Made by a program: the position numbers and the translations under genes
Shown: positions 1 to 64,000 of the stretch, piece by piece
Position numbering within the stretch: position 1 is the first letter of the stretch
Layout: each line of letters starts with the position of its first letter
Assembly (NCBI GenBank): GCA_030424545.1
Contig: JAUHWL010000010.1
Location: forward strand, 1-64,000
Length of the DNA stretch: 64,000 nucleotides
Origin: Bacteroidia bacterium
Lineage (GTDB): Bacteria; Bacteroidota; Bacteroidia; Flavobacteriales; Schleiferiaceae
Reading direction: 5' to 3'
Notes under the pieces: model-generated
Seen by the model: only the letters and a program-made list of their open reading frames with translations
What the model was told of the DNA's origin: nothing
Database searches by the model: none

Positions 1-1
1 T

Positions 2-127
2 TGGGATGGCACTAGCCAAGGTCAAGCATTGCCAGCAGGCGTTTACAGTTACCGCATTATTTATGCAAAACTGAAAGACGGCCCAAAAAACTATGAGCTT
101 TATGGTACGGTTAGTATTTTAAGATAA
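2..127 (+). CDS. C-terminus of a T9SS/gliding-type secreted protein (5' end outside window)
   Basis: Only the last 41 codons are present, in frame from the window edge to a TAA at 125-127. The peptide begins with Trp-Asp-Gly, continues through a Leu-Pro-Ala-Gly-Val-Tyr-Ser-Tyr core and ends in a Gly-Thr-Val-Ser-Ile-Leu-Arg strand. This is the signature of the gliding motility-associated (CHU_C / type B) sorting domain, which directs large secreted or surface proteins through the type IX system. The rest of the protein, and so its role, cannot be seen. It is convergent with thiL, from which it is separated by 58 bases. Confidence 0.75.
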   Translation, partial: WDGTSQGQALPAGVYSYRIIYAKLKDGPKNYELYGTVSILR

Positions 128-185
128 TTTTCACAAGAGTTGTAAGGCGTAGAGTTAATAGTAGAGCATGAATAACTCACACGCT

Positions 186-1250
186 CTATTTTTCTTCGCC
201 TTCTGATTCATCCAGCCCATTCCACCCGCGAGCGGTTAATTCTATAGCTTGTTCTGCTCTTGTTATTAGGTATGCACCTTCTTCGGCTTTGGTAATATGG
301 CCAATTACGGTAAGGCTGGGGTTGTGTTTAATTTTATCGTGATCTTCTATGGGGATGGTAAAAAGCAATTCGTAATCCTCCCCACCATTTAATGCCACCG
401 TTGTGCTGTTCATTTTAAATTCTTCGCACAAATTATAAACCGTTGGATCTATGGGGATGCGTTCTTCATAAATACGGCAGCCCACATTGCTGTTTTTGCA
501 GAGGTGTAAAATTTCAGAAGATAGGCCATCGCTAATGTCAATCATAGCGGTTGGTTTTGTTCCTAAGGCGGCCAATAGTTCAGGAATATCTTTTCGTGCC
601 TCGGGTTTTAATTGGCGTTCTAGCACGTACTCGTTTCCTTGAAGTTCGGGTTGCATATTAGGATTTACAAGAAAAACTTGTTTTTCGCGCTCTAATACTT
701 GTAAGCCCATGTAAGCGCCTCCAATGTCGCCACTCATTACAATTAAATCGGTTGCTTTTGCGCCTTTTCTGTAAACAACGTCTTCTTTTTTAGCCAACCC
801 GTTCGCGGTTAAGCTAAGCACCAAGCCACTATTGCTGGCTGTTGTATCGCCACCGGCTAAATCAACACCATACACTTGACAGGCCATTCTTATGCCAACG
901 TAAATTTCTTCTAGCGCTTCTACCGGAAAACGATTGCTTGCGGCAAGTGCAACATAAAGTTGCGTGGGTTTGCCATTCATGGCATAGATGTCAGAAAAAT
1001 TAACCACGGCAGCTTTGTAGCCTAGGTGCTTTAGCGGCACGTAGCTCAAGTCAAAATGGATGCCTTCTATCAGCATATCGGTACTTGTTAAAACTACGTT
1101 TTCTCCCGGGTCCATCACGGCAGCGTCATCGCCAATGCCTGTTAAGGTAGAGGGGTTTTTAAGTTTTATATTTTCAGTAAGTAGGTCTATTAAACCAAAT
1201 TCGCCCAAACTAGAAATGGGCGTGCGCTGTGGATTTTTGTCTTCGAACAT
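186..1250 (-). CDS. thiL: thiamine-monophosphate kinase ThiL
   Basis: ThiL phosphorylates thiamine monophosphate to the cofactor thiamine diphosphate, using ATP, in the cytoplasm. The protein has the AIR-synthase-related kinase layout: the Gly-Ile-Gly-Asp-Asp-Ala-Ala motif at residues 38-44, which binds Mg-ATP, a Gly-Gly-Asp-Thr-Thr motif at 133-137, and a late Gly-Gly-Glu-Asp-Tyr-Glu-Leu segment. The frame is open for 18 more codons upstream, but I take the Met-Phe-Glu-Asp start at 1250 (354 aa), because family members begin just before the Ser-Leu-Gly-Glu-Phe-Gly helix. The extra upstream residues look like translated spacer. No other thiamine gene lies nearby and no TPP riboswitch was seen. 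The first 46 codons have a decayed copy at 2189-2338. Confidence 0.93.
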   Translation of the reverse strand: MFEDKNPQRTPISSLGEFGLIDLLTENIKLKNPSTLTGIGDDAAVMDPGENVVLTSTDMLIEGIHFDLSYVPLKHLGYKAAVVNFSDIYAMNGKPTQLYVALAASNRFPVEALEEIYVGIRMACQVYGVDLAGGDTTASNSGLVLSLTANGLAKKEDVVYRKGAKATDLIVMSGDIGGAYMGLQVLEREKQVFLVNPNMQPELQGNEYVLERQLKPEARKDIPELLAALGTKPTAMIDISDGLSSEILHLCKNSNVGCRIYEERIPIDPTVYNLCEEFKMNSTTVALNGGEDYELLFTIPIEDHDKIKHNPSLTVIGHITKAEEGAYLITRAEQAIELTARGWNGLDESEGEEK

Positions 1251-1435
1251 GGCGCGAAAATACGGGGGAAATTTTGAAAGAAAAGAAATCGATAAATCAA
1301 TCATTAAAAATCATTTTCGACAAAAAGTTACATTTACTGTTATGAGCAATTTGAGTTAATACGGACTTTACATCGTTGTATTAGTATGTGATGGTCAAAT
1401 TGTAGATTCCGAACTTTTTATCAAACAATAGCTAT

Positions 1436-2086
1436 ATGAAAACTATAATCCTCTTTTTTGCTTTTTCAATTTGTTCCATAGGTATCAATGCACAATCTGT
1501 TGATTCAGTTATTGTGCATTATAATGCGAGTAACCAAAACCTTAATGTGCAGGTATACGGACGCGTTTTTATTTTTGATTTTGAAGCTTTAAAAAGTATA
1601 AATCAAGTAATAAAAAATGATACGATTGTTGTTGAAATGGATTTTAGACCCTGTAGCCCTTGGCAAACGGTTGCACCGTACGACACCAATTTTGATGTGC
1701 AGTTAAACGGAATGTCCGCAGGACCGAAGGTGCTTGCTGTACATGCGTTTATATTACCCGATTTAGATACAACCTGCTACTATTTGCCCGCTAGAACGAA
1801 AAGTGATTCAAAGTATGTTCCATTCAATATTCCCATTGGCTTAACTGAAGAGCACATTGAGAAAATCAACATCTACCCAAACCCAAGCAACGGGTACTTT
1901 TTTGTTGATGTTCAAACTACTGAAAAAATAAATTTCGCAGTATATTCTGCCACGGGGCGTTTAATAATACAGAATGTGTTACCAGAAAGTAAGCAAATAA
2001 GCCTCGAACAATTTCAATCTGGCGTGTATTTTCTTCGTTTAAAAATCGGAGAAAACCATTTCTTTCATAAAATTATTATGCAGTAA
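1436..2086 (+). CDS. small T9SS-exported protein of unknown function
   Basis: This 216-residue protein starts with a lysine followed by a hydrophobic stretch that ends at Ala-Gln around residue 20, a typical signal peptide. The last ~70 residues, from the Ile-Tyr-Pro-Asn-Pro-Ser motif at about 146-151 onward, form a type A T9SS sorting domain. The ~120 residues between match no family I recognise. They are rich in beta-strand residues and Asp/Asn, and have one Cys-containing patch near residue 75 and another near 113. The gene lies between thiL and a decayed duplicate of thiL's start, so it may have arrived with, or caused, that duplication. No clear terminator follows it. Confidence 0.7.
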   Translation: MKTIILFFAFSICSIGINAQSVDSVIVHYNASNQNLNVQVYGRVFIFDFEALKSINQVIKNDTIVVEMDFRPCSPWQTVAPYDTNFDVQLNGMSAGPKVLAVHAFILPDLDTTCYYLPARTKSDSKYVPFNIPIGLTEEHIEKINIYPNPSNGYFFVDVQTTEKINFAVYSATGRLIIQNVLPESKQISLEQFQSGVYFLRLKIGENHFFHKIIMQ

Positions 2087-2188
2087 ACTTTATTGAGATG
2101 CAACATTTTTTGTTACTAGAGGATTACTGTTTTTAATGTTATTTCTTATACAATATAGAATCGTATTTCCACAAAGTATTCCAATTAA

Positions 2189-2338
2189 ATCACGGCAACA
2201 TCATCGCCAATGCCTGTTTAGATAGAAGGATTTTTCTGTCTTATATTTTCAATAAGTAGGTCTATTTAACCAAATTCGCCCAAGCTAGAAATGGGCGTGC
2301 GCTGTGGATTTTTATCTTCAAACATGGCGCGAAAATAC
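2189..2338 (-). pseudogene. decayed partial duplicate of the thiL 5' end
   Basis: These 150 bases align without gaps to 1114-1263, the first 46 codons of thiL plus 13 bases upstream. By hand count there are about 14 differences (roughly 91% identity), most of them G-to-A on the plus strand. Read on the minus strand it keeps the Met-Phe-Glu-Asp start, but codon 20, Leu in thiL, is a TAA stop, so it cannot make ThiL. It occupies most of the otherwise gene-free stretch 2087-2430 (344 bases). The rest of that stretch shows nothing I can name. Confidence 0.88.
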
Positions 2339-2430
2339 AGCGGATTTCGCGAAGTGTAAAACGGTTGGAGTAGGTTTAGGAAACAGTACGGTAAGGAGGA
2401 AAGAATAGTTTACTTTTTGTTGTAACTCGC

Positions 2431-5238
2431 TTATTGCGTTAAAATAAATGCAGCCCATTTTAAAGGTTCTTCGGGATAAGTTTTTTGCATGCTGCGTTGG
2501 GTGGCAATAAATGCTTGGCGGATGTTTTTTTGTTGAAATAAATGCTGATAAAAAAGTTGCATAAACTCGGCTGTTTCTTGGTCGGGCACTTGCCATAAAC
2601 TTGCCATAATGTAGTTGGCTCCAGCCATTTTAAATGCGCGCTGCAAGCCGTAAACGCCTTCGCTTTGGTCAATATCTCCCAGGCCAGTTTGGCAGGCGCT
2701 TAACGTTACCAACTGTGTGTTGCGTAAATCTTTCATGCTTATTTCTGCAGCGGTTAAAATGCCGTCTGTTTGGTCTATGGCATCTGCCGTTTTGTGCCAC
2801 TGTTGGTTGGCTTTAGAAAGTAAAATTCCGTTGCGTAGCAAAGGGTCTTCGGCTGTTTGAAAAATAGAATATCCCTTTGTTGCATTGGGTTTGAGGCGTT
2901 TTTCTGGAAAGAAAAATCCGTGCGTAGCGATATGAAAAACATCACAGTTTTCCATGAATGGGTTTAATTTTTCTTCTGTGGCGCTATAGCCCTCAACCAC
3001 ATTTACCGTTAGGTTTTTACCTTGTAAAGAGTTTGCAATTTCATCAATTTCTTTTTTTGTGCCGGGTAAATAATCCCAGCCAAAAACGGCATTGTTGGTT
3101 GTAGATTGAGGCGAGTACAGCCCAAATTCTACACCTCCTACCAACAACACATAATCTATATTTTTTGCTGATTGGTTTTGCACCAAACTTCTAAGACTTA
3201 TGTATTGGTAAAGTTGGTACTGGTGGCAAAGCTCTTCGTTTTGTTGCTGATAAAGTGCAGCAAACGGAATTTGATGCAGCAGTCCTGAAGGTACAAAATG
3301 AAGTTTTTTTGTGTTTGCCAACGATTCTTCTATCGGAGAAATAAGCAACGCGTAAAACTGATTTAAAGCGGAATTTTCTATAGTTTCTACAGCTCCGGCT
3401 CCGCGATACGCGTACAAATGATCGGGTTTTGTTTGGCGTTGCACATGTCTTAAATCGGCTTCGGAACACACATATAAAAATGTTGGTGTTTTCTGTTTGG
3501 CCGAAAAAACGTATGCTGCGTAAATGGTGCTGTCGGTCCATTTTTGGCCATTGTGAAACCTAAAGTCACTATAAATAATGGCGGTTTCATCTTTCGCTAA
3601 TTTTTTACGAATCTGGTCTGCAGTAGCAAATAGAAATTTATCGCCATCGTTTTGGGCGTACATGCGCGCAATAGTTCTCTCAGCTTTTGTAAGTGCCACG
3701 CGCAAGCTGTCTTGTTTTTTCCAGTTCAGGTCGCTTTCTTTTGCTTGGTTCCATTCTACATAAATTCGCTCATAAGTTTCGAGTAAATTTTTAGCCTCTG
3801 TCGATTGCATGGCGCGCACATCTTGAAGAACGTGGCTGGCACTGGCCAGAACGGTTCCGTTTAAACTAAGCAGTAAATTGGCGTTAGATAAAATTAATTC
3901 GGCAGAAAACTCTGGATATTGCAAAGCAAAAGATTGGTTAACTTCTAAGATGTGGTAGGTATCGTAGATAAATTTTTTCTTTTCGGCTTCGGTGCCAAAT
4001 TGCAAGATTTCTTGCAGGTCTTTTTGCAGGTTTTTGTTGGCTACAATTTTTAACGCTGCTGCTTTTTCGGGCTGGTTGCTTGCAGCTAAAACCGATGCTA
4101 AACTTCGGGTGAAAAGGGCGTAAAGCTGGCTGTCTGCTCCGTAGCGCTCTTCAGAAATGTTTCGCGATTGTTGCAGCAATTTCTCTGCTTGTTCTGTCTG
4201 CCCCATTTCTAAAAGTAAAAGCCCCATGTTGTTGGCTTTTTCAAGGTAATCAGGATGGGTTGTGCCTTTAATTTGCGCCACAAGATTCATAGATTGCTGC
4301 AACACTGTTGCAGCTTCGGTAAGGTTACCTTGTGTTTCTAAAACCTGCGATTTTGTATTTAACAAAGTTGCTTTTAACAACTGTTGGCTGGGCGTAGGAA
4401 TTTTAAGGAGCCGCAACGCACGGCTAACATCTGTTTGTGTGGCCGAGTAAAAAGCCAATTTAAAATTGTAAATAGACCGGTTGCTTAATTTTTGGGCAAA
4501 AGAAAAGGTGTTGGTGTCGCCCTTATTTTGGTAAATGTTAATGGCTTCGTCTAGGAGCACAAGTGCCCGTTGGGTCTGGCCAATATCGCCATATAAAGTA
4601 GCCAGATTAGAAAGAATTACGGGGTAATAATTGTGCGTTTTGCCAAATTGTAATTGACAAAACTCTAGCGCTTTGTCGTAGTTGGTCATGGCATCGTTTA
4701 GTTGGCCACGGTCTTGGTTTAAGTCGGCTAAGTTGTTGTAGGCAGAAATAAGTTCGTCTGCGCTGTTTGGTGCCAATTTTAAAACACTTATTGCGTGTGT
4801 ATAAGCCATTTCGGCCGAGTCTAATTGCAAGAGATCTTGATGTATAGAGCCAACTAAATTTAGTGTTTCGCCATTTTGTGTAGAATATTCTCCGAATTGT
4901 TTTTTAGCCAAACGCTGACTTTTGTGCATGTATTTTTTAGCGCTATCTAATTGATCCACATTTTTATACGCTTTGGCCAAAATGCTTACCATAACGTAAT
5001 ACATCTGGTGGTGGCGCTGTGTTGCGGTGGCCTGTATGTAAACTTTTTGAGCAAAAGGCAGGGCTTCTTCGTATTCGCCAAGCTCGGTGTAATAGATAAA
5101 ATTTTCTAGTAAATCGTTTATGTTTTCTTGCTGTGCTTGTAATGTTGGGGTAATTCCCCAACCGCAAAAAGCAAATAGGAAAATAAAAAGAGTTTTAATC
5201 AGAGGTTTGTTTAGATGCATAACCTTGCATTTCTTCAT
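2431..5238 (-). CDS. secreted TPR-CHAT domain protein (caspase-like peptidase fold)
   Basis: This 935-residue protein has an N-terminal signal peptide, basic then hydrophobic, ending near Leu-Gln-Ala-Gln at about residue 36. Tetratricopeptide repeats follow from roughly 40 to 420, then a long helical linker, and a C-terminal CHAT domain from about 600. CHAT is a caspase/separase-related cysteine peptidase fold. The expected catalytic pair is visible: His773 in a His-Ile-Ala-Thr-His-Gly context and Cys849 in Ser-Ala-Cys-Gln-Thr-Gly. Many CHAT proteins with TPRs are cytoplasmic and act in regulated proteolysis or cell-suicide systems; this one appears exported, so its substrate is unknown. A second Met at residue 7 could also be the start. 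No partner gene of a known CHAT system is adjacent. Confidence 0.85.
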   Translation of the reverse strand: MKKCKVMHLNKPLIKTLFIFLFAFCGWGITPTLQAQQENINDLLENFIYYTELGEYEEALPFAQKVYIQATATQRHHQMYYVMVSILAKAYKNVDQLDSAKKYMHKSQRLAKKQFGEYSTQNGETLNLVGSIHQDLLQLDSAEMAYTHAISVLKLAPNSADELISAYNNLADLNQDRGQLNDAMTNYDKALEFCQLQFGKTHNYYPVILSNLATLYGDIGQTQRALVLLDEAINIYQNKGDTNTFSFAQKLSNRSIYNFKLAFYSATQTDVSRALRLLKIPTPSQQLLKATLLNTKSQVLETQGNLTEAATVLQQSMNLVAQIKGTTHPDYLEKANNMGLLLLEMGQTEQAEKLLQQSRNISEERYGADSQLYALFTRSLASVLAASNQPEKAAALKIVANKNLQKDLQEILQFGTEAEKKKFIYDTYHILEVNQSFALQYPEFSAELILSNANLLLSLNGTVLASASHVLQDVRAMQSTEAKNLLETYERIYVEWNQAKESDLNWKKQDSLRVALTKAERTIARMYAQNDGDKFLFATADQIRKKLAKDETAIIYSDFRFHNGQKWTDSTIYAAYVFSAKQKTPTFLYVCSEADLRHVQRQTKPDHLYAYRGAGAVETIENSALNQFYALLISPIEESLANTKKLHFVPSGLLHQIPFAALYQQQNEELCHQYQLYQYISLRSLVQNQSAKNIDYVLLVGGVEFGLYSPQSTTNNAVFGWDYLPGTKKEIDEIANSLQGKNLTVNVVEGYSATEEKLNPFMENCDVFHIATHGFFFPEKRLKPNATKGYSIFQTAEDPLLRNGILLSKANQQWHKTADAIDQTDGILTAAEISMKDLRNTQLVTLSACQTGLGDIDQSEGVYGLQRAFKMAGANYIMASLWQVPDQETAEFMQLFYQHLFQQKNIRQAFIATQRSMQKTYPEEPLKWAAFILTQ

Positions 5239-5495
5239 AATTGGTTACCAAAACAAAATAAACAATTAGAATGCCAGAAATAAAATTTTTTGGTGGCATT
5301 GCCTGTGGTAGTGGCAGACGCTTTGGTTGTGTACAGAAACACATTTCTTTTTTATACCGAGATTAGGTTGGATTTCATCGCGCGTTAGCCGCATAAAAAT
5401 TAAGGTTGGTGAACTAAATAGAACACTTTCTTTTTCACGAACATATCGCAGTGCAATCTGTTTATTAAATCAATGGCTGTCTGCAATGTAGATGT

Positions 5496-5503
5496 TATCT
5501 TTG
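5496..5503 (+). promoter_or_regulatory. candidate -7 promoter box for the suf operon
   Basis: The octamer TATCTTTG matches the Bacteroidota sigma-A -7 consensus TAnnTTTG and lies 31 bases before the sufA start codon. No clean TTG -33 box is seen at the usual distance, so the assignment is tentative. The 296-base spacer 5239-5534 between the divergent CHAT gene and sufA holds nothing else I can recognise. Confidence 0.4.
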
Positions 5504-5534
5504 CCGGTTGATATTTAGAACTAATCTAAATTAC

Positions 5535-5864
5535 ATGATAAAAGTTTCAGAAACAGCAAAAAACAAAGTTATTTCTCTGTTGCAAGAGGAAGGTAAATCT
5601 TTGGAAAATAGCTACGTACGCGTTAGCGTGGCCAGTGGCGGTTGCTCGGGTTTGTCTTATAAAATGGACATTGTAGAGCAAGCGCAAGAAGGCGATAAAG
5701 AAGTGGTTGATCAAGGCGTTCGGATTTTGGTTGACAAAAAAAGCTTGTTGTACTTAATTGGCACCACGCTAGAATATTCTGGTGGGTTAAACGGAAAAGG
5801 CTTTGCGTTTAACAACCCAAATGCTAGTCGTACTTGCGGCTGCGGAGAGAGCTTCGCGGTCTAA
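5535..5864 (+). CDS. sufA: A-type iron-sulfur carrier protein (SufA/IscA/ErpA family)
   Basis: A-type carriers accept Fe-S clusters from the SufBCD scaffold and pass them to apoproteins in the cytoplasm. The 109-residue product has the three conserved cluster-binding cysteines: Cys37 in Gly-Gly-Cys-Ser-Gly and Cys101/Cys103 in the C-terminal Cys-Gly-Cys-Gly-Glu-Ser-Phe. The frame is open nine codons further upstream, but the Met at 5535 places the family's N-terminal helix correctly. It is the first gene of the suf operon. Four bases after its stop codon, a heptad repeat begins that belongs to the inserted four-helix-bundle cassette. Whether it is best called sufA or erpA cannot be decided from sequence alone. 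Confidence 0.9.
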   Translation: MIKVSETAKNKVISLLQEEGKSLENSYVRVSVASGGCSGLSYKMDIVEQAQEGDKEVVDQGVRILVDKKSLLYLIGTTLEYSGGLNGKGFAFNNPNASRTCGCGESFAV

Positions 5865-5867
5865 CAG

Positions 5868-5898
5868 GTTGAAGGTTAAATGTTGAACGTTTAAGGTT
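5868..5898 (+). repeat. left heptad repeat of the four-helix-bundle cassette
   Basis: The 31 bases consist of four copies of the degenerate heptamer GTTNAAN followed by GTT. They begin four bases after the sufA stop and end directly against the ATG of the S23-type gene. The repeat at 6332-6362 is the same array in inverted orientation; aligned as reverse complements the two arrays agree at about 23 of 31 positions, with every invariant base of the heptamer kept. The two arms could pair in RNA across the whole gene. Confidence 0.85.
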
Positions 5899-6330
5899 AT
5901 GGCAGCAATCAAACGATTTGAAGATATAGAATCATGGCAGCTGGCACGCGTTTTTTGCCAGTGGCTTTTTGGGTTGATGGAGTCCTCGCCACTAATAAAT
6001 GATTTCGCTTTAAAAAATCAAATCGACCGTTCTTCAGGTTCTATTATGGACAATATTGCCGAAGGATTTGAACGCAACGGTAACCGAGAATTTATTCAAT
6101 ATTTAAGCACAGCAAAGGCAAGTTGTGGCGAAGTTCGCTCGCAATTGTACCGGATTTTTGACCGAAAATATGTTGGTCAAGATGAGTTTGAGAAGAAAAG
6201 AGAGGAACTAGAAATTATTTCGAAAAAGATAAGTGGCCTGATGTATTATTTAAAACAGGCCGAACAAAAGGGTTGGAAGTTTATGGAAGATTCTGCAGAA
6301 TATGGCACTACAGAAAACACCATTGGTTAA
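5899..6330 (+). CDS. four-helix-bundle protein, S23 / 23S rRNA intervening-sequence family
   Basis: This 143-residue protein is predicted to be all helical. It matches the four-helix-bundle family first found in 23S rRNA intervening sequences (S23/IVP), related to the Avd accessory protein of diversity-generating retroelements. Recognisable parts are the Phe-Glu-Asp-Ile-Glu-Ser-Trp-Gln opening, the Gln-Ile-Asp-Arg-Ser-Ser-Gly-Ser-Ile helix near residue 42, and the Asn-Ile-Ala-Glu-Gly-Phe-Glu-Arg motif near 53-60. Its biochemical role is not known. It sits between sufA and sufB, where the pathway has no need for it, and is bracketed tightly by inverted GTTNAAN heptad arrays. This suggests an inserted unit rather than a suf component. 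Confidence 0.85.
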   Translation: MAAIKRFEDIESWQLARVFCQWLFGLMESSPLINDFALKNQIDRSSGSIMDNIAEGFERNGNREFIQYLSTAKASCGEVRSQLYRIFDRKYVGQDEFEKKREELEIISKKISGLMYYLKQAEQKGWKFMEDSAEYGTTENTIG

Positions 6331-6331
6331 C

Positions 6332-6362
6332 AACTTTGAACATTCAACTTTAAACATTGAAC
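6332..6362 (+). repeat. right heptad repeat of the four-helix-bundle cassette
   Basis: Four copies of AACNTTN plus AAC, the reverse complement of the GTTNAAN array at 5868-5898, start one base after the stop of the S23-type gene. They end nine bases before the sufB start codon. Confidence 0.85.
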
Positions 6363-6371
6363 AACTAGCGC

Positions 6372-7805
6372 ATGAGCGATATACTTGATAAAGTAACCCA
6401 GAGCGAATACAAATACGGATTCACAACAGATATAGAATCTGATCAGGCCCCTGTGGGATTAAATGAAGACATTATTCGTTTAATTTCTCACAAGAAAGAA
6501 GAGCCCGAATGGATGCTTGATTGGCGCCTAAAAGCGTTTGAAATTTGGAAACAAATGGATGAACCCAATTGGGCAAACGTAACGTACGAAAAGCCAAGTT
6601 TTCAAGACATTATCTACTATTCGGCTCCGAAAAAGAAAAAGGAATTAGCCAGCTTAGATGAGGTTGATCCGGAATTGCTAAAAACATTTGCCAAGCTGGG
6701 CATTAACATAGAAGAGCAAAAACGCCTAACAGGTGTGGCCATGGATGTTGTGGTAGATTCTGTTTCGGTGGCCACCACTTTTAAAGCCAAATTAAAAGAG
6801 CTGGGCATTATTTTTTGCAGCATGAGCGAAGCCATAAAAGAATATCCTGATATGGTAAAAAAATACATCGGGACAGTGGTGCCAAGAACAGATAATTTTT
6901 ATGCTGCGCTAAACTCGGCCGTATTTACCGATGGAAGTTTTTGCTACATCCCCAAAGGGGTAAAATGCCCCGTAGAATTGTCTACCTATTTTAGAATTAA
7001 CGAAGCCGGAACTGGCCAGTTTGAACGCACCCTTTTGGTGGCAGATAAAGGCAGTTACGTAAGTTATTTAGAAGGTTGCACCGCGCCACAGCGCGATGAA
7101 AACCAGCTTCACGCAGCCGTAGTAGAGCTAATTGCGCTAGATGATGCCGAAATAAAATACAGTACCGTACAAAATTGGTACCCCGGAAATGCCGAAGGAA
7201 AAGGTGGTGTTTTCAACTTTGTAACCAAGCGCGGTGTGTGCGAGCGCAACGCCAAAATTAGCTGGACACAAGTAGAAACCGGAAGTGCCGTAACCTGGAA
7301 ATACCCCAGCTGTATCTTAAAAGGAGACAACAGCGTGGGCGAATTTTACTCGGTTGCCGTAACCAACAATTACCAGCAAGCCGATACCGGAACCAAGATG
7401 ATTCATTTGGGTAAAAACACCAAAAGCACCATCATCTCAAAAGGAATATCGGCAGGAAAAAGCCACAACAGCTACCGCGGTTTGGTAAAAATGGGGCCAC
7501 GTGCCGATAAAGCCAGAAACTTTAGCCAATGCGACAGTATGTTGATGGGCGATCGTTGCGGAGCACACACGTTTCCGTACATCGAAATACAAAACAAAAG
7601 CGCCAAGTTAGAGCACGAGGCCACCACAAGTAAAATTGGTGAGGACCAACTTTTTTACTGTAATCAACGAGGTATAGGTACCGAAGAAGCCATCGCACTT
7701 ATTGTAAACGGTTTCTGTAAAGATGTGTTAAACCAACTGCCCATGGAGTTTGCTGTAGAAGCGCAAAAGCTGCTAGAAGTAAGCTTAGAAGGAAGCGTAG
7801 GGTAA
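6372..7805 (+). CDS. sufB: Fe-S cluster scaffold subunit SufB
   Basis: SufB forms the SufBC2D complex, on which sulfur from SufS/SufE and iron are built into a cluster. The 477-residue length and full-length similarity to bacterial and plastid SufB are clear, from the N-terminal Tyr-Lys-Tyr-Gly-Phe-Thr-Thr segment through the Tyr-Leu-Glu-Gly-Cys-Thr-Ala-Pro region to the beta-helix core and the C-terminal Tyr-Cys-Asn-Gln-Arg-Gly segment. An 82-base spacer precedes sufC. The native link to sufA is interrupted by the S23-type cassette, but the sufB frame is intact. Confidence 0.96.
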
Positions 7806-7887
7806 AGAGATATAATGATGAGGCCTAAACATAATTTGTTTGGAAGGCAAACGTAAAAACATAAGAGATACAATTTAAAAATTTGAT

Positions 7888-8643
7888 ATGCTTACCATAA
7901 AAGACCTGCACGCAGGAATAGAAAAAAACGAGATATTAAAAGGAGTAAATCTACAGGTTAAACCAGGCGAAGTGCACGCTATTATGGGTCCTAACGGTTC
8001 TGGAAAAAGTACATTGAGCAGCGTTATTACCGGCCGTGAGCAATATGAAGTTTCAAAAGGAAGCATCGATTTTATGGGCGAAGATTTATTAGATTTTGAT
8101 CCCGAAGAACGCGCACACAAAGGCATCTTTTTATCGTTTCAATATCCGGTAGAAATTCCGGGTGTAACCGTAAGTAACTTCTTAAAAACGGCCATTAATG
8201 AAACGCGCAAAGCACAAGGCCTGGAGCCCATGCCGGCTAAAGATATGCTGAAGAAAATGCGCGAGAAAATGAATTTGCTAGAAATGGACAAAGGATTTTT
8301 AAGTCGCAGCTTAAATGAAGGCTTTTCAGGTGGGGAGAAAAAACGCAACGAAATTTTTCAGATGGCCATGCTAGAACCCAAATTGGCCATTCTAGACGAA
8401 ACAGATTCTGGATTAGATATTGATGCCTTGCGCATTGTTGCCAATGGCGTAAATAAATTGCGTAGTGCCGATAATGCCGTGATTTTAATAACACATTACC
8501 AACGCCTTTTGGATTATATAAAACCAGATTTTGTTCATGTTTTATGGAATGGAAAAATTGTGCGTAGTGGCGATAAATCACTGGCACTGGAGCTTGAAGA
8601 AAAAGGTTATGATTGGTTAAAAACGGAAACACTCGCACAATAA
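7888..8643 (+). CDS. sufC: Fe-S assembly ATPase SufC
   Basis: SufC is the ABC-type ATPase of the SufBC2D scaffold; it drives conformational change rather than membrane transport. The 251-residue product shows the Walker A motif Gly-Pro-Asn-Gly-Ser-Gly-Lys-Ser-Thr at 34-42, the ABC signature Phe-Ser-Gly-Gly-Glu at 146-150, Walker B with its catalytic Glu ending at 171, and the switch His203. No membrane segment is present. Its TAA shares one base with the ATG of sufD (TAATG), so the two are probably translationally coupled. Confidence 0.96.
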   Translation: MLTIKDLHAGIEKNEILKGVNLQVKPGEVHAIMGPNGSGKSTLSSVITGREQYEVSKGSIDFMGEDLLDFDPEERAHKGIFLSFQYPVEIPGVTVSNFLKTAINETRKAQGLEPMPAKDMLKKMREKMNLLEMDKGFLSRSLNEGFSGGEKKRNEIFQMAMLEPKLAILDETDSGLDIDALRIVANGVNKLRSADNAVILITHYQRLLDYIKPDFVHVLWNGKIVRSGDKSLALELEEKGYDWLKTETLAQ

Positions 8644-9965
8644 TGGAGCAATTAAAAGACAAATTGGTTTCGTCTTTTATGGTGATAGAAAACGAGCTGA
8701 ACAACCCTGATTGGGCACCCGTTTTTGATGTTCGCCAAAAGGCTATGGACCATTTCGAAACCAAAGGGTTTCCTACAAAAAAAGATGAGGAATGGAAATA
8801 TACCAACCTAAAGCCCATCTTAAAACACGATTATAAACTGTTTCCAAAACGTGACGCAGAAGCCATTGAGTTTAAAGATGTAAAGCGCTATTTTTTAAAT
8901 GATATCGATACCTATCGCATCGTTTTCATCAATGGTATTTATAGCTCGTGGCTCAGCCAAACTACACACCACGGTTTTGATGTATGTACGTTTTCATCGG
9001 CATTGCTTAGGTATAAAGACGAATTAAGTACGCATTTTGCAAAATATGCTGACAATGAAGAAAGCATGGTAGCATTGAATACAGCATTTGCGCGTGATGG
9101 TGCGTACATACATGTACCTAAAAATGTAACGGTAAATAAGCCAATAGAAATTGTGTTTTTTACCACTGGCGAGGGTGCGGAAGTAATGACCCAGCCGCGT
9201 AACTTGGTAATTGCAGACGAAGGTGCCAAAGTGCAAATTATTGAGCGCCACCGTAGTTTAACAGATCACGCAGTTTTAACCAATGTGGTTACAGAAATTG
9301 TGGCCGAGAAAAACGCCAACATAGAATATTACAAAGTGCAGAACGATAATGTTTCGGCTTCTTTGATAGATCATACCAACGTGCAGCAGGCTAGAGATAG
9401 CCATGTAAGTGTAGGCACATTTACGTTTGGTGGAAAACTGGTGCGCAACAATTTAACCTTTGTGAGCAACGGAGAAAATACCGAAAGTCACATGGATGGC
9501 ATTACCATTATTGGCGATGGACAGCATGTAGACAACCATACATTGGTAGACCATAAAATGCCGAATTGCTACAGCCGCGAGTTGTACAAAGGCATATACG
9601 ATGGCAATGCCAAAGGTGTTTTTAACGGTAAAGTAATTGTGCATCAAGACGCACAAAAAATAAATGCCTTCCAGCAGAATAACAATATTTTGTTGACAGA
9701 TCGTGCCTCTATCGACACCAAGCCACAGCTAGAAATATTTGCAGATGATGTAAAATGTTCGCATGGTTGTACGGTTGGCCAGTTAGATGATGAGGCGCTG
9801 TTTTATCTCCGCAGCCGCGGTATACCAGAGTATGAAGCTAAAGCCCTGTTAATGTATGCCTTCTCGGCTGATGCATTAGATTACGTGCGAATTCCGGAAT
9901 TAAAAACCCGTTTAAACCGTATCATGGGTAAAAAACTAAACGTAGATTTAGAATTATCGCTATGA
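8643..9965 (+). CDS. sufD: Fe-S cluster assembly protein SufD
   Basis: SufD is the SufB paralogue in the SufBC2D complex and is needed for iron entry. The 440-residue protein has the N-terminal helical part with the Lys-Lys-Asp-Glu-Glu-Trp-Lys-Tyr-Thr-Asn-Leu motif and the long beta-helix, ending in the Ser-Arg-Gly-Ile-Pro-Glu-Tyr-Glu-Ala-Lys segment typical of the family. The frame runs ten codons further upstream inside sufC, but the ATG overlapping the sufC stop by one base is the natural start. Its end overlaps sufS by four bases (ATGA). Confidence 0.95.
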   Translation: MEQLKDKLVSSFMVIENELNNPDWAPVFDVRQKAMDHFETKGFPTKKDEEWKYTNLKPILKHDYKLFPKRDAEAIEFKDVKRYFLNDIDTYRIVFINGIYSSWLSQTTHHGFDVCTFSSALLRYKDELSTHFAKYADNEESMVALNTAFARDGAYIHVPKNVTVNKPIEIVFFTTGEGAEVMTQPRNLVIADEGAKVQIIERHRSLTDHAVLTNVVTEIVAEKNANIEYYKVQNDNVSASLIDHTNVQQARDSHVSVGTFTFGGKLVRNNLTFVSNGENTESHMDGITIIGDGQHVDNHTLVDHKMPNCYSRELYKGIYDGNAKGVFNGKVIVHQDAQKINAFQQNNNILLTDRASIDTKPQLEIFADDVKCSHGCTVGQLDDEALFYLRSRGIPEYEAKALLMYAFSADALDYVRIPELKTRLNRIMGKKLNVDLELSL

Positions 9966-11185
9966 TAAAAACGTTGGATATTGCTGCCGTCAGAGCTGAT
10001 TTTCCCATCCTTCATCAAGAAGTTAATGGCAAGCCGTTGGTTTATTTTGATAATGGTGCCACCACACAAAAACCACAGGTGGTGATTGATGCCATGGCAG
10101 CGTATTACAACAAAACCAACGCCAATGTGCACCGCGGGGTGCATACACTTAGCCAATTGGCTACCGATCAGTTTGAGGCCAGTCGCGAAACCGTGCGTGC
10201 GCATATAAACGCAGCGAGCACAAAAGAAATTATTTTCACCAAAGGGACTACAGAAAGTATCAATTTGGTAGCGCAGTGTTTTGACGGATTTGTAGAAAAA
10301 GGCGATAACATTATTATTTCGGCCATTGAGCACCACAGCAATATTGTGCCGTGGCAAATGTTAGCCGCCAGAACAGGTGCAGAGTTGCGCATCATCACCG
10401 CCAACAATGCTGGCGAGTTGGAGATGGATGTCTTTGACGAAATCTTAGACAGCCGCACTAAAATGGTGGCTGTAAACCATATTTCTAACGCATTAGGTAC
10501 GTTAAATCCCGTTGAAGAATTCATCGCGAAAGCACACAAATTTGGCGCTGCTGTTTTTATAGATGGCGCACAATCGGTGCCGCACATGCACATAAATGTG
10601 CAAGATTTAGATGCAGATTTCTTCGCGTTTAGTGCACACAAAGTTTATGGGCCAACGGGCGTGGGCGTTTTGTACGGCAAAGAATCGTGGCTAAATAAAT
10701 TGCCGCCCTACCAATTTGGTGGCGAAATGATTAAAGAAGTAACGCTACAAAAAAGCACTTGGGCAGATTTGCCACATAAATTTGAGGCTGGCACGCCACA
10801 CATCGAAGGAGTGGTTGGTTTAAAACCGGCACTTGATTACATCAATAAAATTGGTGTAGAAGATATAGCCGCTTATGAGCATGAATTGCTTGAGTACGGC
10901 ACAGAAAAGTTGTTGCAAATTGACGGTTTGCGCATCATCGGCACAGCGGCCAAAAAAGCAAGTTTAATCAGTTTTGTTGTGGATGGTACCCATCCGTACG
11001 ATATTGGGATGATACTTGATAAATTGGGCGTTGCCGTGCGCACAGGGCACCATTGTGCCCAACCTGTTATGGCGAGATTTGATATTCCAGGTACGGTTCG
11101 CGCTAGTTTTAGTTTTTATAATACGAAAGAAGAAATAGATATTTTGGTGGCAGGAGTTGAGCGGGCAGTGAAGATGCTGCGGTAA
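9962..11185 (+). CDS. sufS: cysteine desulfurase SufS
   Basis: This PLP enzyme takes sulfur from cysteine and passes it as a persulfide to SufE. The 407-residue protein is a group II desulfurase. The PLP lysine is Lys227 in Ser-Ala-His-Lys-Val-Tyr-Gly, the ring-stacking histidine is His124, and the persulfide cysteine is Cys365 in Arg-Thr-Gly-His-His-Cys-Ala-Gln. The start ATG overlaps the sufD stop. Its partner sufE should follow directly, but a DUF559 cassette of about 560 bases lies between the two. Confidence 0.96.
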   Translation: MIKTLDIAAVRADFPILHQEVNGKPLVYFDNGATTQKPQVVIDAMAAYYNKTNANVHRGVHTLSQLATDQFEASRETVRAHINAASTKEIIFTKGTTESINLVAQCFDGFVEKGDNIIISAIEHHSNIVPWQMLAARTGAELRIITANNAGELEMDVFDEILDSRTKMVAVNHISNALGTLNPVEEFIAKAHKFGAAVFIDGAQSVPHMHINVQDLDADFFAFSAHKVYGPTGVGVLYGKESWLNKLPPYQFGGEMIKEVTLQKSTWADLPHKFEAGTPHIEGVVGLKPALDYINKIGVEDIAAYEHELLEYGTEKLLQIDGLRIIGTAAKKASLISFVVDGTHPYDIGMILDKLGVAVRTGHHCAQPVMARFDIPGTVRASFSFYNTKEEIDILVAGVERAVKMLR

Positions 11186-11186
11186 T

Positions 11187-11232
11187 CACCTCATCCCCTC
11201 GGTCCCCCTCTCCTTTTGGGAGAGGGGGAGGT
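11187..11232 (+). repeat. GC-rich palindromic element, left outer copy of the DUF559 cassette
   Basis: It starts one base after the sufS stop. It contains a perfect 10-base-pair hairpin, CCCCCTCTCC at 11204-11213 pairing with 11219-11228, over a 5-base loop. Its outer part, CCTCATCCCC, is the inverted form of the right copy at 11703-11745. The GC content contrasts sharply with the AT-rich surroundings. It could act as a weak terminator or mRNA end stabiliser behind sufS. Confidence 0.85.
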
Positions 11233-11269
11233 ACAAACAAAAATGAAAAAAATATAATTTCCGAACCCA

Positions 11270-11308
11270 ACTCCCCTCACCTTTAAGGAGAGGGGTTGGG
11301 GGTGAGGT
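11270..11308 (+). repeat. GC-rich palindromic element, left inner copy of the DUF559 cassette
   Basis: This element is a direct repeat of the one at 11703-11745: both run from CTCCCC through a short palindrome to GGGGTTGGGGG and TGAGGT. It ends 10 bases before the DUF559 start codon. With the outer copy at 11187-11232 in opposite orientation, the gene is bracketed by both inverted and direct copies. Confidence 0.8.
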
Positions 11309-11318
11309 CAAGAACAAA

Positions 11319-11693
11319 ATGGAACCCAGAGATTTCGAAATGTTTCATAATGCATCGCCAAGCGCTTTTGAAAAAGCGCGATTCTTGCGAACGCACTTAA
11401 CAGAAACTGAAGATTTGCTTTGGCAAGCGTTGCGAAACAGAAAATGTAACGGACTAAAATTCCGAAGACAACATCCATTCGAAGAGTATATTTTAGACTT
11501 TTTTTGTTTGGAAAAAAAGCTGGTTGTAGAGATAGATGGTGAATATCATTTGCTAAAAGACCAACGTGAATATGATGAAAATAGGACGGCATTTTTAGAA
11601 GAAAGTGGATTAAAAGTAATACGTTTTACCAACGAAGAAGTAAAATCTGAATTGAGTAAAATTTTAGAAGAAATAAAAAACATAACAAGTTAA
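11319..11693 (+). CDS. DUF559 endonuclease-like protein
   Basis: This 124-residue protein belongs to DUF559, whose fold is related to very-short-patch-repair (Vsr) and other PD-(D/E)XK nucleases. The putative metal site is visible as Asp60, then Glu71-Ile-Asp73 in the strand Leu-Val-Val-Glu-Ile-Asp-Gly-Glu-Tyr-His; an Arg-Arg-Gln-His-Pro segment precedes it. The substrate is unknown. The gene separates sufS from sufE and is flanked on both sides by GC-rich palindromic repeats of one family. The likely reading is a small nuclease gene travelling with its repeats. Its product has no place in iron-sulfur assembly. Confidence 0.85.
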   Translation: MEPRDFEMFHNASPSAFEKARFLRTHLTETEDLLWQALRNRKCNGLKFRRQHPFEEYILDFFCLEKKLVVEIDGEYHLLKDQREYDENRTAFLEESGLKVIRFTNEEVKSELSKILEEIKNITS

Positions 11694-11702
11694 ATCAACT
11701 CC

Positions 11703-11745
11703 ATCTCCCCCTCTCCTTACAGGAGAGGGGGTTGGGGGATGAGGT
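11703..11745 (+). repeat. GC-rich palindromic element, right copy of the DUF559 cassette
   Basis: It contains CCCCCTCTCC and its complement around a 4-5 base loop, then GTTGGGGGATGAGG. It ends four bases before the sufE start codon, so the repeat supplies the sequence where the sufE ribosome binding site should be. Confidence 0.85.
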
Positions 11746-11749
11746 AATT

Positions 11750-12190
11750 ATGGAGAGCACAATAAAAAATACAGAACAAGAAATCATCGAAGAATTTGAC
11801 ATGTTCACCGATTGGATGGAGAAATACGACTACCTGATAGAGTTGGGGAAAGATTTACCACTGATTGAAGACCAATACAAAACCGATGAAAACATTATAA
11901 AAGGCTGCCAAAGCAAAGTATGGCTGCAAGCCGAATTGCAAGGCAACAAAGTGCGCTTTACAGCCGATAGTGACGCTATAATTACCAAAGGAATTATAGC
12001 GTTGATGGTACGTGTGTTAGACAACCAAGAACCTCAAGATATTATAAAAGCCGAAATGAATTTTGTGGATGCCATTGGTTTGAAAGAACATCTTTCGCCA
12101 ACGCGCGCCAACGGACTATTGGCCATGATAAAACAAATGAAATTTTACGCTTTGGCTTTTCAAAGCAAATTAATGCAAGAGAAAAAATGA
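11750..12190 (+). CDS. sufE: sulfur acceptor protein SufE
   Basis: SufE accepts the persulfide from SufS and hands it to SufB. The 146-residue protein carries the acceptor cysteine Cys53 in Ile-Lys-Gly-Cys-Gln-Ser, the family hallmark, and the C-terminal Leu-Ser-Pro-Thr-Arg-Ala-Asn-Gly motif. The frame also offers an upstream TTG at 11732, but that lies inside the GC-rich repeat, so the ATG at 11750 is chosen. The end overlaps the next gene by four bases (ATGA). Confidence 0.94.
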   Translation: MESTIKNTEQEIIEEFDMFTDWMEKYDYLIELGKDLPLIEDQYKTDENIIKGCQSKVWLQAELQGNKVRFTADSDAIITKGIIALMVRVLDNQEPQDIIKAEMNFVDAIGLKEHLSPTRANGLLAMIKQMKFYALAFQSKLMQEKK

Positions 12191-12513
12191 GTTTACCAGA
12201 CGAAGAAGTTCAAAAAATAGGTTCGGATGTATTGGATGTATTGAGAAGCATCTACGACCCTGAGATACCCGTAGATATCTACGAACTAGGTTTGATTTAT
12301 GACGTGCAAGTAAGCGATGAGGCTGATGTACATATCTTGATGACATTAACTAGCCCCAACTGCCCTGTGGCCGAAAGTATGCCCGAAGAAGTGCGCGAAA
12401 AAACACGTTCTATAGATGCCGTTAAAAATGTTGAGGTTGAGCTCACCTTCGATCCGCCTTGGACAAAGGATTTAATGAGCGAAGAAGCCAAACTAGAACT
12501 AGGTATTTTGTAA
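12187..12513 (+). CDS. SufT-like MIP18/DUF59 Fe-S maturation protein
   Basis: This 108-residue MIP18-family protein has the Asp-Pro-Glu-Ile-Pro-Val-Asp motif at 24-30, the Ser-Pro-Asn-Cys-Pro motif with Cys59, and the closing Asp-Pro-Pro-Trp-Thr motif. Family members assist the delivery of iron-sulfur clusters to target proteins. The four-base overlap with sufE supports a role in the same pathway. It is often annotated as SUF system assembly protein or SufT; biochemical equivalence to SufT is an inference. The following 142 bases, 12514-12655, hold no gene and no clear terminator. Confidence 0.9.
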   Translation: MSLPDEEVQKIGSDVLDVLRSIYDPEIPVDIYELGLIYDVQVSDEADVHILMTLTSPNCPVAESMPEEVREKTRSIDAVKNVEVELTFDPPWTKDLMSEEAKLELGIL

Positions 12514-12655
12514 ATAAAATCGATTAATATTTTAAAGACGATTTATTTTAAAGAGTCATCTCGTTGAGTATGCAGTATCTGGGCTATCAATAATTTGGTG
12601 TAAGATAAGTAAGTACAAGGTTTTAGCTTGCACATATAAATTAATACCAAAAATT

Positions 12656-14242
12656 ATGAAAATCTATATACTTATTTCGGCAATATTTTGGAGCTTATTA
12701 AGCACAGCGCAAAACGTTGTAGAACAATACAAATTAACTGCGGTTCCACGCGATTCTTCGGCCAACTTTGGCGAGGATATAGATATGTATGGCAATTACG
12801 CCATTGTTGGCGCTCGGTTTGATGATACTGATGCCTCGGGTCAAAACCCAATACAACAGGCAGGTTCTGCCACAATTTTAGAAAAAAACACACAAGGGCA
12901 ATGGGTTGTGTCTCAAAAAATTGTGGCTAACAACCGGTTTGCAGGCCAATATTTTGGGCGTTTTGTTGCTATTGATAGCGCTTTTGCCGTGGTTGGTGTG
13001 CCTCAAGACACCACGTATGTAAACGGTATAAGTAAAGCTACCGGTGCCGTTTATGTGTATAAAAACACCAATGGCACATGGGCGCAAATAGCAAAATTAT
13101 CGGCCCAAGATGCACATGACCAAGCTTGGTTTGGCTCTGATGTAGATTTACACAAAAACAAAATTGTGATTGGTTCTAGTGCCGCTCTAAACAATGGCCA
13201 AAAGCAGGGTGCTGTTTATGTATTTGAGAAAGTTGGACCTGCTACTTGGCAGCAAACAAGTAAAATTATTTCGCCAAACGCAACCCAATTTATGGGTTTT
13301 GGTGGGGCTGTGGCTATTCAAAACAACCAAATTGCAGTTGGTTCTCCAGCTGATGCTTATGACGAAAACGGGTTAAACCCGATATCCAACAGTGGTTCTG
13401 TAGAAATTTTTGAAAATATGACCGGAAATAATTGGGTTTTGGTTAAACGATTAGTACCTACAAACAGACATACTCTAACAGGTTATGGCCAATCTATGGC
13501 CATGCACAACAATGCATTGCTCGTGGGAGCCAAAACAGAAAGTGGTAGTGTTGGTGGAGTAAATAACATAAACAATACTGGTGCGGCTTATTTGTATGAA
13601 AAACAAAGTGGCACTTGGACATTGGCAACCAAAATACAAGCGGCCGTTCATGGTGAGAATGATTATTTGGGTTGGGCGGTAGATCTTCACGAAAACTTAG
13701 CCGTAGTAGGATGCCCGTTTGATGGTGATGCCTTGGCAACCATGCAGCAGGTAGATTTTTCGGGAAGCGCCATGGTGTACGAAAAACAAAACGGCCAATG
13801 GAATTTCAAGCAAATATTAACAGCTTCTGATAGAGACCAACAGGATTACTTAGGGCAAGGAATTGCCGTGTATGGTAACGATATTCTTGTTGGAGCACCT
13901 GGGCAAAAAGAAAATGCTTTAGGCCAAAACTCGTTGAAGAATGCCGGTATGGTGTATACGTACTTGGCTAATATTATTTTTGGAGAAGATGAGTTTGAAT
14001 TGTTGAACTTTGACGCATATCCTAACCCAGCAAACCACACCATTACTGTAAACTTTAATGTTACAGACGGACTTAAAACCATAGAAATTTACAATATGGT
14101 TGGCCAATTGATGTACAGTGCCCAAACTGCTGGTACAGAAAAAAACATTCCAGTAAGCCATTTTAAAAATGGTGTATATACCCTTAAGGTTTCTGTGGGA
14201 GCTACAGAAAATTATCTAAAATTTCTCGTTGCTCATCCGTAA
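12656..14242 (+). CDS. T9SS-exported FG-GAP beta-propeller protein
   Basis: The 528-residue protein has a signal peptide ending around Ser-Thr-Ala-Gln at residue 19. It has seven FG-GAP-type repeats between about 33 and 437, each with a Phe-Gly or Leu-Gly opening, a Val-Gly-Ala/Ser-Pro-like core and a Gly-Ala-Val-Tyr-Val-Tyr ending, consistent with a seven-bladed beta-propeller. A type A T9SS sorting domain starts at Tyr-Pro-Asn-Pro-Ala near residue 457. Such proteins are cell-surface or released, and may bind calcium or other proteins; no ligand can be named. It lies between the SufT-like gene and DUF2480, members of one conserved cluster, so it is probably a later arrival there. Confidence 0.85.
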   Translation: MKIYILISAIFWSLLSTAQNVVEQYKLTAVPRDSSANFGEDIDMYGNYAIVGARFDDTDASGQNPIQQAGSATILEKNTQGQWVVSQKIVANNRFAGQYFGRFVAIDSAFAVVGVPQDTTYVNGISKATGAVYVYKNTNGTWAQIAKLSAQDAHDQAWFGSDVDLHKNKIVIGSSAALNNGQKQGAVYVFEKVGPATWQQTSKIISPNATQFMGFGGAVAIQNNQIAVGSPADAYDENGLNPISNSGSVEIFENMTGNNWVLVKRLVPTNRHTLTGYGQSMAMHNNALLVGAKTESGSVGGVNNINNTGAAYLYEKQSGTWTLATKIQAAVHGENDYLGWAVDLHENLAVVGCPFDGDALATMQQVDFSGSAMVYEKQNGQWNFKQILTASDRDQQDYLGQGIAVYGNDILVGAPGQKENALGQNSLKNAGMVYTYLANIIFGEDEFELLNFDAYPNPANHTITVNFNVTDGLKTIEIYNMVGQLMYSAQTAGTEKNIPVSHFKNGVYTLKVSVGATENYLKFLVAHP

Positions 14243-14309
14243 ACTAACCGCAAAAATTTGTGTTCTATTCTAAAACTTAATGTTTCTTTGAAACAGATTT
14301 TAAAACAGA

Positions 14310-14819
14310 ATGAACGAGCAAGAAATCATTAATAAAGTAGCGCAAAGCGGAATTGTAAGTATAGATTTAGAAGCATTTTACCTATCCGGAGAACGCCAAA
14401 TTTTTGATTTAAAAGATTGGCTTTACGAGGAGGTAATTCTCCGCGAAAAAGACTTCCGCGAACGCGCTAAAAATTACGATTGGGCACAACATAAAGATGC
14501 GCATGTTGCGGTTTTTTGTACTGCCGATGCCATTGTGCCGCTTTGGGCATTTATGTTGGTGGCAAGTAAACTAGAGCCTTATGCGGCCACCATTGTGCAT
14601 GGCAATACCGAAAAATTAGAGTCTGTTTTGTACCGGAAGTTTATGGATGAACATGATTTTTCGCAATACCAAGACAAGCGCATGATTATTAAAGGATGCA
14701 GCAAAAAACCTGTGCCAACAGATGCGTTTGTAGAATTTGTGCATCGCGCGCAGCCACATGCCAAAAGCATTATGTTTGGCGAGCCGTGCAGCACCGTTCC
14801 GGTTTTTAAGAAGAAATAG
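14310..14819 (+). CDS. DUF2480 family protein of the suf cluster
   Basis: This 169-residue soluble protein matches the Bacteroidota family DUF2480. It has the opening Val-Ser-Ile-Asp-Leu-Glu motif, a central Ala-Ile-Val-Pro-Leu-Trp-Ala segment, and a C-terminal stretch with Lys-Gly-Cys and Glu-Pro-Cys-Ser-Thr-Val-Pro containing two cysteines. The family usually sits next to suf genes in this phylum, so a part in iron-sulfur assembly is likely, but no activity is known. Here it is about 1.8 kb from the SufT-like gene because of the T9SS gene in between. Confidence 0.82.
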   Translation: MNEQEIINKVAQSGIVSIDLEAFYLSGERQIFDLKDWLYEEVILREKDFRERAKNYDWAQHKDAHVAVFCTADAIVPLWAFMLVASKLEPYAATIVHGNTEKLESVLYRKFMDEHDFSQYQDKRMIIKGCSKKPVPTDAFVEFVHRAQPHAKSIMFGEPCSTVPVFKKK

Positions 14820-14858
14820 GTTTTTAGTTAATTGCAAGGTGCAGCTAAAAACTGCTAT

Positions 14859-14972
14859 ATGAAAAACAAATTTAAAACACGAGCAAATTTCCTTTCAGGC
14901 ATCGCTGGAGTTGCTTTAGCTATTGCGCTCTGGATAGCTTTTTTATATTTAGTTATTTATAGACCTTTTTAA
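14859..14972 (+). CDS. 37-residue single-pass membrane peptide
   Basis: The ATG at 14859 opens 37 codons. About nine basic or polar residues are followed by a hydrophobic run from residue 11 to 34 (Phe-Leu-Ser-Gly-Ile-Ala-Gly-Val..., ending Leu-Val-Ile-Tyr) and a short Arg-Pro-Phe tail, which makes a clear transmembrane helix. The TAA stop abuts the ATG of the next gene with no gap, which argues that it is translated and coupled. No family is recognised. Confidence 0.55.
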   Translation: MKNKFKTRANFLSGIAGVALAIALWIAFLYLVIYRPF

Positions 14973-15506
14973 ATGAATAAAAAAGTATTTCTCATAGCAT
15001 TTATAGTAACCAATTTTATTTTTGGCTCGCTCTTCTTTCTAATAAATAAAAATCTGAATCGTGACGAAAATGGATTTGTTTCAACAATCCCAACAATTAA
15101 TGCCGATGAGCTTAAAAAGGAATCTAATTACGTAATTTCAATTGTGAGTTATGGTTGTCCTGGTCATCCGTATTTTATGCCTGAATTAAAAAAAGATATC
15201 GAAATAATTAAACAAAAAGGATATAAACTTTTTATAATAAACGATAGTGAATATAGCCAAGGAGCTGAAACGAAAATCAAGGAATTTGCAAAACGGTATA
15301 AAATTGATGAGGATATTTATTTAATTGACCCACATGCATATCCTACAAATGGTGGTTTTTTCAACTCTAAAACAAGATATTTTGATTTCGTAAATAGCAT
15401 TAGTGATTCCACCGAAAATTTACTTCTTGGTTACGGCTATTACCTTGTATTTAAAAATGGAAAACTAGTTTATGATAATTATTCTCTAAATCCAGATAGT
15501 TTATAA
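14973..15506 (+). CDS. membrane-anchored thioredoxin-fold-like protein
   Basis: The 177-residue protein has one N-terminal hydrophobic segment (about residues 4-23), which may be an uncleaved anchor, then a soluble domain facing the periplasm. A beta-strand is followed by Ser-Tyr-Gly-Cys-Pro-Gly-His-Pro-Tyr-Phe-Met-Pro near residue 59, which looks like a thioredoxin-type active-site turn with only one cysteine. The end has the Tyr-Tyr-Leu-Val-Phe-Lys-Asn-Gly-Lys strand pair common in thioredoxin folds. A redox or thiol role is plausible but not proven. It directly follows the 37-residue membrane ORF. Confidence 0.55.
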   Translation: MNKKVFLIAFIVTNFIFGSLFFLINKNLNRDENGFVSTIPTINADELKKESNYVISIVSYGCPGHPYFMPELKKDIEIIKQKGYKLFIINDSEYSQGAETKIKEFAKRYKIDEDIYLIDPHAYPTNGGFFNSKTRYFDFVNSISDSTENLLLGYGYYLVFKNGKLVYDNYSLNPDSL

Positions 15507-15611
15507 ATTAATCAATCACGCTTAAATTTATTCAAATTCAAATATTGAAGCATTCAAGATAATTGACTTGTATTTTTTGTTTGCTCATTTTGAGTGGCCA
15601 AATTCGCAGTG

Positions 15612-16562
15612 TTATTCTTTTACAACTTTCTCTACCAAAATACCACCATTCTCTAAGGTGATGTGCACCAAATACAACCCGCTTTGTTCGGGCAATTCTA
15701 TTGTTTTTTCGTTTGTGTAAGCGCGTAATTTTTGGCCCGTGATGTTGTAAACTTCTGTTTTAGCAATGGCTTTTTCAGCTTCTATAAACACAAAACCGTT
15801 GCTCGGGTTGGGGTAAATTTTTACTGCGGAGATTTTGTTTTCTTCTACACCAATTAACGACCAATAATCGCAAGCTTTGTTGGTGAAGTTTACGTTAATA
15901 GCGTTGTTGCTAAAACAACGCAGCTGATTGTAGGCAAGGTTAATCATATTGCCATTGCAAATGTTTGGACTTGGATTAAATAGCTCGCTATACCATAAAG
16001 CGCCAACATCTTTGTAAATTTTTGTGGGCAAACAATAGCCCGAAGCACACATATAAATTTTCTGATTTTGAATAATAAATGTGTCCATCGGGTTTTCTAT
16101 TTCCCAATATTTTAGTGGGGTGCCATTTATTGTATCGTAGCCAACGGCCATAACGGTTGCTTTGGGTAAGGCATAACAGCCAAGCGTTGTGGTTGGGTAG
16201 GCAAATTGCCATTGGTCGCCAACATTGGCGTTAAAATCAAAAAGCACGTGAATACTTCCTTGTGCATCAAAGTAAAAAACAGAATCGTTGCGGGTGCTTA
16301 AGAGTACATCGTTAAAAACGGCATTGGTATCTTGTATAATGTCATCGGGGCCCGGACCGGTTTTTAATTCTGATAACCCTGTAACAGTAAATACCTGCCA
16401 AGTTCTATCTTGTATAATTGAGTCTTTTGTGTAACTCACTTTTTTATAGCCGTTAAAACCAAAAGCAGAGTACGAAAAATACCACGTAGCATCTTGGCCA
16501 AAGGGCGATTGTGCCAGTAAATAACAAGGAATTAACGCGAGTAGGAGTAGTGTTTTTTTCAT
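15612..16562 (-). CDS. T9SS-exported protein of unknown function
   Basis: The 316-residue protein has a signal peptide ending near Leu-Leu-Ala-Gln (residue 18) and a type A T9SS sorting domain from the Ile-Tyr-Pro-Asn-Pro-Ser motif near residue 250 to the end. The ~230 residues between are beta-rich and contain several cysteines, some probably in disulfides, and match no family I know. The gene is 35 bases downstream of the LolA-like gene on the same strand and may share its transcript. Confidence 0.75.
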   Translation of the reverse strand: MKKTLLLLALIPCYLLAQSPFGQDATWYFSYSAFGFNGYKKVSYTKDSIIQDRTWQVFTVTGLSELKTGPGPDDIIQDTNAVFNDVLLSTRNDSVFYFDAQGSIHVLFDFNANVGDQWQFAYPTTTLGCYALPKATVMAVGYDTINGTPLKYWEIENPMDTFIIQNQKIYMCASGYCLPTKIYKDVGALWYSELFNPSPNICNGNMINLAYNQLRCFSNNAINVNFTNKACDYWSLIGVEENKISAVKIYPNPSNGFVFIEAEKAIAKTEVYNITGQKLRAYTNEKTIELPEQSGLYLVHITLENGGILVEKVVKE

Positions 16563-16597
16563 GTTTATAAATGTTTTTGTCTAAGTAAAAGTAAATC

Positions 16598-17344
16598 TTA
16601 TTCCTCAGGTACTAAGTTCTCTAAAGTAAAAAGGTCATCGGCTAAACCTTGGTTTACTTTTATATCGCTCATGTAAAGTGTGGTTTTGTGCTGTTTTTTT
16701 AAATCTTCCATAGAAACTTCATCGGCAACCCAACAGTCATTTACTTTTTTGTAGTGATAAAGTGCCTTTTTAACCGCGTTGTTTTTGCTGTCGAAATACT
16801 CTATTTGCTCTGCGCAATACGTTGTTTTATTGATGGTAACCAACAATTTGCTGTATGAAGATTTAGGGTCTTTAGGCTTTAACTCGAGTACAAAATTTGT
16901 GGCGTTGGTACTTTGTAAGGTGGGCGTATATTTATCGGCATAGGCCTGTGTGGCCATGTCTTCAATAGAAAAATCCGATTTGTTAAACGCACCGCTTTCG
17001 GCCAAATTGGTAATTTTCTTAGGCTTTTTAAACAGCGGCAAATACACGTAAATCTCGCCATTGGGTAAACTTAAGGTCGATATTCCTTCGTCAGACTTTG
17101 GTGCCGTGTAGCGGAACAATTTCATGTTCATTCCTTTTTGAAAAAGCACGGCCTGTTTTGTTTCTTCTTTGCCCGATTTTAAATTAACCATCACCATTTT
17201 CATCGCCACCGATTTGTCTTTAATAGCGGCTGCGGTGGCATCCATTTTTTTAAGAATGTTTAGTGCATCTTGCGCGTTCGCGGAAGAAATCAATCCGACA
17301 AAAATTACCGTTAGAATGCTTAGCAAGGTGTTTTTAAAATTCAT
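16598..17344 (-). CDS. outer-membrane lipoprotein-sorting (LolA-like) protein paired with an MMPL exporter
   Basis: The 248-residue protein has a signal peptide ending at Ala-Asn-Ala-Gln (about residue 25) and a single LolA/LolB-like beta domain. Recognisable parts are the Met-Lys-Met-Val-Met-Val-Asn strand, Pro-Lys-Ser-Asp-Glu-Gly-Ile-Ser-Thr-Leu, and the closing Asp-Asp-Leu-Phe-Thr-Leu-Glu-Asn-Leu. This family is found next to RND/MMPL transporters and is thought to carry lipidic substrates across the periplasm. It lies 20 bases after the MMPL gene, so the two should be cotranscribed. Confidence 0.85.
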   Translation of the reverse strand: MNFKNTLLSILTVIFVGLISSANAQDALNILKKMDATAAAIKDKSVAMKMVMVNLKSGKEETKQAVLFQKGMNMKLFRYTAPKSDEGISTLSLPNGEIYVYLPLFKKPKKITNLAESGAFNKSDFSIEDMATQAYADKYTPTLQSTNATNFVLELKPKDPKSSYSKLLVTINKTTYCAEQIEYFDSKNNAVKKALYHYKKVNDCWVADEVSMEDLKKQHKTTLYMSDIKVNQGLADDLFTLENLVPEE

Positions 17345-17364
17345 AGTTATCTTGTTTTTGTGAG

Positions 17365-19605
17365 TTAAAATTTCTTCCGCTTGCCGAGAAGCAAAATTGC
17401 AGGCAACAGCGTAAGCGCGCCCATGCTGGAGCCCAACATGCTTAGCGCAATTAAAATTCCGAAGTAAACCATGGGCATTAAATCTGAAAATGCCAGCACT
17501 AAAAACCCAGCCGAAACAGATATAAAATTGATGAGAATGGCTTTGCCGCTGGTCATTACGGTTTCTTGTATGGCCAAATTTACATCGCCTGTATTTTTTA
17601 GGCTTAGGTTGAAGTTGGAGATAAAATGGATGGAATAATCTATGCCGATGCCCATGGCTACGCTGGCCACCAGCACGGTTACCACATTTAGCGGAATGCC
17701 CGTAAAACCCATCACTCCGTATAAAACGGCAATGGTTGCAATGATGGGCACGCTGGCGTAAAACCCTTCGCGGGCCGATTTAAAAATTAAGCTTACCAGC
17801 GCAATAACCAATATTATAGCAATGACCAAACTGGTGATTTGGCTGCGCAACAAACTTTGGTCTAGCTGCGCATTAACGTAGGGCATGCCCGAAACTTCGA
17901 TGGTAAAATCTTCGCTTTTGTGGGTTTTTAAATAGTCTTTTACATAGCTATCGAAACTGCGAATGTTGGCCTGACCTTCGTTATTAAACTTCCCAATAAT
18001 GATGGCTTCGTCTAATTCTTCGGTTACCAGCTGACTTAAATCTTGTTGGCCGAGGATGAACCACATTTGTTGCACAGTGCCTTTGTCGGCCGGAATGTCG
18101 CCTTCTCCTCCCAAGGCGTGGTTGAGTTTAATCACCACATCGGCAATAGATTGCGTGCTAGAAATGTAGGGGCTGGCGGTTAAGTATTGTTGAAAATCGG
18201 CCATGCCTTGCAGTAATTCTGGGCATTGAACATCGCCCTTAAAAACTGCAAAAACGGGTTTAGAGCCGCCATAATGCGCTTCCATAATGCGGTCGGCTTG
18301 GCTAACAGGATGATTCTTTTTAAAATAGTCGGCCACACTAACGCTGCGTTTTACAAGCGTCATTCCGGCTATTCCGGCAAAAACTAAAAGTATCCAAATC
18401 CATAAAATCCGTTTTGGGTGTTGGATGATGGCGCGGTGCAGTGGCGATAAAATTTTCGCGCTCATAAAAGATGCTGCCTTTTGCTGATCTGCTTTTACAG
18501 GTGTTTTCTTTTTGGGAGGAAATATGGCTTGCATGGCCGGAATGAAAACCAAGGTCAGCAGCGCAGCATACACAGTTCCGAGGGCAGCTAAAATACCAAA
18601 GTCGCGAATCATGCTGAGGTAAGAACCGAAAATGAACGATAAAAAGCCAATCATGGTGGTGAGTGCCGCGAGGGTTACGGGCAGCGCAATCACGGTCATC
18701 GACTTTAAAATGGCGTTTTTGTTTTCTGTTTCTAGACTTTGGCTGATGCGGTTGATGACGTGAATGGCGTACGCACTGCCCACCGCAAGGATGATGATAG
18801 GCACATTGTTAGAAACCATTGAGAGTTTAAAACCGAGCAAAACAAAAGTGCCAATGGCCCATAAAATGGCTAATCCGGCAGCAAGTAATGGCAGAATTAC
18901 ACCGCGTGTAGATTTAAAACTGAGGTATAAAATTAGGGCGATTAATACGAAAGAAATCGGAATGAGTTTCAGCATATCTGTAGCGATTATTTCTGAAACG
19001 TAAGTGGTGAGGAAGGTTGTGCCCGCGAAATAAATGGGCTCGGGTAGGTCTAAGCTGGCCACCATTTGGCGTACGTTTTGGGCTACAACTTCGGCATTTG
19101 CATCGTTTTGGAAGTAAAAAAGTACAATGGCCGAACTTCCATCGGCAGCCACCAAACTGCCGGTTACCATTTTGTTTTGGGTAATTACATCGCGAATGCT
19201 GTCGGCATCTTTTTTGGTTTCTGGCCAACGCGCTCTACTGATTAAATCATCAACCTGAAAGTTATCGTCCTCAGCCTGAAAGCTACGCATGTTGGTAATG
19301 CTCGTTACCGAAATAACGCCTTCTATCAACGCCAAAGAATCTGAAACGTGTTGAATGTGATTGAGAGCTTCTGCCTCAAAAACGTTATCAGCTTCAACAA
19401 TAACTAGCCCAATTTGGTTGCTTCCAAAGCGCTCGCCAACGGCTTTAAAAAGCTGCACAACTGTGTCGTTTTTGGGCAAGGCATCAACAAGGTTAGAGTC
19501 TACCTGAAGGTTTTTTAGTTGATAACCAAAAAAGCTTGTAAAGAAAATTACGGCCACAAGAACCACCCATTTCCCTTTAACAATAGCGTTGAATACTTTT
19601 TTCAA
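17365..19605 (-). CDS. MMPL/RND-family exporter
   Basis: The 746-residue integral membrane protein has the RND layout: TM1 near 14-30, a large periplasmic loop, five more helices around 215-360, TM7 near 395-415, a second loop, and the last helices from about 590 to 740. The two halves are related, as expected. It is of the hydrophobe-exporter type, without the size of AcrB. Substrates are likely lipids or other hydrophobic molecules, passed to the LolA-like partner downstream. The start is a TTG giving Met-Lys-Lys-Val-Phe; no in-frame ATG lies near. Confidence 0.88.
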   Translation of the reverse strand: MKKVFNAIVKGKWVVLVAVIFFTSFFGYQLKNLQVDSNLVDALPKNDTVVQLFKAVGERFGSNQIGLVIVEADNVFEAEALNHIQHVSDSLALIEGVISVTSITNMRSFQAEDDNFQVDDLISRARWPETKKDADSIRDVITQNKMVTGSLVAADGSSAIVLFYFQNDANAEVVAQNVRQMVASLDLPEPIYFAGTTFLTTYVSEIIATDMLKLIPISFVLIALILYLSFKSTRGVILPLLAAGLAILWAIGTFVLLGFKLSMVSNNVPIIILAVGSAYAIHVINRISQSLETENKNAILKSMTVIALPVTLAALTTMIGFLSFIFGSYLSMIRDFGILAALGTVYAALLTLVFIPAMQAIFPPKKKTPVKADQQKAASFMSAKILSPLHRAIIQHPKRILWIWILLVFAGIAGMTLVKRSVSVADYFKKNHPVSQADRIMEAHYGGSKPVFAVFKGDVQCPELLQGMADFQQYLTASPYISSTQSIADVVIKLNHALGGEGDIPADKGTVQQMWFILGQQDLSQLVTEELDEAIIIGKFNNEGQANIRSFDSYVKDYLKTHKSEDFTIEVSGMPYVNAQLDQSLLRSQITSLVIAIILVIALVSLIFKSAREGFYASVPIIATIAVLYGVMGFTGIPLNVVTVLVASVAMGIGIDYSIHFISNFNLSLKNTGDVNLAIQETVMTSGKAILINFISVSAGFLVLAFSDLMPMVYFGILIALSMLGSSMGALTLLPAILLLGKRKKF

Positions 19606-19666
19606 GAAGACGGTAATTTTGAACGGTAAATTTACTCTTCAGAAAAAGACTTCGGCCATAAAGCGC

Positions 19667-19699
19667 AAAAAAAAGCCCCGCGAGTTTTTCGCGGGGCTT
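19667..19699 (-). terminator. rho-independent terminator of the giant adhesin gene
   Basis: An 11-base-pair perfect stem, 19673-19683 with 19689-19699 (AAGCCCCGCGA and complement), has a 5-base loop. Reading the minus strand it is followed by a run of eight T. It lies 25 bases beyond the stop of the minus-strand gene at 19725-25871. No T-run follows on the plus strand. Confidence 0.88.
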
Positions 19700-19724
19700 G
19701 TAATAAAAAGTGTGTTAAAGGAAA

Positions 19725-22700
19725 TTACATTTTGGTAATTTTCTTCACTACGGTTTTATCGCCTGCAGTAATATGTACAAAGTACACGCTTGGCGCTTGG
19801 CCGCTTAAATCTATTTGATGCGTTATTGTTCCCTCAGCATTGCTCATCGATTCGCTAAACAGAATTCTGCCCAAAGCATCAACGGTTTTAATGCTTACAT
19901 CTTGGCGAGAATCTAATGAAAGAGAAACATTAAATATTCCTGCACTTGGATTTGGGAAGATGTTTAATGAGCGAGACAACTCGTTTTCTTGTACACCAAT
20001 AGTCATGTTTACTTTAAAAGTTGCCGTGTCTATTGTGTTACAAACGGTGTCTTCTACCGTACAAATAATGGTGTAATTACCACCGTTGGTATATGTGTGC
20101 GATGCAATAACACCACTACCTACATTTCCATCGCCAAATTGCCAAGTAACCACTTGACCAGAACTTGCGCTTGCATCTACATCTACTTTGTTTGGCTGAC
20201 TTACAATGGTAGAGAAGCTTGCTTGAGCGGTATCTGTATTAAATACTAAATTAACAGCTGTTTTGGTATCTGAACAAACAACATTGTGCACAAAGAATGT
20301 TCCGTCAAAAACTCTGTGTTCTGAAGCTGAGCTAAATGAACTAAATAAGCCAGTACCGCTTACAAAGTTTAGCATAGGGCTATTTTGAATGGTAGCAGAA
20401 CTTGCATTTCCCCAAGCACCATTAAATTCTAAGTAGATGGCATAAGTTGCACCTACACCTATGCTTAATGGCTTGTTTAGAACCGCAACCGTTTTATTGC
20501 CTGTACCAAGAGAAACATATTCTACCGTATCTAATACAGTCCATGCAGAAGGGTTTGTTTCATTGTTTACGTATGTACCATTTGGTATATAATGGATGTA
20601 AAGTGTTCCTGTATCACCAACATTTACTCTTGAGTTTATATAAAGGCTATCAAGAACAAGACTTGTTTTTGCTGTTAAATTAAACATGATTCCACCAGGG
20701 GTACCAAATTGGGCAGTAAAACCAGTGTTTGATTGAAGTGAATCATTCAAACCTCCAATATACCCTAAGTACCAACTGTTTTGCGTTGACATCGGTACGG
20801 TAATCGTATCGCCAACAGCATAAGGAATAGAGTCATTTACATTTGAGTACCAACCATAGTCAACTCCGTTGTATGTTTTTGCAGCCAGCGTTACACTACC
20901 GAGTGGGTTATAGCAAATAGTATCTAACGCATGTGCATCAGGCAAACCGCCTATGAAGTATACATTGTTTAAATGGGCCGTGTCATTCGCAGAATCTTCA
21001 TCATTTGTAAGAGACGAATACGCTTTGAAATTTACATTAGATGCCCCTTGGAATGTGTTTATACTACCAACGTTTACCGATGCATAATCTAACGAAGCAA
21101 TAGCCGTGGTATACGTAGTATTTACAGACGCATTAATATCGCCAGTTACATCTACTTGAACTCCTACAGAGTTAACAGTATTTAAGCCATAATTTCTAAC
21201 AAGAACAATAATGTTTGCAATAGAATCTCCACAACCAACAGCTGGTTCTAAAAATGTTTCTATGGCAATGTCATTGTTTTTTGGAGTAAACTCATCAGCG
21301 CCTATATCTACACTTGTAGCGCCAGTAGCAGGTCTTGTATCGCCATCATAATCAACATTGTATCCAGGAATGGCTACACCGGCATCATTTGGTAAGAATC
21401 CAATAATATGTAAATCATCAGCTGATGTGAAATATGGATTTCCTTCAAGCGAGTTCATATTCAAAGTTGGTTTCGCTGTTTTCCATGCCGCCAAGTTTGC
21501 GTAACTATTGTTGTCGTAAACAAAATCATTTCCAGAATTGTAGTAAAGATTATAATCAATAGTTATATCTGTACCGTTTAAGTTGCTGTATAAAGCGTAA
21601 CTCGATTGACTAGAGAAAATATTGTTTCTTATATCAAAGTGGTCTGTATTATTAAAACCGTATAAATAAACACCTCTATTACCACCAGAGGCAGAGTTGA
21701 AGTATATATTTAAATATTCTGTATTAGAAATATACAAACCTGTACCGTTTTTCAAGCCAACTAACATATTGTTTGCAATAACAGAGTTTTGAGAAACAAC
21801 GTTATTGTTACAGCTATTAATTTCTATACCTGAATTCTTTCCAGCAAAATAATTGCCAGTAATAGAAAATTCATTTACACCAGTCATATAAAGTCCTGTA
21901 GAAGAATATGGGTCTAATCCATCGTATGAATAATTACCACTTACAAGAACAGAATCATAACCAGTAATTCTAACGGCTTGGTTATACGGATTGTTAAATA
22001 CGTTGTCCGTAATGGTTAAACCCGTATTTGGGGTATTGCCATCTCCCGTCATACAAATTGAACGGTAACCAAAGTTAAACGTGTTGCCTGATATGTTTAT
22101 GTTAAAGGCATTTTGACCCGATGCGGTAGAAGAAGTCTCTAAAAGAGAAGCAACAATTACAGCTGAAGCAGATGGAGCCGCAGACGTCTTGCTTCCTTTA
22201 CCTGTTAAAATGCAGTTTTCAATAGAAATATCATGAGAAGCATTGTTTAACCAGATTAAGTAATTTGGAGCATATCCAGTAATACGTAAGTTGTTTAAAG
22301 TAATATAACCTGCTCCGTTAAAGTTAATCGCATAACCAGCACCTGTTCCAAAAATTGTATCGTTTCCAGAACCGTTAAATGTTACTGTGTTGGTTGCACT
22401 TGCGCCAGGAATTGGACCAAAATCTAAATAACCAGAATATTTACCTCCAGAAAGGTTAAAAGTAACTGGGCCAGATACTCCACAATTTGTTAGGGCAAGA
22501 ATAGCTTCTTTGTAGCCAGTAAAATTGTTGGCACCTGGGGTTCCGCCAATGGTGTATGTACCAGACATAGGGCCGTTACATTCTGTCATAAAGGTATGTG
22601 GGCCAACCCAAATATTGTTACACGTATCTTTTACATAGAAGTCATATGCCGTTGCAGCTGTAAGACCAGTAAGAGAATAGTTGGCATTTGTTAAACCAGA

Positions 22701-25700
22701 AACAACGTTTCCTGTTCCTGTTCCTTGAATAAAACCAGTAAGGCCCCATTCTATTGTATAAGGTGCTTCGTAAGAACCCCAGGCTAAATCTGCACTGGTG
22801 GTTGTTCTAGAAGTAACCATCAATCCAGTTGGTGCAATGCAATTGGTCGAGTTGTCAATAGAAACATCGTCAATAGCCATATCTCCATTGCCACCGCTAC
22901 CTTTTATACCTTTAAAACGTATATAAATGGTGTCATTTAAAAATTGAGAAAGCGCCATTTCAGATTTTAACCATGCGTCACTACCTGCGGTTTGTTGTTC
23001 TCCTTCAATAGCCTTAATTTCAGTCCAAGTAGCATTGTCTTTAGATACTTCTACCTGCACGCTACCTGTTTGTGAACCATACATGTGGTACCAGAAAGAA
23101 AGGGTTGGTGTAGTTAAAGAGCTTAAATCAAATGGGCCATTTGTTATCCAAGTTTCCACACCAGTATATGATGCTTCTGTAAACATATAAACTCCTTCGC
23201 CACCTGGTCCTTGCGTATGATCAGCGTCTGGCCCAGTTGTGGCCCAGCTTGCTTTACCCTGCGAGGTGCGCCAGCTATATTTATTGTTTATAATGCTTTG
23301 TGCATCTGCTTCCCAACAGGTAGCCCATTTACCACTTCCCGGTGGAGGTCCTACAGGGTTCAAATCAAAATTATCATAATAAGGTGTTGCAAAAATTGCG
23401 GGGCAACCTGTTGTTACTGATAGCGGTCCTCCAGCTATTGAATAAACGCTACTATCGCAATCTGCAGTAACGTAAAAGTCATAATTTGTAACTGGGGTTA
23501 AATTTATAACGTGTAGAGAGTCTGCTAATATTCCGGTTATAATGGTTCCTGTGCCTTGTGTAAAACCGGCTGGACCATATTCTACAGTATAGCCAATTGC
23601 CTTGCTTGAGCCAGACCAACCAAGCATAAGGTCAGTAGCGTTAATATTCCATGTTGTAATTGCCGTTGGTGTTGGACACGCTTGTGGTGTTCTAATTCCG
23701 ATATTATCAACAAAAACATCTACCGCTGATGTGTTAGCAACTGTAGATTCACAATAAAAACCAATTTTCACAATGCCAGAGTAACCAGTTAAATTAACGG
23801 TATATGTTGCCCCTGTATTGGTAAGGTTTGTTGCCTGTGAAGCTGTAAATAAAGTGTTTGAGTTATTCCAAGTTAATCCTCCATCTGTAGAAATCACAAC
23901 TTTTACCGTGTCATCGGCCTCTAATGTAGCAGGACCAGAAGTTCCAGAAGCAGTTGCGGCCATATCAAAATAAAGCTCCCAATTATTCCCTGTTCCAAGG
24001 TCAATTTGTTCCGTCATAAACCACTCATCAACATTACCATTATAGGTATTAAATTCACAACGAACAGAACCTTTATAGATGTTTGGAGGGGTGTTTAGCC
24101 AAGCATCTTCTGCCCAATTTGAGTATGTGTTCGTAAAACTGGTTGGGTTAGAAATTAGCCCTTCAGTTTCAGACCATCTTTCATTCGGTAGAAATCCGTT
24201 TGTATTAAAATCTTCTACAAATTCCGGACGAAGTATAGTTCTAAATGTATAAGGTCCGTACCATGCTGATAGACCGTTTCCAGTAGAAGTACAACTGCTT
24301 TGAATATACACATCATAATATGTATCACCATCTAAACTAGAAAAGGTGTGCGTTGTTGTTGTTACGGTATCAATATTTCCGGTTCCTTGTATAAAGCCGT
24401 GAGTGCCAATTTCTATGTAAAATAAATTAGAATTAGAGTTCCAAACTGCATCAACAGAGCTACCGGTAATATTTTGCAAACTAAAGTTAGCTGGTTGCGG
24501 GCAATTTGGAGCTTCTTGTACGCTAAAGTCATCAATACCTATATCACCTCTATAACCAGTTTGTGTTTTTTTAGATCTAAGGCGAAAAGAAACATTGGCA
24601 CCAGAATATGAAGAAACATCAACACCACGTTCTAGCCATGCGTTGGATGCGTCAATTTGTTGTTGTCCAACTAAACTATCCAATGTAGTCCAATTTGCAC
24701 CTCCATTTGTGCTTACTTCTAAATATAAAATTCCTACTTGACTTCCATACATGTGGTATTTGAAAGATACCCAAGGAGTTGTAAGTGATGTCGTATTGAA
24801 CTGTGGTGAAGTTAAAGTGGCTTCTGAACCAATAGTATTTCCGTTTGCTTTAAAGAGCATATAATTTGAACCACTTGCCGCAACAAGAGGGCCTGAGTAA
24901 ATGGTAGTAGATCCTGTTCCAGGTCCAGTACGCGTTATCCACATGGGGTTACTACTATTGTAGCTATCTGGAGAACGATCCCAGCAAGTAGAGATGGTAT
25001 CACCATTATAACTGTATCCTGATTCTGCAACCCATTCAGTACCATCAAATGTTTCTAAAAATGGAAAAACAGCAAACGGAGTACACTCTGTGGTAAAAGC
25101 GTATGGGCCATTCCAAGAGCTAGAATCTGCTGTGCTTAAAGAACAGTCCGTCTGAACATAAAAGTCATAATATGTATTGGGCGTTAAACTAGAAATACTT
25201 GCCGAATTGGTTGTTAGATTTAACGTTGTTCCAGAACCTGGAGCAAACCCAGTAAGACCATATTCTAAATTGTACATAGTACCAACGTTATCCCAAGAAA
25301 GAATTGCACTTGTTGAAGTTGCAAAAGCAGATAGCGTTGTTGGTATATTGCAGCCACCAGCAGCATTCATAAGTAGCGTGAAATCTTGTGTTTCTGCTTG
25401 ATATCCGAAGTTACATGCGTCTGCTTTTACCAGTGCCAACGATTGCTGACGAGATGCAAACCTGATTCGTGTAGAACTTATTGTTGTACCGCTCGGTATA
25501 ATTACACTGCCCGATACTGTGGCTGAAGCAGAACTTGATCCCCAAAAATAATCTGTAGCATCAGTAAAGTCGCCATCGCCATTAAGGTCAACCCATATAC
25601 CCCATTGTACAGGAACTCCGCCAGTACCAAGGCTAAACGGAATAGGGGTTCCTTTATTAACTGTAATAACCGTTGAAGTTTGATTGCTGTAAGGTCCAGA

Positions 25701-25871
25701 GTTACACGCACTATTTGATTCTGTAAAAGAGCCAAAAGTAATATCGTCTATGGCCCAACCTGGTCCACACCATGCAAATCCGAAAAGGTATTCGCAATAG
25801 GTTTGCGCATTTGCAGCTTGCCAGCCAACAATAGACATAAAGAATATTGTTAATTTTAAAAATACTTTCAT
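19725..25871 (-). CDS. giant multidomain T9SS surface protein/adhesin
   Basis: The 2048-residue protein has a signal peptide ending near Asn-Ala-Gln (residue 23) and a GEVED-type domain at about 60-165, with Asp-Leu-Asn-Gly-Asp-Gly-Asp-Phe as a likely calcium loop. Several fibronectin type III modules follow, each with a Gly-Phe...Gly-Thr-Gly-Thr loop, alternating with MAM-like jelly-roll modules carrying the Trp-Val-Ser-Phe-Lys-Tyr-His-Met-Tyr-Gly type strand. Next come a right-handed beta-helix at roughly 1150-1500, a CARDB-like domain, another beta module, a PKD domain near 1900, and a type A sorting domain from Phe-Pro-Asn-Pro-Ser-Ala. It should be exported by T9SS and act in attachment or glycan binding. 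It is monocistronic, with its own terminator. Confidence 0.88.
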   Translation of the reverse strand: MKVFLKLTIFFMSIVGWQAANAQTYCEYLFGFAWCGPGWAIDDITFGSFTESNSACNSGPYSNQTSTVITVNKGTPIPFSLGTGGVPVQWGIWVDLNGDGDFTDATDYFWGSSSASATVSGSVIIPSGTTISSTRIRFASRQQSLALVKADACNFGYQAETQDFTLLMNAAGGCNIPTTLSAFATSTSAILSWDNVGTMYNLEYGLTGFAPGSGTTLNLTTNSASISSLTPNTYYDFYVQTDCSLSTADSSSWNGPYAFTTECTPFAVFPFLETFDGTEWVAESGYSYNGDTISTCWDRSPDSYNSSNPMWITRTGPGTGSTTIYSGPLVAASGSNYMLFKANGNTIGSEATLTSPQFNTTSLTTPWVSFKYHMYGSQVGILYLEVSTNGGANWTTLDSLVGQQQIDASNAWLERGVDVSSYSGANVSFRLRSKKTQTGYRGDIGIDDFSVQEAPNCPQPANFSLQNITGSSVDAVWNSNSNLFYIEIGTHGFIQGTGNIDTVTTTTHTFSSLDGDTYYDVYIQSSCTSTGNGLSAWYGPYTFRTILRPEFVEDFNTNGFLPNERWSETEGLISNPTSFTNTYSNWAEDAWLNTPPNIYKGSVRCEFNTYNGNVDEWFMTEQIDLGTGNNWELYFDMAATASGTSGPATLEADDTVKVVISTDGGLTWNNSNTLFTASQATNLTNTGATYTVNLTGYSGIVKIGFYCESTVANTSAVDVFVDNIGIRTPQACPTPTAITTWNINATDLMLGWSGSSKAIGYTVEYGPAGFTQGTGTIITGILADSLHVINLTPVTNYDFYVTADCDSSVYSIAGGPLSVTTGCPAIFATPYYDNFDLNPVGPPPGSGKWATCWEADAQSIINNKYSWRTSQGKASWATTGPDADHTQGPGGEGVYMFTEASYTGVETWITNGPFDLSSLTTPTLSFWYHMYGSQTGSVQVEVSKDNATWTEIKAIEGEQQTAGSDAWLKSEMALSQFLNDTIYIRFKGIKGSGGNGDMAIDDVSIDNSTNCIAPTGLMVTSRTTTSADLAWGSYEAPYTIEWGLTGFIQGTGTGNVVSGLTNANYSLTGLTAATAYDFYVKDTCNNIWVGPHTFMTECNGPMSGTYTIGGTPGANNFTGYKEAILALTNCGVSGPVTFNLSGGKYSGYLDFGPIPGASATNTVTFNGSGNDTIFGTGAGYAINFNGAGYITLNNLRITGYAPNYLIWLNNASHDISIENCILTGKGSKTSAAPSASAVIVASLLETSSTASGQNAFNINISGNTFNFGYRSICMTGDGNTPNTGLTITDNVFNNPYNQAVRITGYDSVLVSGNYSYDGLDPYSSTGLYMTGVNEFSITGNYFAGKNSGIEINSCNNNVVSQNSVIANNMLVGLKNGTGLYISNTEYLNIYFNSASGGNRGVYLYGFNNTDHFDIRNNIFSSQSSYALYSNLNGTDITIDYNLYYNSGNDFVYDNNSYANLAAWKTAKPTLNMNSLEGNPYFTSADDLHIIGFLPNDAGVAIPGYNVDYDGDTRPATGATSVDIGADEFTPKNNDIAIETFLEPAVGCGDSIANIIVLVRNYGLNTVNSVGVQVDVTGDINASVNTTYTTAIASLDYASVNVGSINTFQGASNVNFKAYSSLTNDEDSANDTAHLNNVYFIGGLPDAHALDTICYNPLGSVTLAAKTYNGVDYGWYSNVNDSIPYAVGDTITVPMSTQNSWYLGYIGGLNDSLQSNTGFTAQFGTPGGIMFNLTAKTSLVLDSLYINSRVNVGDTGTLYIHYIPNGTYVNNETNPSAWTVLDTVEYVSLGTGNKTVAVLNKPLSIGVGATYAIYLEFNGAWGNASSATIQNSPMLNFVSGTGLFSSFSSASEHRVFDGTFFVHNVVCSDTKTAVNLVFNTDTAQASFSTIVSQPNKVDVDASASSGQVVTWQFGDGNVGSGVIASHTYTNGGNYTIICTVEDTVCNTIDTATFKVNMTIGVQENELSRSLNIFPNPSAGIFNVSLSLDSRQDVSIKTVDALGRILFSESMSNAEGTITHQIDLSGQAPSVYFVHITAGDKTVVKKITKM

Positions 25872-26092
25872 CGTACCAATTTTAGATTATAATGCTATAA
25901 GCGCTTTTCTTTCGAAAAGTGCGCAAAAATGAACTATTTTAATAGTTCTCAATTTAAAAATATTGGTATATCCAACTTGATTTCCAACAAATTAACAAGT
26001 AATTGTATTTTGTTGAATATTTAACACCTGTTTAAAGTATTTAAATAATTTTAGTTTTACCCGTAAACTTTCATTGTTATTAAATCCATTCG

Positions 26093-26932
26093 ATGTTTGA
26101 CACAGGAATAGTAAATAAGCTTTTTGCCATTGTCTTTGTCATATTAGCAGCTTTCATGCTTATGCTGGGAGCGTCTTTGCTGGTAAGCTGGCCATCAAAC
26201 CAAATAGAGTGGCTTATTGTTTTGATGGCTTTGGGTGCAAGTTTTTTTCTTTTTTGGGGGGCTAAACAAACACTAAGTAGGGCAAAAAAACAACAAGCCG
26301 CAGAGCACGCAGAAGATCTTCGGATAAAAAAAGATTTTCCAGTTAAACGCAAACCGGCAAAAAGCAACTACGCTGTAGATGTAAAAAACGAACCGAAAAA
26401 AACAATAACTGTAGCGAGTAAACCAGTAAACGAACATACACCTGTCATTTTAGCTCAGTGGATGTTTACCAAGGCCACATGGAAAATTGTGTTTAAAAAG
26501 GTATTGCAAAAAACCTACAAAGAAGAAATCTATACAGCGGTTTGGTATCCCGTGTTTTTTGGTTTGTTGGCCTGGGGACATTATATGTGGGGCATCTTGG
26601 CGGGCGTTCTTTTCGGTTTGTTTTACCTCTGGTTCAGGGGCTATTACGTGAAAAATAAATTTGGAGCAATTCCTTCCCAAGCTTACGCAGAAATCATTAT
26701 ATCAGACTCTTATTTGCGCATAAATGGCAAGTACATACATTATGCAGATGACAAATATTTTTTAAAAAGCGTGCAGCAAGAAAGCGATAAAGAATTTGGC
26801 GATTTGTTACATTTTGATATTGGCTGGTTTACCAGCAAAGATCTCCCCGCAAGCATGGATTTGTACGTTCCAATTCCGCCAGACAAAATGCACGAAGCCA
26901 GGCTTATTTTAGAAACTTTTCAGAAATCTTAG
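26093..26932 (+). CDS. four-helix integral membrane protein of unknown function
   Basis: The 279-residue protein has two transmembrane helices near 10-55, a basic cytoplasmic linker of about 80 residues rich in Lys and Ala, and two further helices near 145-180. A C-terminal soluble domain of ~90 residues contains Ile-Ile-Ile-Ser-Asp-Ser-Tyr-Leu-Arg-Ile and an Ile-Pro-Pro-Asp-Lys motif. The last part faintly resembles the PH-like C-terminal domain of YcxB-type membrane proteins, but I cannot assign it. It precedes the ACMSD gene by 42 bases on the same strand. The AT-rich 221 bases upstream hold divergent promoters at most. Confidence 0.6.
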   Translation: MFDTGIVNKLFAIVFVILAAFMLMLGASLLVSWPSNQIEWLIVLMALGASFFLFWGAKQTLSRAKKQQAAEHAEDLRIKKDFPVKRKPAKSNYAVDVKNEPKKTITVASKPVNEHTPVILAQWMFTKATWKIVFKKVLQKTYKEEIYTAVWYPVFFGLLAWGHYMWGILAGVLFGLFYLWFRGYYVKNKFGAIPSQAYAEIIISDSYLRINGKYIHYADDKYFLKSVQQESDKEFGDLLHFDIGWFTSKDLPASMDLYVPIPPDKMHEARLILETFQKS

Positions 26933-26974
26933 AACCGAGGCTAAATTTTTACATTCGCCCAACAAAATTATTTT

Positions 26975-28024
26975 ATGAGCACACTTTTTACCATCGACAT
27001 CCACACGCACATCCTGCCAGAAAACATTCCCAATTTTAAAGAAAAGTTTGGGTATGGCGGATTTATAAATTTAGATCACCACAAACCTTGTTGTGCCAGA
27101 ATGATGAAGGACGACACATTTTTTAGAGAGGTAGAGGACAATTGTTGGGATGCCGAAACACGCATGAATGAGTGTGCCGAGCAACACGTAAATGTGCAGG
27201 TGTTAAGCACAGTGCCTGTAATGTTTAGCTATTGGGCCAAGCCTAAAGATACCCTAGAGCTTTCTATGTTTTTAAATGACCATATTGCCGATATTGTTAA
27301 GCGCTACCCAAAGCGTTTTGTTGGTCTTGGTACTGTACCCATGCAAGATCCTAAATTGGCAATTCAAGAACTAAAACGATGCAAAGAAATTGGCCTTAAA
27401 GGCATACAGATTGGTACACACATAGATGTGCATAATCCTGAAGATATGAGCAAGCCGGGCCACAGAAACCTTGATGCCCCCGAAGTTTTTGAAGTTTTAA
27501 AAGCCTGCGAAGAATTAGACATGTCGGTTTTTATACACCCGTGGGATATGATTTCTAAAGAAAAAATGACCAAGTATTGGTTACCATGGTTGGTGGGTAT
27601 GCCGGCCGAAAGTAGCCTTGCCCTTTGCTCGTTAATCTTTAGTGGCACATTTCAGAAGCTACCCAATTTGCGCGTAGCCATTGCACACGGTGGCGGAAGT
27701 TTCCCCGCAACATTGGCCCGCATTCAACATGGTTTTGACGTTCGTCCGGATTTGTGTGCTATAGATAATAAGGTTTCGCCAACGGCACACATGGGTAAAT
27801 TTTGGTTAGATAGCTTGGTTCACGACCCCAAAATGCTAGATTATATTGTTGATTTGGTTGGTGCAGATCGCGTTGCATTGGGTACAGATTATCCTTTTCC
27901 GTTGGGCGAATTAGAACCCGGAAAATTAATTAACCAAATGCCGTGGGGCGATGAACAAAAAGAACAACTGTTAAGCAAAAGTGCCCTAGAATGGTTAAAC
28001 TTAGATCGAAGTTTTTTTGATTAA
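26975..28024 (+). CDS. 2-amino-3-carboxymuconate-6-semialdehyde decarboxylase (ACMSD)
   Basis: ACMSD decarboxylates the kynurenine-pathway intermediate ACMS and diverts it from NAD synthesis toward the 2-aminomuconate route. The 349-residue amidohydrolase-fold protein is strikingly similar to animal ACMSD throughout, including Leu-Ser-Thr-Val-Pro-Val-Met-Phe-Ser-Tyr-Trp and Gly-Thr-Asp-Tyr-Pro-Phe-Pro-Leu-Gly-Glu. The expected zinc ligands are in place: His10, His12, His188 in His-Pro-Trp-Asp, and Asp305; the catalytic histidine is His238 in Ala-His-Gly-Gly-Gly. No other kynurenine-pathway gene is in the window. Confidence 0.92.
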   Translation: MSTLFTIDIHTHILPENIPNFKEKFGYGGFINLDHHKPCCARMMKDDTFFREVEDNCWDAETRMNECAEQHVNVQVLSTVPVMFSYWAKPKDTLELSMFLNDHIADIVKRYPKRFVGLGTVPMQDPKLAIQELKRCKEIGLKGIQIGTHIDVHNPEDMSKPGHRNLDAPEVFEVLKACEELDMSVFIHPWDMISKEKMTKYWLPWLVGMPAESSLALCSLIFSGTFQKLPNLRVAIAHGGGSFPATLARIQHGFDVRPDLCAIDNKVSPTAHMGKFWLDSLVHDPKMLDYIVDLVGADRVALGTDYPFPLGELEPGKLINQMPWGDEQKEQLLSKSALEWLNLDRSFFD

Positions 28025-28182
28025 TTGCTAAAAAGAAAACTTATAGCAACTTAATAGGTTGATTTATTGGTCTTAAAAAGCATCTATCTATTTAAAAACA
28101 GACGTTAGAGTAAGTTTGTAATTTTTAGCAGACTTATTCGACTATTAACCATAAAAAATAGTTATGCTTTTTACAATTCAAT

Positions 28183-28190
28183 TAATTTTG
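28183..28190 (+). promoter_or_regulatory. candidate -7 promoter box for the PurF-like gene
   Basis: TAATTTTG fits the Bacteroidota -7 consensus TAnnTTTG exactly and ends 18 bases before the ATG at 28209. A clear TTG -33 box is not visible. The spacer 28025-28208 shows nothing else. Confidence 0.4.
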
Positions 28191-28208
28191 CACCTCTTAA
28201 AATAGCTC

Positions 28209-30104
28209 ATGAGCGAATTGATAAAACACGAGTGCGGCATTGCACTCATCCGCCTTCGCAAACCATTAGAATATTACGTAGAAAAATACGGAACGGCTTT
28301 GTACGGCATCAACAAAATGTATTTGTTGATGGAAAAACAACATAACCGAGGCCAAGATGGTGCAGGTTTAGCAACCATTAAATTTGATATGCCTCCCGGA
28401 ACAAGGTACATGAGCAGATACCGCTCTATTGATCCGAAGCCTATTCAAGATATTTTTACCTATGTTCAAAATCGGATTAAAAAAGGGGTAGAACAGCAGC
28501 CAGATAAATTAAAAGATGCCCAATGGCTAAAGCATAACTTACCCTTTACGGGCGAGTTGCTCTTGGGCCATTTACGCTACGGTACGTATGGCAAAAACGC
28601 CATAGAGAGCACCCATCCATTTCTTCGTCAAAACAACTGGATGACAAGAAATTTAATTACAGCGGGCAATTTTAACATGACCAATGTTGATGAGCTTTTT
28701 AATCAGCTAGTAGAATTAGGGCAGCACCCAAAAGAAAAGGCAGACACCGTAACCATCATGGAAAAAATTGGCCATTTCTTAGATGAGGCCAATGATGAAC
28801 TCTACTATAAGTTTAAGGAACAAGGCTTTAGTAAAAAAGAAATTAGTCACCTCATTGCAGACCAATTAAATATTGGTGATGTATTGCGTAGCGCAAGTAA
28901 AAAGTGGGACGGAGGCTATGCTATGGCTGGTTTATTTGGGCATGGAGATGCGTTTGTTTTACGCGATCCGCATTGCATACGTCCGGCATATCACTATATA
29001 GATGATGAAATAATAGCGGTAGCCAGCGAACGTTGTGTAATACAAACTGCGTTTGATGTAGCAGGCGAAGATGTGCATGAGATACCCGGTGGCAGCGCAT
29101 TAATCATGAAAAAGGGGGGCGATGTTTTTCTAGAAGAAATAAACCCCGTACAAGAACGCAAAGCTTGTAGTTTTGAGCGTATCTATTTCTCCAGAGGAAA
29201 TGATAAAGACATATACAAAGAGCGTTTGGCATTGGGTAATAAACTAGTGCCTGCCATTGCAAAAGAAATTAACAACGATTTAGAAAACACCGTTTTTAGC
29301 TTTATTCCAAATACGGCAGAAATTGCCTATTACGGCATGATAAAAGGAATTGAAAATCTTTTGAGCGAGCAAAAAATGGAACGCGTAAAAGCGGCTAAAA
29401 ACTTGTCTGATGAGGAACTAAAAACAATTTTAGCCGGACGTGCTAGAGCAGAAAAAATTGCCTGGAAGGATGCCAAATTGCGCACCTTTATTACGCAAGA
29501 TGATAGCCGAGACGATTTGGTGAGCCACGTTTACGACATCACTTACGGAGCTGTAAAGCCAACCGACAATTTGGTAGTTCTAGACGACAGCATCGTTCGT
29601 GGAACAACATTGAAACAAAGCATTTTCCGTATTCTTGACCGATTAAACCCAAAGAAAATAATTGTGGTTTCATCGGCACCGCAAATACGCTACCCCGATT
29701 GTTATGGTATTGACATGGCCAAAATGGGCGACTTTATTGCCTTCCGCGCGGCTATAGAGTTACTAAAAGATCAAGGTATAGAAAACATAATTGACGAAGT
29801 TTACCAAAAATGCAAAGCGCAAGAAAACTTGCCAGATGAAGAAGTACGCAATTTTGTGCGCGATATCTATGCACCTTTTACACCAGAAGAAATTTCTGAT
29901 AAATCAGCAGAATTGTTAAAACCAGAAAATATGAAGGCTGAGGTAAAAATTATTTACCAAGGCATTGATGATTTGCACGCGGCTTGCCCCGGCAATTTAG
30001 GCGACTGGTATTTTACAGGAAATTACCCAACCCCTGGCGGGAACCGCGTTGTTAATAAAAGCTTTATTTACTGGAAAGAAGGACGAAACGAAAGAGCTTA
30101 TTAA
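28209..30104 (+). CDS. PurF-like amidophosphoribosyltransferase (Bacteroidota long form)
   Basis: PurF enzymes transfer the amide nitrogen of glutamine to PRPP, the first step of purine synthesis. The 631-residue protein has an N-terminal class II glutaminase domain whose nucleophile would be Cys9 in Glu-Cys-Gly-Ile-Ala, behind an eight-residue leader that must be cleaved as in Bacillus PurF. It has a Leu-Gly-His-Leu-Arg-Tyr-Gly-Thr motif and a C-terminal phosphoribosyltransferase domain with the PRPP loop Val-Val-Leu-Asp-Asp-Ser-Ile-Val-Arg-Gly-Thr-Thr at 456-467. It is about 130 residues longer than E. coli PurF, with extra helices in both halves. Many Bacteroidota also carry a standard-length PurF, so this may be a paralogue with its own role. 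Confidence 0.82.
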   Translation: MSELIKHECGIALIRLRKPLEYYVEKYGTALYGINKMYLLMEKQHNRGQDGAGLATIKFDMPPGTRYMSRYRSIDPKPIQDIFTYVQNRIKKGVEQQPDKLKDAQWLKHNLPFTGELLLGHLRYGTYGKNAIESTHPFLRQNNWMTRNLITAGNFNMTNVDELFNQLVELGQHPKEKADTVTIMEKIGHFLDEANDELYYKFKEQGFSKKEISHLIADQLNIGDVLRSASKKWDGGYAMAGLFGHGDAFVLRDPHCIRPAYHYIDDEIIAVASERCVIQTAFDVAGEDVHEIPGGSALIMKKGGDVFLEEINPVQERKACSFERIYFSRGNDKDIYKERLALGNKLVPAIAKEINNDLENTVFSFIPNTAEIAYYGMIKGIENLLSEQKMERVKAAKNLSDEELKTILAGRARAEKIAWKDAKLRTFITQDDSRDDLVSHVYDITYGAVKPTDNLVVLDDSIVRGTTLKQSIFRILDRLNPKKIIVVSSAPQIRYPDCYGIDMAKMGDFIAFRAAIELLKDQGIENIIDEVYQKCKAQENLPDEEVRNFVRDIYAPFTPEEISDKSAELLKPENMKAEVKIIYQGIDDLHAACPGNLGDWYFTGNYPTPGGNRVVNKSFIYWKEGRNERAY

Positions 30105-30215
30105 TAATAGTTATGAGTGCTGAGTTTTTAGTTGGCTCATTTGGCTTTATAAAATATAAAGCCATGCTTGTTATAGAACGAGCAAGGTTTTTTTATGTGA
30201 TGAACTTGTGCGCTG

Positions 30216-30288
30216 AACCCACCCCGTAATCCCCTTTCAAGAGGAGAAGAGCGCGAAGCTCCCCTTCTGGGAGGTGCAGGGGAGGGTT
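30216..30288 (+). repeat. GC-rich palindromic element in a 335-base spacer
   Basis: The gene-free stretch 30105-30439 contains this ~73-base element. It opens with AACCCACCCC and closes with GGGGAGGGTT, inverted and matching at 9 of 10 positions, and has an inner CTCCCC...GGGAG hairpin. In style it matches the repeats beside the DUF559 gene but carries no gene. A short T-rich run and a small inverted repeat near 30388 are the only other structures seen in the spacer. Confidence 0.6.
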
Positions 30289-30439
30289 AATGCAAATGTT
30301 TTTAAAACAAACAATGTTTGCAAGTATGAAATATCAACACATAAAAAGTGGCTTTTTTAACCGTTATTTAGCACACCAAATTTTTCCTTATTCAAAGGAA
30401 TTTTCTATTCTCACCAAAAATTAAAATTTTCAAATAAGC

Positions 30440-31801
30440 ATGGCTTATCAAAATAAAAAAGCATCATCAAAATCGCCTGTAGATAAACTAGTAATTGAGC
30501 CGATACAGCGTTTTATCAACAACAGTACAATGAGTGGTATTGTGCTTTTTTCGTCTGCACTGTTGGCTGTAATTATATCAAACTCGCCTTGGTCAGATGA
30601 GTTTCATCACTTTTGGGAACATGAGTTTTCTATTGGGTTTGATGAGCATGTTATTTCTAAAAGTTTACACCATTGGATTAATGATGGGCTAATGGCTGTT
30701 TTCTTTTTTGTGGTTGGTTTAGAGTTAAAACGTGAGATTATTGCAGGAGAGTTGCGCGACCCAAAAAATGCGGTAATGCCCATTATAGCAGCAATAGGTG
30801 GAATGCTTGTTCCTGCACTTTTGTATTATTTCTTCAATACTTCTGGCGATACGGCAAAAGGCTGGGGAGTCCCAATGGCTACAGATATTGCATTTGCACT
30901 TGGGGTGCTCTATTTATTGGGAGACAAGGTGCCCTTATCGTTAAAAATATTTTTAACGGCACTTGCCATTGTAGATGATATTGGGGCCGTATTGGTAATT
31001 GCCTTTTTCTATACCTCAGACATCAATATGATTAGTTTGGCAACAGGTGGGGTTGTGTTTGTGATATTGGTGCTCTCTAATATTTTGGGCGTTAGAAACA
31101 CGCTTTACTACGGAGTAATGGGTATTGCCGGTTTGTGGTTGGCTTTTTTAATGAGTGGTGTGCACGCCACCATTGCTGCGGTTATTGCGGCTATGACCAT
31201 CCCAGCCAATGTTAAAATTTCTAAGAAAGAATATTTAGCAGGCATGAAAAACTTGATAAATGTTTACAGAGATGAAAACACTACCGATGAGCCCACCGTT
31301 ACGCAGCGCGAGCTTCATATTATAGAAGACATTCGCGGTTTTTCAAAAAAGGCGCTTACACCTCTGCAGCGGTTGGAACACAGAATGCACCCCTTGGTGG
31401 CCTTTATAATCATGCCCATTTTTGCATTGAGTAATGCAGGTGTAACATTTACCGGCAATTTTTGGGAACAACTAGCCAACCCTGTTTTCATGGGAATTTT
31501 TGTGGGGTTATTGTTAGGAAAGGTGTTAGGCGTATTTGGGTTTATGTCGGTTTTGCTAAAGCTAAAGCTGGTAAAAATGCCCAAGGGCATGAACAACCTA
31601 CATTTGCTAGGAGCTGGGTTTTTAGCCGCCATTGGTTTTACCATGTCTTTATTTATTAGCGAGCTGGCTTTTGAAAACAAAGAGTATATAGAACAGGCAA
31701 AAATGGGAGTTTTGTTTGCTTCGGTAATTGCCAGTTTTGCAGGTTACTATTTAATTAGGCTAGCCAATAAAAAGGAAGAGAGAGCTGCGCTGAGTGAATA
31801 A
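30440..31801 (+). CDS. nhaA: Na+/H+ antiporter NhaA
   Basis: NhaA exports sodium in exchange for protons at the inner membrane, for pH and salt homeostasis. The 453-residue protein has about 12 hydrophobic helices and the diagnostic sequence around the ion site: Asp149 in Ala-Thr-Asp-Ile-Ala-Phe, and Asp179-Asp180 in Ala-Ile-Val-Asp-Asp-Ile-Gly-Ala, equivalent to Asp133 and Asp163-Asp164 of E. coli. It is longer than E. coli NhaA because of an N-terminal extension and a charged cytoplasmic loop near 275-320. It appears monocistronic. Confidence 0.95.
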   Translation: MAYQNKKASSKSPVDKLVIEPIQRFINNSTMSGIVLFSSALLAVIISNSPWSDEFHHFWEHEFSIGFDEHVISKSLHHWINDGLMAVFFFVVGLELKREIIAGELRDPKNAVMPIIAAIGGMLVPALLYYFFNTSGDTAKGWGVPMATDIAFALGVLYLLGDKVPLSLKIFLTALAIVDDIGAVLVIAFFYTSDINMISLATGGVVFVILVLSNILGVRNTLYYGVMGIAGLWLAFLMSGVHATIAAVIAAMTIPANVKISKKEYLAGMKNLINVYRDENTTDEPTVTQRELHIIEDIRGFSKKALTPLQRLEHRMHPLVAFIIMPIFALSNAGVTFTGNFWEQLANPVFMGIFVGLLLGKVLGVFGFMSVLLKLKLVKMPKGMNNLHLLGAGFLAAIGFTMSLFISELAFENKEYIEQAKMGVLFASVIASFAGYYLIRLANKKEERAALSE

Positions 31802-31867
31802 AGTGCTAATAAAAGACTGTTTTTAAAAACTAAAAAGAGGGATGGTTTAGCCTTGCATTGTAAACCG

Positions 31868-32824
31868 TTATTTTTTAGCGAAGCGATAATAAACTTCTTC
31901 TAGCAATCTTTTAGCGCGCATTTTTAGCCCTGCTTCGTCTGAGATTAAAAAACGATGACCTGAGGCGCGTTTCATTTTTATTTCGCGGCCATTGTAACTT
32001 CCATAGGTGTATTTCCCGGTAATCATATTTGTAATCTTACGCAATTGATACTCGCCACTAATCCGGTTGCTGCCCGCAGGCGTGTAATACAAACAATCTT
32101 TAAAAAAGTAATGTGTTACTTGAGACCACCGGGTAAGGTCAGGGTTAATTTGTGGGCTTCCGCCATGTAATATATTGGCCGACCATATTAAAACATCCCC
32201 TTTTTTAATGAGTAATTCTTCTTTTTTTAATTGATGTGATCCTACTAATTGTTCAATAAAGGGTTCATATGTATTATGGTAAAAAGCACCATCAGCTTCT
32301 TGTGCTGGTAAAAATTTTGCCGACATGTCTTGATAATCGTAAACGGGAAGTTTATGAGAACCAGGAAAATAATGTACAGGGCCGCTGTCAGGATGAATGT
32401 CTTCTAACGCTACCCAAACACCGCACATAAACCGCTCGGGCATGCTGTGAAAATGAATGCTGTCTGAATGTGTTTTTTGGTTGCTACCGTATTTAAAATT
32501 TATGGTTTGGAAAGGAATAGGTTCACGGCCATAAAGAGTGCGCAGTGTATCTAAAATCAATTTGTTTGTAGAGATTTTTTTAACCTCTTCTATACCTTTC
32601 CAAGCTTGCTTTTGGCGGGGTTCTTTGTGCGAATAATGATATTTTTCTTGAGAAAGTTTAGCCACAGCTGTATCGGCTAACGCGGGGTCAATCACATTTT
32701 TAATGACCACAAAACCTTGCTCATTAAACTGTCTTGCCACCGCTTCATCTGCATGGTTTAACTTTTTCTCGCTTAAAATTTTTTCAAAAAAAACAGAAGA
32801 TGTCCAAGGTACGTTGTGTGCCAT
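31868..32824 (-). CDS. phytanoyl-CoA dioxygenase (PhyH) family protein
   Basis: PhyH-family enzymes are non-heme Fe(II)/2-oxoglutarate oxygenases. The 318-residue product shows the iron-binding facial triad: His119-Ser-Asp121 and His220 in Ile-Leu-His-Gly-Gly-Ser-Pro. Arg232, 12 residues on, is likely to bind 2-oxoglutarate. A Gly-Pro-Val-His-Tyr-Phe-Pro-Gly-Ser-His motif lies between. The substrate cannot be predicted; homologues act on lipids and on small polar molecules. The frame is open to 32857, giving 11 more residues with two cysteines; I prefer the Met-Ala-His-Asn start but the longer form is possible. Confidence 0.85.
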   Translation of the reverse strand: MAHNVPWTSSVFFEKILSEKKLNHADEAVARQFNEQGFVVIKNVIDPALADTAVAKLSQEKYHYSHKEPRQKQAWKGIEEVKKISTNKLILDTLRTLYGREPIPFQTINFKYGSNQKTHSDSIHFHSMPERFMCGVWVALEDIHPDSGPVHYFPGSHKLPVYDYQDMSAKFLPAQEADGAFYHNTYEPFIEQLVGSHQLKKEELLIKKGDVLIWSANILHGGSPQINPDLTRWSQVTHYFFKDCLYYTPAGSNRISGEYQLRKITNMITGKYTYGSYNGREIKMKRASGHRFLISDEAGLKMRAKRLLEEVYYRFAKK

Positions 32825-32999
32825 GCTGAGAGGTTTATTGCAACTTTTGCAGAGCAAATATAGGGTAAGCCATGGCTAAAAATGCTGATAAATCTGTGGC
32901 CTTAAACAGTAGCGATTATGGCGTAATCTTTTTTGTGTTAAATAAAAAAAGACCTCTTTGAGAAAACCTTAATTGTGTGATAGATATTTTTCCAATACT

Positions 33000-34034
33000 T
33001 TAATATTTCCACTTATTGGCAATTTTTACCAAGTGCAGCATTACAGGCACCTCTACCAAAACGCCAACTACAGTAACCAGCGCTGCGGGGCTGTCTAGGC
33101 CAAAAAGCGCAATAGCCACGGCTACAGCCAACTCAAAAAAGTTGCTGGCGCCAATCATGCTGGCGGGTGCGCAAATGGCGTGCTTTAAGCCCAGTTTTTT
33201 ACCTGCAAACCATGCCGCAAAAAAGATGAAATAGGTTTGGATAATTAGCGGAACTGAAATCAATACAATGATAAACGGATTATCGATGATGTTGTGCCCT
33301 TGAAAAGCAAAAAGCAAGACCAATGTGGCCAACAAAGAAATAATAGAAACCGGCTTTAACGTGGGCAAAAAGGTGTTTTTAAACCAATCTTTACCGTTTT
33401 TGCGCACCAAAAGTTTTTGGGTAATAACACCCGCTACCAGCGGAATAACCACAAATATGATGATGCTGGCGGTAAGTGTATCGTAAGGAATGGCAATATC
33501 TGTTATGCCCAATAAAAACCCAACCAACGGTACAAAGGCTACCAAAATAATAAGGTCGTTTACCGACACTTGTACCAGAGTGTAATTGGGGTCGCCATCG
33601 GTAAGGTAGCTCCACACAAAAACCATGGCGGTGCAAGGCGCAGCGCCTAGCAAAATGGCGCCAGCAATGTATTCGCCTGCTTGGTCTGGGCTAATGTATG
33701 CTTGGTAAAGTTGACTATAAAACAACCATGCAAAAAAGGCCATGGTAAAAGGTTTTATCAACCAATTGATGACCAACGTAAGCACCAAACCTTTGGGCGC
33801 TTTACCCACATTTTTTATGCTGCCAAAATCTATTTGCAGCATCATGGGGTAAATCATTAGCCAAATTAAAATAGCAATGGGCAGATTTACGTTGGCCCAT
33901 TCTAATTTACTAATGGCCTGCATTTGCGGACCAAAAAAGTGCCCGATGCCAATGCCTGCGGCAATACACAAGGCTACCCAAAGGCTGAGGTATCGCTCAA
34001 AAAACGCTATTTTTTTAGGTGCTGAATTAGCCAT
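33000..34034 (-). CDS. acr3: arsenite efflux transporter, ACR3 family
   Basis: ACR3 pumps arsenite out across the inner membrane using the proton gradient. The 344-residue protein has about ten transmembrane helices and the conserved Cys134 in Gly-Ala-Ala-Pro-Cys-Thr-Ala-Met-Val, which is required for transport in studied members. It has family motifs in Ser-Val-Asn-Asp-Leu-Ile-Ile and the late Gly-Ala-Ser-Asn-Phe-Phe-Glu-Leu-Ala helix. Its start overlaps the arsC-like gene by eight bases, and it is the last gene of the ars operon. No arsA ATPase is present, so it should work as a secondary carrier. Confidence 0.95.
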   Translation of the reverse strand: MANSAPKKIAFFERYLSLWVALCIAAGIGIGHFFGPQMQAISKLEWANVNLPIAILIWLMIYPMMLQIDFGSIKNVGKAPKGLVLTLVINWLIKPFTMAFFAWLFYSQLYQAYISPDQAGEYIAGAILLGAAPCTAMVFVWSYLTDGDPNYTLVQVSVNDLIILVAFVPLVGFLLGITDIAIPYDTLTASIIIFVVIPLVAGVITQKLLVRKNGKDWFKNTFLPTLKPVSIISLLATLVLLFAFQGHNIIDNPFIIVLISVPLIIQTYFIFFAAWFAGKKLGLKHAICAPASMIGASNFFELAVAVAIALFGLDSPAALVTVVGVLVEVPVMLHLVKIANKWKY

Positions 34035-34641
34035 TTTTAATCAGTTTAAAAAGTTCGTAAACCTGCGTGCCAATTTCCAACAAGCGTTCGTCATATGTAG
34101 CGGCTTCGCGCGATGTATCGTCCGAAACTTTAGGGTCGTCAAACGTAACAGCAAAGCGTTTTTCGGCATTCGGAATAAACGGGCAATTTTCATCGGCATG
34201 GCCGCAAACCATAATGGCGATAAAATTGTCTTGCGGATTTTCTGGCGCGTTATACAATTTGCTGTACGCGAAAATGGGTTCGTCTCCTAGAGCAAATCTA
34301 ACTGGGTATTTTGGGTTTTCACCACCAGCTGGTGCAATTAAAAAACCTGCGCGTTTTAAGGCTGAGACTGTTCTTGGGTTGCAAGCAGAAATTTTTGTTC
34401 CTCCTGAATATGTTTCAATCGGCAAACCAAAGTTTTTAATAATTGCTGCCGACATCAACTGAGAAAGATGGCTTCTGCGCGAATTTTCTGTGCAGATAAA
34501 ATTGAGTTTTACCGGTTCGTTGTTATGTAGCTTGGTGCTGATGGTTGCTGCAATTTTAGCGAGCAAGGTTTTGCGGTCTTCTGTAGTATTAGCCGTAAGC
34601 GCACCAAGTTTGTCTAGGGTATTTTGTAAAGTGTTGTTCAT
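34027..34641 (-). CDS. arsC: arsenate reductase of the low-molecular-weight phosphatase type
   Basis: The enzyme should reduce arsenate to arsenite for export by ACR3. The 204-residue protein has the phosphatase P-loop Cys50-X5-Arg56 (Cys-Thr-Glu-Asn-Ser-Arg-Arg) after a 45-residue helical N-terminal part. Two further cysteines sit near residue 145 in Val-Cys-Gly-His-Ala-Asp-Glu-Asn-Cys and may relay the disulfide. A role as protein tyrosine phosphatase cannot be excluded by sequence, but the overlap with acr3 and the operon context favour arsenate. Confidence 0.88.
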   Translation of the reverse strand: MNNTLQNTLDKLGALTANTTEDRKTLLAKIAATISTKLHNNEPVKLNFICTENSRRSHLSQLMSAAIIKNFGLPIETYSGGTKISACNPRTVSALKRAGFLIAPAGGENPKYPVRFALGDEPIFAYSKLYNAPENPQDNFIAIMVCGHADENCPFIPNAEKRFAVTFDDPKVSDDTSREAATYDERLLEIGTQVYELFKLIKNG

Positions 34642-34655
34642 TTAATGTGGCAAAT

Positions 34656-34715
34656 TCTCCCCCAAACCCCCTCCTGAAATACTTCGGAAGGGGCTCTCTA
34701 GTGGGGGGGAAGAGT
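34656..34715 (-). repeat. GC-rich palindromic element inside the ars operon
   Basis: The 85-base spacer between arsM and arsC is almost filled by this element. It opens with CTCCCCC and CCCCCTCC, has a central CCTCC...GGAAGG hairpin, and ends with GGGGGGG and AAGAG. It is strongly GC-rich in an AT-rich region and resembles the palindromic elements at 11187-11232 and 30216-30288, though the inner loop differs. Confidence 0.6.
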
Positions 34716-34726
34716 TTGGATTCCTT

Positions 34727-35632
34727 TTAGATGAAAAGTGGATTCGGAGTACAACATTCGCTTTCGGGCGTACATGTTTCATGTTGTATTTCAGAGAGTT
34801 TTACGCGTGGTTTTTCGATGGTTTTTCCGATTTTTTCGCCATATACGGTAATGCTATAAATACCCGTAGTGCCTGCCCTAAACGCGGCCAATTCATCGGG
34901 GTTCAGGTATTTTTCCAGAATGTCGTCAGGAATGGTAATGGTTTTTTCTTTTTGGACGCTTACATTTTTAAAACCTGCCTTTTTAATCAATCCGATATAT
35001 TCGTCTTTTTGAATGGCGCCTGCCACACATCCTGCATACATTTCGGCATCATTGCGAAGGCCATCTGGAAGTTCTCCAACCAAAACAACATCACTTACGC
35101 TAAAGTGTCCGCCTGGCTTTGTAACACGAAACATTTCGTGCATAATGGCTTCCTTGTTAGGCACAAGGTTGAGTACACAATTGCTCACCACAACATCGGC
35201 TACGTTATTACCAACCGGCATGTTTTCTATATCGCCCTGGCGAAATTCAACGTTGTTGTAACCCAATTTGTCGGCATTTTCTCGTGCTTTGTTTATCATT
35301 TCTGTGGTAAAGTCAATGCCAATTACTTTTCCTTCTGGGCCAACTTCGTGGCGCGCAACAAAACAATCATTACCAGCACCGCTGCCTAAATCTATAACTG
35401 TATCTCCCTTGCTAATTTGGGCAAAATGCGTGGGTAGCCCGCAACCTAAACCAAGGTCTGCATCTTTGGCGTATCCTTCCACTTCGTTGTAGTTGTCCAT
35501 CATAATGTTGTATACTTTGTTAGATGGCGTGGTGGCACCACAACAAGAAGCGGCATTTGCTTCCATATCATTGTTTGCAATTTTGGCGTATTTGTCGCGT
35601 ACAATGTCTTTTAATTCTTGTTCTGATTTCAT
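34727..35632 (-). CDS. arsM: arsenite S-adenosylmethionine methyltransferase ArsM
   Basis: ArsM methylates arsenite to mono- and dimethylarsenicals, detoxifying or volatilising it. The 301-residue protein has the SAM motif Asp-Leu-Gly-Ser-Gly-Ala-Gly-Asn-Asp at 81-89 and the three conserved arsenic-binding cysteines Cys64 (Leu-Gly-Cys-Gly-Leu-Pro), Cys152 (Ser-Asn-Cys-Val-Leu-Asn) and Cys202 (Tyr-Ala-Gly-Cys-Val-Ala-Gly). Extra cysteines lie at 30-31 and at the C-terminus (Cys-Thr-Pro...Cys-Cys) and may hold arsenite. It follows arsR by 80 bases on the same strand. Confidence 0.96.
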   Translation of the reverse strand: MKSEQELKDIVRDKYAKIANNDMEANAASCCGATTPSNKVYNIMMDNYNEVEGYAKDADLGLGCGLPTHFAQISKGDTVIDLGSGAGNDCFVARHEVGPEGKVIGIDFTTEMINKARENADKLGYNNVEFRQGDIENMPVGNNVADVVVSNCVLNLVPNKEAIMHEMFRVTKPGGHFSVSDVVLVGELPDGLRNDAEMYAGCVAGAIQKDEYIGLIKKAGFKNVSVQKEKTITIPDDILEKYLNPDELAAFRAGTTGIYSITVYGEKIGKTIEKPRVKLSEIQHETCTPESECCTPNPLFI

Positions 35633-35712
35633 GATTATATATGTTTATTGTTAAACGTTTTAAGTTTTGTGCCTATGTAATTTGTTGTTCACCCTTTGGA
35701 TGATGGGGGTTG

Positions 35713-36039
35713 TTAGCAACATTTATTAGGGTGATGGTCTGCAAAAAGTGCGGCAACCAACTTTTCTATTTCATCCCATTTTTCGGGGTTAATGCAATAG
35801 CATACTGAAGTTCCTTCTATGGTGCCTTGCACAATGCCTATGGCTTTCAACTCTTTTAAATGTTGAGAAATAGTGGGTTGGGCAAGGCCGATTTCGCCAA
35901 CAATATCTCCCGTGATGCATGCTTGGCTGCGAGACAAATATTGGAGGATGGCAATGCGTGCCGGATGCCCAAGAACTTTGCACGCGCTGGCAAGTTGGTT
36001 TTGTTGTTCTGTGTATAAATCTGTTTTTGTGATTCCCAT
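35713..36039 (-). CDS. arsR: ArsR-family arsenic-responsive repressor
   Basis: ArsR-type repressors bind their own promoter and release it when arsenite binds. The 108-residue protein is a winged-helix domain with the recognition helix in Gln-Pro-Thr-Ile-Ser-Gln-His-Leu and an upstream Leu-Gly-His-Pro-Ala-Arg-Ile-Ala-Ile-Leu helix. Candidate metal cysteines are near residues 20, 41, 80-82 and the C-terminal Cys-Cys pair. It is the first gene of arsR-arsM-arsC-acr3, and an imperfect palindrome lies just upstream. Confidence 0.92.
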   Translation of the reverse strand: MGITKTDLYTEQQNQLASACKVLGHPARIAILQYLSRSQACITGDIVGEIGLAQPTISQHLKELKAIGIVQGTIEGTSVCYCINPEKWDEIEKLVAALFADHHPNKCC

Positions 36040-36053
36040 CGCTTTAATTATTT

Positions 36054-36069
36054 ATTGCAATATTACGAT
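36054..36069 (-). promoter_or_regulatory. candidate ArsR operator
   Basis: The 16-base imperfect palindrome ATTGCAATATTACGAT matches its reverse complement at 12 of 16 positions. It is centred about 22 bases before the arsR start codon, the usual place for autorepression. Its ATTGCAAT half-site style resembles known ars operators. Confidence 0.5.
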
Positions 36070-36169
36070 TAATAGTTATAGCGAACAAGGGCAATTGGAA
36101 AAATTATTTTTTCATTTAAAAAGAAATAGAAACAGGTGTATCACGTGAAAAATACCAGTGTCTCGCTAG

Positions 36170-36775
36170 CTATTCAGTTGCTGAAGCAGTTTTTCTTTTA
36201 GATGTAAATACAAAAGCTTGCAGCACCAATAGGAGGATAATTAAAATGGCGTAAACAAACTGCGAAGAAGTTTTTCCGGTCTGATATAGAGATTCTGCAC
36301 GCGCCATAATTTGTTTTGATTCTTCAATTTGGATGGCAGAAAGTTCGCTGAGAAAGCCTAATGCCTTTTTTGCCACAGCTATTTGTGCTTCCGAATCATT
36401 CATAGGTAGCGATTCAAATTCGCGAAGCGCAGCAAAAAACTCATCCGATTTGCTAGTTTCAGCATCGGTAAACTTTGTTTTGAGGTAGGCGTTGCCTTCT
36501 TCATTTATGGCAGTAAGAAGAGTTTTTATGTTATTTGTTTGGTTGGCTTCGTTGCTGTCGGTATTTAGTGCTAGCCTTACTTCGTAAAGACCAGTTGTCA
36601 TTCTTAAAATATATTCTTCAGCAATTAAGCGGTCTTCATACAAAGTGCTTATAGCTTGCTTTACGTTTTCGGTGTGTTTTCTGTCAATGTAATTGCTGAT
36701 GAGCACCAACGCGCCAAGCCCAATTATCAATCCTGATGCCGCCAATTTACCTTTTATACTACTTACCATTGCCAT
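36170..36775 (-). CDS. orphan MCP-type four-helix-bundle sensor protein
   Basis: The 201-residue protein has a transmembrane helix at about 10-28, a periplasmic domain of ~140 residues that fits the four-helix bundle of methyl-accepting chemoreceptors (4HB_MCP), and a second transmembrane helix near 172-191. It ends after ~10 basic residues. There is no HAMP, kinase, cyclase or chemotaxis signalling domain, so any signal must pass through another protein. It is upstream of arsR on the same strand, separated by about 130 bases, and may or may not be linked to arsenic. Confidence 0.65.
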   Translation of the reverse strand: MAMVSSIKGKLAASGLIIGLGALVLISNYIDRKHTENVKQAISTLYEDRLIAEEYILRMTTGLYEVRLALNTDSNEANQTNNIKTLLTAINEEGNAYLKTKFTDAETSKSDEFFAALREFESLPMNDSEAQIAVAKKALGFLSELSAIQIEESKQIMARAESLYQTGKTSSQFVYAILIILLLVLQAFVFTSKRKTASATE

Positions 36776-37006
36776 ATTGCCAAAGAATTTAAAAATTGTA
36801 ATTCTTCAAATATATCTTTTAAATTATCTTTTTTGGTTGAATTTATTTTTAAAATCAAAATTATCAATTTGGTTTTGGGTATGGAATGTGATGACGATTA
36901 GACTTGGCCAACTACAACATTGTTGCATCCATATTTTATAAAACGCAATGTGCCTTTTGTGTACTCTGGGTAAAATTAATTCCGTTTTTTGTGGTAAAAT
37001 AGCATT

Positions 37007-37564
37007 ATGAAAATATATACTAAAACAGGCGATAAAGGCACTACAAGTTTGTTAAGCGGTGCGCGAGTGGCAAAATATCATCCACGCATAAATGCCTACG
37101 GAACGGTAGATGAATTGAATAGCTGGGTTGGCTTGCTGCGCGAATATGCAAGTGCCGATTTAAAAGCAACACTGATAGAAATACAAGAAACACTTTTTAG
37201 TTTAGGTAGCCATTTGGCGGTAGAGCCAGGCAAAGCAAAATTTGCCATGCCAGAATTGCCAGAAGAGGGTATAGAAAAGCTAGAAATGGCCATGGATAAA
37301 ATGGAAGAAAATCTACCGCCATTGCGCAACTTTATTTTGCCAGGTGGGCATGTTGCCGTAAGTTATTGCCACATATCACGCACCGTTTGCCGCAGAGCAG
37401 AACGTTTTGTGGTAGAATTGGCCAGCGCAGAAGAAGTGTTAGAATTTATTATAAAATATCTGAACAGATTGAGCGATTTTCTGTTTATGCTTTCACGCTA
37501 TTATGCGCAAGAATTTGGGGCCGAGGAGATTCCGTGGAACCCAAAAAAACGAGTTGAAAAATAA
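37007..37564 (+). CDS. cob(I)alamin adenosyltransferase, PduO type
   Basis: The enzyme adenosylates cob(I)alamin with ATP to give coenzyme B12. The 185-residue protein starts with Thr-Lys-Thr-Gly-Asp-Lys-Gly-Thr-Thr, the ATP-binding motif of this family, has Asp-Glu-Leu-Asn-Ser near residue 36, the Cys-Arg-Arg-Ala-Glu-Arg motif near 125, and the closing Asn-Arg-Leu-Ser-Asp-Phe-Leu-Phe helix. The trimeric PduO fold fits its length. No other B12 gene or cobalamin riboswitch was seen nearby. Confidence 0.93.
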   Translation: MKIYTKTGDKGTTSLLSGARVAKYHPRINAYGTVDELNSWVGLLREYASADLKATLIEIQETLFSLGSHLAVEPGKAKFAMPELPEEGIEKLEMAMDKMEENLPPLRNFILPGGHVAVSYCHISRTVCRRAERFVVELASAEEVLEFIIKYLNRLSDFLFMLSRYYAQEFGAEEIPWNPKKRVEK

Positions 37565-37618
37565 TGCTTGCACGGTATACGTAAAAAATTACTTTTGCAA
37601 AATTAAACAGCTAACCCT

Positions 37619-37846
37619 ATGTATTGGACATTAGAATTGGCATCTTATTTAAGTGATGCACCTTGGCCCGCCACTAAAGACGAGCTTATTGATTTTGCTA
37701 TTCGTACGGGAGCACCGTTAGAAGTTGTGGAAAATCTTCAAGCTTTTGAAGATGATGAAGAAGGTGAAATTTTCGAGTCGATTGAAGATATCTGGCCAGA
37801 CTATCCCACGGAAGAAGATTTTCTGTGGAATGAAGATGAATACTAA
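37619..37846 (+). CDS. DUF2795 family small acidic protein
   Basis: The 75-residue protein is highly acidic. It begins with Met-Tyr-Trp-Thr-Leu-Glu-Leu-Ala and has the motif Asp-Ala-Pro-Trp-Pro-Ala-Thr-Lys-Asp-Glu-Leu-Ile followed by Gly-Ala-Pro-Leu-Glu-Val-Val-Glu-Asn-Leu. It is a strongly conserved Bacteroidota family annotated as DUF2795. The function is unknown; the size and charge suggest a binding partner of a larger complex. A strong terminator follows it directly. Confidence 0.88.
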   Translation: MYWTLELASYLSDAPWPATKDELIDFAIRTGAPLEVVENLQAFEDDEEGEIFESIEDIWPDYPTEEDFLWNEDEY

Positions 37847-37853
37847 AAAATTT

Positions 37854-37880
37854 AATCCCGCATTTGCGGGATTTTTTTTT
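37854..37880 (+). terminator. rho-independent terminator after the DUF2795 gene
   Basis: The stem AATCCCGC (37854-37861) pairs with 37866-37873 over the loop ATTT, followed by a run of T to 37880. It lies eight bases after the stop codon. The spacer to secA shows no other clear structure. Confidence 0.9.
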
Positions 37881-38038
37881 GATTAAATAATTTTATAAAT
37901 CGCGTTACAATTTCTATTCTTCTACTTTAATTTGCCAATCTGTCAGAAGCAGAGTAATGGCACATATTTCGCCATGTAGCATAAAATAAAACAAGTCATT
38001 GCGCTACCTTTAGCGCCTCTAAAATATCAAAACACATC

Positions 38039-41000
38039 ATGTTTAATTTGTTAAAAAAACTGCTGGGCACAAAATCAGACAAGGATCTAAAGATTTTGCA
38101 ACCAGAACTTCAAAAAATACTCAACGTAGAGCCTACCATAAAAGAACTTACCGACCAAGGCCTTAGAAATAAAACCGAAGATTTTAGAGCGCGCATTGCC
38201 GAGGCCAAAGCCGAAGAAACAAAACAAATAGAGGAACTTAAAGCGCGTATAGAAGCCGAAGAGGATATTGACAAACGCGAGGTTCTTTGGAATGAAATAG
38301 ATGCATTAGAAAAATCAGCCTACGAAAAAGTTGAAGCCGTACTAGAAGAAATTCGTCCCGAAGCATTTGCTGTAATTAGAGAAACGGCAAAACGCTTTAC
38401 CGAGAAAAAAGAAATTATTGTGCGCGCCACAGCATTAGATGAAAAATTGGCCGCAACCAAAAGTAACATCACCATAAATGGCACCGATTCGGTTTGGAAA
38501 AACCATTGGCTAGCAGCAGGCTCTGAAGTAACCTGGAACATGGTGCACTATGATGTACAGCTAATTGGTGGAACCGTTTTACACCAAGGTAAAATTGCCG
38601 AGATGGCAACTGGTGAAGGTAAAACCCTAGTAGCAACCCTACCCGTTTACCTAAACGCACTTACCGGTAAAGGTGTGCACGTGGTTACCGTAAACAACTA
38701 TTTGGCACGTAGAGATGCCGAGTGGATGGCTCCAATATTTCAATTTCATGGCTTAACTATAGATTGTATAGACAACCACCAACCCAATAGTGCAGAGAGA
38801 AGAGAAGCTTACAAAGCCGACATTACTTATGGTACAAACAACGAATTTGGTTTTGATTATTTGCGCGATAATATGGCGCGCAGTCCGCAAGACCTTGTGC
38901 AGCGTGGGCACAATTATGCCATTGTAGATGAGGTGGATTCTGTGTTGATTGATGATGCAAGAACACCGTTGATTATTTCTGGTCCAACACCAAAAGGAGA
39001 TCGCCATGAGTTTAATGAGCTAAAACCATATGTAGACAGATTGGTTTCGGCACAAAGACAAGTTGCTTTAGAAGAACTTACCAAAGCCAAAAAATTATTG
39101 GCAGAAGGAGATGCAAAACAAGGTGGTGTGCACCTTCTTCGCGCACACCGCGGATTGCCAAAAATGAAACCGCTTATTAAGTTTTTAAGCGAAGACGGTA
39201 TGCGCGTAATCTTGCAAAAAACAGAAAACCTCTATTTGCAAGAACAAGGTAAAAACATGCACATCATAGATGAGGGGCTTTACTTTGTAATTGACGAAAA
39301 ACAAAATCAGATTGATTTAACCGAGCAAGGCGTAGACCTGCTAAGCAAAGACACTGATAGAGAGTTCTTTATTTTAACCGACATCGGGACGCAAATTGCC
39401 GAACTAGAAAAGGCCGATTTACCCGAAAAAGAAAAGGCAGCCAAAAAAGATGAAATGATGCGCGATTTCTCTGTAAAGAGCGAACGCATCCACACCATGA
39501 ACCAACTGCTAAAAGCATACGCATTGTTTGAAAAAGACATTGAGTACGTGGTGATGGACAACAAAGTAAAAATTGTTGACGAGCAAACAGGCCGTATCAT
39601 GGAGGGTAGAAGATATTCTGATGGTCTGCATCAAGCCATAGAGGCCAAAGAAAATGTAAAGATTGAAGCCGCCACCCAAACCTACGCCACGGTTACCTTG
39701 CAAAACTATTTCCGCATGTACAACAAGTTGGCGGGGATGACGGGTACTGCAGAAACGGAAGCTGGCGAATTCTGGGAAATTTACAAGCTAGATGTTGTTT
39801 CAATCCCTACCAATAGACCTATTGCCAGAGATGATAGAGAAGATTTGGTGTACAAAACAAAACGCGAAAAATTTAATGCAGTTATAGACGAGGTACAAAA
39901 ACTGCGCGATGCCGGACGACCAATTTTGGTTGGAACAACAAACGTTGAGGTATCTGAGTTGTTGAGCCGTGCGCTTCAAATAAGAAAAATTCCGCATCAA
40001 GTACTTAATGCAAAACTGCACCAAAAAGAAGCCGACATTGTTGCAGAAGCCGGTAGAAGTGGTGCCGTTACTATTGCCACAAACATGGCAGGTCGTGGTA
40101 CAGACATCAAGCTATCAGACGAAAGTAAAGCCGCAGGTGGTTTGGCCATTATTGGTACAGAACGCCATGATTCTAGACGTGTGGATAGACAGCTTCGTGG
40201 TCGTGCAGGTCGCCAAGGAGATGCAGGTAGTTCGCAGTTTTTTGTGTCGTTAGAAGATAACCTAATGCGCCTTTTTGGTAGCGATAGAATTGCCGGATTA
40301 ATGGACCGAATGGGCCTTAAAGAAGGTGAGGTTATTCAGCACAGCATGGTGAGCAAAAGTATAGAGCGCGCCCAGAAAAAAGTAGAAGAAAACAACTTTG
40401 GCGTACGTAAGCGTTTGCTAGAGTATGATGATGTAATGAATAACCAACGCGAAGTAATTTACAAGCGTAGGCACCATGCATTGTTTGGCGAGCGTTTGCA
40501 AACAGACATTGCCAATATGGTTTATGATTCTTTAGCTAGCTTGGTTAATTTGTATCAACCCGCCAATGATTTTGAAGGGTTCAAGCTAGAAATGTACCGT
40601 GTATTTGGGATGGAGGTTGATTTAAACGCTGAAGATTTTGAAAAATATCCACCCCAAGATTTGGTAGATAAATTGTACAAAGATGGATTGGTCTTTTACA
40701 AGAGAAAGAACGAGCGTATTGCGCTAAGCTCTTATCCTGTAATAAAACAAGTGTATGAGCAGCAGCAAAATAGCTACCAAAACATTGTTGTGCCATTTAC
40801 TGATGGCGTAAAACAATTGCAAGTAATTACCGATTTAAAACGCGCATACGATACAGAAGGTAAAGGCCTTGTAGAAGACTTTGAGAAAAACATTGCTCTG
40901 GCCATTATAGACGATGTTTGGAAAGAACACCTACGCGATTTGGATGATTTACGCCAAAGTGTACAAGGTGCTGTTTACGAGCAAAAAGATCCGTTGTTAA

Positions 41001-41374
41001 TTTATAAGTTTGAGAGTTTTGAGCTGTTTAAAGGAATGGTAGATCGTTCTAATAAAGAAATTATTTCGTTCTTGTTTAAAGGAGATTTGCCGGCAGCAGA
41101 CCCTGCACAAATGCGCAGAGCACCTATACAGCAAAAAAACGACATGAATGACTTGCAAACAAGCCGCCCAGGTGATGAAACCGATGAAGTAGGTGCAGGA
41201 CGTGCAAATCCAACGCAACAGCCGCGTGTAAAACAAGTAGTTAATACCCAAAAAACATATGGCCGTAATGAAGTAGTTACGTTGAGAAACCTTGCAACAG
41301 GAGAGCAAAAAAGTGTAAAATATAAACAAGCTCAACCCTTGGTAGCTAACGGAGGGTGGATGATTGAAGACTAA
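38039..41374 (+). CDS. secA: preprotein translocase ATPase SecA
   Basis: SecA drives unfolded proteins through SecYEG. The 1111-residue protein has the Walker A motif Met-Ala-Thr-Gly-Glu-Gly-Lys-Thr at 189-196, the Asp-Glu-Val-Asp-Ser box, the Arg-Gly-Arg-Ala-Gly-Arg-Gln-Gly-Asp motif of helicase half two, and the helical scaffold domain. It is about 200 residues longer than E. coli SecA because of an inserted segment near 330-460, typical of Bacteroidota. The usual C-terminal zinc motif is absent; the last ~40 residues instead form a Thr-Leu-Arg-Asn-Leu-Ala-Thr-Gly-Glu segment ending Gly-Gly-Trp-Met-Ile-Glu-Asp. Confidence 0.97.
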   Translation: MFNLLKKLLGTKSDKDLKILQPELQKILNVEPTIKELTDQGLRNKTEDFRARIAEAKAEETKQIEELKARIEAEEDIDKREVLWNEIDALEKSAYEKVEAVLEEIRPEAFAVIRETAKRFTEKKEIIVRATALDEKLAATKSNITINGTDSVWKNHWLAAGSEVTWNMVHYDVQLIGGTVLHQGKIAEMATGEGKTLVATLPVYLNALTGKGVHVVTVNNYLARRDAEWMAPIFQFHGLTIDCIDNHQPNSAERREAYKADITYGTNNEFGFDYLRDNMARSPQDLVQRGHNYAIVDEVDSVLIDDARTPLIISGPTPKGDRHEFNELKPYVDRLVSAQRQVALEELTKAKKLLAEGDAKQGGVHLLRAHRGLPKMKPLIKFLSEDGMRVILQKTENLYLQEQGKNMHIIDEGLYFVIDEKQNQIDLTEQGVDLLSKDTDREFFILTDIGTQIAELEKADLPEKEKAAKKDEMMRDFSVKSERIHTMNQLLKAYALFEKDIEYVVMDNKVKIVDEQTGRIMEGRRYSDGLHQAIEAKENVKIEAATQTYATVTLQNYFRMYNKLAGMTGTAETEAGEFWEIYKLDVVSIPTNRPIARDDREDLVYKTKREKFNAVIDEVQKLRDAGRPILVGTTNVEVSELLSRALQIRKIPHQVLNAKLHQKEADIVAEAGRSGAVTIATNMAGRGTDIKLSDESKAAGGLAIIGTERHDSRRVDRQLRGRAGRQGDAGSSQFFVSLEDNLMRLFGSDRIAGLMDRMGLKEGEVIQHSMVSKSIERAQKKVEENNFGVRKRLLEYDDVMNNQREVIYKRRHHALFGERLQTDIANMVYDSLASLVNLYQPANDFEGFKLEMYRVFGMEVDLNAEDFEKYPPQDLVDKLYKDGLVFYKRKNERIALSSYPVIKQVYEQQQNSYQNIVVPFTDGVKQLQVITDLKRAYDTEGKGLVEDFEKNIALAIIDDVWKEHLRDLDDLRQSVQGAVYEQKDPLLIYKFESFELFKGMVDRSNKEIISFLFKGDLPAADPAQMRRAPIQQKNDMNDLQTSRPGDETDEVGAGRANPTQQPRVKQVVNTQKTYGRNEVVTLRNLATGEQKSVKYKQAQPLVANGGWMIED

Positions 41375-41379
41375 CCTTT

Positions 41380-42027
41380 ATGAAGAAATTTTTGTTGTTT
41401 TCAATCTGTGTTGCGTTTTTTCCTGCGCTAGTTTTTAGCCAAATTAATGCAGTTACTGAAACAGGCGAAGAAGTAGTTTTAAACAACAACGGAACCTGGA
41501 AATACAAAGAAGCCAATGGCTTAAAACCTGATTTTTCGGCTGAGCTTAAAGAAAATAATACTCCTTTTGAGAAAGCATCGTCATCTACTTTTTTACTGAA
41601 GAGTAAGGTTACCAATGTGGGCATATGGTTAAACCCCAAAAAATGGATGTTTACCAAACCTGATGAGTTTGAAGATTCGGAATATGTATTTGAATTAAAA
41701 AACGAAGAACTCTACGCTTTAATGATTACGGAGCGGATTCCTATCCCCATGGAAACCCTGAAAGAAGTAGCTTACGAAAATGCAAAATCTGTAAGTTCTG
41801 ATTTGAGAATTGTTGAAGAGGAGTATAGAACTGTAAATGGGCAAAAGCTAATTTACCTTGTCATGGCCGCAAACATTCAAGGCATGGATTTCTATTATTT
41901 CGGATATTATTTTTCTAACAAAAAAGGCTCAGTGCAATTGTTGTGCTACACATTTGCTTCGTTGGCGGTAGAGTATGAGCAGGAAATAGAAGTGTTTTTA
42001 AATGGTTTTGTAGAAACAGAAGGTTAG
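41380..42027 (+). CDS. exported protein of unknown function downstream of secA
   Basis: The 215-residue protein has a signal peptide ending near Val-Phe-Ser-Gln (residue 21), then a short Glu-Thr-Gly-Glu-Glu-Val...Gly-Thr-Trp-Lys-Tyr segment resembling SH3-like modules of exported proteins, and a ~140-residue alpha/beta domain. No T9SS domain or lipobox is seen, so it is probably periplasmic. It starts five bases after secA and should be cotranscribed with it. No family is recognised. Confidence 0.7.
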   Translation: MKKFLLFSICVAFFPALVFSQINAVTETGEEVVLNNNGTWKYKEANGLKPDFSAELKENNTPFEKASSSTFLLKSKVTNVGIWLNPKKWMFTKPDEFEDSEYVFELKNEELYALMITERIPIPMETLKEVAYENAKSVSSDLRIVEEEYRTVNGQKLIYLVMAANIQGMDFYYFGYYFSNKKGSVQLLCYTFASLAVEYEQEIEVFLNGFVETEG

Positions 42028-42056
42028 GTTAATAAACTTGAGGTTTTCTGGGTATT

Positions 42057-43094
42057 TTATTTCATCATAAACTTTTCGTTAGTCATAAAAGAATAATCTG
42101 TTAGGCTTTTTAAAAAGGCAATTAAATCTTGTTTTTCTATTTCGGTAAGCGCAAGTGGTTTTACCAACGGGCTTTTGTTTTTATGATTTTTTCCGCCATC
42201 GTTATAATGATTAATTACTTCTTCTAACGAGTTAAAACGACCATCATGCATGTAGGGTGCTGTAAACTCTATGTTTCGTAAAGAGGGCACTTTAAATAGC
42301 GCTCTGTCTTTTTCATTTCCAGTTAAACGCATTCGCCCTAAACTTTGGTAGTTGGTGTCTAGCCCATTATTTTCAAATGCGTAATTGGTAAAATTAAATC
42401 CGCCATGACATAGGCTGCAATTGGTTTTAGGACCAAAAAACAAATCTTTTCCTCGCTTTGCCGAGGCGGTTAAAGCGCCATCATCACCAAGGTGCCATTG
42501 GTCATAAGAGCTGTTTCCGCTCAGTAAGCTCCGTTCAAAAGTGGCTATAGCCCGGGTAATTACAAAGGCATCCGGCATGCGGCTGTAGGCCGCTAAACTC
42601 ATCTTTACATAATCCGGATGCTTGGTTAATTGTTCTGCTATATCAACAATGTTATGGTCAAATTCGTTGGCCTCTTGTATGGGCACTAAAATTTGCATTT
42701 CTAAAGTGGGTACACCACCCTCGCGTAAATAATACGGGTGATATGCAACATTGGCCAAACCAGGCGCATTGCTTGTGCCCGCGCGGTTTTCTATGCCGGG
42801 AGAAAAAGCAACATCGTCTGCAAATGCTAAACTTTGCTTGTGGCAAGATGCGCAACTCAACGATGAATCTCTAGACAAAATAGGGTCGAAAAACAGTTTT
42901 TTTCCCAACGCCCAACGTGCTTCGGTAAACGCATTGTCTGCTGGAAATGTTATTTCTGGAAATCCTTTGGGAATGGATAATGTGCTTTTTGCGGGTTGTG
43001 TGCTTGCTTGATCTTTATTGCAACGGGTAAAACCAAATACCGCTACCAATGCAAAAATGCACATGAATTGTTTATTTACCCATACTCTCGTCAT
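42057..43094 (-). CDS. di-heme cytochrome c peroxidase / MauG family enzyme (MbnH-like)
   Basis: The 345-residue protein has two c-type heme sites, Cys81-Ala-Ser-Cys84-His85 and Cys226-Ser-Leu-Cys229-His230, and a C-terminal Pro-Ser-Leu-Arg-Asn-Ile...Pro-Tyr-Met-His-Asp-Gly motif typical of the bacterial CcP/MauG family. An N-terminal hydrophobic segment ends at Arg-Cys25 and could be a lipoprotein anchor, though the lipobox is poor. The gene just upstream on the same strand encodes an MbnP-like protein. In methanotrophs, MbnH oxidises a tryptophan of MbnP to kynurenine and creates a copper site. A similar pairing is likely here; plain peroxidase activity is the alternative. Confidence 0.85.
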   Translation of the reverse strand: MTRVWVNKQFMCIFALVAVFGFTRCNKDQASTQPAKSTLSIPKGFPEITFPADNAFTEARWALGKKLFFDPILSRDSSLSCASCHKQSLAFADDVAFSPGIENRAGTSNAPGLANVAYHPYYLREGGVPTLEMQILVPIQEANEFDHNIVDIAEQLTKHPDYVKMSLAAYSRMPDAFVITRAIATFERSLLSGNSSYDQWHLGDDGALTASAKRGKDLFFGPKTNCSLCHGGFNFTNYAFENNGLDTNYQSLGRMRLTGNEKDRALFKVPSLRNIEFTAPYMHDGRFNSLEEVINHYNDGGKNHKNKSPLVKPLALTEIEKQDLIAFLKSLTDYSFMTNEKFMMK

Positions 43095-43129
43095 TATTTT
43101 ACTTAGATTTCTACCACGTGTGGTGCTAT

Positions 43130-44089
43130 TTATTTTGCGATAACAATTTTTTCAACGGCTAGTGTTTCTCCATTTTTTAGAAGAGAAATAAAATAAATAC
43201 CAGACCTTTCAAACGTTAAATGCAACGCCTCTTTTAATGAGGTTTTTTTAATTGTTTTTCCTGTTAAATCAGTCACCAAAACTTGAACCGTTTCTCCATT
43301 AAATTGATTGTTGGTAACGGTTATTGTTCCTGTTGATGGATTGGGGCCTACCGAAATTTTTAGATTTTTATTTTCATCAATACTTACGCTGTTGTTTCCT
43401 TCAGAAGAAGTAAACACATCACGACTAAAGTTTACCAACACATCAGCGGCTATTCCTGTTTCTCCGTGCATAATGGTTCCTGTAGATACATCTACATTCT
43501 TTAAAGCCATATTATAATCAGCGTTTAACGTAATCGTTAAATCGGGTCCAGAAGTTGTTCCCGCTGTAGCAATTGTAAACGTATGCAAGTTGGCATCGCC
43601 TAATGCATGAATTTCAAAGTTTAATCCTAAACCAGCGCCACACTCACCTTCTGCCGCTACAAAACGGTAACCTGCTGCCCAACCCCAATGCATAGATGGA
43701 GACTTTGGTGCAAGCGGATGGCTTGCAGGGTAAGATGCCGGGTCTGAATGATTGGCCGTAGGTTCTACACCTACCGAAAGGCGTATAGCTTCTAAGGTGG
43801 TTATGTTATGAGAACCCAACACGGCCACTGTAGGTGAACCAGCATTAACAAGAACCCAAGTGCTAGGAACAGACGTTTCTTGGCCACCATCATGAATAAG
43901 AACAAACTGCCCGATGTAGTATTCTAATCGCGTAAAATTTAAGGTGTTTCCTAAATTATTCGTGGTGCTTGCATTAAACGCAAACGGTGATGCACCAAGA
44001 AAATGATTGATGTTTAGTTGAACATTTTGCTGAGCAATTGCAGCAAGGGCAAAAAATATGCTGCAAACAAGGAGCGTAATTTTTTTCAT
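43130..44089 (-). CDS. MbnP-like protein with a T9SS sorting domain
   Basis: The 319-residue protein has a signal peptide ending near Ala-Ile-Ala-Gln (residue 20) and an MbnP-like domain to about residue 225. Marks of the family are Asn-Phe-Thr-Arg-Leu-Glu-Tyr-Tyr-Ile, Ser-Val-Gly-Val-Glu, and Pro-Ser-Met-His134-Trp135-Gly-Trp137 followed by Gly-Tyr-Arg-Phe. A type A T9SS sorting domain follows, from Pro-Asn-Pro-Ser-Thr-Gly near 250. In MbnP a conserved tryptophan is converted to kynurenine by MbnH; Trp135 or Trp137 are candidates. The adjacent di-heme enzyme, 35 bases downstream, is the probable partner. The added T9SS domain implies surface display or release. Confidence 0.78.
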   Translation of the reverse strand: MKKITLLVCSIFFALAAIAQQNVQLNINHFLGASPFAFNASTTNNLGNTLNFTRLEYYIGQFVLIHDGGQETSVPSTWVLVNAGSPTVAVLGSHNITTLEAIRLSVGVEPTANHSDPASYPASHPLAPKSPSMHWGWAAGYRFVAAEGECGAGLGLNFEIHALGDANLHTFTIATAGTTSGPDLTITLNADYNMALKNVDVSTGTIMHGETGIAADVLVNFSRDVFTSSEGNNSVSIDENKNLKISVGPNPSTGTITVTNNQFNGETVQVLVTDLTGKTIKKTSLKEALHLTFERSGIYFISLLKNGETLAVEKIVIAK

Positions 44090-44214
44090 AATGTATTTTT
44101 TTTGGTCTTTATAAAAATAAACGAGTAGCTTTAACTTAAGCGTTTAAAGTTAAGAAACACAACTGTACGAAGAAAGCATTCATATGCAAACTCCTTTACT
44201 TGAAAATAGATTTA

Positions 44215-44892
44215 ATGTCTTTTGTATCTTTTAGGCAACCGATGTCAAAAAAAACGTCAACATATACAAACACCGCGCTTTTGCACACAACTAACCAAAC
44301 ATTTAGATTGGAGGATTTGGCTATTCCCTCTCGCGTAGAAGTAGATTACTCTACCGATGCGGAGTGGATTGCTGCCTGTAAACGTGGCGAACGTGTTGCG
44401 CAAAAATGGTTGTATGAAAAATATGCAGGAAATATGGTGTATGTGTGTTTGAGGTATTTAAAAAACATGGATGATGCGGAAGATACCATGCATGATGCTT
44501 TTGTAAAAGTGTTTGCCAGTATTAGCAAGTTTAGGGGCGATGCCTCTGTAAAAACCTGGATTACCAGAATCATGGTAAACACATCTATAAACCGTATAAG
44601 AAAAGAAGCGAAACGGGGTATTAAAAAAGATATTGAAAAGGTTCACTTAACAGATACTGATGACCAAACAGAAATGGTTGAGGTAAATGATGAACTAACA
44701 GCGCAGCAAGTTTTAAAGATGATAACAGAATTGCCGTTGGGATACCGAACGGTACTAAGTATGTACGCGCTTGATGGCTATACGCATAAAGAAATTGCCA
44801 AAGAATTAGGCATTTCTGAAGGCACATCAAAAAGCCAGTTGGCAAAAGCCAGAAAAATGTTGAAAAACCGAATTGAAAACAGCAATGAATAG
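44215..44892 (+). CDS. ECF-type RNA polymerase sigma factor
   Basis: The product has a sigma region 2 (Ala-Cys-Lys-Arg-Gly-Glu-Arg through Asp-Ala-Glu-Asp-Thr-Met-His-Asp-Ala-Phe-Val-Lys-Val-Phe) and a region 4 (Leu-Pro-Leu-Gly-Tyr-Arg-Thr-Val through Gly-Tyr-Thr-His-Lys-Glu-Ile-Ala), with no region 3, so it is an extracytoplasmic-function sigma factor. The frame begins at a TTG at 44200; ATG codons at 44215 and 44242 are better starts, and the latter would remove a poorly conserved tail. Its stop overlaps the next gene by eight bases (ATGAATAG), the usual sigma/anti-sigma arrangement. Confidence 0.92.
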   Translation: MSFVSFRQPMSKKTSTYTNTALLHTTNQTFRLEDLAIPSRVEVDYSTDAEWIAACKRGERVAQKWLYEKYAGNMVYVCLRYLKNMDDAEDTMHDAFVKVFASISKFRGDASVKTWITRIMVNTSINRIRKEAKRGIKKDIEKVHLTDTDDQTEMVEVNDELTAQQVLKMITELPLGYRTVLSMYALDGYTHKEIAKELGISEGTSKSQLAKARKMLKNRIENSNE

Positions 44893-46261
44893 GAAGCAAA
44901 ATCTAGATGATTTCCTTAGAGAAATGATGGATAGTCTGCCTAATTCTACAGGTGGAGGTTTTGAGCATGTAGAAAAACGCATGAAGGCCAAAAACCAAAA
45001 AGGTATTCTCTTACTTTTTTTAGTGCCGTTTTTGTTTACAGGGTTGTATTGGATGGTCAATTTTACTGAACAGGATTTAGTTGTTCCTTCCAATAAGGAA
45101 ATGTTGCAAAGCCAAGAAACTTATCCGCAGCAAAATGTGGTTCTTGAAAACGAAAGGGAAGAAAAGGAGGTTTCACCATCACTAGATCTAAAACAAAAGG
45201 CAAATTATAGCAGCCATCAAAAAGAAAGTTCGCTAAGAAAAAACACGGCTTCTTCTCAATCTCAATACAAAAAAACGACCAACGTAGTTGTTGTAGCTAA
45301 CTCAGAAACAAGTAAAAAAACGGAGCCTGAACCTATTGTGCTTGAAAAAGAATTGAGCAAGATTGAAGGGCAAGAATTTACGTGGGCAGATGATGAATTA
45401 TATGAAGAAGATGTTGTAATTGAAGAACCTATCAACACACAAAAAAGCAATCAAAATGGTTTAAAAAACGATTATGTGCTTGCCGTTCCTCCTTTTAATC
45501 CAGCCGCAGAAGATGAGTTATCGAAAGAAAATGAATTTGATCAATTTCCTGAGCCAGATGTTAGAGAAACATCAAACTGGAGTGTAACATTAAACTTTTA
45601 CCCTAACTATACTTTTAGAGAATTTAAAATTAACAATAGGTATAGATCTCAAGTAAACGAGAGATATGAGGATATTATTAATACATCAGAAAAAGGTGGG
45701 TTTGCCGTAAACGTAGGTGTAGATGTGCGCTACCATTTGGGCGACAATCTTTTTTTAGGTACGGGCTTGAGTTTTATACAAACAAAAATTACAGGGGCGT
45801 ATGAATTTGAGGTGCCAGACGAACCTGTGTTTGATGAGGCCGGAAACATTTATATGTACGCTCAGTTTATTGAGCCGTATAAAATTAATGAAGGCATTAT
45901 TCAAACCTACAGATTTGCACAAATACCATTGCACGTAAGCTATCAGCCATGGGCAAGCAAAAAAGTGAGATTAATTATAGAGGGCGGATTTAGCTACATC
46001 CGGTTTTTAAGTGCCGATGGTACCACCATAGACCATCAAACCTTGTTGCCTAGAAAATTAGAAAACATGGAGTACAATAAAAACTTGGCTTCATTAGATT
46101 TTAAAGTTGGCATGACATACTATGTTACGCCCGATTTGGCCTTTGGGTTAGAGCCAACCCTTATGTATTTTAACTCAAGTATTTATAAAGAAAACAGTCC
46201 TGTTTACGTGGTGCCGTGGAGCGTAGGTGTGAATTTTAATTTTAGACTGAAGCTGTTTTAA
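44885..46261 (+). CDS. anti-sigma protein predicted to span inner and outer membranes
   Basis: With the ATG at 44885, the 458-residue product has ~40 cytoplasmic residues (Asp-Asp-Phe-Leu-Arg-Glu-Met-Met-Asp, helical) that could bind the sigma factor, then a transmembrane helix near 40-60. A charged, disordered periplasmic linker runs to about 225, and a C-terminal beta-barrel of the porin/PorT type runs from Trp-Ser-Val-Thr-Leu-Asn-Phe to a terminal Phe. That topology matches the dual membrane-spanning anti-sigma (Dma) factors described in Bacteroides. It overlaps the ECF sigma gene, so it should hold that sigma factor and sense outer membrane state. A start at 44873 would add four residues. 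Confidence 0.8.
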   Translation: MNRKQNLDDFLREMMDSLPNSTGGGFEHVEKRMKAKNQKGILLLFLVPFLFTGLYWMVNFTEQDLVVPSNKEMLQSQETYPQQNVVLENEREEKEVSPSLDLKQKANYSSHQKESSLRKNTASSQSQYKKTTNVVVVANSETSKKTEPEPIVLEKELSKIEGQEFTWADDELYEEDVVIEEPINTQKSNQNGLKNDYVLAVPPFNPAAEDELSKENEFDQFPEPDVRETSNWSVTLNFYPNYTFREFKINNRYRSQVNERYEDIINTSEKGGFAVNVGVDVRYHLGDNLFLGTGLSFIQTKITGAYEFEVPDEPVFDEAGNIYMYAQFIEPYKINEGIIQTYRFAQIPLHVSYQPWASKKVRLIIEGGFSYIRFLSADGTTIDHQTLLPRKLENMEYNKNLASLDFKVGMTYYVTPDLAFGLEPTLMYFNSSIYKENSPVYVVPWSVGVNFNFRLKLF

Positions 46262-46267
46262 TACGGG

Positions 46268-48256
46268 TTAGTTAAAGATTTTTGTCTTTTTAAGAAACCA
46301 CAATAATACCATTAACGAAACTCCAGCTAGGCCTAGCGAGAGCAAAGCATCGGCCCATTCTTGCAGAATGAGTTTACCAATTAAAAAAAGAAAAGCGTAC
46401 GTAAAAGAAACTGCGCTAAGCCAGCAAATCAGCAAATAAATCATATTTGATTTTTTGTCTTCAGCATTTACTTTTTCGCGTACAGGTTTCCACCAACCAT
46501 CGGGATTTATTTTTTTGTAGAAAGAAGCTAGTTTTTCTTCGGGCTCTGCCGGAGTTAAAAATGTTACCACAATCCAAACAAGTGTTGTAAATCCAACGGT
46601 AAAAAAGAAAGAATTTGGAAAAGCAGAAAGAGCGCCAACTTCGGTTTCGAAATGCGGGAATACAAACTTGGCAATGGAGTAGCCCACAAACGGAGCAGCC
46701 GTTGCAGCTATTTCGCTCCATGCATTTATGCGCCACCAATACCAACGTAAAATTAAAACCATCCCAAGCCCGGCACCACACTCCATAATAAAACTCCACA
46801 CAGCAGAAATGCTATTAATCTGACTTGTTACCGCCAAACCAAGAATCATCAGCAAGATGGTGGCCAATCTAGAAACAGAAACCAATTGTTTTTCTGTAGC
46901 TTCTGGTTTTACAAAACGTTTGTATCCATCGTTTACCAAATAGCTTGCGCCCCAATTTAACTGCGTAGAAATAGTGCTCATAAAGGCGGCAAAAAAGGCG
47001 GCCAGCAAAAGTCCCATCAGCCCTTTGGGTAAATAGTTTTTCATGGCAAACACATAGCCAAAACGTTTGTCGTTGGTATAGGTAATGGCTTGGGCCAAAG
47101 CAGGGTTTTCTTGGCTTTCTCTTACAATTTGTTTGCGCACATCTAAAATCCTATCAAAGTAATAAAACGTTAAACTATCGTTGGCGGCTTTAGCTTCAAG
47201 TTGTTCATCGGGCCATGCAAAAACGCCAGGGTCTACACCGTTTTGGTCTACCAAACGGTGCACTTGTTTTTGCAAAGCCGCGCCTTGTAAATTGGGCGGA
47301 ATAGCATATACAACAATGGCGCATAAACCAACAATAATCCATGGCCATGGGCGTAAGCAATAATGTGCCACTTGAAAAAATAACGTGGCACCCACGGCAT
47401 GTTTTTCGTTTTTGGTGCTCATCATGCGTTGGGCAATGTACCCACCACCACCAGGTTCTTGCCCCGGGTACCAGCTAGCCCACCAAACAAACCCAAAAAA
47501 GGCCAAGAAGGTAGCCGCGCCAATAGCCAAATTATCTGTGCCAGAAGCCTCGGAACTTAATGTGGGAAGAAAATTTAATGTGCCGGTGGGCAGTTGTTCT
47601 TTCAGCCCAGAAACGCCCCCCACACTTTCTGAGTTTAAAACAAGCACGGCAAGAATTATACTGCCCGTCATGGCAATAACAAACTGTATGGCATCGGTTA
47701 CAACTACACCCATTAAGCCAGATAATGAGGCGTAAACGGCCACGAAAACCATCATCAATCCGGTATAAAAAAGAGCCATACCCGAAGAGATTCCGAAGAA
47801 ACCTTCTAGGATGGTCATCATGGCTAAATTCACCCAGCCGATTATGAGTACATTCATAATCACCCCTAAATAAATGGCTTTAAAACCCCGCAAAAAGGCA
47901 GCAGGTTTACCGCTGTAGCGGAGTTCTATAAATTCTACTTCGGTTACAATATTGGCTCTGCGCCACAGGTTGGCAAAGAAAAAAGTAGTGAGCATGCCGC
48001 CCGCTAAAAAATTCCACCACAACCAATTGCCAGAAATTCCGTTTTGTCCCACAAGTTCTGTTACCGCTAGTGGGGTATCTGCGGCAAAGGTTGTGGCCAC
48101 CATGCTTAGCCCGGCCAAATACCACGGTAAGTTGCGGCCTCCTAAAAAAAAGTTTGAAAGACTTTTGCCCGATGATTTTCTAAAACTTATGCCAATGAAA
48201 AAAATGGCAAGCATAAATACGATGATTACCGTCCAGTCTAGAAGTGATAAAGTCAA
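46268..48256 (-). CDS. sodium:solute symporter (SSS family)
   Basis: The 662-residue protein has about 14-15 hydrophobic helices and the SSS layout: Thr-Val-Ile-Ile-Val-Phe in TM1, the Gly-Gly-Arg-Asn-Leu-Pro-Trp-Tyr loop, the Ala-Thr-Thr-Phe-Ala-Ala-Asp-Thr-Pro-Leu-Ala segment near the sodium site, and the Met-Ser-Thr-Ile-Ser-Thr-Gln-Leu-Asn-Trp motif in the second half. It imports an unknown solute with Na+. Its large size reflects an insert near 330-400. The start is TTG (Met-Thr-Leu-Ser-Leu-Leu); no ATG is available before the upstream stop. Confidence 0.9.
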   Translation of the reverse strand: MTLSLLDWTVIIVFMLAIFFIGISFRKSSGKSLSNFFLGGRNLPWYLAGLSMVATTFAADTPLAVTELVGQNGISGNWLWWNFLAGGMLTTFFFANLWRRANIVTEVEFIELRYSGKPAAFLRGFKAIYLGVIMNVLIIGWVNLAMMTILEGFFGISSGMALFYTGLMMVFVAVYASLSGLMGVVVTDAIQFVIAMTGSIILAVLVLNSESVGGVSGLKEQLPTGTLNFLPTLSSEASGTDNLAIGAATFLAFFGFVWWASWYPGQEPGGGGYIAQRMMSTKNEKHAVGATLFFQVAHYCLRPWPWIIVGLCAIVVYAIPPNLQGAALQKQVHRLVDQNGVDPGVFAWPDEQLEAKAANDSLTFYYFDRILDVRKQIVRESQENPALAQAITYTNDKRFGYVFAMKNYLPKGLMGLLLAAFFAAFMSTISTQLNWGASYLVNDGYKRFVKPEATEKQLVSVSRLATILLMILGLAVTSQINSISAVWSFIMECGAGLGMVLILRWYWWRINAWSEIAATAAPFVGYSIAKFVFPHFETEVGALSAFPNSFFFTVGFTTLVWIVVTFLTPAEPEEKLASFYKKINPDGWWKPVREKVNAEDKKSNMIYLLICWLSAVSFTYAFLFLIGKLILQEWADALLSLGLAGVSLMVLLWFLKKTKIFN

Positions 48257-48337
48257 AACAAAATATTTTGAGCAATGTTAACGGATTATTCTTAATTGTG
48301 ATGCGTAGCTTGGCTTACTTTTTTAGTGAGTTACTAA

Positions 48338-48514
48338 ATTGATGCGGTTTATAATATGACTCTAAATTGGCTTATGCTTTTACTAAAAACCATGCACCAA
48401 TTGGGAAGCAAAGAAATAGATTTGCATGTTGCTGAACTTCCAAGTGGCATGTATGTCCTTCGCATTGTAAAAGAAAATGAAATTGAATTTAAAAAAATTA
48501 GCATTCAACATTAA
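48338..48514 (+). pseudogene. remnant of a T9SS sorting-domain C-terminus
   Basis: In one frame these bases encode a tail with Glu-Ile-Asp-Leu-His-Val-Ala-Glu-Leu-Pro-Ser-Gly-Met-Tyr-Val-Leu-Arg-Ile and then Phe-Lys-Lys-Ile-Ser-Ile, the hallmark of a type A T9SS domain end. The frame is closed by a TAA at 48335-48337, so no gene body is left. It is followed by a strong terminator, as expected for the end of a lost gene. It lies in the 220-base spacer 48257-48476 and continues into the start of the next ORF. Confidence 0.75.
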
Positions 48515-48535
48515 AGCCCTGCTAACAAACGTTGT

Positions 48536-48571
48536 AAAATACCAACCCCAAAAAGTGGGGTTGGTATTTTT
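48536..48571 (+). terminator. strong rho-independent terminator inside the apparent 5' end of an ORF
   Basis: The 14-base arm AAAATACCAACCCC (48536-48549) pairs perfectly with 48557-48570 over a 7-base loop, followed by a fifth T. It is 22 bases after the stop of the T9SS remnant and most likely ended that lost gene. Transcription of the downstream frame would have to start past it. Confidence 0.85.
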
Positions 48572-50526
48572 CTGCTTTTTATTTAGTGGCGTGTTTTCTT
48601 TACAAGCTCAAAATGCATACACTACAGGCACAGAGTTTTTATTTAGTTATGGAGACATTCATAAAAATTTTTCAGGTTGGTTTTTAGGTAATGATACCAA
48701 CAGTTCTGTTCATGTTTATATTTGTGCCACGCAAAAAGCCTGTGGCCAAATTGAAGTAATGGGTACGTCTTTTAGCCAGCCTTTTACCTTGGCAAAAGAT
48801 TCTATTCTATAAGTGGCCTTGCCCTATTCGTCCATTTATTTTTATGATGAAGTGATTACTAGAGCCATTCATGTTACCAGCAACAGCCCTGTGGCCGTGG
48901 TCATGGCGGTGAACCCACATGAAGGAATTGATACAAATAAAGTAGTCGGTGGCTTTGCCGGGCTTACCGAAGCAAGCGCACAAATTCCACTAAAAAATCA
49001 ATCTATAAAAAGCATTGCACATAGTACAATTTCTCTACCGGGATCTGTACTTGGAGGACAGAGCGATGGCACATCTATTGTTCTGCTTTCTCTACAAGAC
49101 AGCAACCACATTCAATACAAACTAAGTGTAACAGGGTTATCAGGCTTCCAATTATCACCGCCCGTAATTACACAATACAAAGATTCTGTTTATACTTTGT
49201 GGCTAAACAAAGGAGAACAATTTAATTTTTGGGCTTTTAGCGCAGATGCAGATCCAGGTGGTAAGGGTTTTTTTAGCGGTTCTTATTTTGAATCCGTAAA
49301 TAATAAGAAGCTTTCTGTAAATGTAATTCCAGGCAACAGCTATTGTTTAGATAATTTAGCAATCCCAGGGCAGCCAGCTCCATTACAAGAGTTACCCCTT
49401 CCTTTGGCCTATTACGGCACCCATTACCACGGTTTGCCCTTGGCAGGGTTTACCAAAACCAACTACAGTATTTTGGCCAGCCAAAGCAACACAGCCGTTA
49501 CGCTAAACGGGGTTGTGGTAGCCAACCTAGATAGCCTTGGTTTTTTAGATACGTGTTTTGCAGGCAGCGGGGTTATTACCACCACCAAGCCCGTAAGCAT
49601 TTTTATGGCGGGTTGCCCTACGTTTGAGAATGATATTACCTACTCACAACATACCGTTACCCTAAGCGGAGACCACCAACTGCAAACCCGTAGTATGTTT
49701 GCTACCATAGATGAGCCCGATACGCTAAATAATTATATACTGGGTGTAACCATGCCTACCATGGGCGTTTCTCAATTCACCTTAAATGGGGCAACCGTAA
49801 ATAGTAACTTATTTCATCCCTTTACTGCAGATAGCAGCTGGAGTTGGGCCAATATTCCCTTACAAAAAGGAAAACACATTGCAGAAAGCCCAGTTGGGTT
49901 TCATGGCATACACACAACTTGGTACAGCGATAGTTTGCCCTATACGGGCGGTGGTCCTCTTTATCCCAGTTATGGTTTTGTTTTACCAGAATGCAACGCA
50001 TGGCCGCAAGATAGCTTTGTACATGTGGCAGGCATTTCTCAAAATAATTGGGTGGCCTTTTCGGCCTTTACTACCACAGCTTGCCCCGGGCAAACCGTTT
50101 ATTTTAAACCCAACCATTTGCGCCACACTACATGGTATTGGAATTTTGGAGATGGTAAAAACAAAACCCAACATATTGCCAATAATAGAGCAGGTGTTAT
50201 TTCTCACACCTTTACACAAGCGGGCAGCTATTGGGTTACGTTAACAGATAGTTCGGGTTGTACCCCAAAAGATTCTGTTCTTATTGTAGTAGAAAACGGT
50301 GTTGTCGCCAATTTTACCTCCACCACAACCACAAGTTGCAGCGGTACCTTTGTACAATTGCAAAACCAAAGTACGGGAGCCACAAATTATTCTTGGCAGT
50401 GGCCGGGTGGCAGCAGCACAGCTACAAATCCAAGTTTTAATTATCAAAGCGCAGATACCACGATTGAAGTCACACTTATTGCGAGCAACCAAAATTGCGC
50501 AGATACACTTTCGCAAACGGTAAACA

Positions 50527-50547
50527 TTCAATCTTCAACCTTCAACC
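50527..50547 (+). repeat. three TTCAAYC heptads inside coding sequence
   Basis: Three tandem heptamers, TTCAATC then TTCAACC twice, lie in the segment between the last PKD module and the sorting domain. On the opposite strand they fit the GTTNAAN pattern of the four-helix-bundle cassette arms. They are in frame over seven codons. Confidence 0.6.
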
Positions 50548-50875
50548 CGCAAAGCATGCCCAATGTAATCACACCAAATAATGATGGCGTAAACGATGAA
50601 TTTTGCATTCCTCAAGCCGTAGGTTTTTCAGATTGCTACGCCATACAAATTTTTAATCGCTGGGGCAGCGAAGTTTTTACATCCCAAAACCCACAAGATT
50701 GCTGGCAGGCGCAAAATGCCGCAGCAGGAGTTTACTTTTATGTGCTTACCATTGGTGAGCAAAACTTTACGGGTGAGGTTACGGTCTTTAAGTAACTGTA
50801 AACTTTACAGCAGAATAGAATGTTGAGTATACGTGCATTTTTAATTTACTTTACACCCACTAAAAAATAACGAAC

Positions 50876-51475
50876 ATGAAAATTTTTGCAACTGTACTTT
50901 TCGCTGGATTAATTATGGCTTTTGCCAGCAGCGATTCTGAATTAAAACTGGGGGATGAAGCTCCAAACACCACCTACGAAATGCTAGATGTTTCTGGCAA
51001 AAAAGTTTCCTTAGAATCTTTAAAAAAGAAAAATGGCGTTGCCGTTATTTTTTCTTGTAACACTTGTCCGTTTGTTTTAGGCTGGGAAGACCAGTACCCT
51101 GTAATGGCCAAGGCCGCTAAAGATGCCGAAATAGGCATTGTTTTGGTAAACTCTAATGAAGCCAAAAGAGATGGTGATGATAGCTTTGAAGAAATGAAAG
51201 AGCACGCCAAAAAAGCCAATTACACTATGCCTTATGTGGTAGATCAAGATGCATTTTTAGCCAATTCGTTTGGTGCCAACACCACCCCACATGTTTATCT
51301 TTTTGATGCCCACATGAAACTGGTTTACACAGGGTCTATAAACGATAAATACGAACAAAAAAGCAAAGTAGCTACCACACGTTGGTTTTATGATGCCATG
51401 ATGGATGTTGCCAATGGTGGAACCATAGATCCGGCAGTAACCAAAAACATTGGTTGTAGCATTAAACGTAAATAA
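50876..51475 (+). CDS. exported thioredoxin/redoxin family protein
   Basis: The 199-residue protein has a signal peptide (about residues 1-18) and a thioredoxin fold with the active site Cys61-Asn-Thr-Cys64 following the strand Val-Ala-Val-Ile-Phe-Ser. A Thr-Thr-Pro-His-Val-Tyr-Leu-Phe segment contains the conserved cis-proline. The opening Leu-Gly-Asp-Glu-Ala-Pro is typical of redoxins. It probably acts in the periplasm as a thiol reductase or peroxide enzyme; Cys-Asn-Thr-Cys-Pro resembles a widespread AhpC/TSA-like subgroup. A terminator follows. Confidence 0.85.
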   Translation: MKIFATVLFAGLIMAFASSDSELKLGDEAPNTTYEMLDVSGKKVSLESLKKKNGVAVIFSCNTCPFVLGWEDQYPVMAKAAKDAEIGIVLVNSNEAKRDGDDSFEEMKEHAKKANYTMPYVVDQDAFLANSFGANTTPHVYLFDAHMKLVYTGSINDKYEQKSKVATTRWFYDAMMDVANGGTIDPAVTKNIGCSIKRK

Positions 51476-51516
51476 TATTTGGGCCAATAATACATCTAGG
51501 CAACCATTTAAAAAGT

Positions 51517-51541
51517 AAAAAGAGGCGAAAGCCTCTTTTTT
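51517..51541 (+). terminator. rho-independent terminator after the thioredoxin gene
   Basis: The stem AAAAAGAGGC (51517-51526) pairs perfectly with GCCTCTTTTT (51531-51540) over a GAAA tetraloop, with one more T. It separates the redoxin gene from the pseudaminic acid operon. Confidence 0.9.
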
Positions 51542-51624
51542 AGTTTAGTGAACTTACTTCTGTATTTTCGTACTTCTAGATAGGCAGCAAAACACAAACT
51601 GTTTTTTACTAAAAAAGATATTTA

Positions 51625-52635
51625 ATGATTGATAAAAAGTCAATTTTAATTACAGGCGGCACGGGCTCATTGGGCAAGGCGCTTACCCAACATATTTTAA
51701 AAAACCATCCCGAAATTCACAGGCTTGTCATTTTTTCTAGAGATGAGCAAAAGCAATTTCAGATGGCGCAAGAATTTCCGCATGCGCAATATCCGCAACT
51801 GCGCTTTTTTATTGGCGATGTGCGCGATAAAGACCGCTTAAAAAGGGCTTTGCGCGGAATTGATTTTGTGATACATGCCGCGGCCATGAAGCACGTACAC
51901 ATTGCCGAATACAACCCAGACGAGTGCATAAAAACAAACATAGGCGGAGCCGAAAATGTGGTTGAAGCTTGTTTAGAAAGCGAGGTTTCGCGCGTGGTAG
52001 CACTCTCTACCGACAAAGCTTGCGCGCCCATTAATTTGTACGGAGCCACTAAATTAACATCAGATAAACTTTTTGTGGCAGCCAACAATATTCGCGGCTG
52101 GAATCCTATACGTTTTTCTGTAGTGCGCTACGGAAATGTAATGGGCTCTAACGGTTCGGTTATCCCGTTTTTCATCAACAAGAAAAAAGAAGGTAGTTTA
52201 CCCATTACAGAGCCAAGCATGACGCGCTTTAATATATCGTTGGCAGGTGGTGTGGAAATGGTTATGCATGCGTTGTACAACGCTTGGGGCGGAGAAATTT
52301 TTATTCCTAAAATTTCATCGTACAAAATTATGGATGTGGCCGAAGCCATTGGTCCAGAATGTGAAAAACCTGTTGTTGGCATTCGCCCGGGAGAAAAAAT
52401 TCACGAAGAAATGATTACTGAATCGGACTCGTTTTACACGTACGATTTAGGAAAATATTACACCATTATCCCCAGCGTGCACAAATGGAAATTAAACGAA
52501 TACATTGCCGAGTTTAACGCGAAAAAAGTGCCCGTTGGATTTAAATATAATTCAGGAGAAAACACAGATTGGGAAACCGTAGAAAGTTTGCGCGCGCTTA
52601 TAAAAGAACATGTTGATCCAAGTTTTACGGTGTAA
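51625..52635 (+). CDS. pseB: UDP-GlcNAc 4,6-dehydratase (5-inverting) PseB
   Basis: PseB catalyses the first step of pseudaminic acid synthesis, UDP-GlcNAc to the 4-keto-6-deoxy-L-arabino sugar. The 336-residue SDR protein has the NAD(P)-binding Gly-Gly-Thr-Gly-Ser-Leu-Gly at 11-17, Asp131-Lys132 in Ser-Thr-Asp-Lys-Ala-Cys, and Tyr140-X3-Lys144, the short PseB-type active site. It opens the operon right after a terminator. Its stop is followed by an inserted GxxExxY gene and repeats before pseC. Confidence 0.95.
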   Translation: MIDKKSILITGGTGSLGKALTQHILKNHPEIHRLVIFSRDEQKQFQMAQEFPHAQYPQLRFFIGDVRDKDRLKRALRGIDFVIHAAAMKHVHIAEYNPDECIKTNIGGAENVVEACLESEVSRVVALSTDKACAPINLYGATKLTSDKLFVAANNIRGWNPIRFSVVRYGNVMGSNGSVIPFFINKKKEGSLPITEPSMTRFNISLAGGVEMVMHALYNAWGGEIFIPKISSYKIMDVAEAIGPECEKPVVGIRPGEKIHEEMITESDSFYTYDLGKYYTIIPSVHKWKLNEYIAEFNAKKVPVGFKYNSGENTDWETVESLRALIKEHVDPSFTV

Positions 52636-52657
52636 ATTTGAGATTTAAGAATGAGCC

Positions 52658-53026
52658 ATGCTGATTTACAAAAATGAAAGCTACGATATTATTGGTTGCT
52701 GCATGGAGGTGCATAAAGAATTGGGTCATGGCTTTTTAGAAGCAGTGTACCAAGAATCTTTGGCTTTAGAATTTGCAGAACAACGCATTCCTTTTGAGCG
52801 TGAAAAACCAATAGAGATTGAGTATCGTGGGCAGGTATTACAGAAAAATTATATCGCAGATTTTGTGTGCTACGATAAGATTTTGGTTGAGCTCAAGGCA
52901 CTTTCGGCATTAGAGGGAATTCACACCGCACAAGTCATTAATTATTTAAAAGCAACGGGGATAAAGTTAGGTTTGTTGGTTAATTTCGGAACAGAATCTC
53001 TTGAGTACAAAAGAATTGTTTTGTGA
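52658..53026 (+). CDS. GxxExxY family PD-(D/E)XK nuclease-like protein
   Basis: The 122-residue protein has the name-giving Gly25-Phe-Leu-Glu28-Ala-Val-Tyr31 motif and a nuclease-like core: Asp68 in Tyr-Ile-Ala-Asp-Phe and Glu78-Leu-Lys80, the D...ExK pattern of the PD-(D/E)XK superfamily. Its substrate and biological role are not known. It sits between pseB and pseC, two steps of one pathway, and has a tail of short related repeats at 53044-53196. An inserted selfish or accessory unit is the likely reading. Confidence 0.87.
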   Translation: MLIYKNESYDIIGCCMEVHKELGHGFLEAVYQESLALEFAEQRIPFEREKPIEIEYRGQVLQKNYIADFVCYDKILVELKALSALEGIHTAQVINYLKATGIKLGLLVNFGTESLEYKRIVL

Positions 53027-53043
53027 TAAACCTTTCTGTTTGA

Positions 53044-53196
53044 TATCTACGGATTAGCACGAAAGAAATAGAGAATTGAAAATGGATTCGTGAAGATCCG
53101 TGTAATTAGTGGATAGAAGTGCAGCAAGTTTCACTTACGACTTACGCACAAGAGTATAATAAAAGGATTCGTGAAAATTAGAGCAATTCGTGGACA
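53044..53196 (+). repeat. ATTCGTG repeat cluster next to the GxxExxY gene
   Basis: The 212-base spacer 53027-53238 contains two direct copies of a ~32-base unit, 53084-53115 and 53165-53196. Both open GGATTCGTGAA and close with a GTGGA motif; the unit starts are 81 bases apart. An inverted, shorter copy lies near 53044-53062 (CTACGGATTAGCACGAA). The unit is degenerate, with internal copies of TTCGTG. No gene is seen in the spacer. Confidence 0.72.
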
Positions 53197-53238
53197 ATAA
53201 AAAGGTGAATTTAAACGCAAATAATCGTAAAAGTTAAG

Positions 53239-54432
53239 ATGAATATACCGTACGGCCGTCAAAACATAACCGAAGAAGATATACAAGCCGTTGTAGAAAC
53301 GCTACATGCCGACTATTTAACCCAAGGCCCAAAAATTGCCGAGTTTGAAACAGCCTTTGCCAGCTATGTTGGTGCCAAATATGCCGTAGCTTTATCAAAC
53401 GGTACGGCTGCTTTGCACTTGTGCTGCATGGCGTTAAATGTTGGCCCTGGCCAAAAAGTAATCACCACGCCCATCACGTTTGCTGCATCGGCAAATTGTG
53501 TAAAATATTGCGGTGGCGATGTTGCCTTTGCAGATATAGACCCATCAACATATCTCATTGATATTGCCCAAGTAAAAACGCTTTTAGAAGCATCGCCCAA
53601 AGGAACATACGCTGGAATAATTCCCGTTGATTTTGCTGGTCGTCCCGTTAATTTAGAAGAATTACGCGCTTTGGCAGATGAATATAATTTGTGGATAATA
53701 GAAGACGCCTGTCATGCACCGGGCGGGTTTTTTACGGCCAATAACGGCACACAACAAAATTGTGGCAACGGCCATTTTGCCGATTTGGCCATATTCTCGT
53801 TTCACCCCGTAAAGCACATAGCAAGTGGCGAAGGCGGTATGATTACAACCAATGATGAAAATCTATACAATAGGTTGTTAGAATTGCGCACACACGGCAT
53901 CACAAAAAATGCATCGGCATATAAAAATCCAGTTGCAATTGCCGTTGGCGATGAAAACACAAACGCCACAGAATATCCCGCATGGTACATGGAAATGCAA
54001 GAGTTGGGCTACAATTATCGCATTACCGATTTTCAGGCGGCATTGGGAATTAGCCAATTAAAACGTGCCGATTGGGGCTTAGCAAAACGAAGAGAAATTG
54101 CAAAAAAGTACAACGATGCTTTTAAAAATTCCGATTTTGTTTTAGGCCAATCTGGTGATGTTCATGGCCACGCCTATCATTTATATGTGCTCGAAGTAAA
54201 GAATAGATTAGGCCTGTACAATTATTTGCGCGAGAATAAAATTTATGCGCAAATTCACTACATCCCCGTGCACCTTATGCCGTATTATGCAACGCAAGGT
54301 TTTGCCAAGGGCGATTTTCCGAAAGCCGAAAAATATTACGAGCACTGCATTAGCTTGCCCATGTTCCCAACATTAACTAGCCAAGAGCAAGATTTTGTAA
54401 TTGAAAAAGTAAAAGAATTTTATCATGGGTAA
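53239..54432 (+). CDS. pseC: UDP-4-amino-4,6-dideoxy-AltNAc aminotransferase PseC
   Basis: PseC transfers an amino group from glutamate to the PseB product, using PLP. The 397-residue protein is a DegT/AHBA-type aminotransferase: Asp156 in Ile-Ile-Glu-Asp-Ala-Cys-His-Ala, and the PLP-binding Lys192 in Phe-His-Pro-Val-Lys-His-Ile-Ala-Ser-Gly-Glu-Gly-Gly, the PseC signature. It overlaps pseF by eight bases. Confidence 0.94.
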   Translation: MNIPYGRQNITEEDIQAVVETLHADYLTQGPKIAEFETAFASYVGAKYAVALSNGTAALHLCCMALNVGPGQKVITTPITFAASANCVKYCGGDVAFADIDPSTYLIDIAQVKTLLEASPKGTYAGIIPVDFAGRPVNLEELRALADEYNLWIIEDACHAPGGFFTANNGTQQNCGNGHFADLAIFSFHPVKHIASGEGGMITTNDENLYNRLLELRTHGITKNASAYKNPVAIAVGDENTNATEYPAWYMEMQELGYNYRITDFQAALGISQLKRADWGLAKRREIAKKYNDAFKNSDFVLGQSGDVHGHAYHLYVLEVKNRLGLYNYLRENKIYAQIHYIPVHLMPYYATQGFAKGDFPKAEKYYEHCISLPMFPTLTSQEQDFVIEKVKEFYHG

Positions 54433-55108
54433 CCTTTGCATTATTCCGGCACGTGGCGGCAGCAAGCGCATCCCCAGAAAAAATATAAAGCCATTTTTGG
54501 GCAAACCCATTATTGCATATTCTATAGAAACGGCTTTGCAAAGTGGACTTTTTGCCGAAGTAATGGTCTCAACAGACGATGCCGAAATAGCAGAAGTTGC
54601 TAAAAAATATGGCGCGAAAATTCCTTTTTTACGCAGCCCAAAAAATGCCAACGATTTTGCCACAACCCTAGATGTGATTAACGAAGTTTTGGCCCAATAT
54701 AAGTTGGCCGGTAAAAGTTTTGAGCACGTTTGCTGCATCTATCCCACAGCGCCACTCATCAGCCGTAGCGCGTTGGCAAGTGGCTATGCTAAATTGGTAA
54801 AAGATGATTTAAGCAGCGTAATACCTGTGGTTTCGTTTTCGTTTCCCATTTTGCGCAGCTTAAAAATTGAAAACGGCAAAGTAGCCATGAATTGGCCAGA
54901 ACATGCTCAAACCAGGTCGCAAGATTTACCACCTGCCTACCACGATGCTGGGCAATGGTATTGGTTTAATCCGCAGAAAATTGGGCAGGGTTTAATTACA
55001 GAAAATACAGGTGCCATTGTTTTGCCAGAAACCCACGTGCAGGATATTGACAACGAAACAGATTGGCAAATGGCCGAATTGAAATATGAAAAATTACAAG
55101 GCGCTTAG
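54425..55108 (+). CDS. pseF: pseudaminic acid cytidylyltransferase PseF
   Basis: PseF activates the finished sugar as CMP-pseudaminic acid. The 227-residue protein has the CMP-sugar synthetase opening Ile-Pro-Ala-Arg-Gly-Gly-Ser-Lys-Arg-Ile-Pro at 6-16 and the family motif Ser-Thr-Asp-Asp-Ala-Glu-Ile-Ala. Later segments (Tyr-Pro-Thr-Ala-Pro-Leu and Asp-Ala-Gly-Gln-Trp-Tyr-Trp) fit PseF rather than NeuA. It overlaps both neighbours. Confidence 0.93.
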   Translation: MGNLCIIPARGGSKRIPRKNIKPFLGKPIIAYSIETALQSGLFAEVMVSTDDAEIAEVAKKYGAKIPFLRSPKNANDFATTLDVINEVLAQYKLAGKSFEHVCCIYPTAPLISRSALASGYAKLVKDDLSSVIPVVSFSFPILRSLKIENGKVAMNWPEHAQTRSQDLPPAYHDAGQWYWFNPQKIGQGLITENTGAIVLPETHVQDIDNETDWQMAELKYEKLQGA

Positions 55109-55643
55109 CAAACAGGTTTTTAAAGAAAGTAACTACGCATTGGTGCCCATTAGGGCAGAAGATAGGTTTGCCATTATGCAATGGCGCAACCAGCAATTGT
55201 ACCATTTGCGCCAAGCCAAACCGCTAACAGCGCAAGACCAAGAATTTTATTTTGCCGAGGTTGTAGCCAAATTGTTCGGCCAAGAACAGCCAAGCCAACT
55301 GCTATTTTCCTTTTTGCAAGATGATATTTGCATAGGTTACGGTGGTTTGGTGCACATCAATTGGGTTGATAAGAACGCAGAAATTTCGTTTATCATGGCC
55401 ACAGAATTAGAGCAAAACCATTTTGCCGAAAACTGGAAAACCTATTTACGCCTGATTGAAGAAGTTGCTTTTAACGAGTTAAAATTGCATAAAATTTATA
55501 CCTATGCCTTTGATCTTCGCCCGCATTTGTACCCCGTTTTAGAAGGTTGTGGTTATCATCGCGAAGCAGAATTGGCAGACCATTGCTTGTTTGATGGCGA
55601 GTACAAAAAGGTAGTAATTCATTCAAAAATCAATAAAAAATAA
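55086..55643 (+). CDS. GNAT acetyltransferase, PseH-like
   Basis: PseH acetylates the 4-amino group made by PseC. The 185-residue GNAT protein has the N-terminal Leu-Val-Pro-Ile-Arg-Ala-Glu-Asp motif, a central Cys-Ile-Gly-Tyr-Gly-Gly-Leu-Val strand, and the late Leu-His-Lys-Ile-Tyr-Thr-Tyr-Ala segment. It overlaps pseF by 23 bases. A second GNAT gene follows, and it cannot be decided which one is the true PseH. Members of this operon type often also encode PseG nearby; none is seen. Confidence 0.78.
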   Translation: MKNYKALSKQVFKESNYALVPIRAEDRFAIMQWRNQQLYHLRQAKPLTAQDQEFYFAEVVAKLFGQEQPSQLLFSFLQDDICIGYGGLVHINWVDKNAEISFIMATELEQNHFAENWKTYLRLIEEVAFNELKLHKIYTYAFDLRPHLYPVLEGCGYHREAELADHCLFDGEYKKVVIHSKINKK

Positions 55644-55647
55644 CTCC

Positions 55648-56139
55648 GTGGTTCAAGAAAAAAGCACACCCAAAATTTCGTTTCGCAAGGCAACGCTTGC
55701 AGATGTTGATTTGGTTTTTTCTTGGAGCAATGATGCCTTGGTGCGCGAACAGTCTTTTCAGTCGGAGCCCATTGTGTATGAAGACCATGTAAAGTGGTTT
55801 GCCAATAAAATGAACTCAGAAAACGATTTGTTTTTGATTGTCTTTGTAGATTCAATTCCTGCAGGTTTGGTGCGGTTTGAAGACATTGCAGAGAAAACGG
55901 TAATAGGTATTTTAGTAGATAAAAATTTTAGGGGTAAGGGGTTGTCAGCAACGGTTTTGCAGGGCGCAACAGACCGTTATTTCACGGAATATACGAGCCC
56001 CATTTTTGCGTTTATTAAGCAATCAAATCTGCCATCAATTGCCATATTTAAAAAGGTAGGTTTTACTTTTTTAAGGGCAGATAAAATAGAAGGTCATATA
56101 AGTTTTGTGTATGTACTTAAAAAAATTAATGACGGTTAA
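55648..56139 (+). CDS. second GNAT acetyltransferase of the pse operon
   Basis: The 163-residue protein has the GNAT acetyl-CoA loop near residue 95 (Asn-Phe-Arg-Gly-Lys-Gly-Leu-Ser) and an N-terminal Phe-Arg-Lys-Ala-Thr-Leu-Ala-Asp-Val-Asp motif. Such a domain is often found fused to, or next to, the UDP-sugar hydrolase PseG. Here it stands alone and no hydrolase domain is present. It begins with GTG four bases after the preceding stop. It may be PseH or may modify a further position. Confidence 0.72.
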   Translation: MVQEKSTPKISFRKATLADVDLVFSWSNDALVREQSFQSEPIVYEDHVKWFANKMNSENDLFLIVFVDSIPAGLVRFEDIAEKTVIGILVDKNFRGKGLSATVLQGATDRYFTEYTSPIFAFIKQSNLPSIAIFKKVGFTFLRADKIEGHISFVYVLKKINDG

Positions 56140-56141
56140 AA

Positions 56142-57167
56142 ATGAATTTTTTACAGGAAAATCACTGTTTTATCATCGCAGAATTATCGGCCAACCACGG
56201 GCATGATCTTGAGGTGGCCAAAGAAACAATTCGTGCGGCCAAACGCGCTGGTGCCGATGCTATAAAACTGCAAACCTACACGGCAGATACCATCACCTTA
56301 GATGCCAAAACCGATGATTTTAAAATTAAAGGAACTCTTTGGGATGGCCAGTATTTGCACGATTTATATCGTGAAGCGCATCTGCCTTGGGCGTGGCACA
56401 AAGCGCTTTTTGAGGTTGCCGCACAAGAAGGGTTGGTTTGTTTTTCATCACCTTTTGATAAAACCTCAGTAGATTTTTTAGAAGATTTAAACTGCCCTAT
56501 TTATAAAATTGCTTCATTTGAGATTACCGACATACCACTAATAGAATATGTGGCCAGCAAAGGAAAACCCATTATTATTTCTACGGGTATTGCAGATGAA
56601 GAAGACATTAAACTGGCCCTAGAAGCATGCAAAAAAATGGGCAATCAGCAGGTTGTTTTGTTAAAATGTACCTCGGCATATCCAGCAAAAATTGAAGACG
56701 CCAACCTGGTAATGATTAAAGATATGGCCGAAAAATTTGGCGTAGCCACAGGCCTTTCTGACCATACCATGGGAACCTTGGTGCCCACGCTTTCTGTGGC
56801 AATGGGCGCGCGTGTTATAGAGAAACATTTTATACTTGATAAAAAAATTGGTGGCCCAGATGCTAGCTTTTCGTTAGACGAAGAAGAATTTACAGAAATG
56901 GTACGCAGCGTGCGCGAGGCGGAAAAAGCTATGGGCAAAATAAATTATGCCCTTACCGATGGAAAGCGCAATAGCCGTGTTTTTGCTCGCTCGCTTTACG
57001 TGGCGCAAAACATGAAAGCCGGAGAGATTATTACCGAGCAAAATGTGCGTTCTGTGCGCCCAAGCATGGGGTTGCATCCAAAACATTTGCAAGAAGTTCT
57101 TGGTAAAAAAATCACCAAAGATGTAGATAAAGGCACGCGCCTTTCTTTTGAATTAATTAAGGATTAA
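56142..57167 (+). CDS. pseI: pseudaminic acid synthase PseI
   Basis: PseI condenses the 6-deoxy-AltdiNAc hexose with phosphoenolpyruvate to make the nine-carbon acid. The 341-residue protein has a NeuB-type TIM barrel (Ile-Ala-Glu-Leu-Ser-Ala-Asn-His-Gly at 12-20, Lys-Leu-Gln-Thr-Tyr, and Gly-Leu-Ser-Asp-His-Thr) and a C-terminal SAF antifreeze-like domain from about 285. The Leu-Ser-Ala-Asn-His-Gly form is characteristic of PseI over NeuB. It starts two bases after the GNAT gene. Confidence 0.94.
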   Translation: MNFLQENHCFIIAELSANHGHDLEVAKETIRAAKRAGADAIKLQTYTADTITLDAKTDDFKIKGTLWDGQYLHDLYREAHLPWAWHKALFEVAAQEGLVCFSSPFDKTSVDFLEDLNCPIYKIASFEITDIPLIEYVASKGKPIIISTGIADEEDIKLALEACKKMGNQQVVLLKCTSAYPAKIEDANLVMIKDMAEKFGVATGLSDHTMGTLVPTLSVAMGARVIEKHFILDKKIGGPDASFSLDEEEFTEMVRSVREAEKAMGKINYALTDGKRNSRVFARSLYVAQNMKAGEIITEQNVRSVRPSMGLHPKHLQEVLGKKITKDVDKGTRLSFELIKD

Positions 57168-57185
57168 GTTTTTTAAAACTAGATT

Positions 57186-58442
57186 TTGAGCAGTAAACTC
57201 TTTAAAAACATTGGCTTTTTAACCCTGTCTCAGGCGGCCAATTATGTATTGCCGCTCATTACAATTCCGTACATAACGCGTATTGTTGGTCCAGAAAAGT
57301 ATGGGCTAATAGAGTTTGCAACGGTGGCCATGCTGTATTTTTCGGCTGTTGTTATTTATGGGTTTAATACCACGGCAACGCGCAAAATTGCCGAGCAATC
57401 AGACAACTTAAAAAAAGTATCTACCGTTTTTTCTACAGTAGTTTTTACCAGAATCTTGCTTTTTTTACTGGTAACCGTATTGTTTGTGGTTTGCCTACTT
57501 TTTGTACCCGAGTTTAAACAACAACAAAAAGTAATGTTGTTTGCTTACCCCATTGTGTTGGGCTGGGCTTTGTATCCCGATTTCTTGTTTCAAGGATTGC
57601 AAAAATTACAAATTGTTGCCGTGGCCAATTTCTCGGTAAAAACCATTGCGGCCATTTTTATTTTTATCTTGTTAAGAGATGCCGAAGATTTTTATTTGGT
57701 GTTGGGCATTAATGCAGCAGCGCAAATCTTGGTAGGCTTTTTCACCTTGGTATATGCGTTTAAAGCGGTAAATGGTTTGACATTTATTACACCAAAGGTG
57801 CGTGCCATTAAGGCCACATTAAAAAACGGATTCTATGTTTTTCTCTCACATTTTTTCACGCGCATTTACACATTTGGTTCTATTGTGTTTTTAGGTTTTA
57901 TGCTTACAGAGCGGGAGTTAGGCTACTTTGCTGCAGGCATGAAACTTATAATTGTTGGGCAAAGTTTTATGTTTTTACCGCTGTTTGGAGCGCTGTTTCC
58001 GTACTTAACGAAACTGTACAAACAAAACAGAAATCAATACATGGTAGAGTTTAAACGGGCTTTATGGGTAATGATTTTCTTAACCGTTGGCGCTTCTGTG
58101 ATGCTTATTTTGTTTTCATCGTTTTTTATAAACCTGGTTTTTGGCGAGGCTTATTTGGGTGTTCAGCCGTATTTCCGCATCATGGTGCCTATTTTAATTT
58201 TCTCGGCCATAAGCCACTTTAGCATGCAGCAAGGGTTAATCATTCTGAAAAAAGACAAGCGCTATTTGGGAATAATTGTGGCGGCAGGCCTCATTTCTTT
58301 GGCGCTTAATTTTGTGGTAATCCCAACGTTTAGGCTAGAAGGTGCTGCGTGGGTAAAATTGGGCGTAGATAGTTTTATTGCTGCTGTTGGGATGTTCTAT
58401 TTTATTCGCGCGTGGAAATCATCGGCTGTACAGCCTAGTTAA
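57186..58442 (+). CDS. oligosaccharide flippase (Wzx-like, MOP superfamily)
   Basis: The 418-residue protein has about 12 hydrophobic helices and the MOP/PST opening: Leu-Ser-Gln-Ala-Ala-Asn-Tyr-Val-Leu-Pro-Leu-Ile-Thr-Ile-Pro-Tyr, followed by Arg-Ile-Val-Gly-Pro-Glu-Lys-Tyr-Gly. It would flip lipid-linked oligosaccharide across the inner membrane. The only good start is a TTG, 18 bases after the pseI stop. The 3' end overlaps the convergent gene by eight bases. Confidence 0.9.
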   Translation: MSSKLFKNIGFLTLSQAANYVLPLITIPYITRIVGPEKYGLIEFATVAMLYFSAVVIYGFNTTATRKIAEQSDNLKKVSTVFSTVVFTRILLFLLVTVLFVVCLLFVPEFKQQQKVMLFAYPIVLGWALYPDFLFQGLQKLQIVAVANFSVKTIAAIFIFILLRDAEDFYLVLGINAAAQILVGFFTLVYAFKAVNGLTFITPKVRAIKATLKNGFYVFLSHFFTRIYTFGSIVFLGFMLTERELGYFAAGMKLIIVGQSFMFLPLFGALFPYLTKLYKQNRNQYMVEFKRALWVMIFLTVGASVMLILFSSFFINLVFGEAYLGVQPYFRIMVPILIFSAISHFSMQQGLIILKKDKRYLGIIVAAGLISLALNFVVIPTFRLEGAAWVKLGVDSFIAAVGMFYFIRAWKSSAVQPS

Positions 58443-59460
58443 AAATTTCTCTTAATTCTTCGGCAGATTTTACATCGTCATAGCCCCAATACTCGGCACA
58501 AAGTTGGCGTTGTTTATCGGTTATGTTTTTGTCATCGTACGTAGAAAAGGCTTCAAAAAACGCATTTTTTTGTTCGGCTTCTGTTTGGTAATTGCTTTTG
58601 GTAGCAACCGTGTCGAACCTTTTTTGCTCGGCAGCAGAGGTTGCAACGCGCTTTATGCTTTGCTTAAAAATGTAATGCGGCTTGTTTAAGTAATTGCAGT
58701 AACCAACGTGCGTACCAACCTCGTTGCTCATGGTCATATCGGCAAGCGTGATAATTGTTTTTTGTCTTGCTACAAAATTTAAATCAAACTTATGGCCCGA
58801 TGTTACAACCTTAAAACCGTGATTTTCGTAGAGTTTTACCATCTCGGGGTTTTGGGCATCTATAAAATAGAGCGAGATTAAAACGGTATCAAAATCTTTT
58901 TTGAGGGCATTAATTTTTTTGATGAACTGCTCAAAGTTAAATTGGGCTTCTAGATTTTTTACGCTGTGGCTTGGGTAAACCAACAATACGCGGCCAAGTG
59001 TTTTTTTAAGCGCACTTAATTTTTCGGGCGAAAAAACATGGTCTGCATAATGTATGTACGGGCCAACGGCAATAGCCTTTTTATTAGGAAGCTGTTCTTC
59101 TATGCTTTTACACCTAAATTTACAAAGCGTAATAATGCGGTTAAAATGCCAATTGTACTCGTCTTTGTGAATCATTCCTCCCCAAAAAAGGCCGTGTTCT
59201 AAATAACCTTTTAGGTCTTTTTTTATGCCTGCATATTTTTTTAGGTGATGCGCATAACCGTATAAATTATTGTCTATAACACGCTCTTCGGGGCCATACG
59301 GTATTTCGGCACAAAGGGCGGGGTAGTTAAAAAGTGAAAGCTCTTTTCGCTCTTGGCTTTCTTTAAGTGTGGTTTTGAAATTTTTGGTGTGGTAGTAGAA
59401 AAACATCAATTTCTCTAGTATAGCATGCCGAACAATAAAGCGTTTTAAGTCGTCTTTCAT
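58435..59460 (-). CDS. unassigned polysaccharide-locus protein, possible GT-B transferase
   Basis: The 341-residue protein has no membrane segment or signal. Motifs that stand out are Val-Ile-Asp-Asn-Asn-Leu-Tyr-Gly-Tyr-Ala, Gly-Tyr-Leu-Glu-His-Gly-Leu-Phe, Ala-Val-Gly-Pro-Tyr-Ile-His-Tyr-Ala, Val-Tyr-Pro-Ser-His-Ser, and Asn-Glu-Val-Gly-Thr-His-Val-Gly-Tyr-Cys followed by Lys-Pro. The last resembles the donor site of GT-B sialyl- or glycerophosphotransferase-like enzymes. No family can be named with confidence. Its end overlaps the flippase, and its start overlaps the GT2 gene, so a role in handling the pseudaminic-acid-containing chain is plausible. Confidence 0.65.
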   Translation of the reverse strand: MKDDLKRFIVRHAILEKLMFFYYHTKNFKTTLKESQERKELSLFNYPALCAEIPYGPEERVIDNNLYGYAHHLKKYAGIKKDLKGYLEHGLFWGGMIHKDEYNWHFNRIITLCKFRCKSIEEQLPNKKAIAVGPYIHYADHVFSPEKLSALKKTLGRVLLVYPSHSVKNLEAQFNFEQFIKKINALKKDFDTVLISLYFIDAQNPEMVKLYENHGFKVVTSGHKFDLNFVARQKTIITLADMTMSNEVGTHVGYCNYLNKPHYIFKQSIKRVATSAAEQKRFDTVATKSNYQTEAEQKNAFFEAFSTYDDKNITDKQRQLCAEYWGYDDVKSAEELREIFN

Positions 59461-60290
59461 TTTTTGTTCAGATTATTTTTTAATGTGTTGTTAATCAATT
59501 CTAGTGCGCGTTTGTTTGTGGTTTTGCGTTGTGCATCAAAAAACCATCCCCATTTATTAAAGTATCGAAACGCAGATTGAATATGAATTTTTAGCAAGTT
59601 TTTATTCTTGTAAGAACCTTTGGCGTAGTGATGCACAATGTGTACTTCTGGGTAAAAAACGGTACGGTATTTTTCGCCAATTCTTCTCGATAAATCTATG
59701 TCTTCGCAATACATAAAAAAGCGATCATCAAAACCACCAACCTCTTTAATTACGGCAGTTTTTACAAACATAAAGCACCCCGAAATAAAGGGCACATCCA
59801 TAGTGAATTTGTACTGTGTGTAGGCCAAATCGAAATTTTTGTTGGCCAAAAAGGGCAGAAACCTGCGTGCAATTAAATCTACCGGGCTAGGTAAAAGTTT
59901 AGCTAGCAGTTGAGTGCTGCCATCGGGATAAACTACTTTGGGCATAATTGCGCCAATGTTTTCATCGTCTTGCGCAAAATTTACAAGTTTGTTTAACAAG
60001 TTTTTGTTGGCATACTCTACATCCGGATTTAAAATAACGTGGTACGTAGAAAGGTTTTTAACTTCATCTAAAATTAAATTGTGCGCTTTGCCAAAACCTA
60101 AATTGGCGTTGTTAAAACGGTATTCTAAGCGCTCATCTTTTAGTAGTTGGTTTTTTAGCGCATCGGTTGCAGAGTTATCGCAGATGTAAATTTTTACCGG
60201 CAGGTTGGTGTTTAAAAAGCTTTCAATGGCTCTGTTAATCAATTCTGGCGAATTGTGAAACGTAACAATAGATGCGGTAATTGTAATCAT
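59457..60290 (-). CDS. family 2 glycosyltransferase
   Basis: The 277-residue protein is a GT-A enzyme with the opening Ile-Thr-Ala-Ser-Ile-Val-Thr-Phe-His-Asn, the donor/metal motif in Leu-Asn-Pro-Asp-Val-Glu-Tyr near residue 86, and the acceptor-site motif Tyr-Cys-Glu-Asp-Ile-Asp-Leu-Ser-Arg-Arg near 195-205. It resembles rhamnosyl-type GT2 enzymes. Its stop overlaps the start of the next gene on the same strand by four bases. The 221 bases to the divergent wecA-like gene hold only possible promoters. Confidence 0.88.
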   Translation of the reverse strand: MITITASIVTFHNSPELINRAIESFLNTNLPVKIYICDNSATDALKNQLLKDERLEYRFNNANLGFGKAHNLILDEVKNLSTYHVILNPDVEYANKNLLNKLVNFAQDDENIGAIMPKVVYPDGSTQLLAKLLPSPVDLIARRFLPFLANKNFDLAYTQYKFTMDVPFISGCFMFVKTAVIKEVGGFDDRFFMYCEDIDLSRRIGEKYRTVFYPEVHIVHHYAKGSYKNKNLLKIHIQSAFRYFNKWGWFFDAQRKTTNKRALELINNTLKNNLNKK

Positions 60291-60511
60291 GTATGCGATT
60301 TTGCTACTTGTTTATACAAACAAAATTTTTGGGCAAAGCTAGTTTAGAGATGGTGGCAAATGTATTATTTCAGCCTTTAGAAAAATTATTGTGGCAAGAT
60401 TAACCTCTTGGCAACTTGTAGTTCATGCAATAATCATGTTATTTGCAGTATAACTAAACTCAATATTCGCTGAAAGATTTTATCACAGATTACAGTGCAT
60501 TTTTAGCTTTT

Positions 60512-61546
60512 GTGGTTTCTTTTGTAATCACATATTTGTCTATTCCCGCTATTATTAGGTTGAGTTTGGTAAAGCGTTTGTATGATGTGCCCGATCAGCG
60601 AAAAGTGCACAACGCCCGTATTTCGCCCCTTGGCGGCATGGCCATTTTTGGCGGAATGATCATCAGCTTTGTGTTTTTTACAGCACATTTGGCCAACCCG
60701 GCTTTAAACTCGGTTTTGGTAGCCCTTTTTATTTTATTCATTACCGGGGTGAAAGATGATTTGTATCCGCTGGTGCCGTACAAAAAATTAATTGGGCAAA
60801 TTGCTGCGGTGGCCATTGTGGTTTTTCAGGGCAATATCAGGCTAGAAAGTTTTTACGGACTGTTTCAGATTAACGAGCTGCCCTATTGGGTTAGCGCGGT
60901 TTTAAGTTTAATCTTTTTTCTAGCCATCATCAACTCGTTTAATTTTATAGATGGTATAAATGGGTTGAGTTCTTCGTTGGGCATTATTGTAAGTGTTACG
61001 TATTCCATTTGGTTTTACTATTTGGGGCAAGATTTATTCCTGATTCTTTCACTTACCATAACGGGTTCTCAGCTGGCATTTTTGCGGTTTAATTTGGTAG
61101 ATGCAAAAATATTTATGGGCGATTCCGGATCTATGATTATGGGTTTTTTGGCTGCACTTTTAACCATTTACTTTTTACAAACCAACGAGCGTGCAGAAAC
61201 TGTTTTACTGCAAAAAATAGATGCAATGGTATTTAGCATTGCGGTGTTGATTATTCCCGTATTCGATACCATACGGGTTGTTTTGGTTCGTGTATTTGTG
61301 TTGAAAAAATCTCCGTTTGCAGCTGATAGGAACCACATCCACCACGTGCTTTTAGACATTGGCTTAAAACATGCACAAGCAACCGTTGTTTTAGTGGTCG
61401 TAAACATTTTCTTTGTGTTGCTTGCATTATTTTTAAATGATTATTTGCGAGCTTCAGTTCTGATTACCGTATTGTTTTTACTAGCATTTTTATTGTCTCA
61501 AATTCCGTTTATGATTAAAAAGAAGAGGGTTCTTGGCGATAAATAA
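60512..61546 (+). CDS. undecaprenyl-phosphate sugar-1-phosphate transferase (MraY/WecA family)
   Basis: The enzyme starts glycan synthesis by moving a sugar-1-phosphate onto undecaprenyl phosphate. The 344-residue protein has about ten helices, the Pro-Asp-Gln-Arg-Lys-Val-His motif after TM1, Asn-Phe-Ile-Asp-Gly-Ile-Asn-Gly-Leu, Gly-Asp-Ser-Gly-Ser-Met, and Asp-Arg-Asn-His-Ile-His-His, all active-site marks of the family. The usual start is doubtful: GTG at 60512 cuts into TM1, the frame is open to a CTG at 60470, and no ATG exists before the stop at 60455. Confidence 0.9.
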   Translation: MVSFVITYLSIPAIIRLSLVKRLYDVPDQRKVHNARISPLGGMAIFGGMIISFVFFTAHLANPALNSVLVALFILFITGVKDDLYPLVPYKKLIGQIAAVAIVVFQGNIRLESFYGLFQINELPYWVSAVLSLIFFLAIINSFNFIDGINGLSSSLGIIVSVTYSIWFYYLGQDLFLILSLTITGSQLAFLRFNLVDAKIFMGDSGSMIMGFLAALLTIYFLQTNERAETVLLQKIDAMVFSIAVLIIPVFDTIRVVLVRVFVLKKSPFAADRNHIHHVLLDIGLKHAQATVVLVVVNIFFVLLALFLNDYLRASVLITVLFLLAFLLSQIPFMIKKKRVLGDK

Positions 61547-62798
61547 GTACATAAACGCAATTTTAAAAGAAGAGAATAGATTTTCATTTCTGCTCTTGGC
61601 TGCCGCTTTCACCCTTCCTTTAGGATGGCAGGCGGTAACCAATTCAATTTTGATGGTACTGCTTTTTCATAGTCTAATTTTTTTACGTGGTAAAGATTGG
61701 TTGTTGGCGCTTAAATCACCTTTGTTTTGGTTTTCAGGGATTTATTTCAGTATTACTTTCTTCAGCCTGTTTTGGGTAGATAATACAGATGAAGGTTTGT
61801 TGCAGTTAGAAACAAAACTCTCGTTTTTCTTTGGCCCACTTTTGTTCATTGCTGCCATAAATAAGTATTGGAGCAACTTTAGAAATCACTTTTTAAACGC
61901 ATTTTTCTACGGAACTATTGGCGTAGGAATTTTGGCCATTGGTATTGCCGTATACAAAACCATGCAGGCGGGTCAGCCTTATTTTGTTACGCCAGATGGC
62001 CTTACTAAAATCTCGTTTTTTACGTATGTAGAGTTTGCAAGTCCGTTTATGCATCCCGGATATTTGGCCACCTACGTAGGCGTTGGTATTTTAATAGGGT
62101 TATACTTTAGTTTTAAAAAACAACTCAATAGCAAGCTGCCCTATTATTTAGGTATTGGGTTTTTGTTCGTAATATTAATTATGCTGCAGGGGCGCATCAA
62201 TATTATTGCATTGTTTATGGTGTTTGGCATTGCGGCACTTTACGCCACAATTAAGTTTAAGAAATACAAACTGTTGTTGCTGCCATTTATCCCGCTGGTG
62301 CTGTTGTTGGGCTTTTTGCTTTTTGGCTCAGAAAACATCAAACAAAGATATTTTCAGTTGCCAGATTTTAACTATGATATTACGGGCGATGAGTTTAATA
62401 GCGCCACCTACAGGTTGGCCGAGTGGACTTGCGCCATGGATGTAATTGAAGAGAATTTTTGGCTAGGCACAGGTATTGGCGATAACAGTCAAGCCTTGTA
62501 TGATGCCTATGAAAATCGCGGTTTTATAAAAGGCGTAACCATGAATTATAACGCCCATAATCAGTACATAGAAACAATGATTTCTAATGGTGTAGTTGGG
62601 TTGTTCTCACTGCTTATATTCTTGTTTGTGTATATGAGAACGGCATCGGCAAACAAAGATTATTTGTTGCTGGCATGCTTGGTGTTTTTTGCAATTTCTA
62701 TGCTAACAGAATCTATGTTTCAGCGGGCTTGGGCGGTGCTTTTATTTAACATGTTTTTTCCGGTGCTATTGGCTTTAGATACAAAAAGCAAGGAATAA
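61533..62798 (+). CDS. O-antigen ligase / polymerase family membrane protein
   Basis: The 421-residue protein has about 12 helices and a large periplasmic loop carrying Trp-Leu-Gly-Thr-Gly-Ile-Gly-Asp and Asn-Ala-His-Asn-Gln-Tyr, the ligase motif (Wzy_C). The C-terminus has a Leu-Thr-Glu-Ser-Met-Phe-Gln-Arg helix. It starts with TTG inside the previous gene (14-base overlap). It may attach or polymerise O-antigen or capsule units. Its 3' end overlaps the convergent, related gene by 79 bases. Confidence 0.86.
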   Translation: MAINKYINAILKEENRFSFLLLAAAFTLPLGWQAVTNSILMVLLFHSLIFLRGKDWLLALKSPLFWFSGIYFSITFFSLFWVDNTDEGLLQLETKLSFFFGPLLFIAAINKYWSNFRNHFLNAFFYGTIGVGILAIGIAVYKTMQAGQPYFVTPDGLTKISFFTYVEFASPFMHPGYLATYVGVGILIGLYFSFKKQLNSKLPYYLGIGFLFVILIMLQGRINIIALFMVFGIAALYATIKFKKYKLLLLPFIPLVLLLGFLLFGSENIKQRYFQLPDFNYDITGDEFNSATYRLAEWTCAMDVIEENFWLGTGIGDNSQALYDAYENRGFIKGVTMNYNAHNQYIETMISNGVVGLFSLLIFLFVYMRTASANKDYLLLACLVFFAISMLTESMFQRAWAVLLFNMFFPVLLALDTKSKE

Positions 62799-64000
62799 AT
62801 AAAGCCAAAAAACAAAACTCCCGATTGTCTTTCTAGCATGCTTTCTGTACTAAATGCAATGGCGGTTAAGGTTAAAAATGCTGCTTCTAAAGCGCCTAAA
62901 TTTTTCTTAAAAATTAGTAGGGGTAAGACAAATAAAGCAAGTAGACTTACCAAGCCAAAAATGCCCAGAGTGGCAAAATGCTGTAAATAGGTATTGTGAT
63001 AATTGTACGAGCCATCGTCTAAATGATATACTTCATGCCCGTTCCAAAACTCGGCCGTACAGGTTTTTAGCTTTTTGTTGAGTTCTGCATCGGCAGCGCC
63101 AGTACCCGTTCCAAACCAGAAATTTTCGCTAATTACTTGTGCGCCATATTTCCATAAAAACACGCGGTGGTTGGTTTGCTTGCTGTTAACCATGCCATTC
63201 ATGCTTTTAATTTCATCAACTGTTTCCACAATTCTTGTTCTAGTACTGGGTATTAGCACGGCCAAAGTAATAATGCACACAATTGTAAAAGAGGCAATAA
63301 GTGCCAATTGTTTTTTCAGCTTTTTATCTCCTCTATAAAAAACAAAAAAGCTTAAAGCAGCTATTGGGAGTGCTATTAACTGTATGCGAACACTTAGTAA
63401 TGCCAATAAAGCTAGTAGGGGTATGCCGCCCAGTAATAACAATTTTAGGCTGATGGTTTTTTTGAGGAATGCATAAACCAGAATAAACAAACTAAAACTA
63501 GCGTACAAAGAAATGTAGTGGTTGGGCAGATACTCATAAATGTTTAGCGCCATAAAAAGCTTATTGCTGCTTATGTTAGAGTTAGACCAAACAAACAGGC
63601 CAACAGATAAAATGGTAAGACTAGACGCAACTGTTACCCAAGCAAAAACTAATAATAGTTTCGATTTGTATTTTACAATGGGTTCGCTCCAACTAGAAAA
63701 ACCTAATGGCCAAAGAATAAGCGAAATTTTTAAAACAATATCTTTTCCTGCCTCGTTTAAGTTGGTGGTGTAGAGCAAACCAAAAAGCAAAATGGTGTAG
63801 TAGAATGCCCATGCAATGGCAAACGGATTTGAAAATATTTGACTCCATCTTTCTCTTTTAAAAGAAAGTACGTATACAAGCCAAAACGCCACTATGCCTG
63901 AGGTGATTGGCGGAAATGGCGGCTGAAAGGGCAGTAGGCATGTATAAATTAAAAGCGCTACAAAACATAGTTGTAGCGCTAGTTTACCTTTTAATATGGG
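62720..64000 (-). CDS. O-antigen ligase family protein (5' end outside window)
   Basis: The frame is open on the minus strand from the stop at 62720 to the window edge. A GTG at 63892 is an internal candidate only, since the sequence upstream of it continues as protein: a hydrophobic helix, then Leu-Pro-Phe-Gln-Pro-Pro-Phe-Pro-Pro-Ile. About ten helices, a loop with Phe-Gly-Thr-Gly-Thr-Gly and His-Asn-Thr-Tyr-Leu-Gln-His, and a Ser-Thr-Glu-Ser-Met-Leu-Glu-Arg-Gln helix identify it as a relative of the neighbouring convergent ligase-like gene. Its role may be ligation or polymerisation. Confidence 0.82.
   Translation of the reverse strand, partial: PILKGKLALQLCFVALLIYTCLLPFQPPFPPITSGIVAFWLVYVLSFKRERWSQIFSNPFAIAWAFYYTILLFGLLYTTNLNEAGKDIVLKISLILWPLGFSSWSEPIVKYKSKLLLVFAWVTVASSLTILSVGLFVWSNSNISSNKLFMALNIYEYLPNHYISLYASFSLFILVYAFLKKTISLKLLLLGGIPLLALLALLSVRIQLIALPIAALSFFVFYRGDKKLKKQLALIASFTIVCIITLAVLIPSTRTRIVETVDEIKSMNGMVNSKQTNHRVFLWKYGAQVISENFWFGTGTGAADAELNKKLKTCTAEFWNGHEVYHLDDGSYNYHNTYLQHFATLGIFGLVSLLALFVLPLLIFKKNLGALEAAFLTLTAIAFSTESMLERQSGVLFFGFIYSLLFVSKANSTGKNMLNKSTAQAR

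Follow-up and report, generated by a model that had tools for sequence, protein, structure and literature searches.

The S23 proteins are widespread and structurally solved, yet their function has remained unexplained since they were discovered in rRNA intervening sequences (IVSs). In Leptospira and Coxiella, 23S rRNA IVSs carry an S23 ORF, and their stem is cut by RNase III (PMC4990558). Heptameric repeats between genes, too, are widespread and lack an explanation. They include (GGGANTN)n of Xanthomonas and GGGGA(C/T)T of Nostoc, with 70 inverted heptamer pairs in Xanthomonas campestris (PMC4692102), and TAACTGA repeats in Beggiatoaceae, cyanobacteria and Bacteroidetes (PMC4679880). Neither of these two heptamer papers mentions S23, and no paper joining S23 to heptameric repeats was found in the open-access literature searched. 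X. campestris also has an S23 protein whose structure has been solved (2gsc). Each of the three, S23 proteins, IVSs and heptameric repeats, is thus known separately; what is new here is S23 wrapped in heptad arms in mRNA operons.

Two further systems invite comparison. REP/BIME sequences with RAYT genes combine a gene standing between inverted repeats with dispersed, gene-less intergenic inverted pairs, as does the S23 unit described below. RAYT is an HUH transposase that recognises defined REP sequences, whereas the S23 arms are not sequence-conserved and have no transposase between them; for S23 itself we know of no catalytic site. Avd of the diversity-generating retroelements, a partner of reverse transcriptases, is a pentameric four-helix-bundle relative of S23, itself a family of pentameric rings. 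Unlike in Avd systems, no reverse transcriptase or template/variable repeat was noticed in the ORF list beside the S23 gene of the window (the whole stretch of 64,000 nucleotides that was analysed). The S23 unit of the window occupies 5868-6365, between the essential genes sufA and sufB, in a protein-coding operon rather than an rRNA helix:

5538-5864, + strand: sufA, Fe-S cluster assembly accessory protein, the upstream host gene (PF01521 1e-18, TIGR00049 1e-33; start set at MIKVSETAKNK)
5868-5898, + strand: left arm, four GTTNAAN units plus GTT (direct reading; lag-7 match 0.76)
5899-6330, + strand: S23, the 23S rRNA intervening-sequence protein, a four helix bundle of 143 aa (PF05635 6.2e-29, TIGR02436 3.6e-28)
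6332-6365, - strand: right arm, four AACNTTN units plus AAC (and a further AAC), the inverted counterpart of the left arm (direct reading)
6372-7805, + strand: sufB, the downstream host gene, with its ATG at 6372 (NF008773 1.6e-272, TIGR01980 8.8e-195)

The sequence-only reading had described an S23 gene between sufA and sufB, framed by a run of four GTTNAAN units on one side and the inverted run on the other, and direct reading confirms both the coordinates and the pattern. The left arm (GTTGAAG, GTTAAAT, GTTGAAC, GTTTAAG and GTT) starts 4 nt past the sufA stop, read directly as TAA at 5862-5864, and abuts the S23 ATG at 5899. The right arm consists of AACTTTG, AACATTC, AACTTTA, AACATTG and AAC at 6332-6362, with the extra AAC at 6363-6365. 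The S23 protein matches PF05635 with 100.8 bits (curated cut-off 33.8) over model positions 1-106 of 106, and TIGR02436 with 98 bits (cut-off 24); it also distantly matches the solved protein 2gsc (XCC0516) at 1.9e-8. S23 is the sole ORF between the arms, where the ORF list and profile searches gave no transposase or other enzyme gene. There is no Rfam match within 5400-6600, and no target-site duplication was identified at the unit.

We propose, with a probability of roughly 50%, that the unit at 5868-6365 is a small, mobile, operon-dwelling cassette, a relative in mRNA of the S23-bearing 23S rRNA intervening sequences. With those IVSs (PMC4990558) it shares the protein family PF05635, an ORF of similar size in the loop between complementary ends, a patchy distribution and decaying copies. 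It differs from them in sitting in protein-coding operons and in having variable-heptad arrays as arms, and its excision we only infer. The arms resemble published heptameric repeats in their 7-nt tandem unit and intergenic position, and those of Xanthomonas (PMC4692102) also in their fixed and free positions, inverted pairs and G-rich strand. Unlike the published repeats, the present arrays bracket S23 genes, and their unit is locus-specific.

That the unit is an insertion is indicated by the state of the junction in 29 relatives with a SufB locus, 17 from the same family and the rest from the same order, none of them a congener. The sufA-sufB junction is empty in 26 of these, with a gap of 5-117 nt, and in two sufA is not linked to sufB. 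The remaining relative, from another family (L039), has a 508-nt insert consisting of an independent, interrupted S23 gene with ATTNAAN / NTTNAAT arms, so that the same junction has been hit elsewhere. The S23 unit is therefore not common to all relatives at this site, and the earlier proposal of a self-contained unit of arms and S23, inserted in a protein-coding operon, is upheld. In a tree of 140 S23 proteins, occupancy of sufA-sufB requires at least four separate origins, and the window S23 clusters with own-family S23 genes located at sufB-sufC. Within a single genus (that of relative G023; 30 genomes, Chryseobacterium-like from the near-identical junction of C. taeanense, L251), five genomes have S23 at sufA-sufB. 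Their S23 genes belong to two unrelated lineages, each with its own arms: three alleles form one lineage with ATTNAAN arms, and two represent a distant S23 lineage with other arms.

S23 is kept by purifying selection, with codon-position divergence of 0.20/0.14/0.46, and 27 of its 80 nearest relatives sit at suf operon junctions. Both observations would suit S23 being an ordinary operon gene for Fe-S assembly, with the repeats as incidental regulatory or spacer sequence. We find this scarcely credible, as S23 is missing from sufA-sufB in nearly all relatives, its homologues adjoin many unrelated genes (sdhB, fabD-like, thiolase-like, nrdB-nrdA, cas10-cmr3), interrupted copies occur, and the arms are inverted and locus-specific. 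As to orientation, 103 of 111 scorable S23 loci (93%) lie in sense between two co-oriented genes, and four are antisense to both neighbours. On cyanobacterial plasmids, S23 is found between nrdB/nrdA, cas10/cmr3 and cas6/cas4 (L294, L297, L301), which are operons or gene clusters.

The window's own genome contains five S23 genes, all with inverted short-period arms by eye and with five different units: TTAGANN, GRAGACN, GTTATAR, a weak GGTGATA-like unit (L010) and GTTNAAN. The flanks of four of the five score best at lag 7; those of L010, whose S23 gene has an in-frame TAG, score at lag 6/8 and show no arm match. GTTNAAN as such was rejected as an S23 signature, the other four S23 genes of the genome having other units and GTTNAAN arrays being present in 8 of 60 family genomes. 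Since the unit changes between loci, the proposal would be falsely refuted by tallying GTTNAAN around other S23 genes.

The arms were compared by period and orientation, using the 80-nt flanks of 65 non-redundant S23 loci from own-family genomes, with 169 intergenic regions from 464 kb of the own genome as controls. Autocorrelation of the S23 flanks peaks at 7, 14 and 21, and lag-7 arrays are present in 38% of left and 49% of right flanks versus 4% of controls. This contrast led us to reject general intergenic decoration as a full account of the heptads, although bare arrays do exist. GC skew is +0.31 in left and -0.25 in right flanks (controls -0.04/-0.09), the G-rich strand pointing inward in both arms. 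Matching each left arm to the reverse-complemented right arm of its locus gives a mean score of 13.95, as against 7.92 for swapped arms and 9.14 for the highest of 10,000 permuted means, while matching in direct orientation has little effect (8.45 own, 7.52 swapped). The two arms of a locus are thus inverted counterparts, as had been suggested for this one. Among 82 loci with a clear arm match, stem mismatches spaced by 7, 14 and 21 nt exceed those at neighbouring spacings. The expectation that inverted heptads accompany S23 genes generally is borne out as to 7-periodic inverted arms, but the unit varies by locus and is not GTTNAAN. Lag 7 is not the best period in about a third of S23 flanks. 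Period 8 is seen in L083, L084, L099, L102, L108 and L119, period 9 in L111 and period 10 in L120, with the same period in both arms of each such locus.

Beyond the family, inspection by eye shows this layout in the majority of the 80 nearest relatives, which come from named Bacteroidota and one Balneolota. Heptad arms such as GGGAGTA/TACTCCC also accompany plasmid S23 genes of cyanobacteria (Nostoc, Calothrix), the alphaproteobacterium Azospirillum and Riemerella, the cyanobacterial and Azospirillum arms being of GGGAGTA, GGGTGTA, GGAAAAG or GAGGACG type. Eleven plasmid loci comprise six with strong lag-7 arrays on both sides (not clearly inverted in L301), two with left-only arrays and three with none, two of the latter scoring best at period 8. 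In a close clade, heptad type is correlated with S23 lineage (r 0.28, permutation maximum 0.17); after correction for composition, r is 0.05 in the diverse own-family set (permutation maximum 0.09). Inheritance of heptad type with the S23 lineage, expected of a sequence-specific binding site, was not upheld as a general rule, since the overall correlation falls from an apparent r of 0.51 to 0.40 after composition correction and is nil in the diverse set. The missing tie between heptad type and S23 lineage outside close relatives speaks against S23 working like a sequence-specific transposase, and for shape recognition or fast turnover of the arms.

Pairing between the two arms of the window unit follows the heptad pattern. 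Two-unit GTTNAAN matches number 7 in the window against 0.81 expected, a count reached in 0 of 100 shuffles, and six of the seven are the two arms. In register, the arms have 24 of 31 positions identical, with every invariant base paired and seven of the eight N positions mismatched. The isolated arm duplex is predicted at -21.6 kcal/mol, compared with -9.8 +/- 2.7 for shuffled arms, so the isolated arms are complementary ends able to form a closing stem. Permuting unit order costs arm pairing just z -0.38 +/- 0.12; the N positions pair little above chance, and exact pairing at these positions, being weakly selected at most, was set aside as a candidate. In the minimum-energy single-strand fold of the whole element (z -1.06) the arms are unpaired, and a whole-element fold with closed arms, differing from that fold, was rejected. 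A long stem around the gene in RNA, as first envisaged, is thus matched by the pairing of the isolated arms and not by the minimum-energy fold of the whole unit, so that in these models its formation around the full S23 ORF in mRNA is only plausible. An RNA stem of complementary heptads with free positions is found in P6b of the cyanobacterial tRNA-Leu intron, where the heptads are TDNGATT or NNTGAGT and the unit type switches while the fold stays (PMC4476775). Unlike the S23 unit, P6b lies in a group I intron, has no protein gene and uses two unit types only.

Heptad hairpins also occur without S23. In the Chryseobacterium-like genus, 24 of the 30 genomes have a sufA-sufB junction of 84-104 nt that lacks S23 and is nearly always a heptad hairpin, and one more has a junction of 65 nt. 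The mean fold z of the 24 bare junctions is -3.7, with 20 below -2, and the folds consist of short helices parted by small internal loops. An alignment of 14 bare hairpins has 94% of cells paired, and 6 of 17 pairs have changed on both sides, a number reached in 0 of 500 shuffles and standing at 0-3 in slid controls. These changes on both sides of pairs indicate that the heptad stem is maintained as a structure in this genus. In the own genome, GTTNAAN without S23 occurs at about 20 other places, nearly all intergenic: 16 clearly share one polarity, with GTTNAAN following a stop and NTTNAAC preceding a start, 4 are ambiguous in polarity, and 3 are inside reading frames or at the end of a contig. 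Bare inverted pairs standing between genes number at least two (L062, L057). Profile search of the loci of these bare arrays gave no degenerate S23. GTTNAAN arrays are common only in four own-family genomes (G000, G006, G013, G039). One array of this type is inside a long reading frame resembling dxs (L053; G000:C12:394620).

Bare arrays and hairpins, one of them kept by one genus at the very sufA-sufB site, raise the question of which came first. Slippage-prone arrays might grow between genes as features of the host site, and S23 might home into their loops, much as IVSs replaced rRNA tetraloops; that heptameric repeats are described as widespread among bacteria in papers that do not mention S23 (PMC4692102, PMC4679880) would fit such an order of events. 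We regard it as improbable, because at the same site S23 alleles have ATTNAAN arms while the bare hairpins of sister species are built of TTAGANN, and because arrays are rare in the own genome, where the four arms of two S23 units make up most of the strong ones in 464 kb.

A second possibility is a purely DNA-level mobile element, with the heptad arrays serving as ends like those of a transposon, S23 assisting a host recombinase or polymerase, and no RNA pairing involved. Different S23 lineages bring their own arms to the same site, the sufA-sufB site has been occupied repeatedly, solo arrays and bare pairs are dispersed through the own genome with fixed polarity relative to genes, and S23 is found on plasmids, all of which such an element would explain. 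The 93% sense orientation is harder to accommodate, unless it reflects selection against antisense or disruptive insertions. The unit also lacks a catalytic protein, and its arms, unlike transposon ends, are not tied to S23 lineage outside close relatives. The compensatory changes and the periodicity of the mismatches speak for a single strand that folds, although single-stranded DNA could fold too. We therefore consider the DNA-level element unlikely, though deserving of serious attention.

In the cassette that we favour, one S23 gene would lie in the loop of a stem whose arms are both inverted heptad arrays. The arms would pair in the polycistronic transcript into a long imperfect stem, making the S23 frame a separate domain between sufA and sufB; this stem would probably be cut, with RNase III as the candidate enzyme by analogy with rRNA IVSs. 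A domain set apart and probably cut in this way could be tolerated by the host operon. Periodic mismatches may prevent the stem from becoming one long, perfect duplex. S23 may act on the stem by shape rather than sequence, helping the cassette to move between operon junctions, and the bare hairpins would be S23-less derivatives of it. Pairing in mRNA, cutting and recognition by shape are steps that we infer.

A wider proposal, which we put forward tentatively and which may well prove too broad, is that S23 cassettes form a cross-phylum class of mobile intervening elements in mRNA, defined not by sequence but by structure: a stem made up of short helices, with a mismatch every 7 nt. S23 would then account for many heptameric inverted repeats that lack an explanation in Bacteroidota, cyanobacteria and Xanthomonas, with bare hairpins as gene-less derivatives. 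The recurrence of the layout across several phyla, with a different heptad at each place, suggests that a type of small mobile element in messenger RNAs has been overlooked. Because S23 is systematically wrapped in locus-specific, self-complementary heptads, two old puzzles are tied together and both become testable. The finding suggests repeated colonisation of core operons (suf, sdh and others) by small elements, whose folding out of the mRNA may make them tolerable. The rule of self-complementary, 7-periodic arms finds such elements without sequence similarity.

Some repeat-flanked sequences of other kinds were also encountered. In G006 (L302-L317), near-identical GTTNAAN hairpins are embedded in a dispersed repeat whose edges are GCCTAAC...GTTAGGC; this repeat resembles integron attC sites and possibly marks a large cassette array. 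These inverted pairs were rejected as S23-less cassettes, and since they belong to a larger, apparently unrelated attC-like repeat they were left out of the counts. The sufB-sufC junction of the Chryseobacterium-like genus (L262-L290) is variable too, ranging from 72 to over 700 nt and containing an acetyltransferase-like ORF, remnants of GxxExxY or other repeats. In the own family, GxxExxY (PF13366) genes (L153-L175; also the L039 sufB-sufC junction) often have inverted, locus-matched arms of CACAGAG/CTCTGTG or CGCAAAG/CTTTGCG type, scoring 12.8 for own against 8.5 for swapped arms; the copy in the window, at 52673-53017 (L170), scores only 8. As these flanks are inverted but have no 7-nt period, GxxExxY was rejected as a further cargo of heptad arms. 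Finally, the suf operon of the window has a second small-ORF insertion with another repeat type: a DUF559 gene (11319-11693) between sufS and sufE, within a bracketed region at 11190-11746 and framed by G/C-rich palindromic repeat copies, CCCCTCTCC...GGAGAGGGG.
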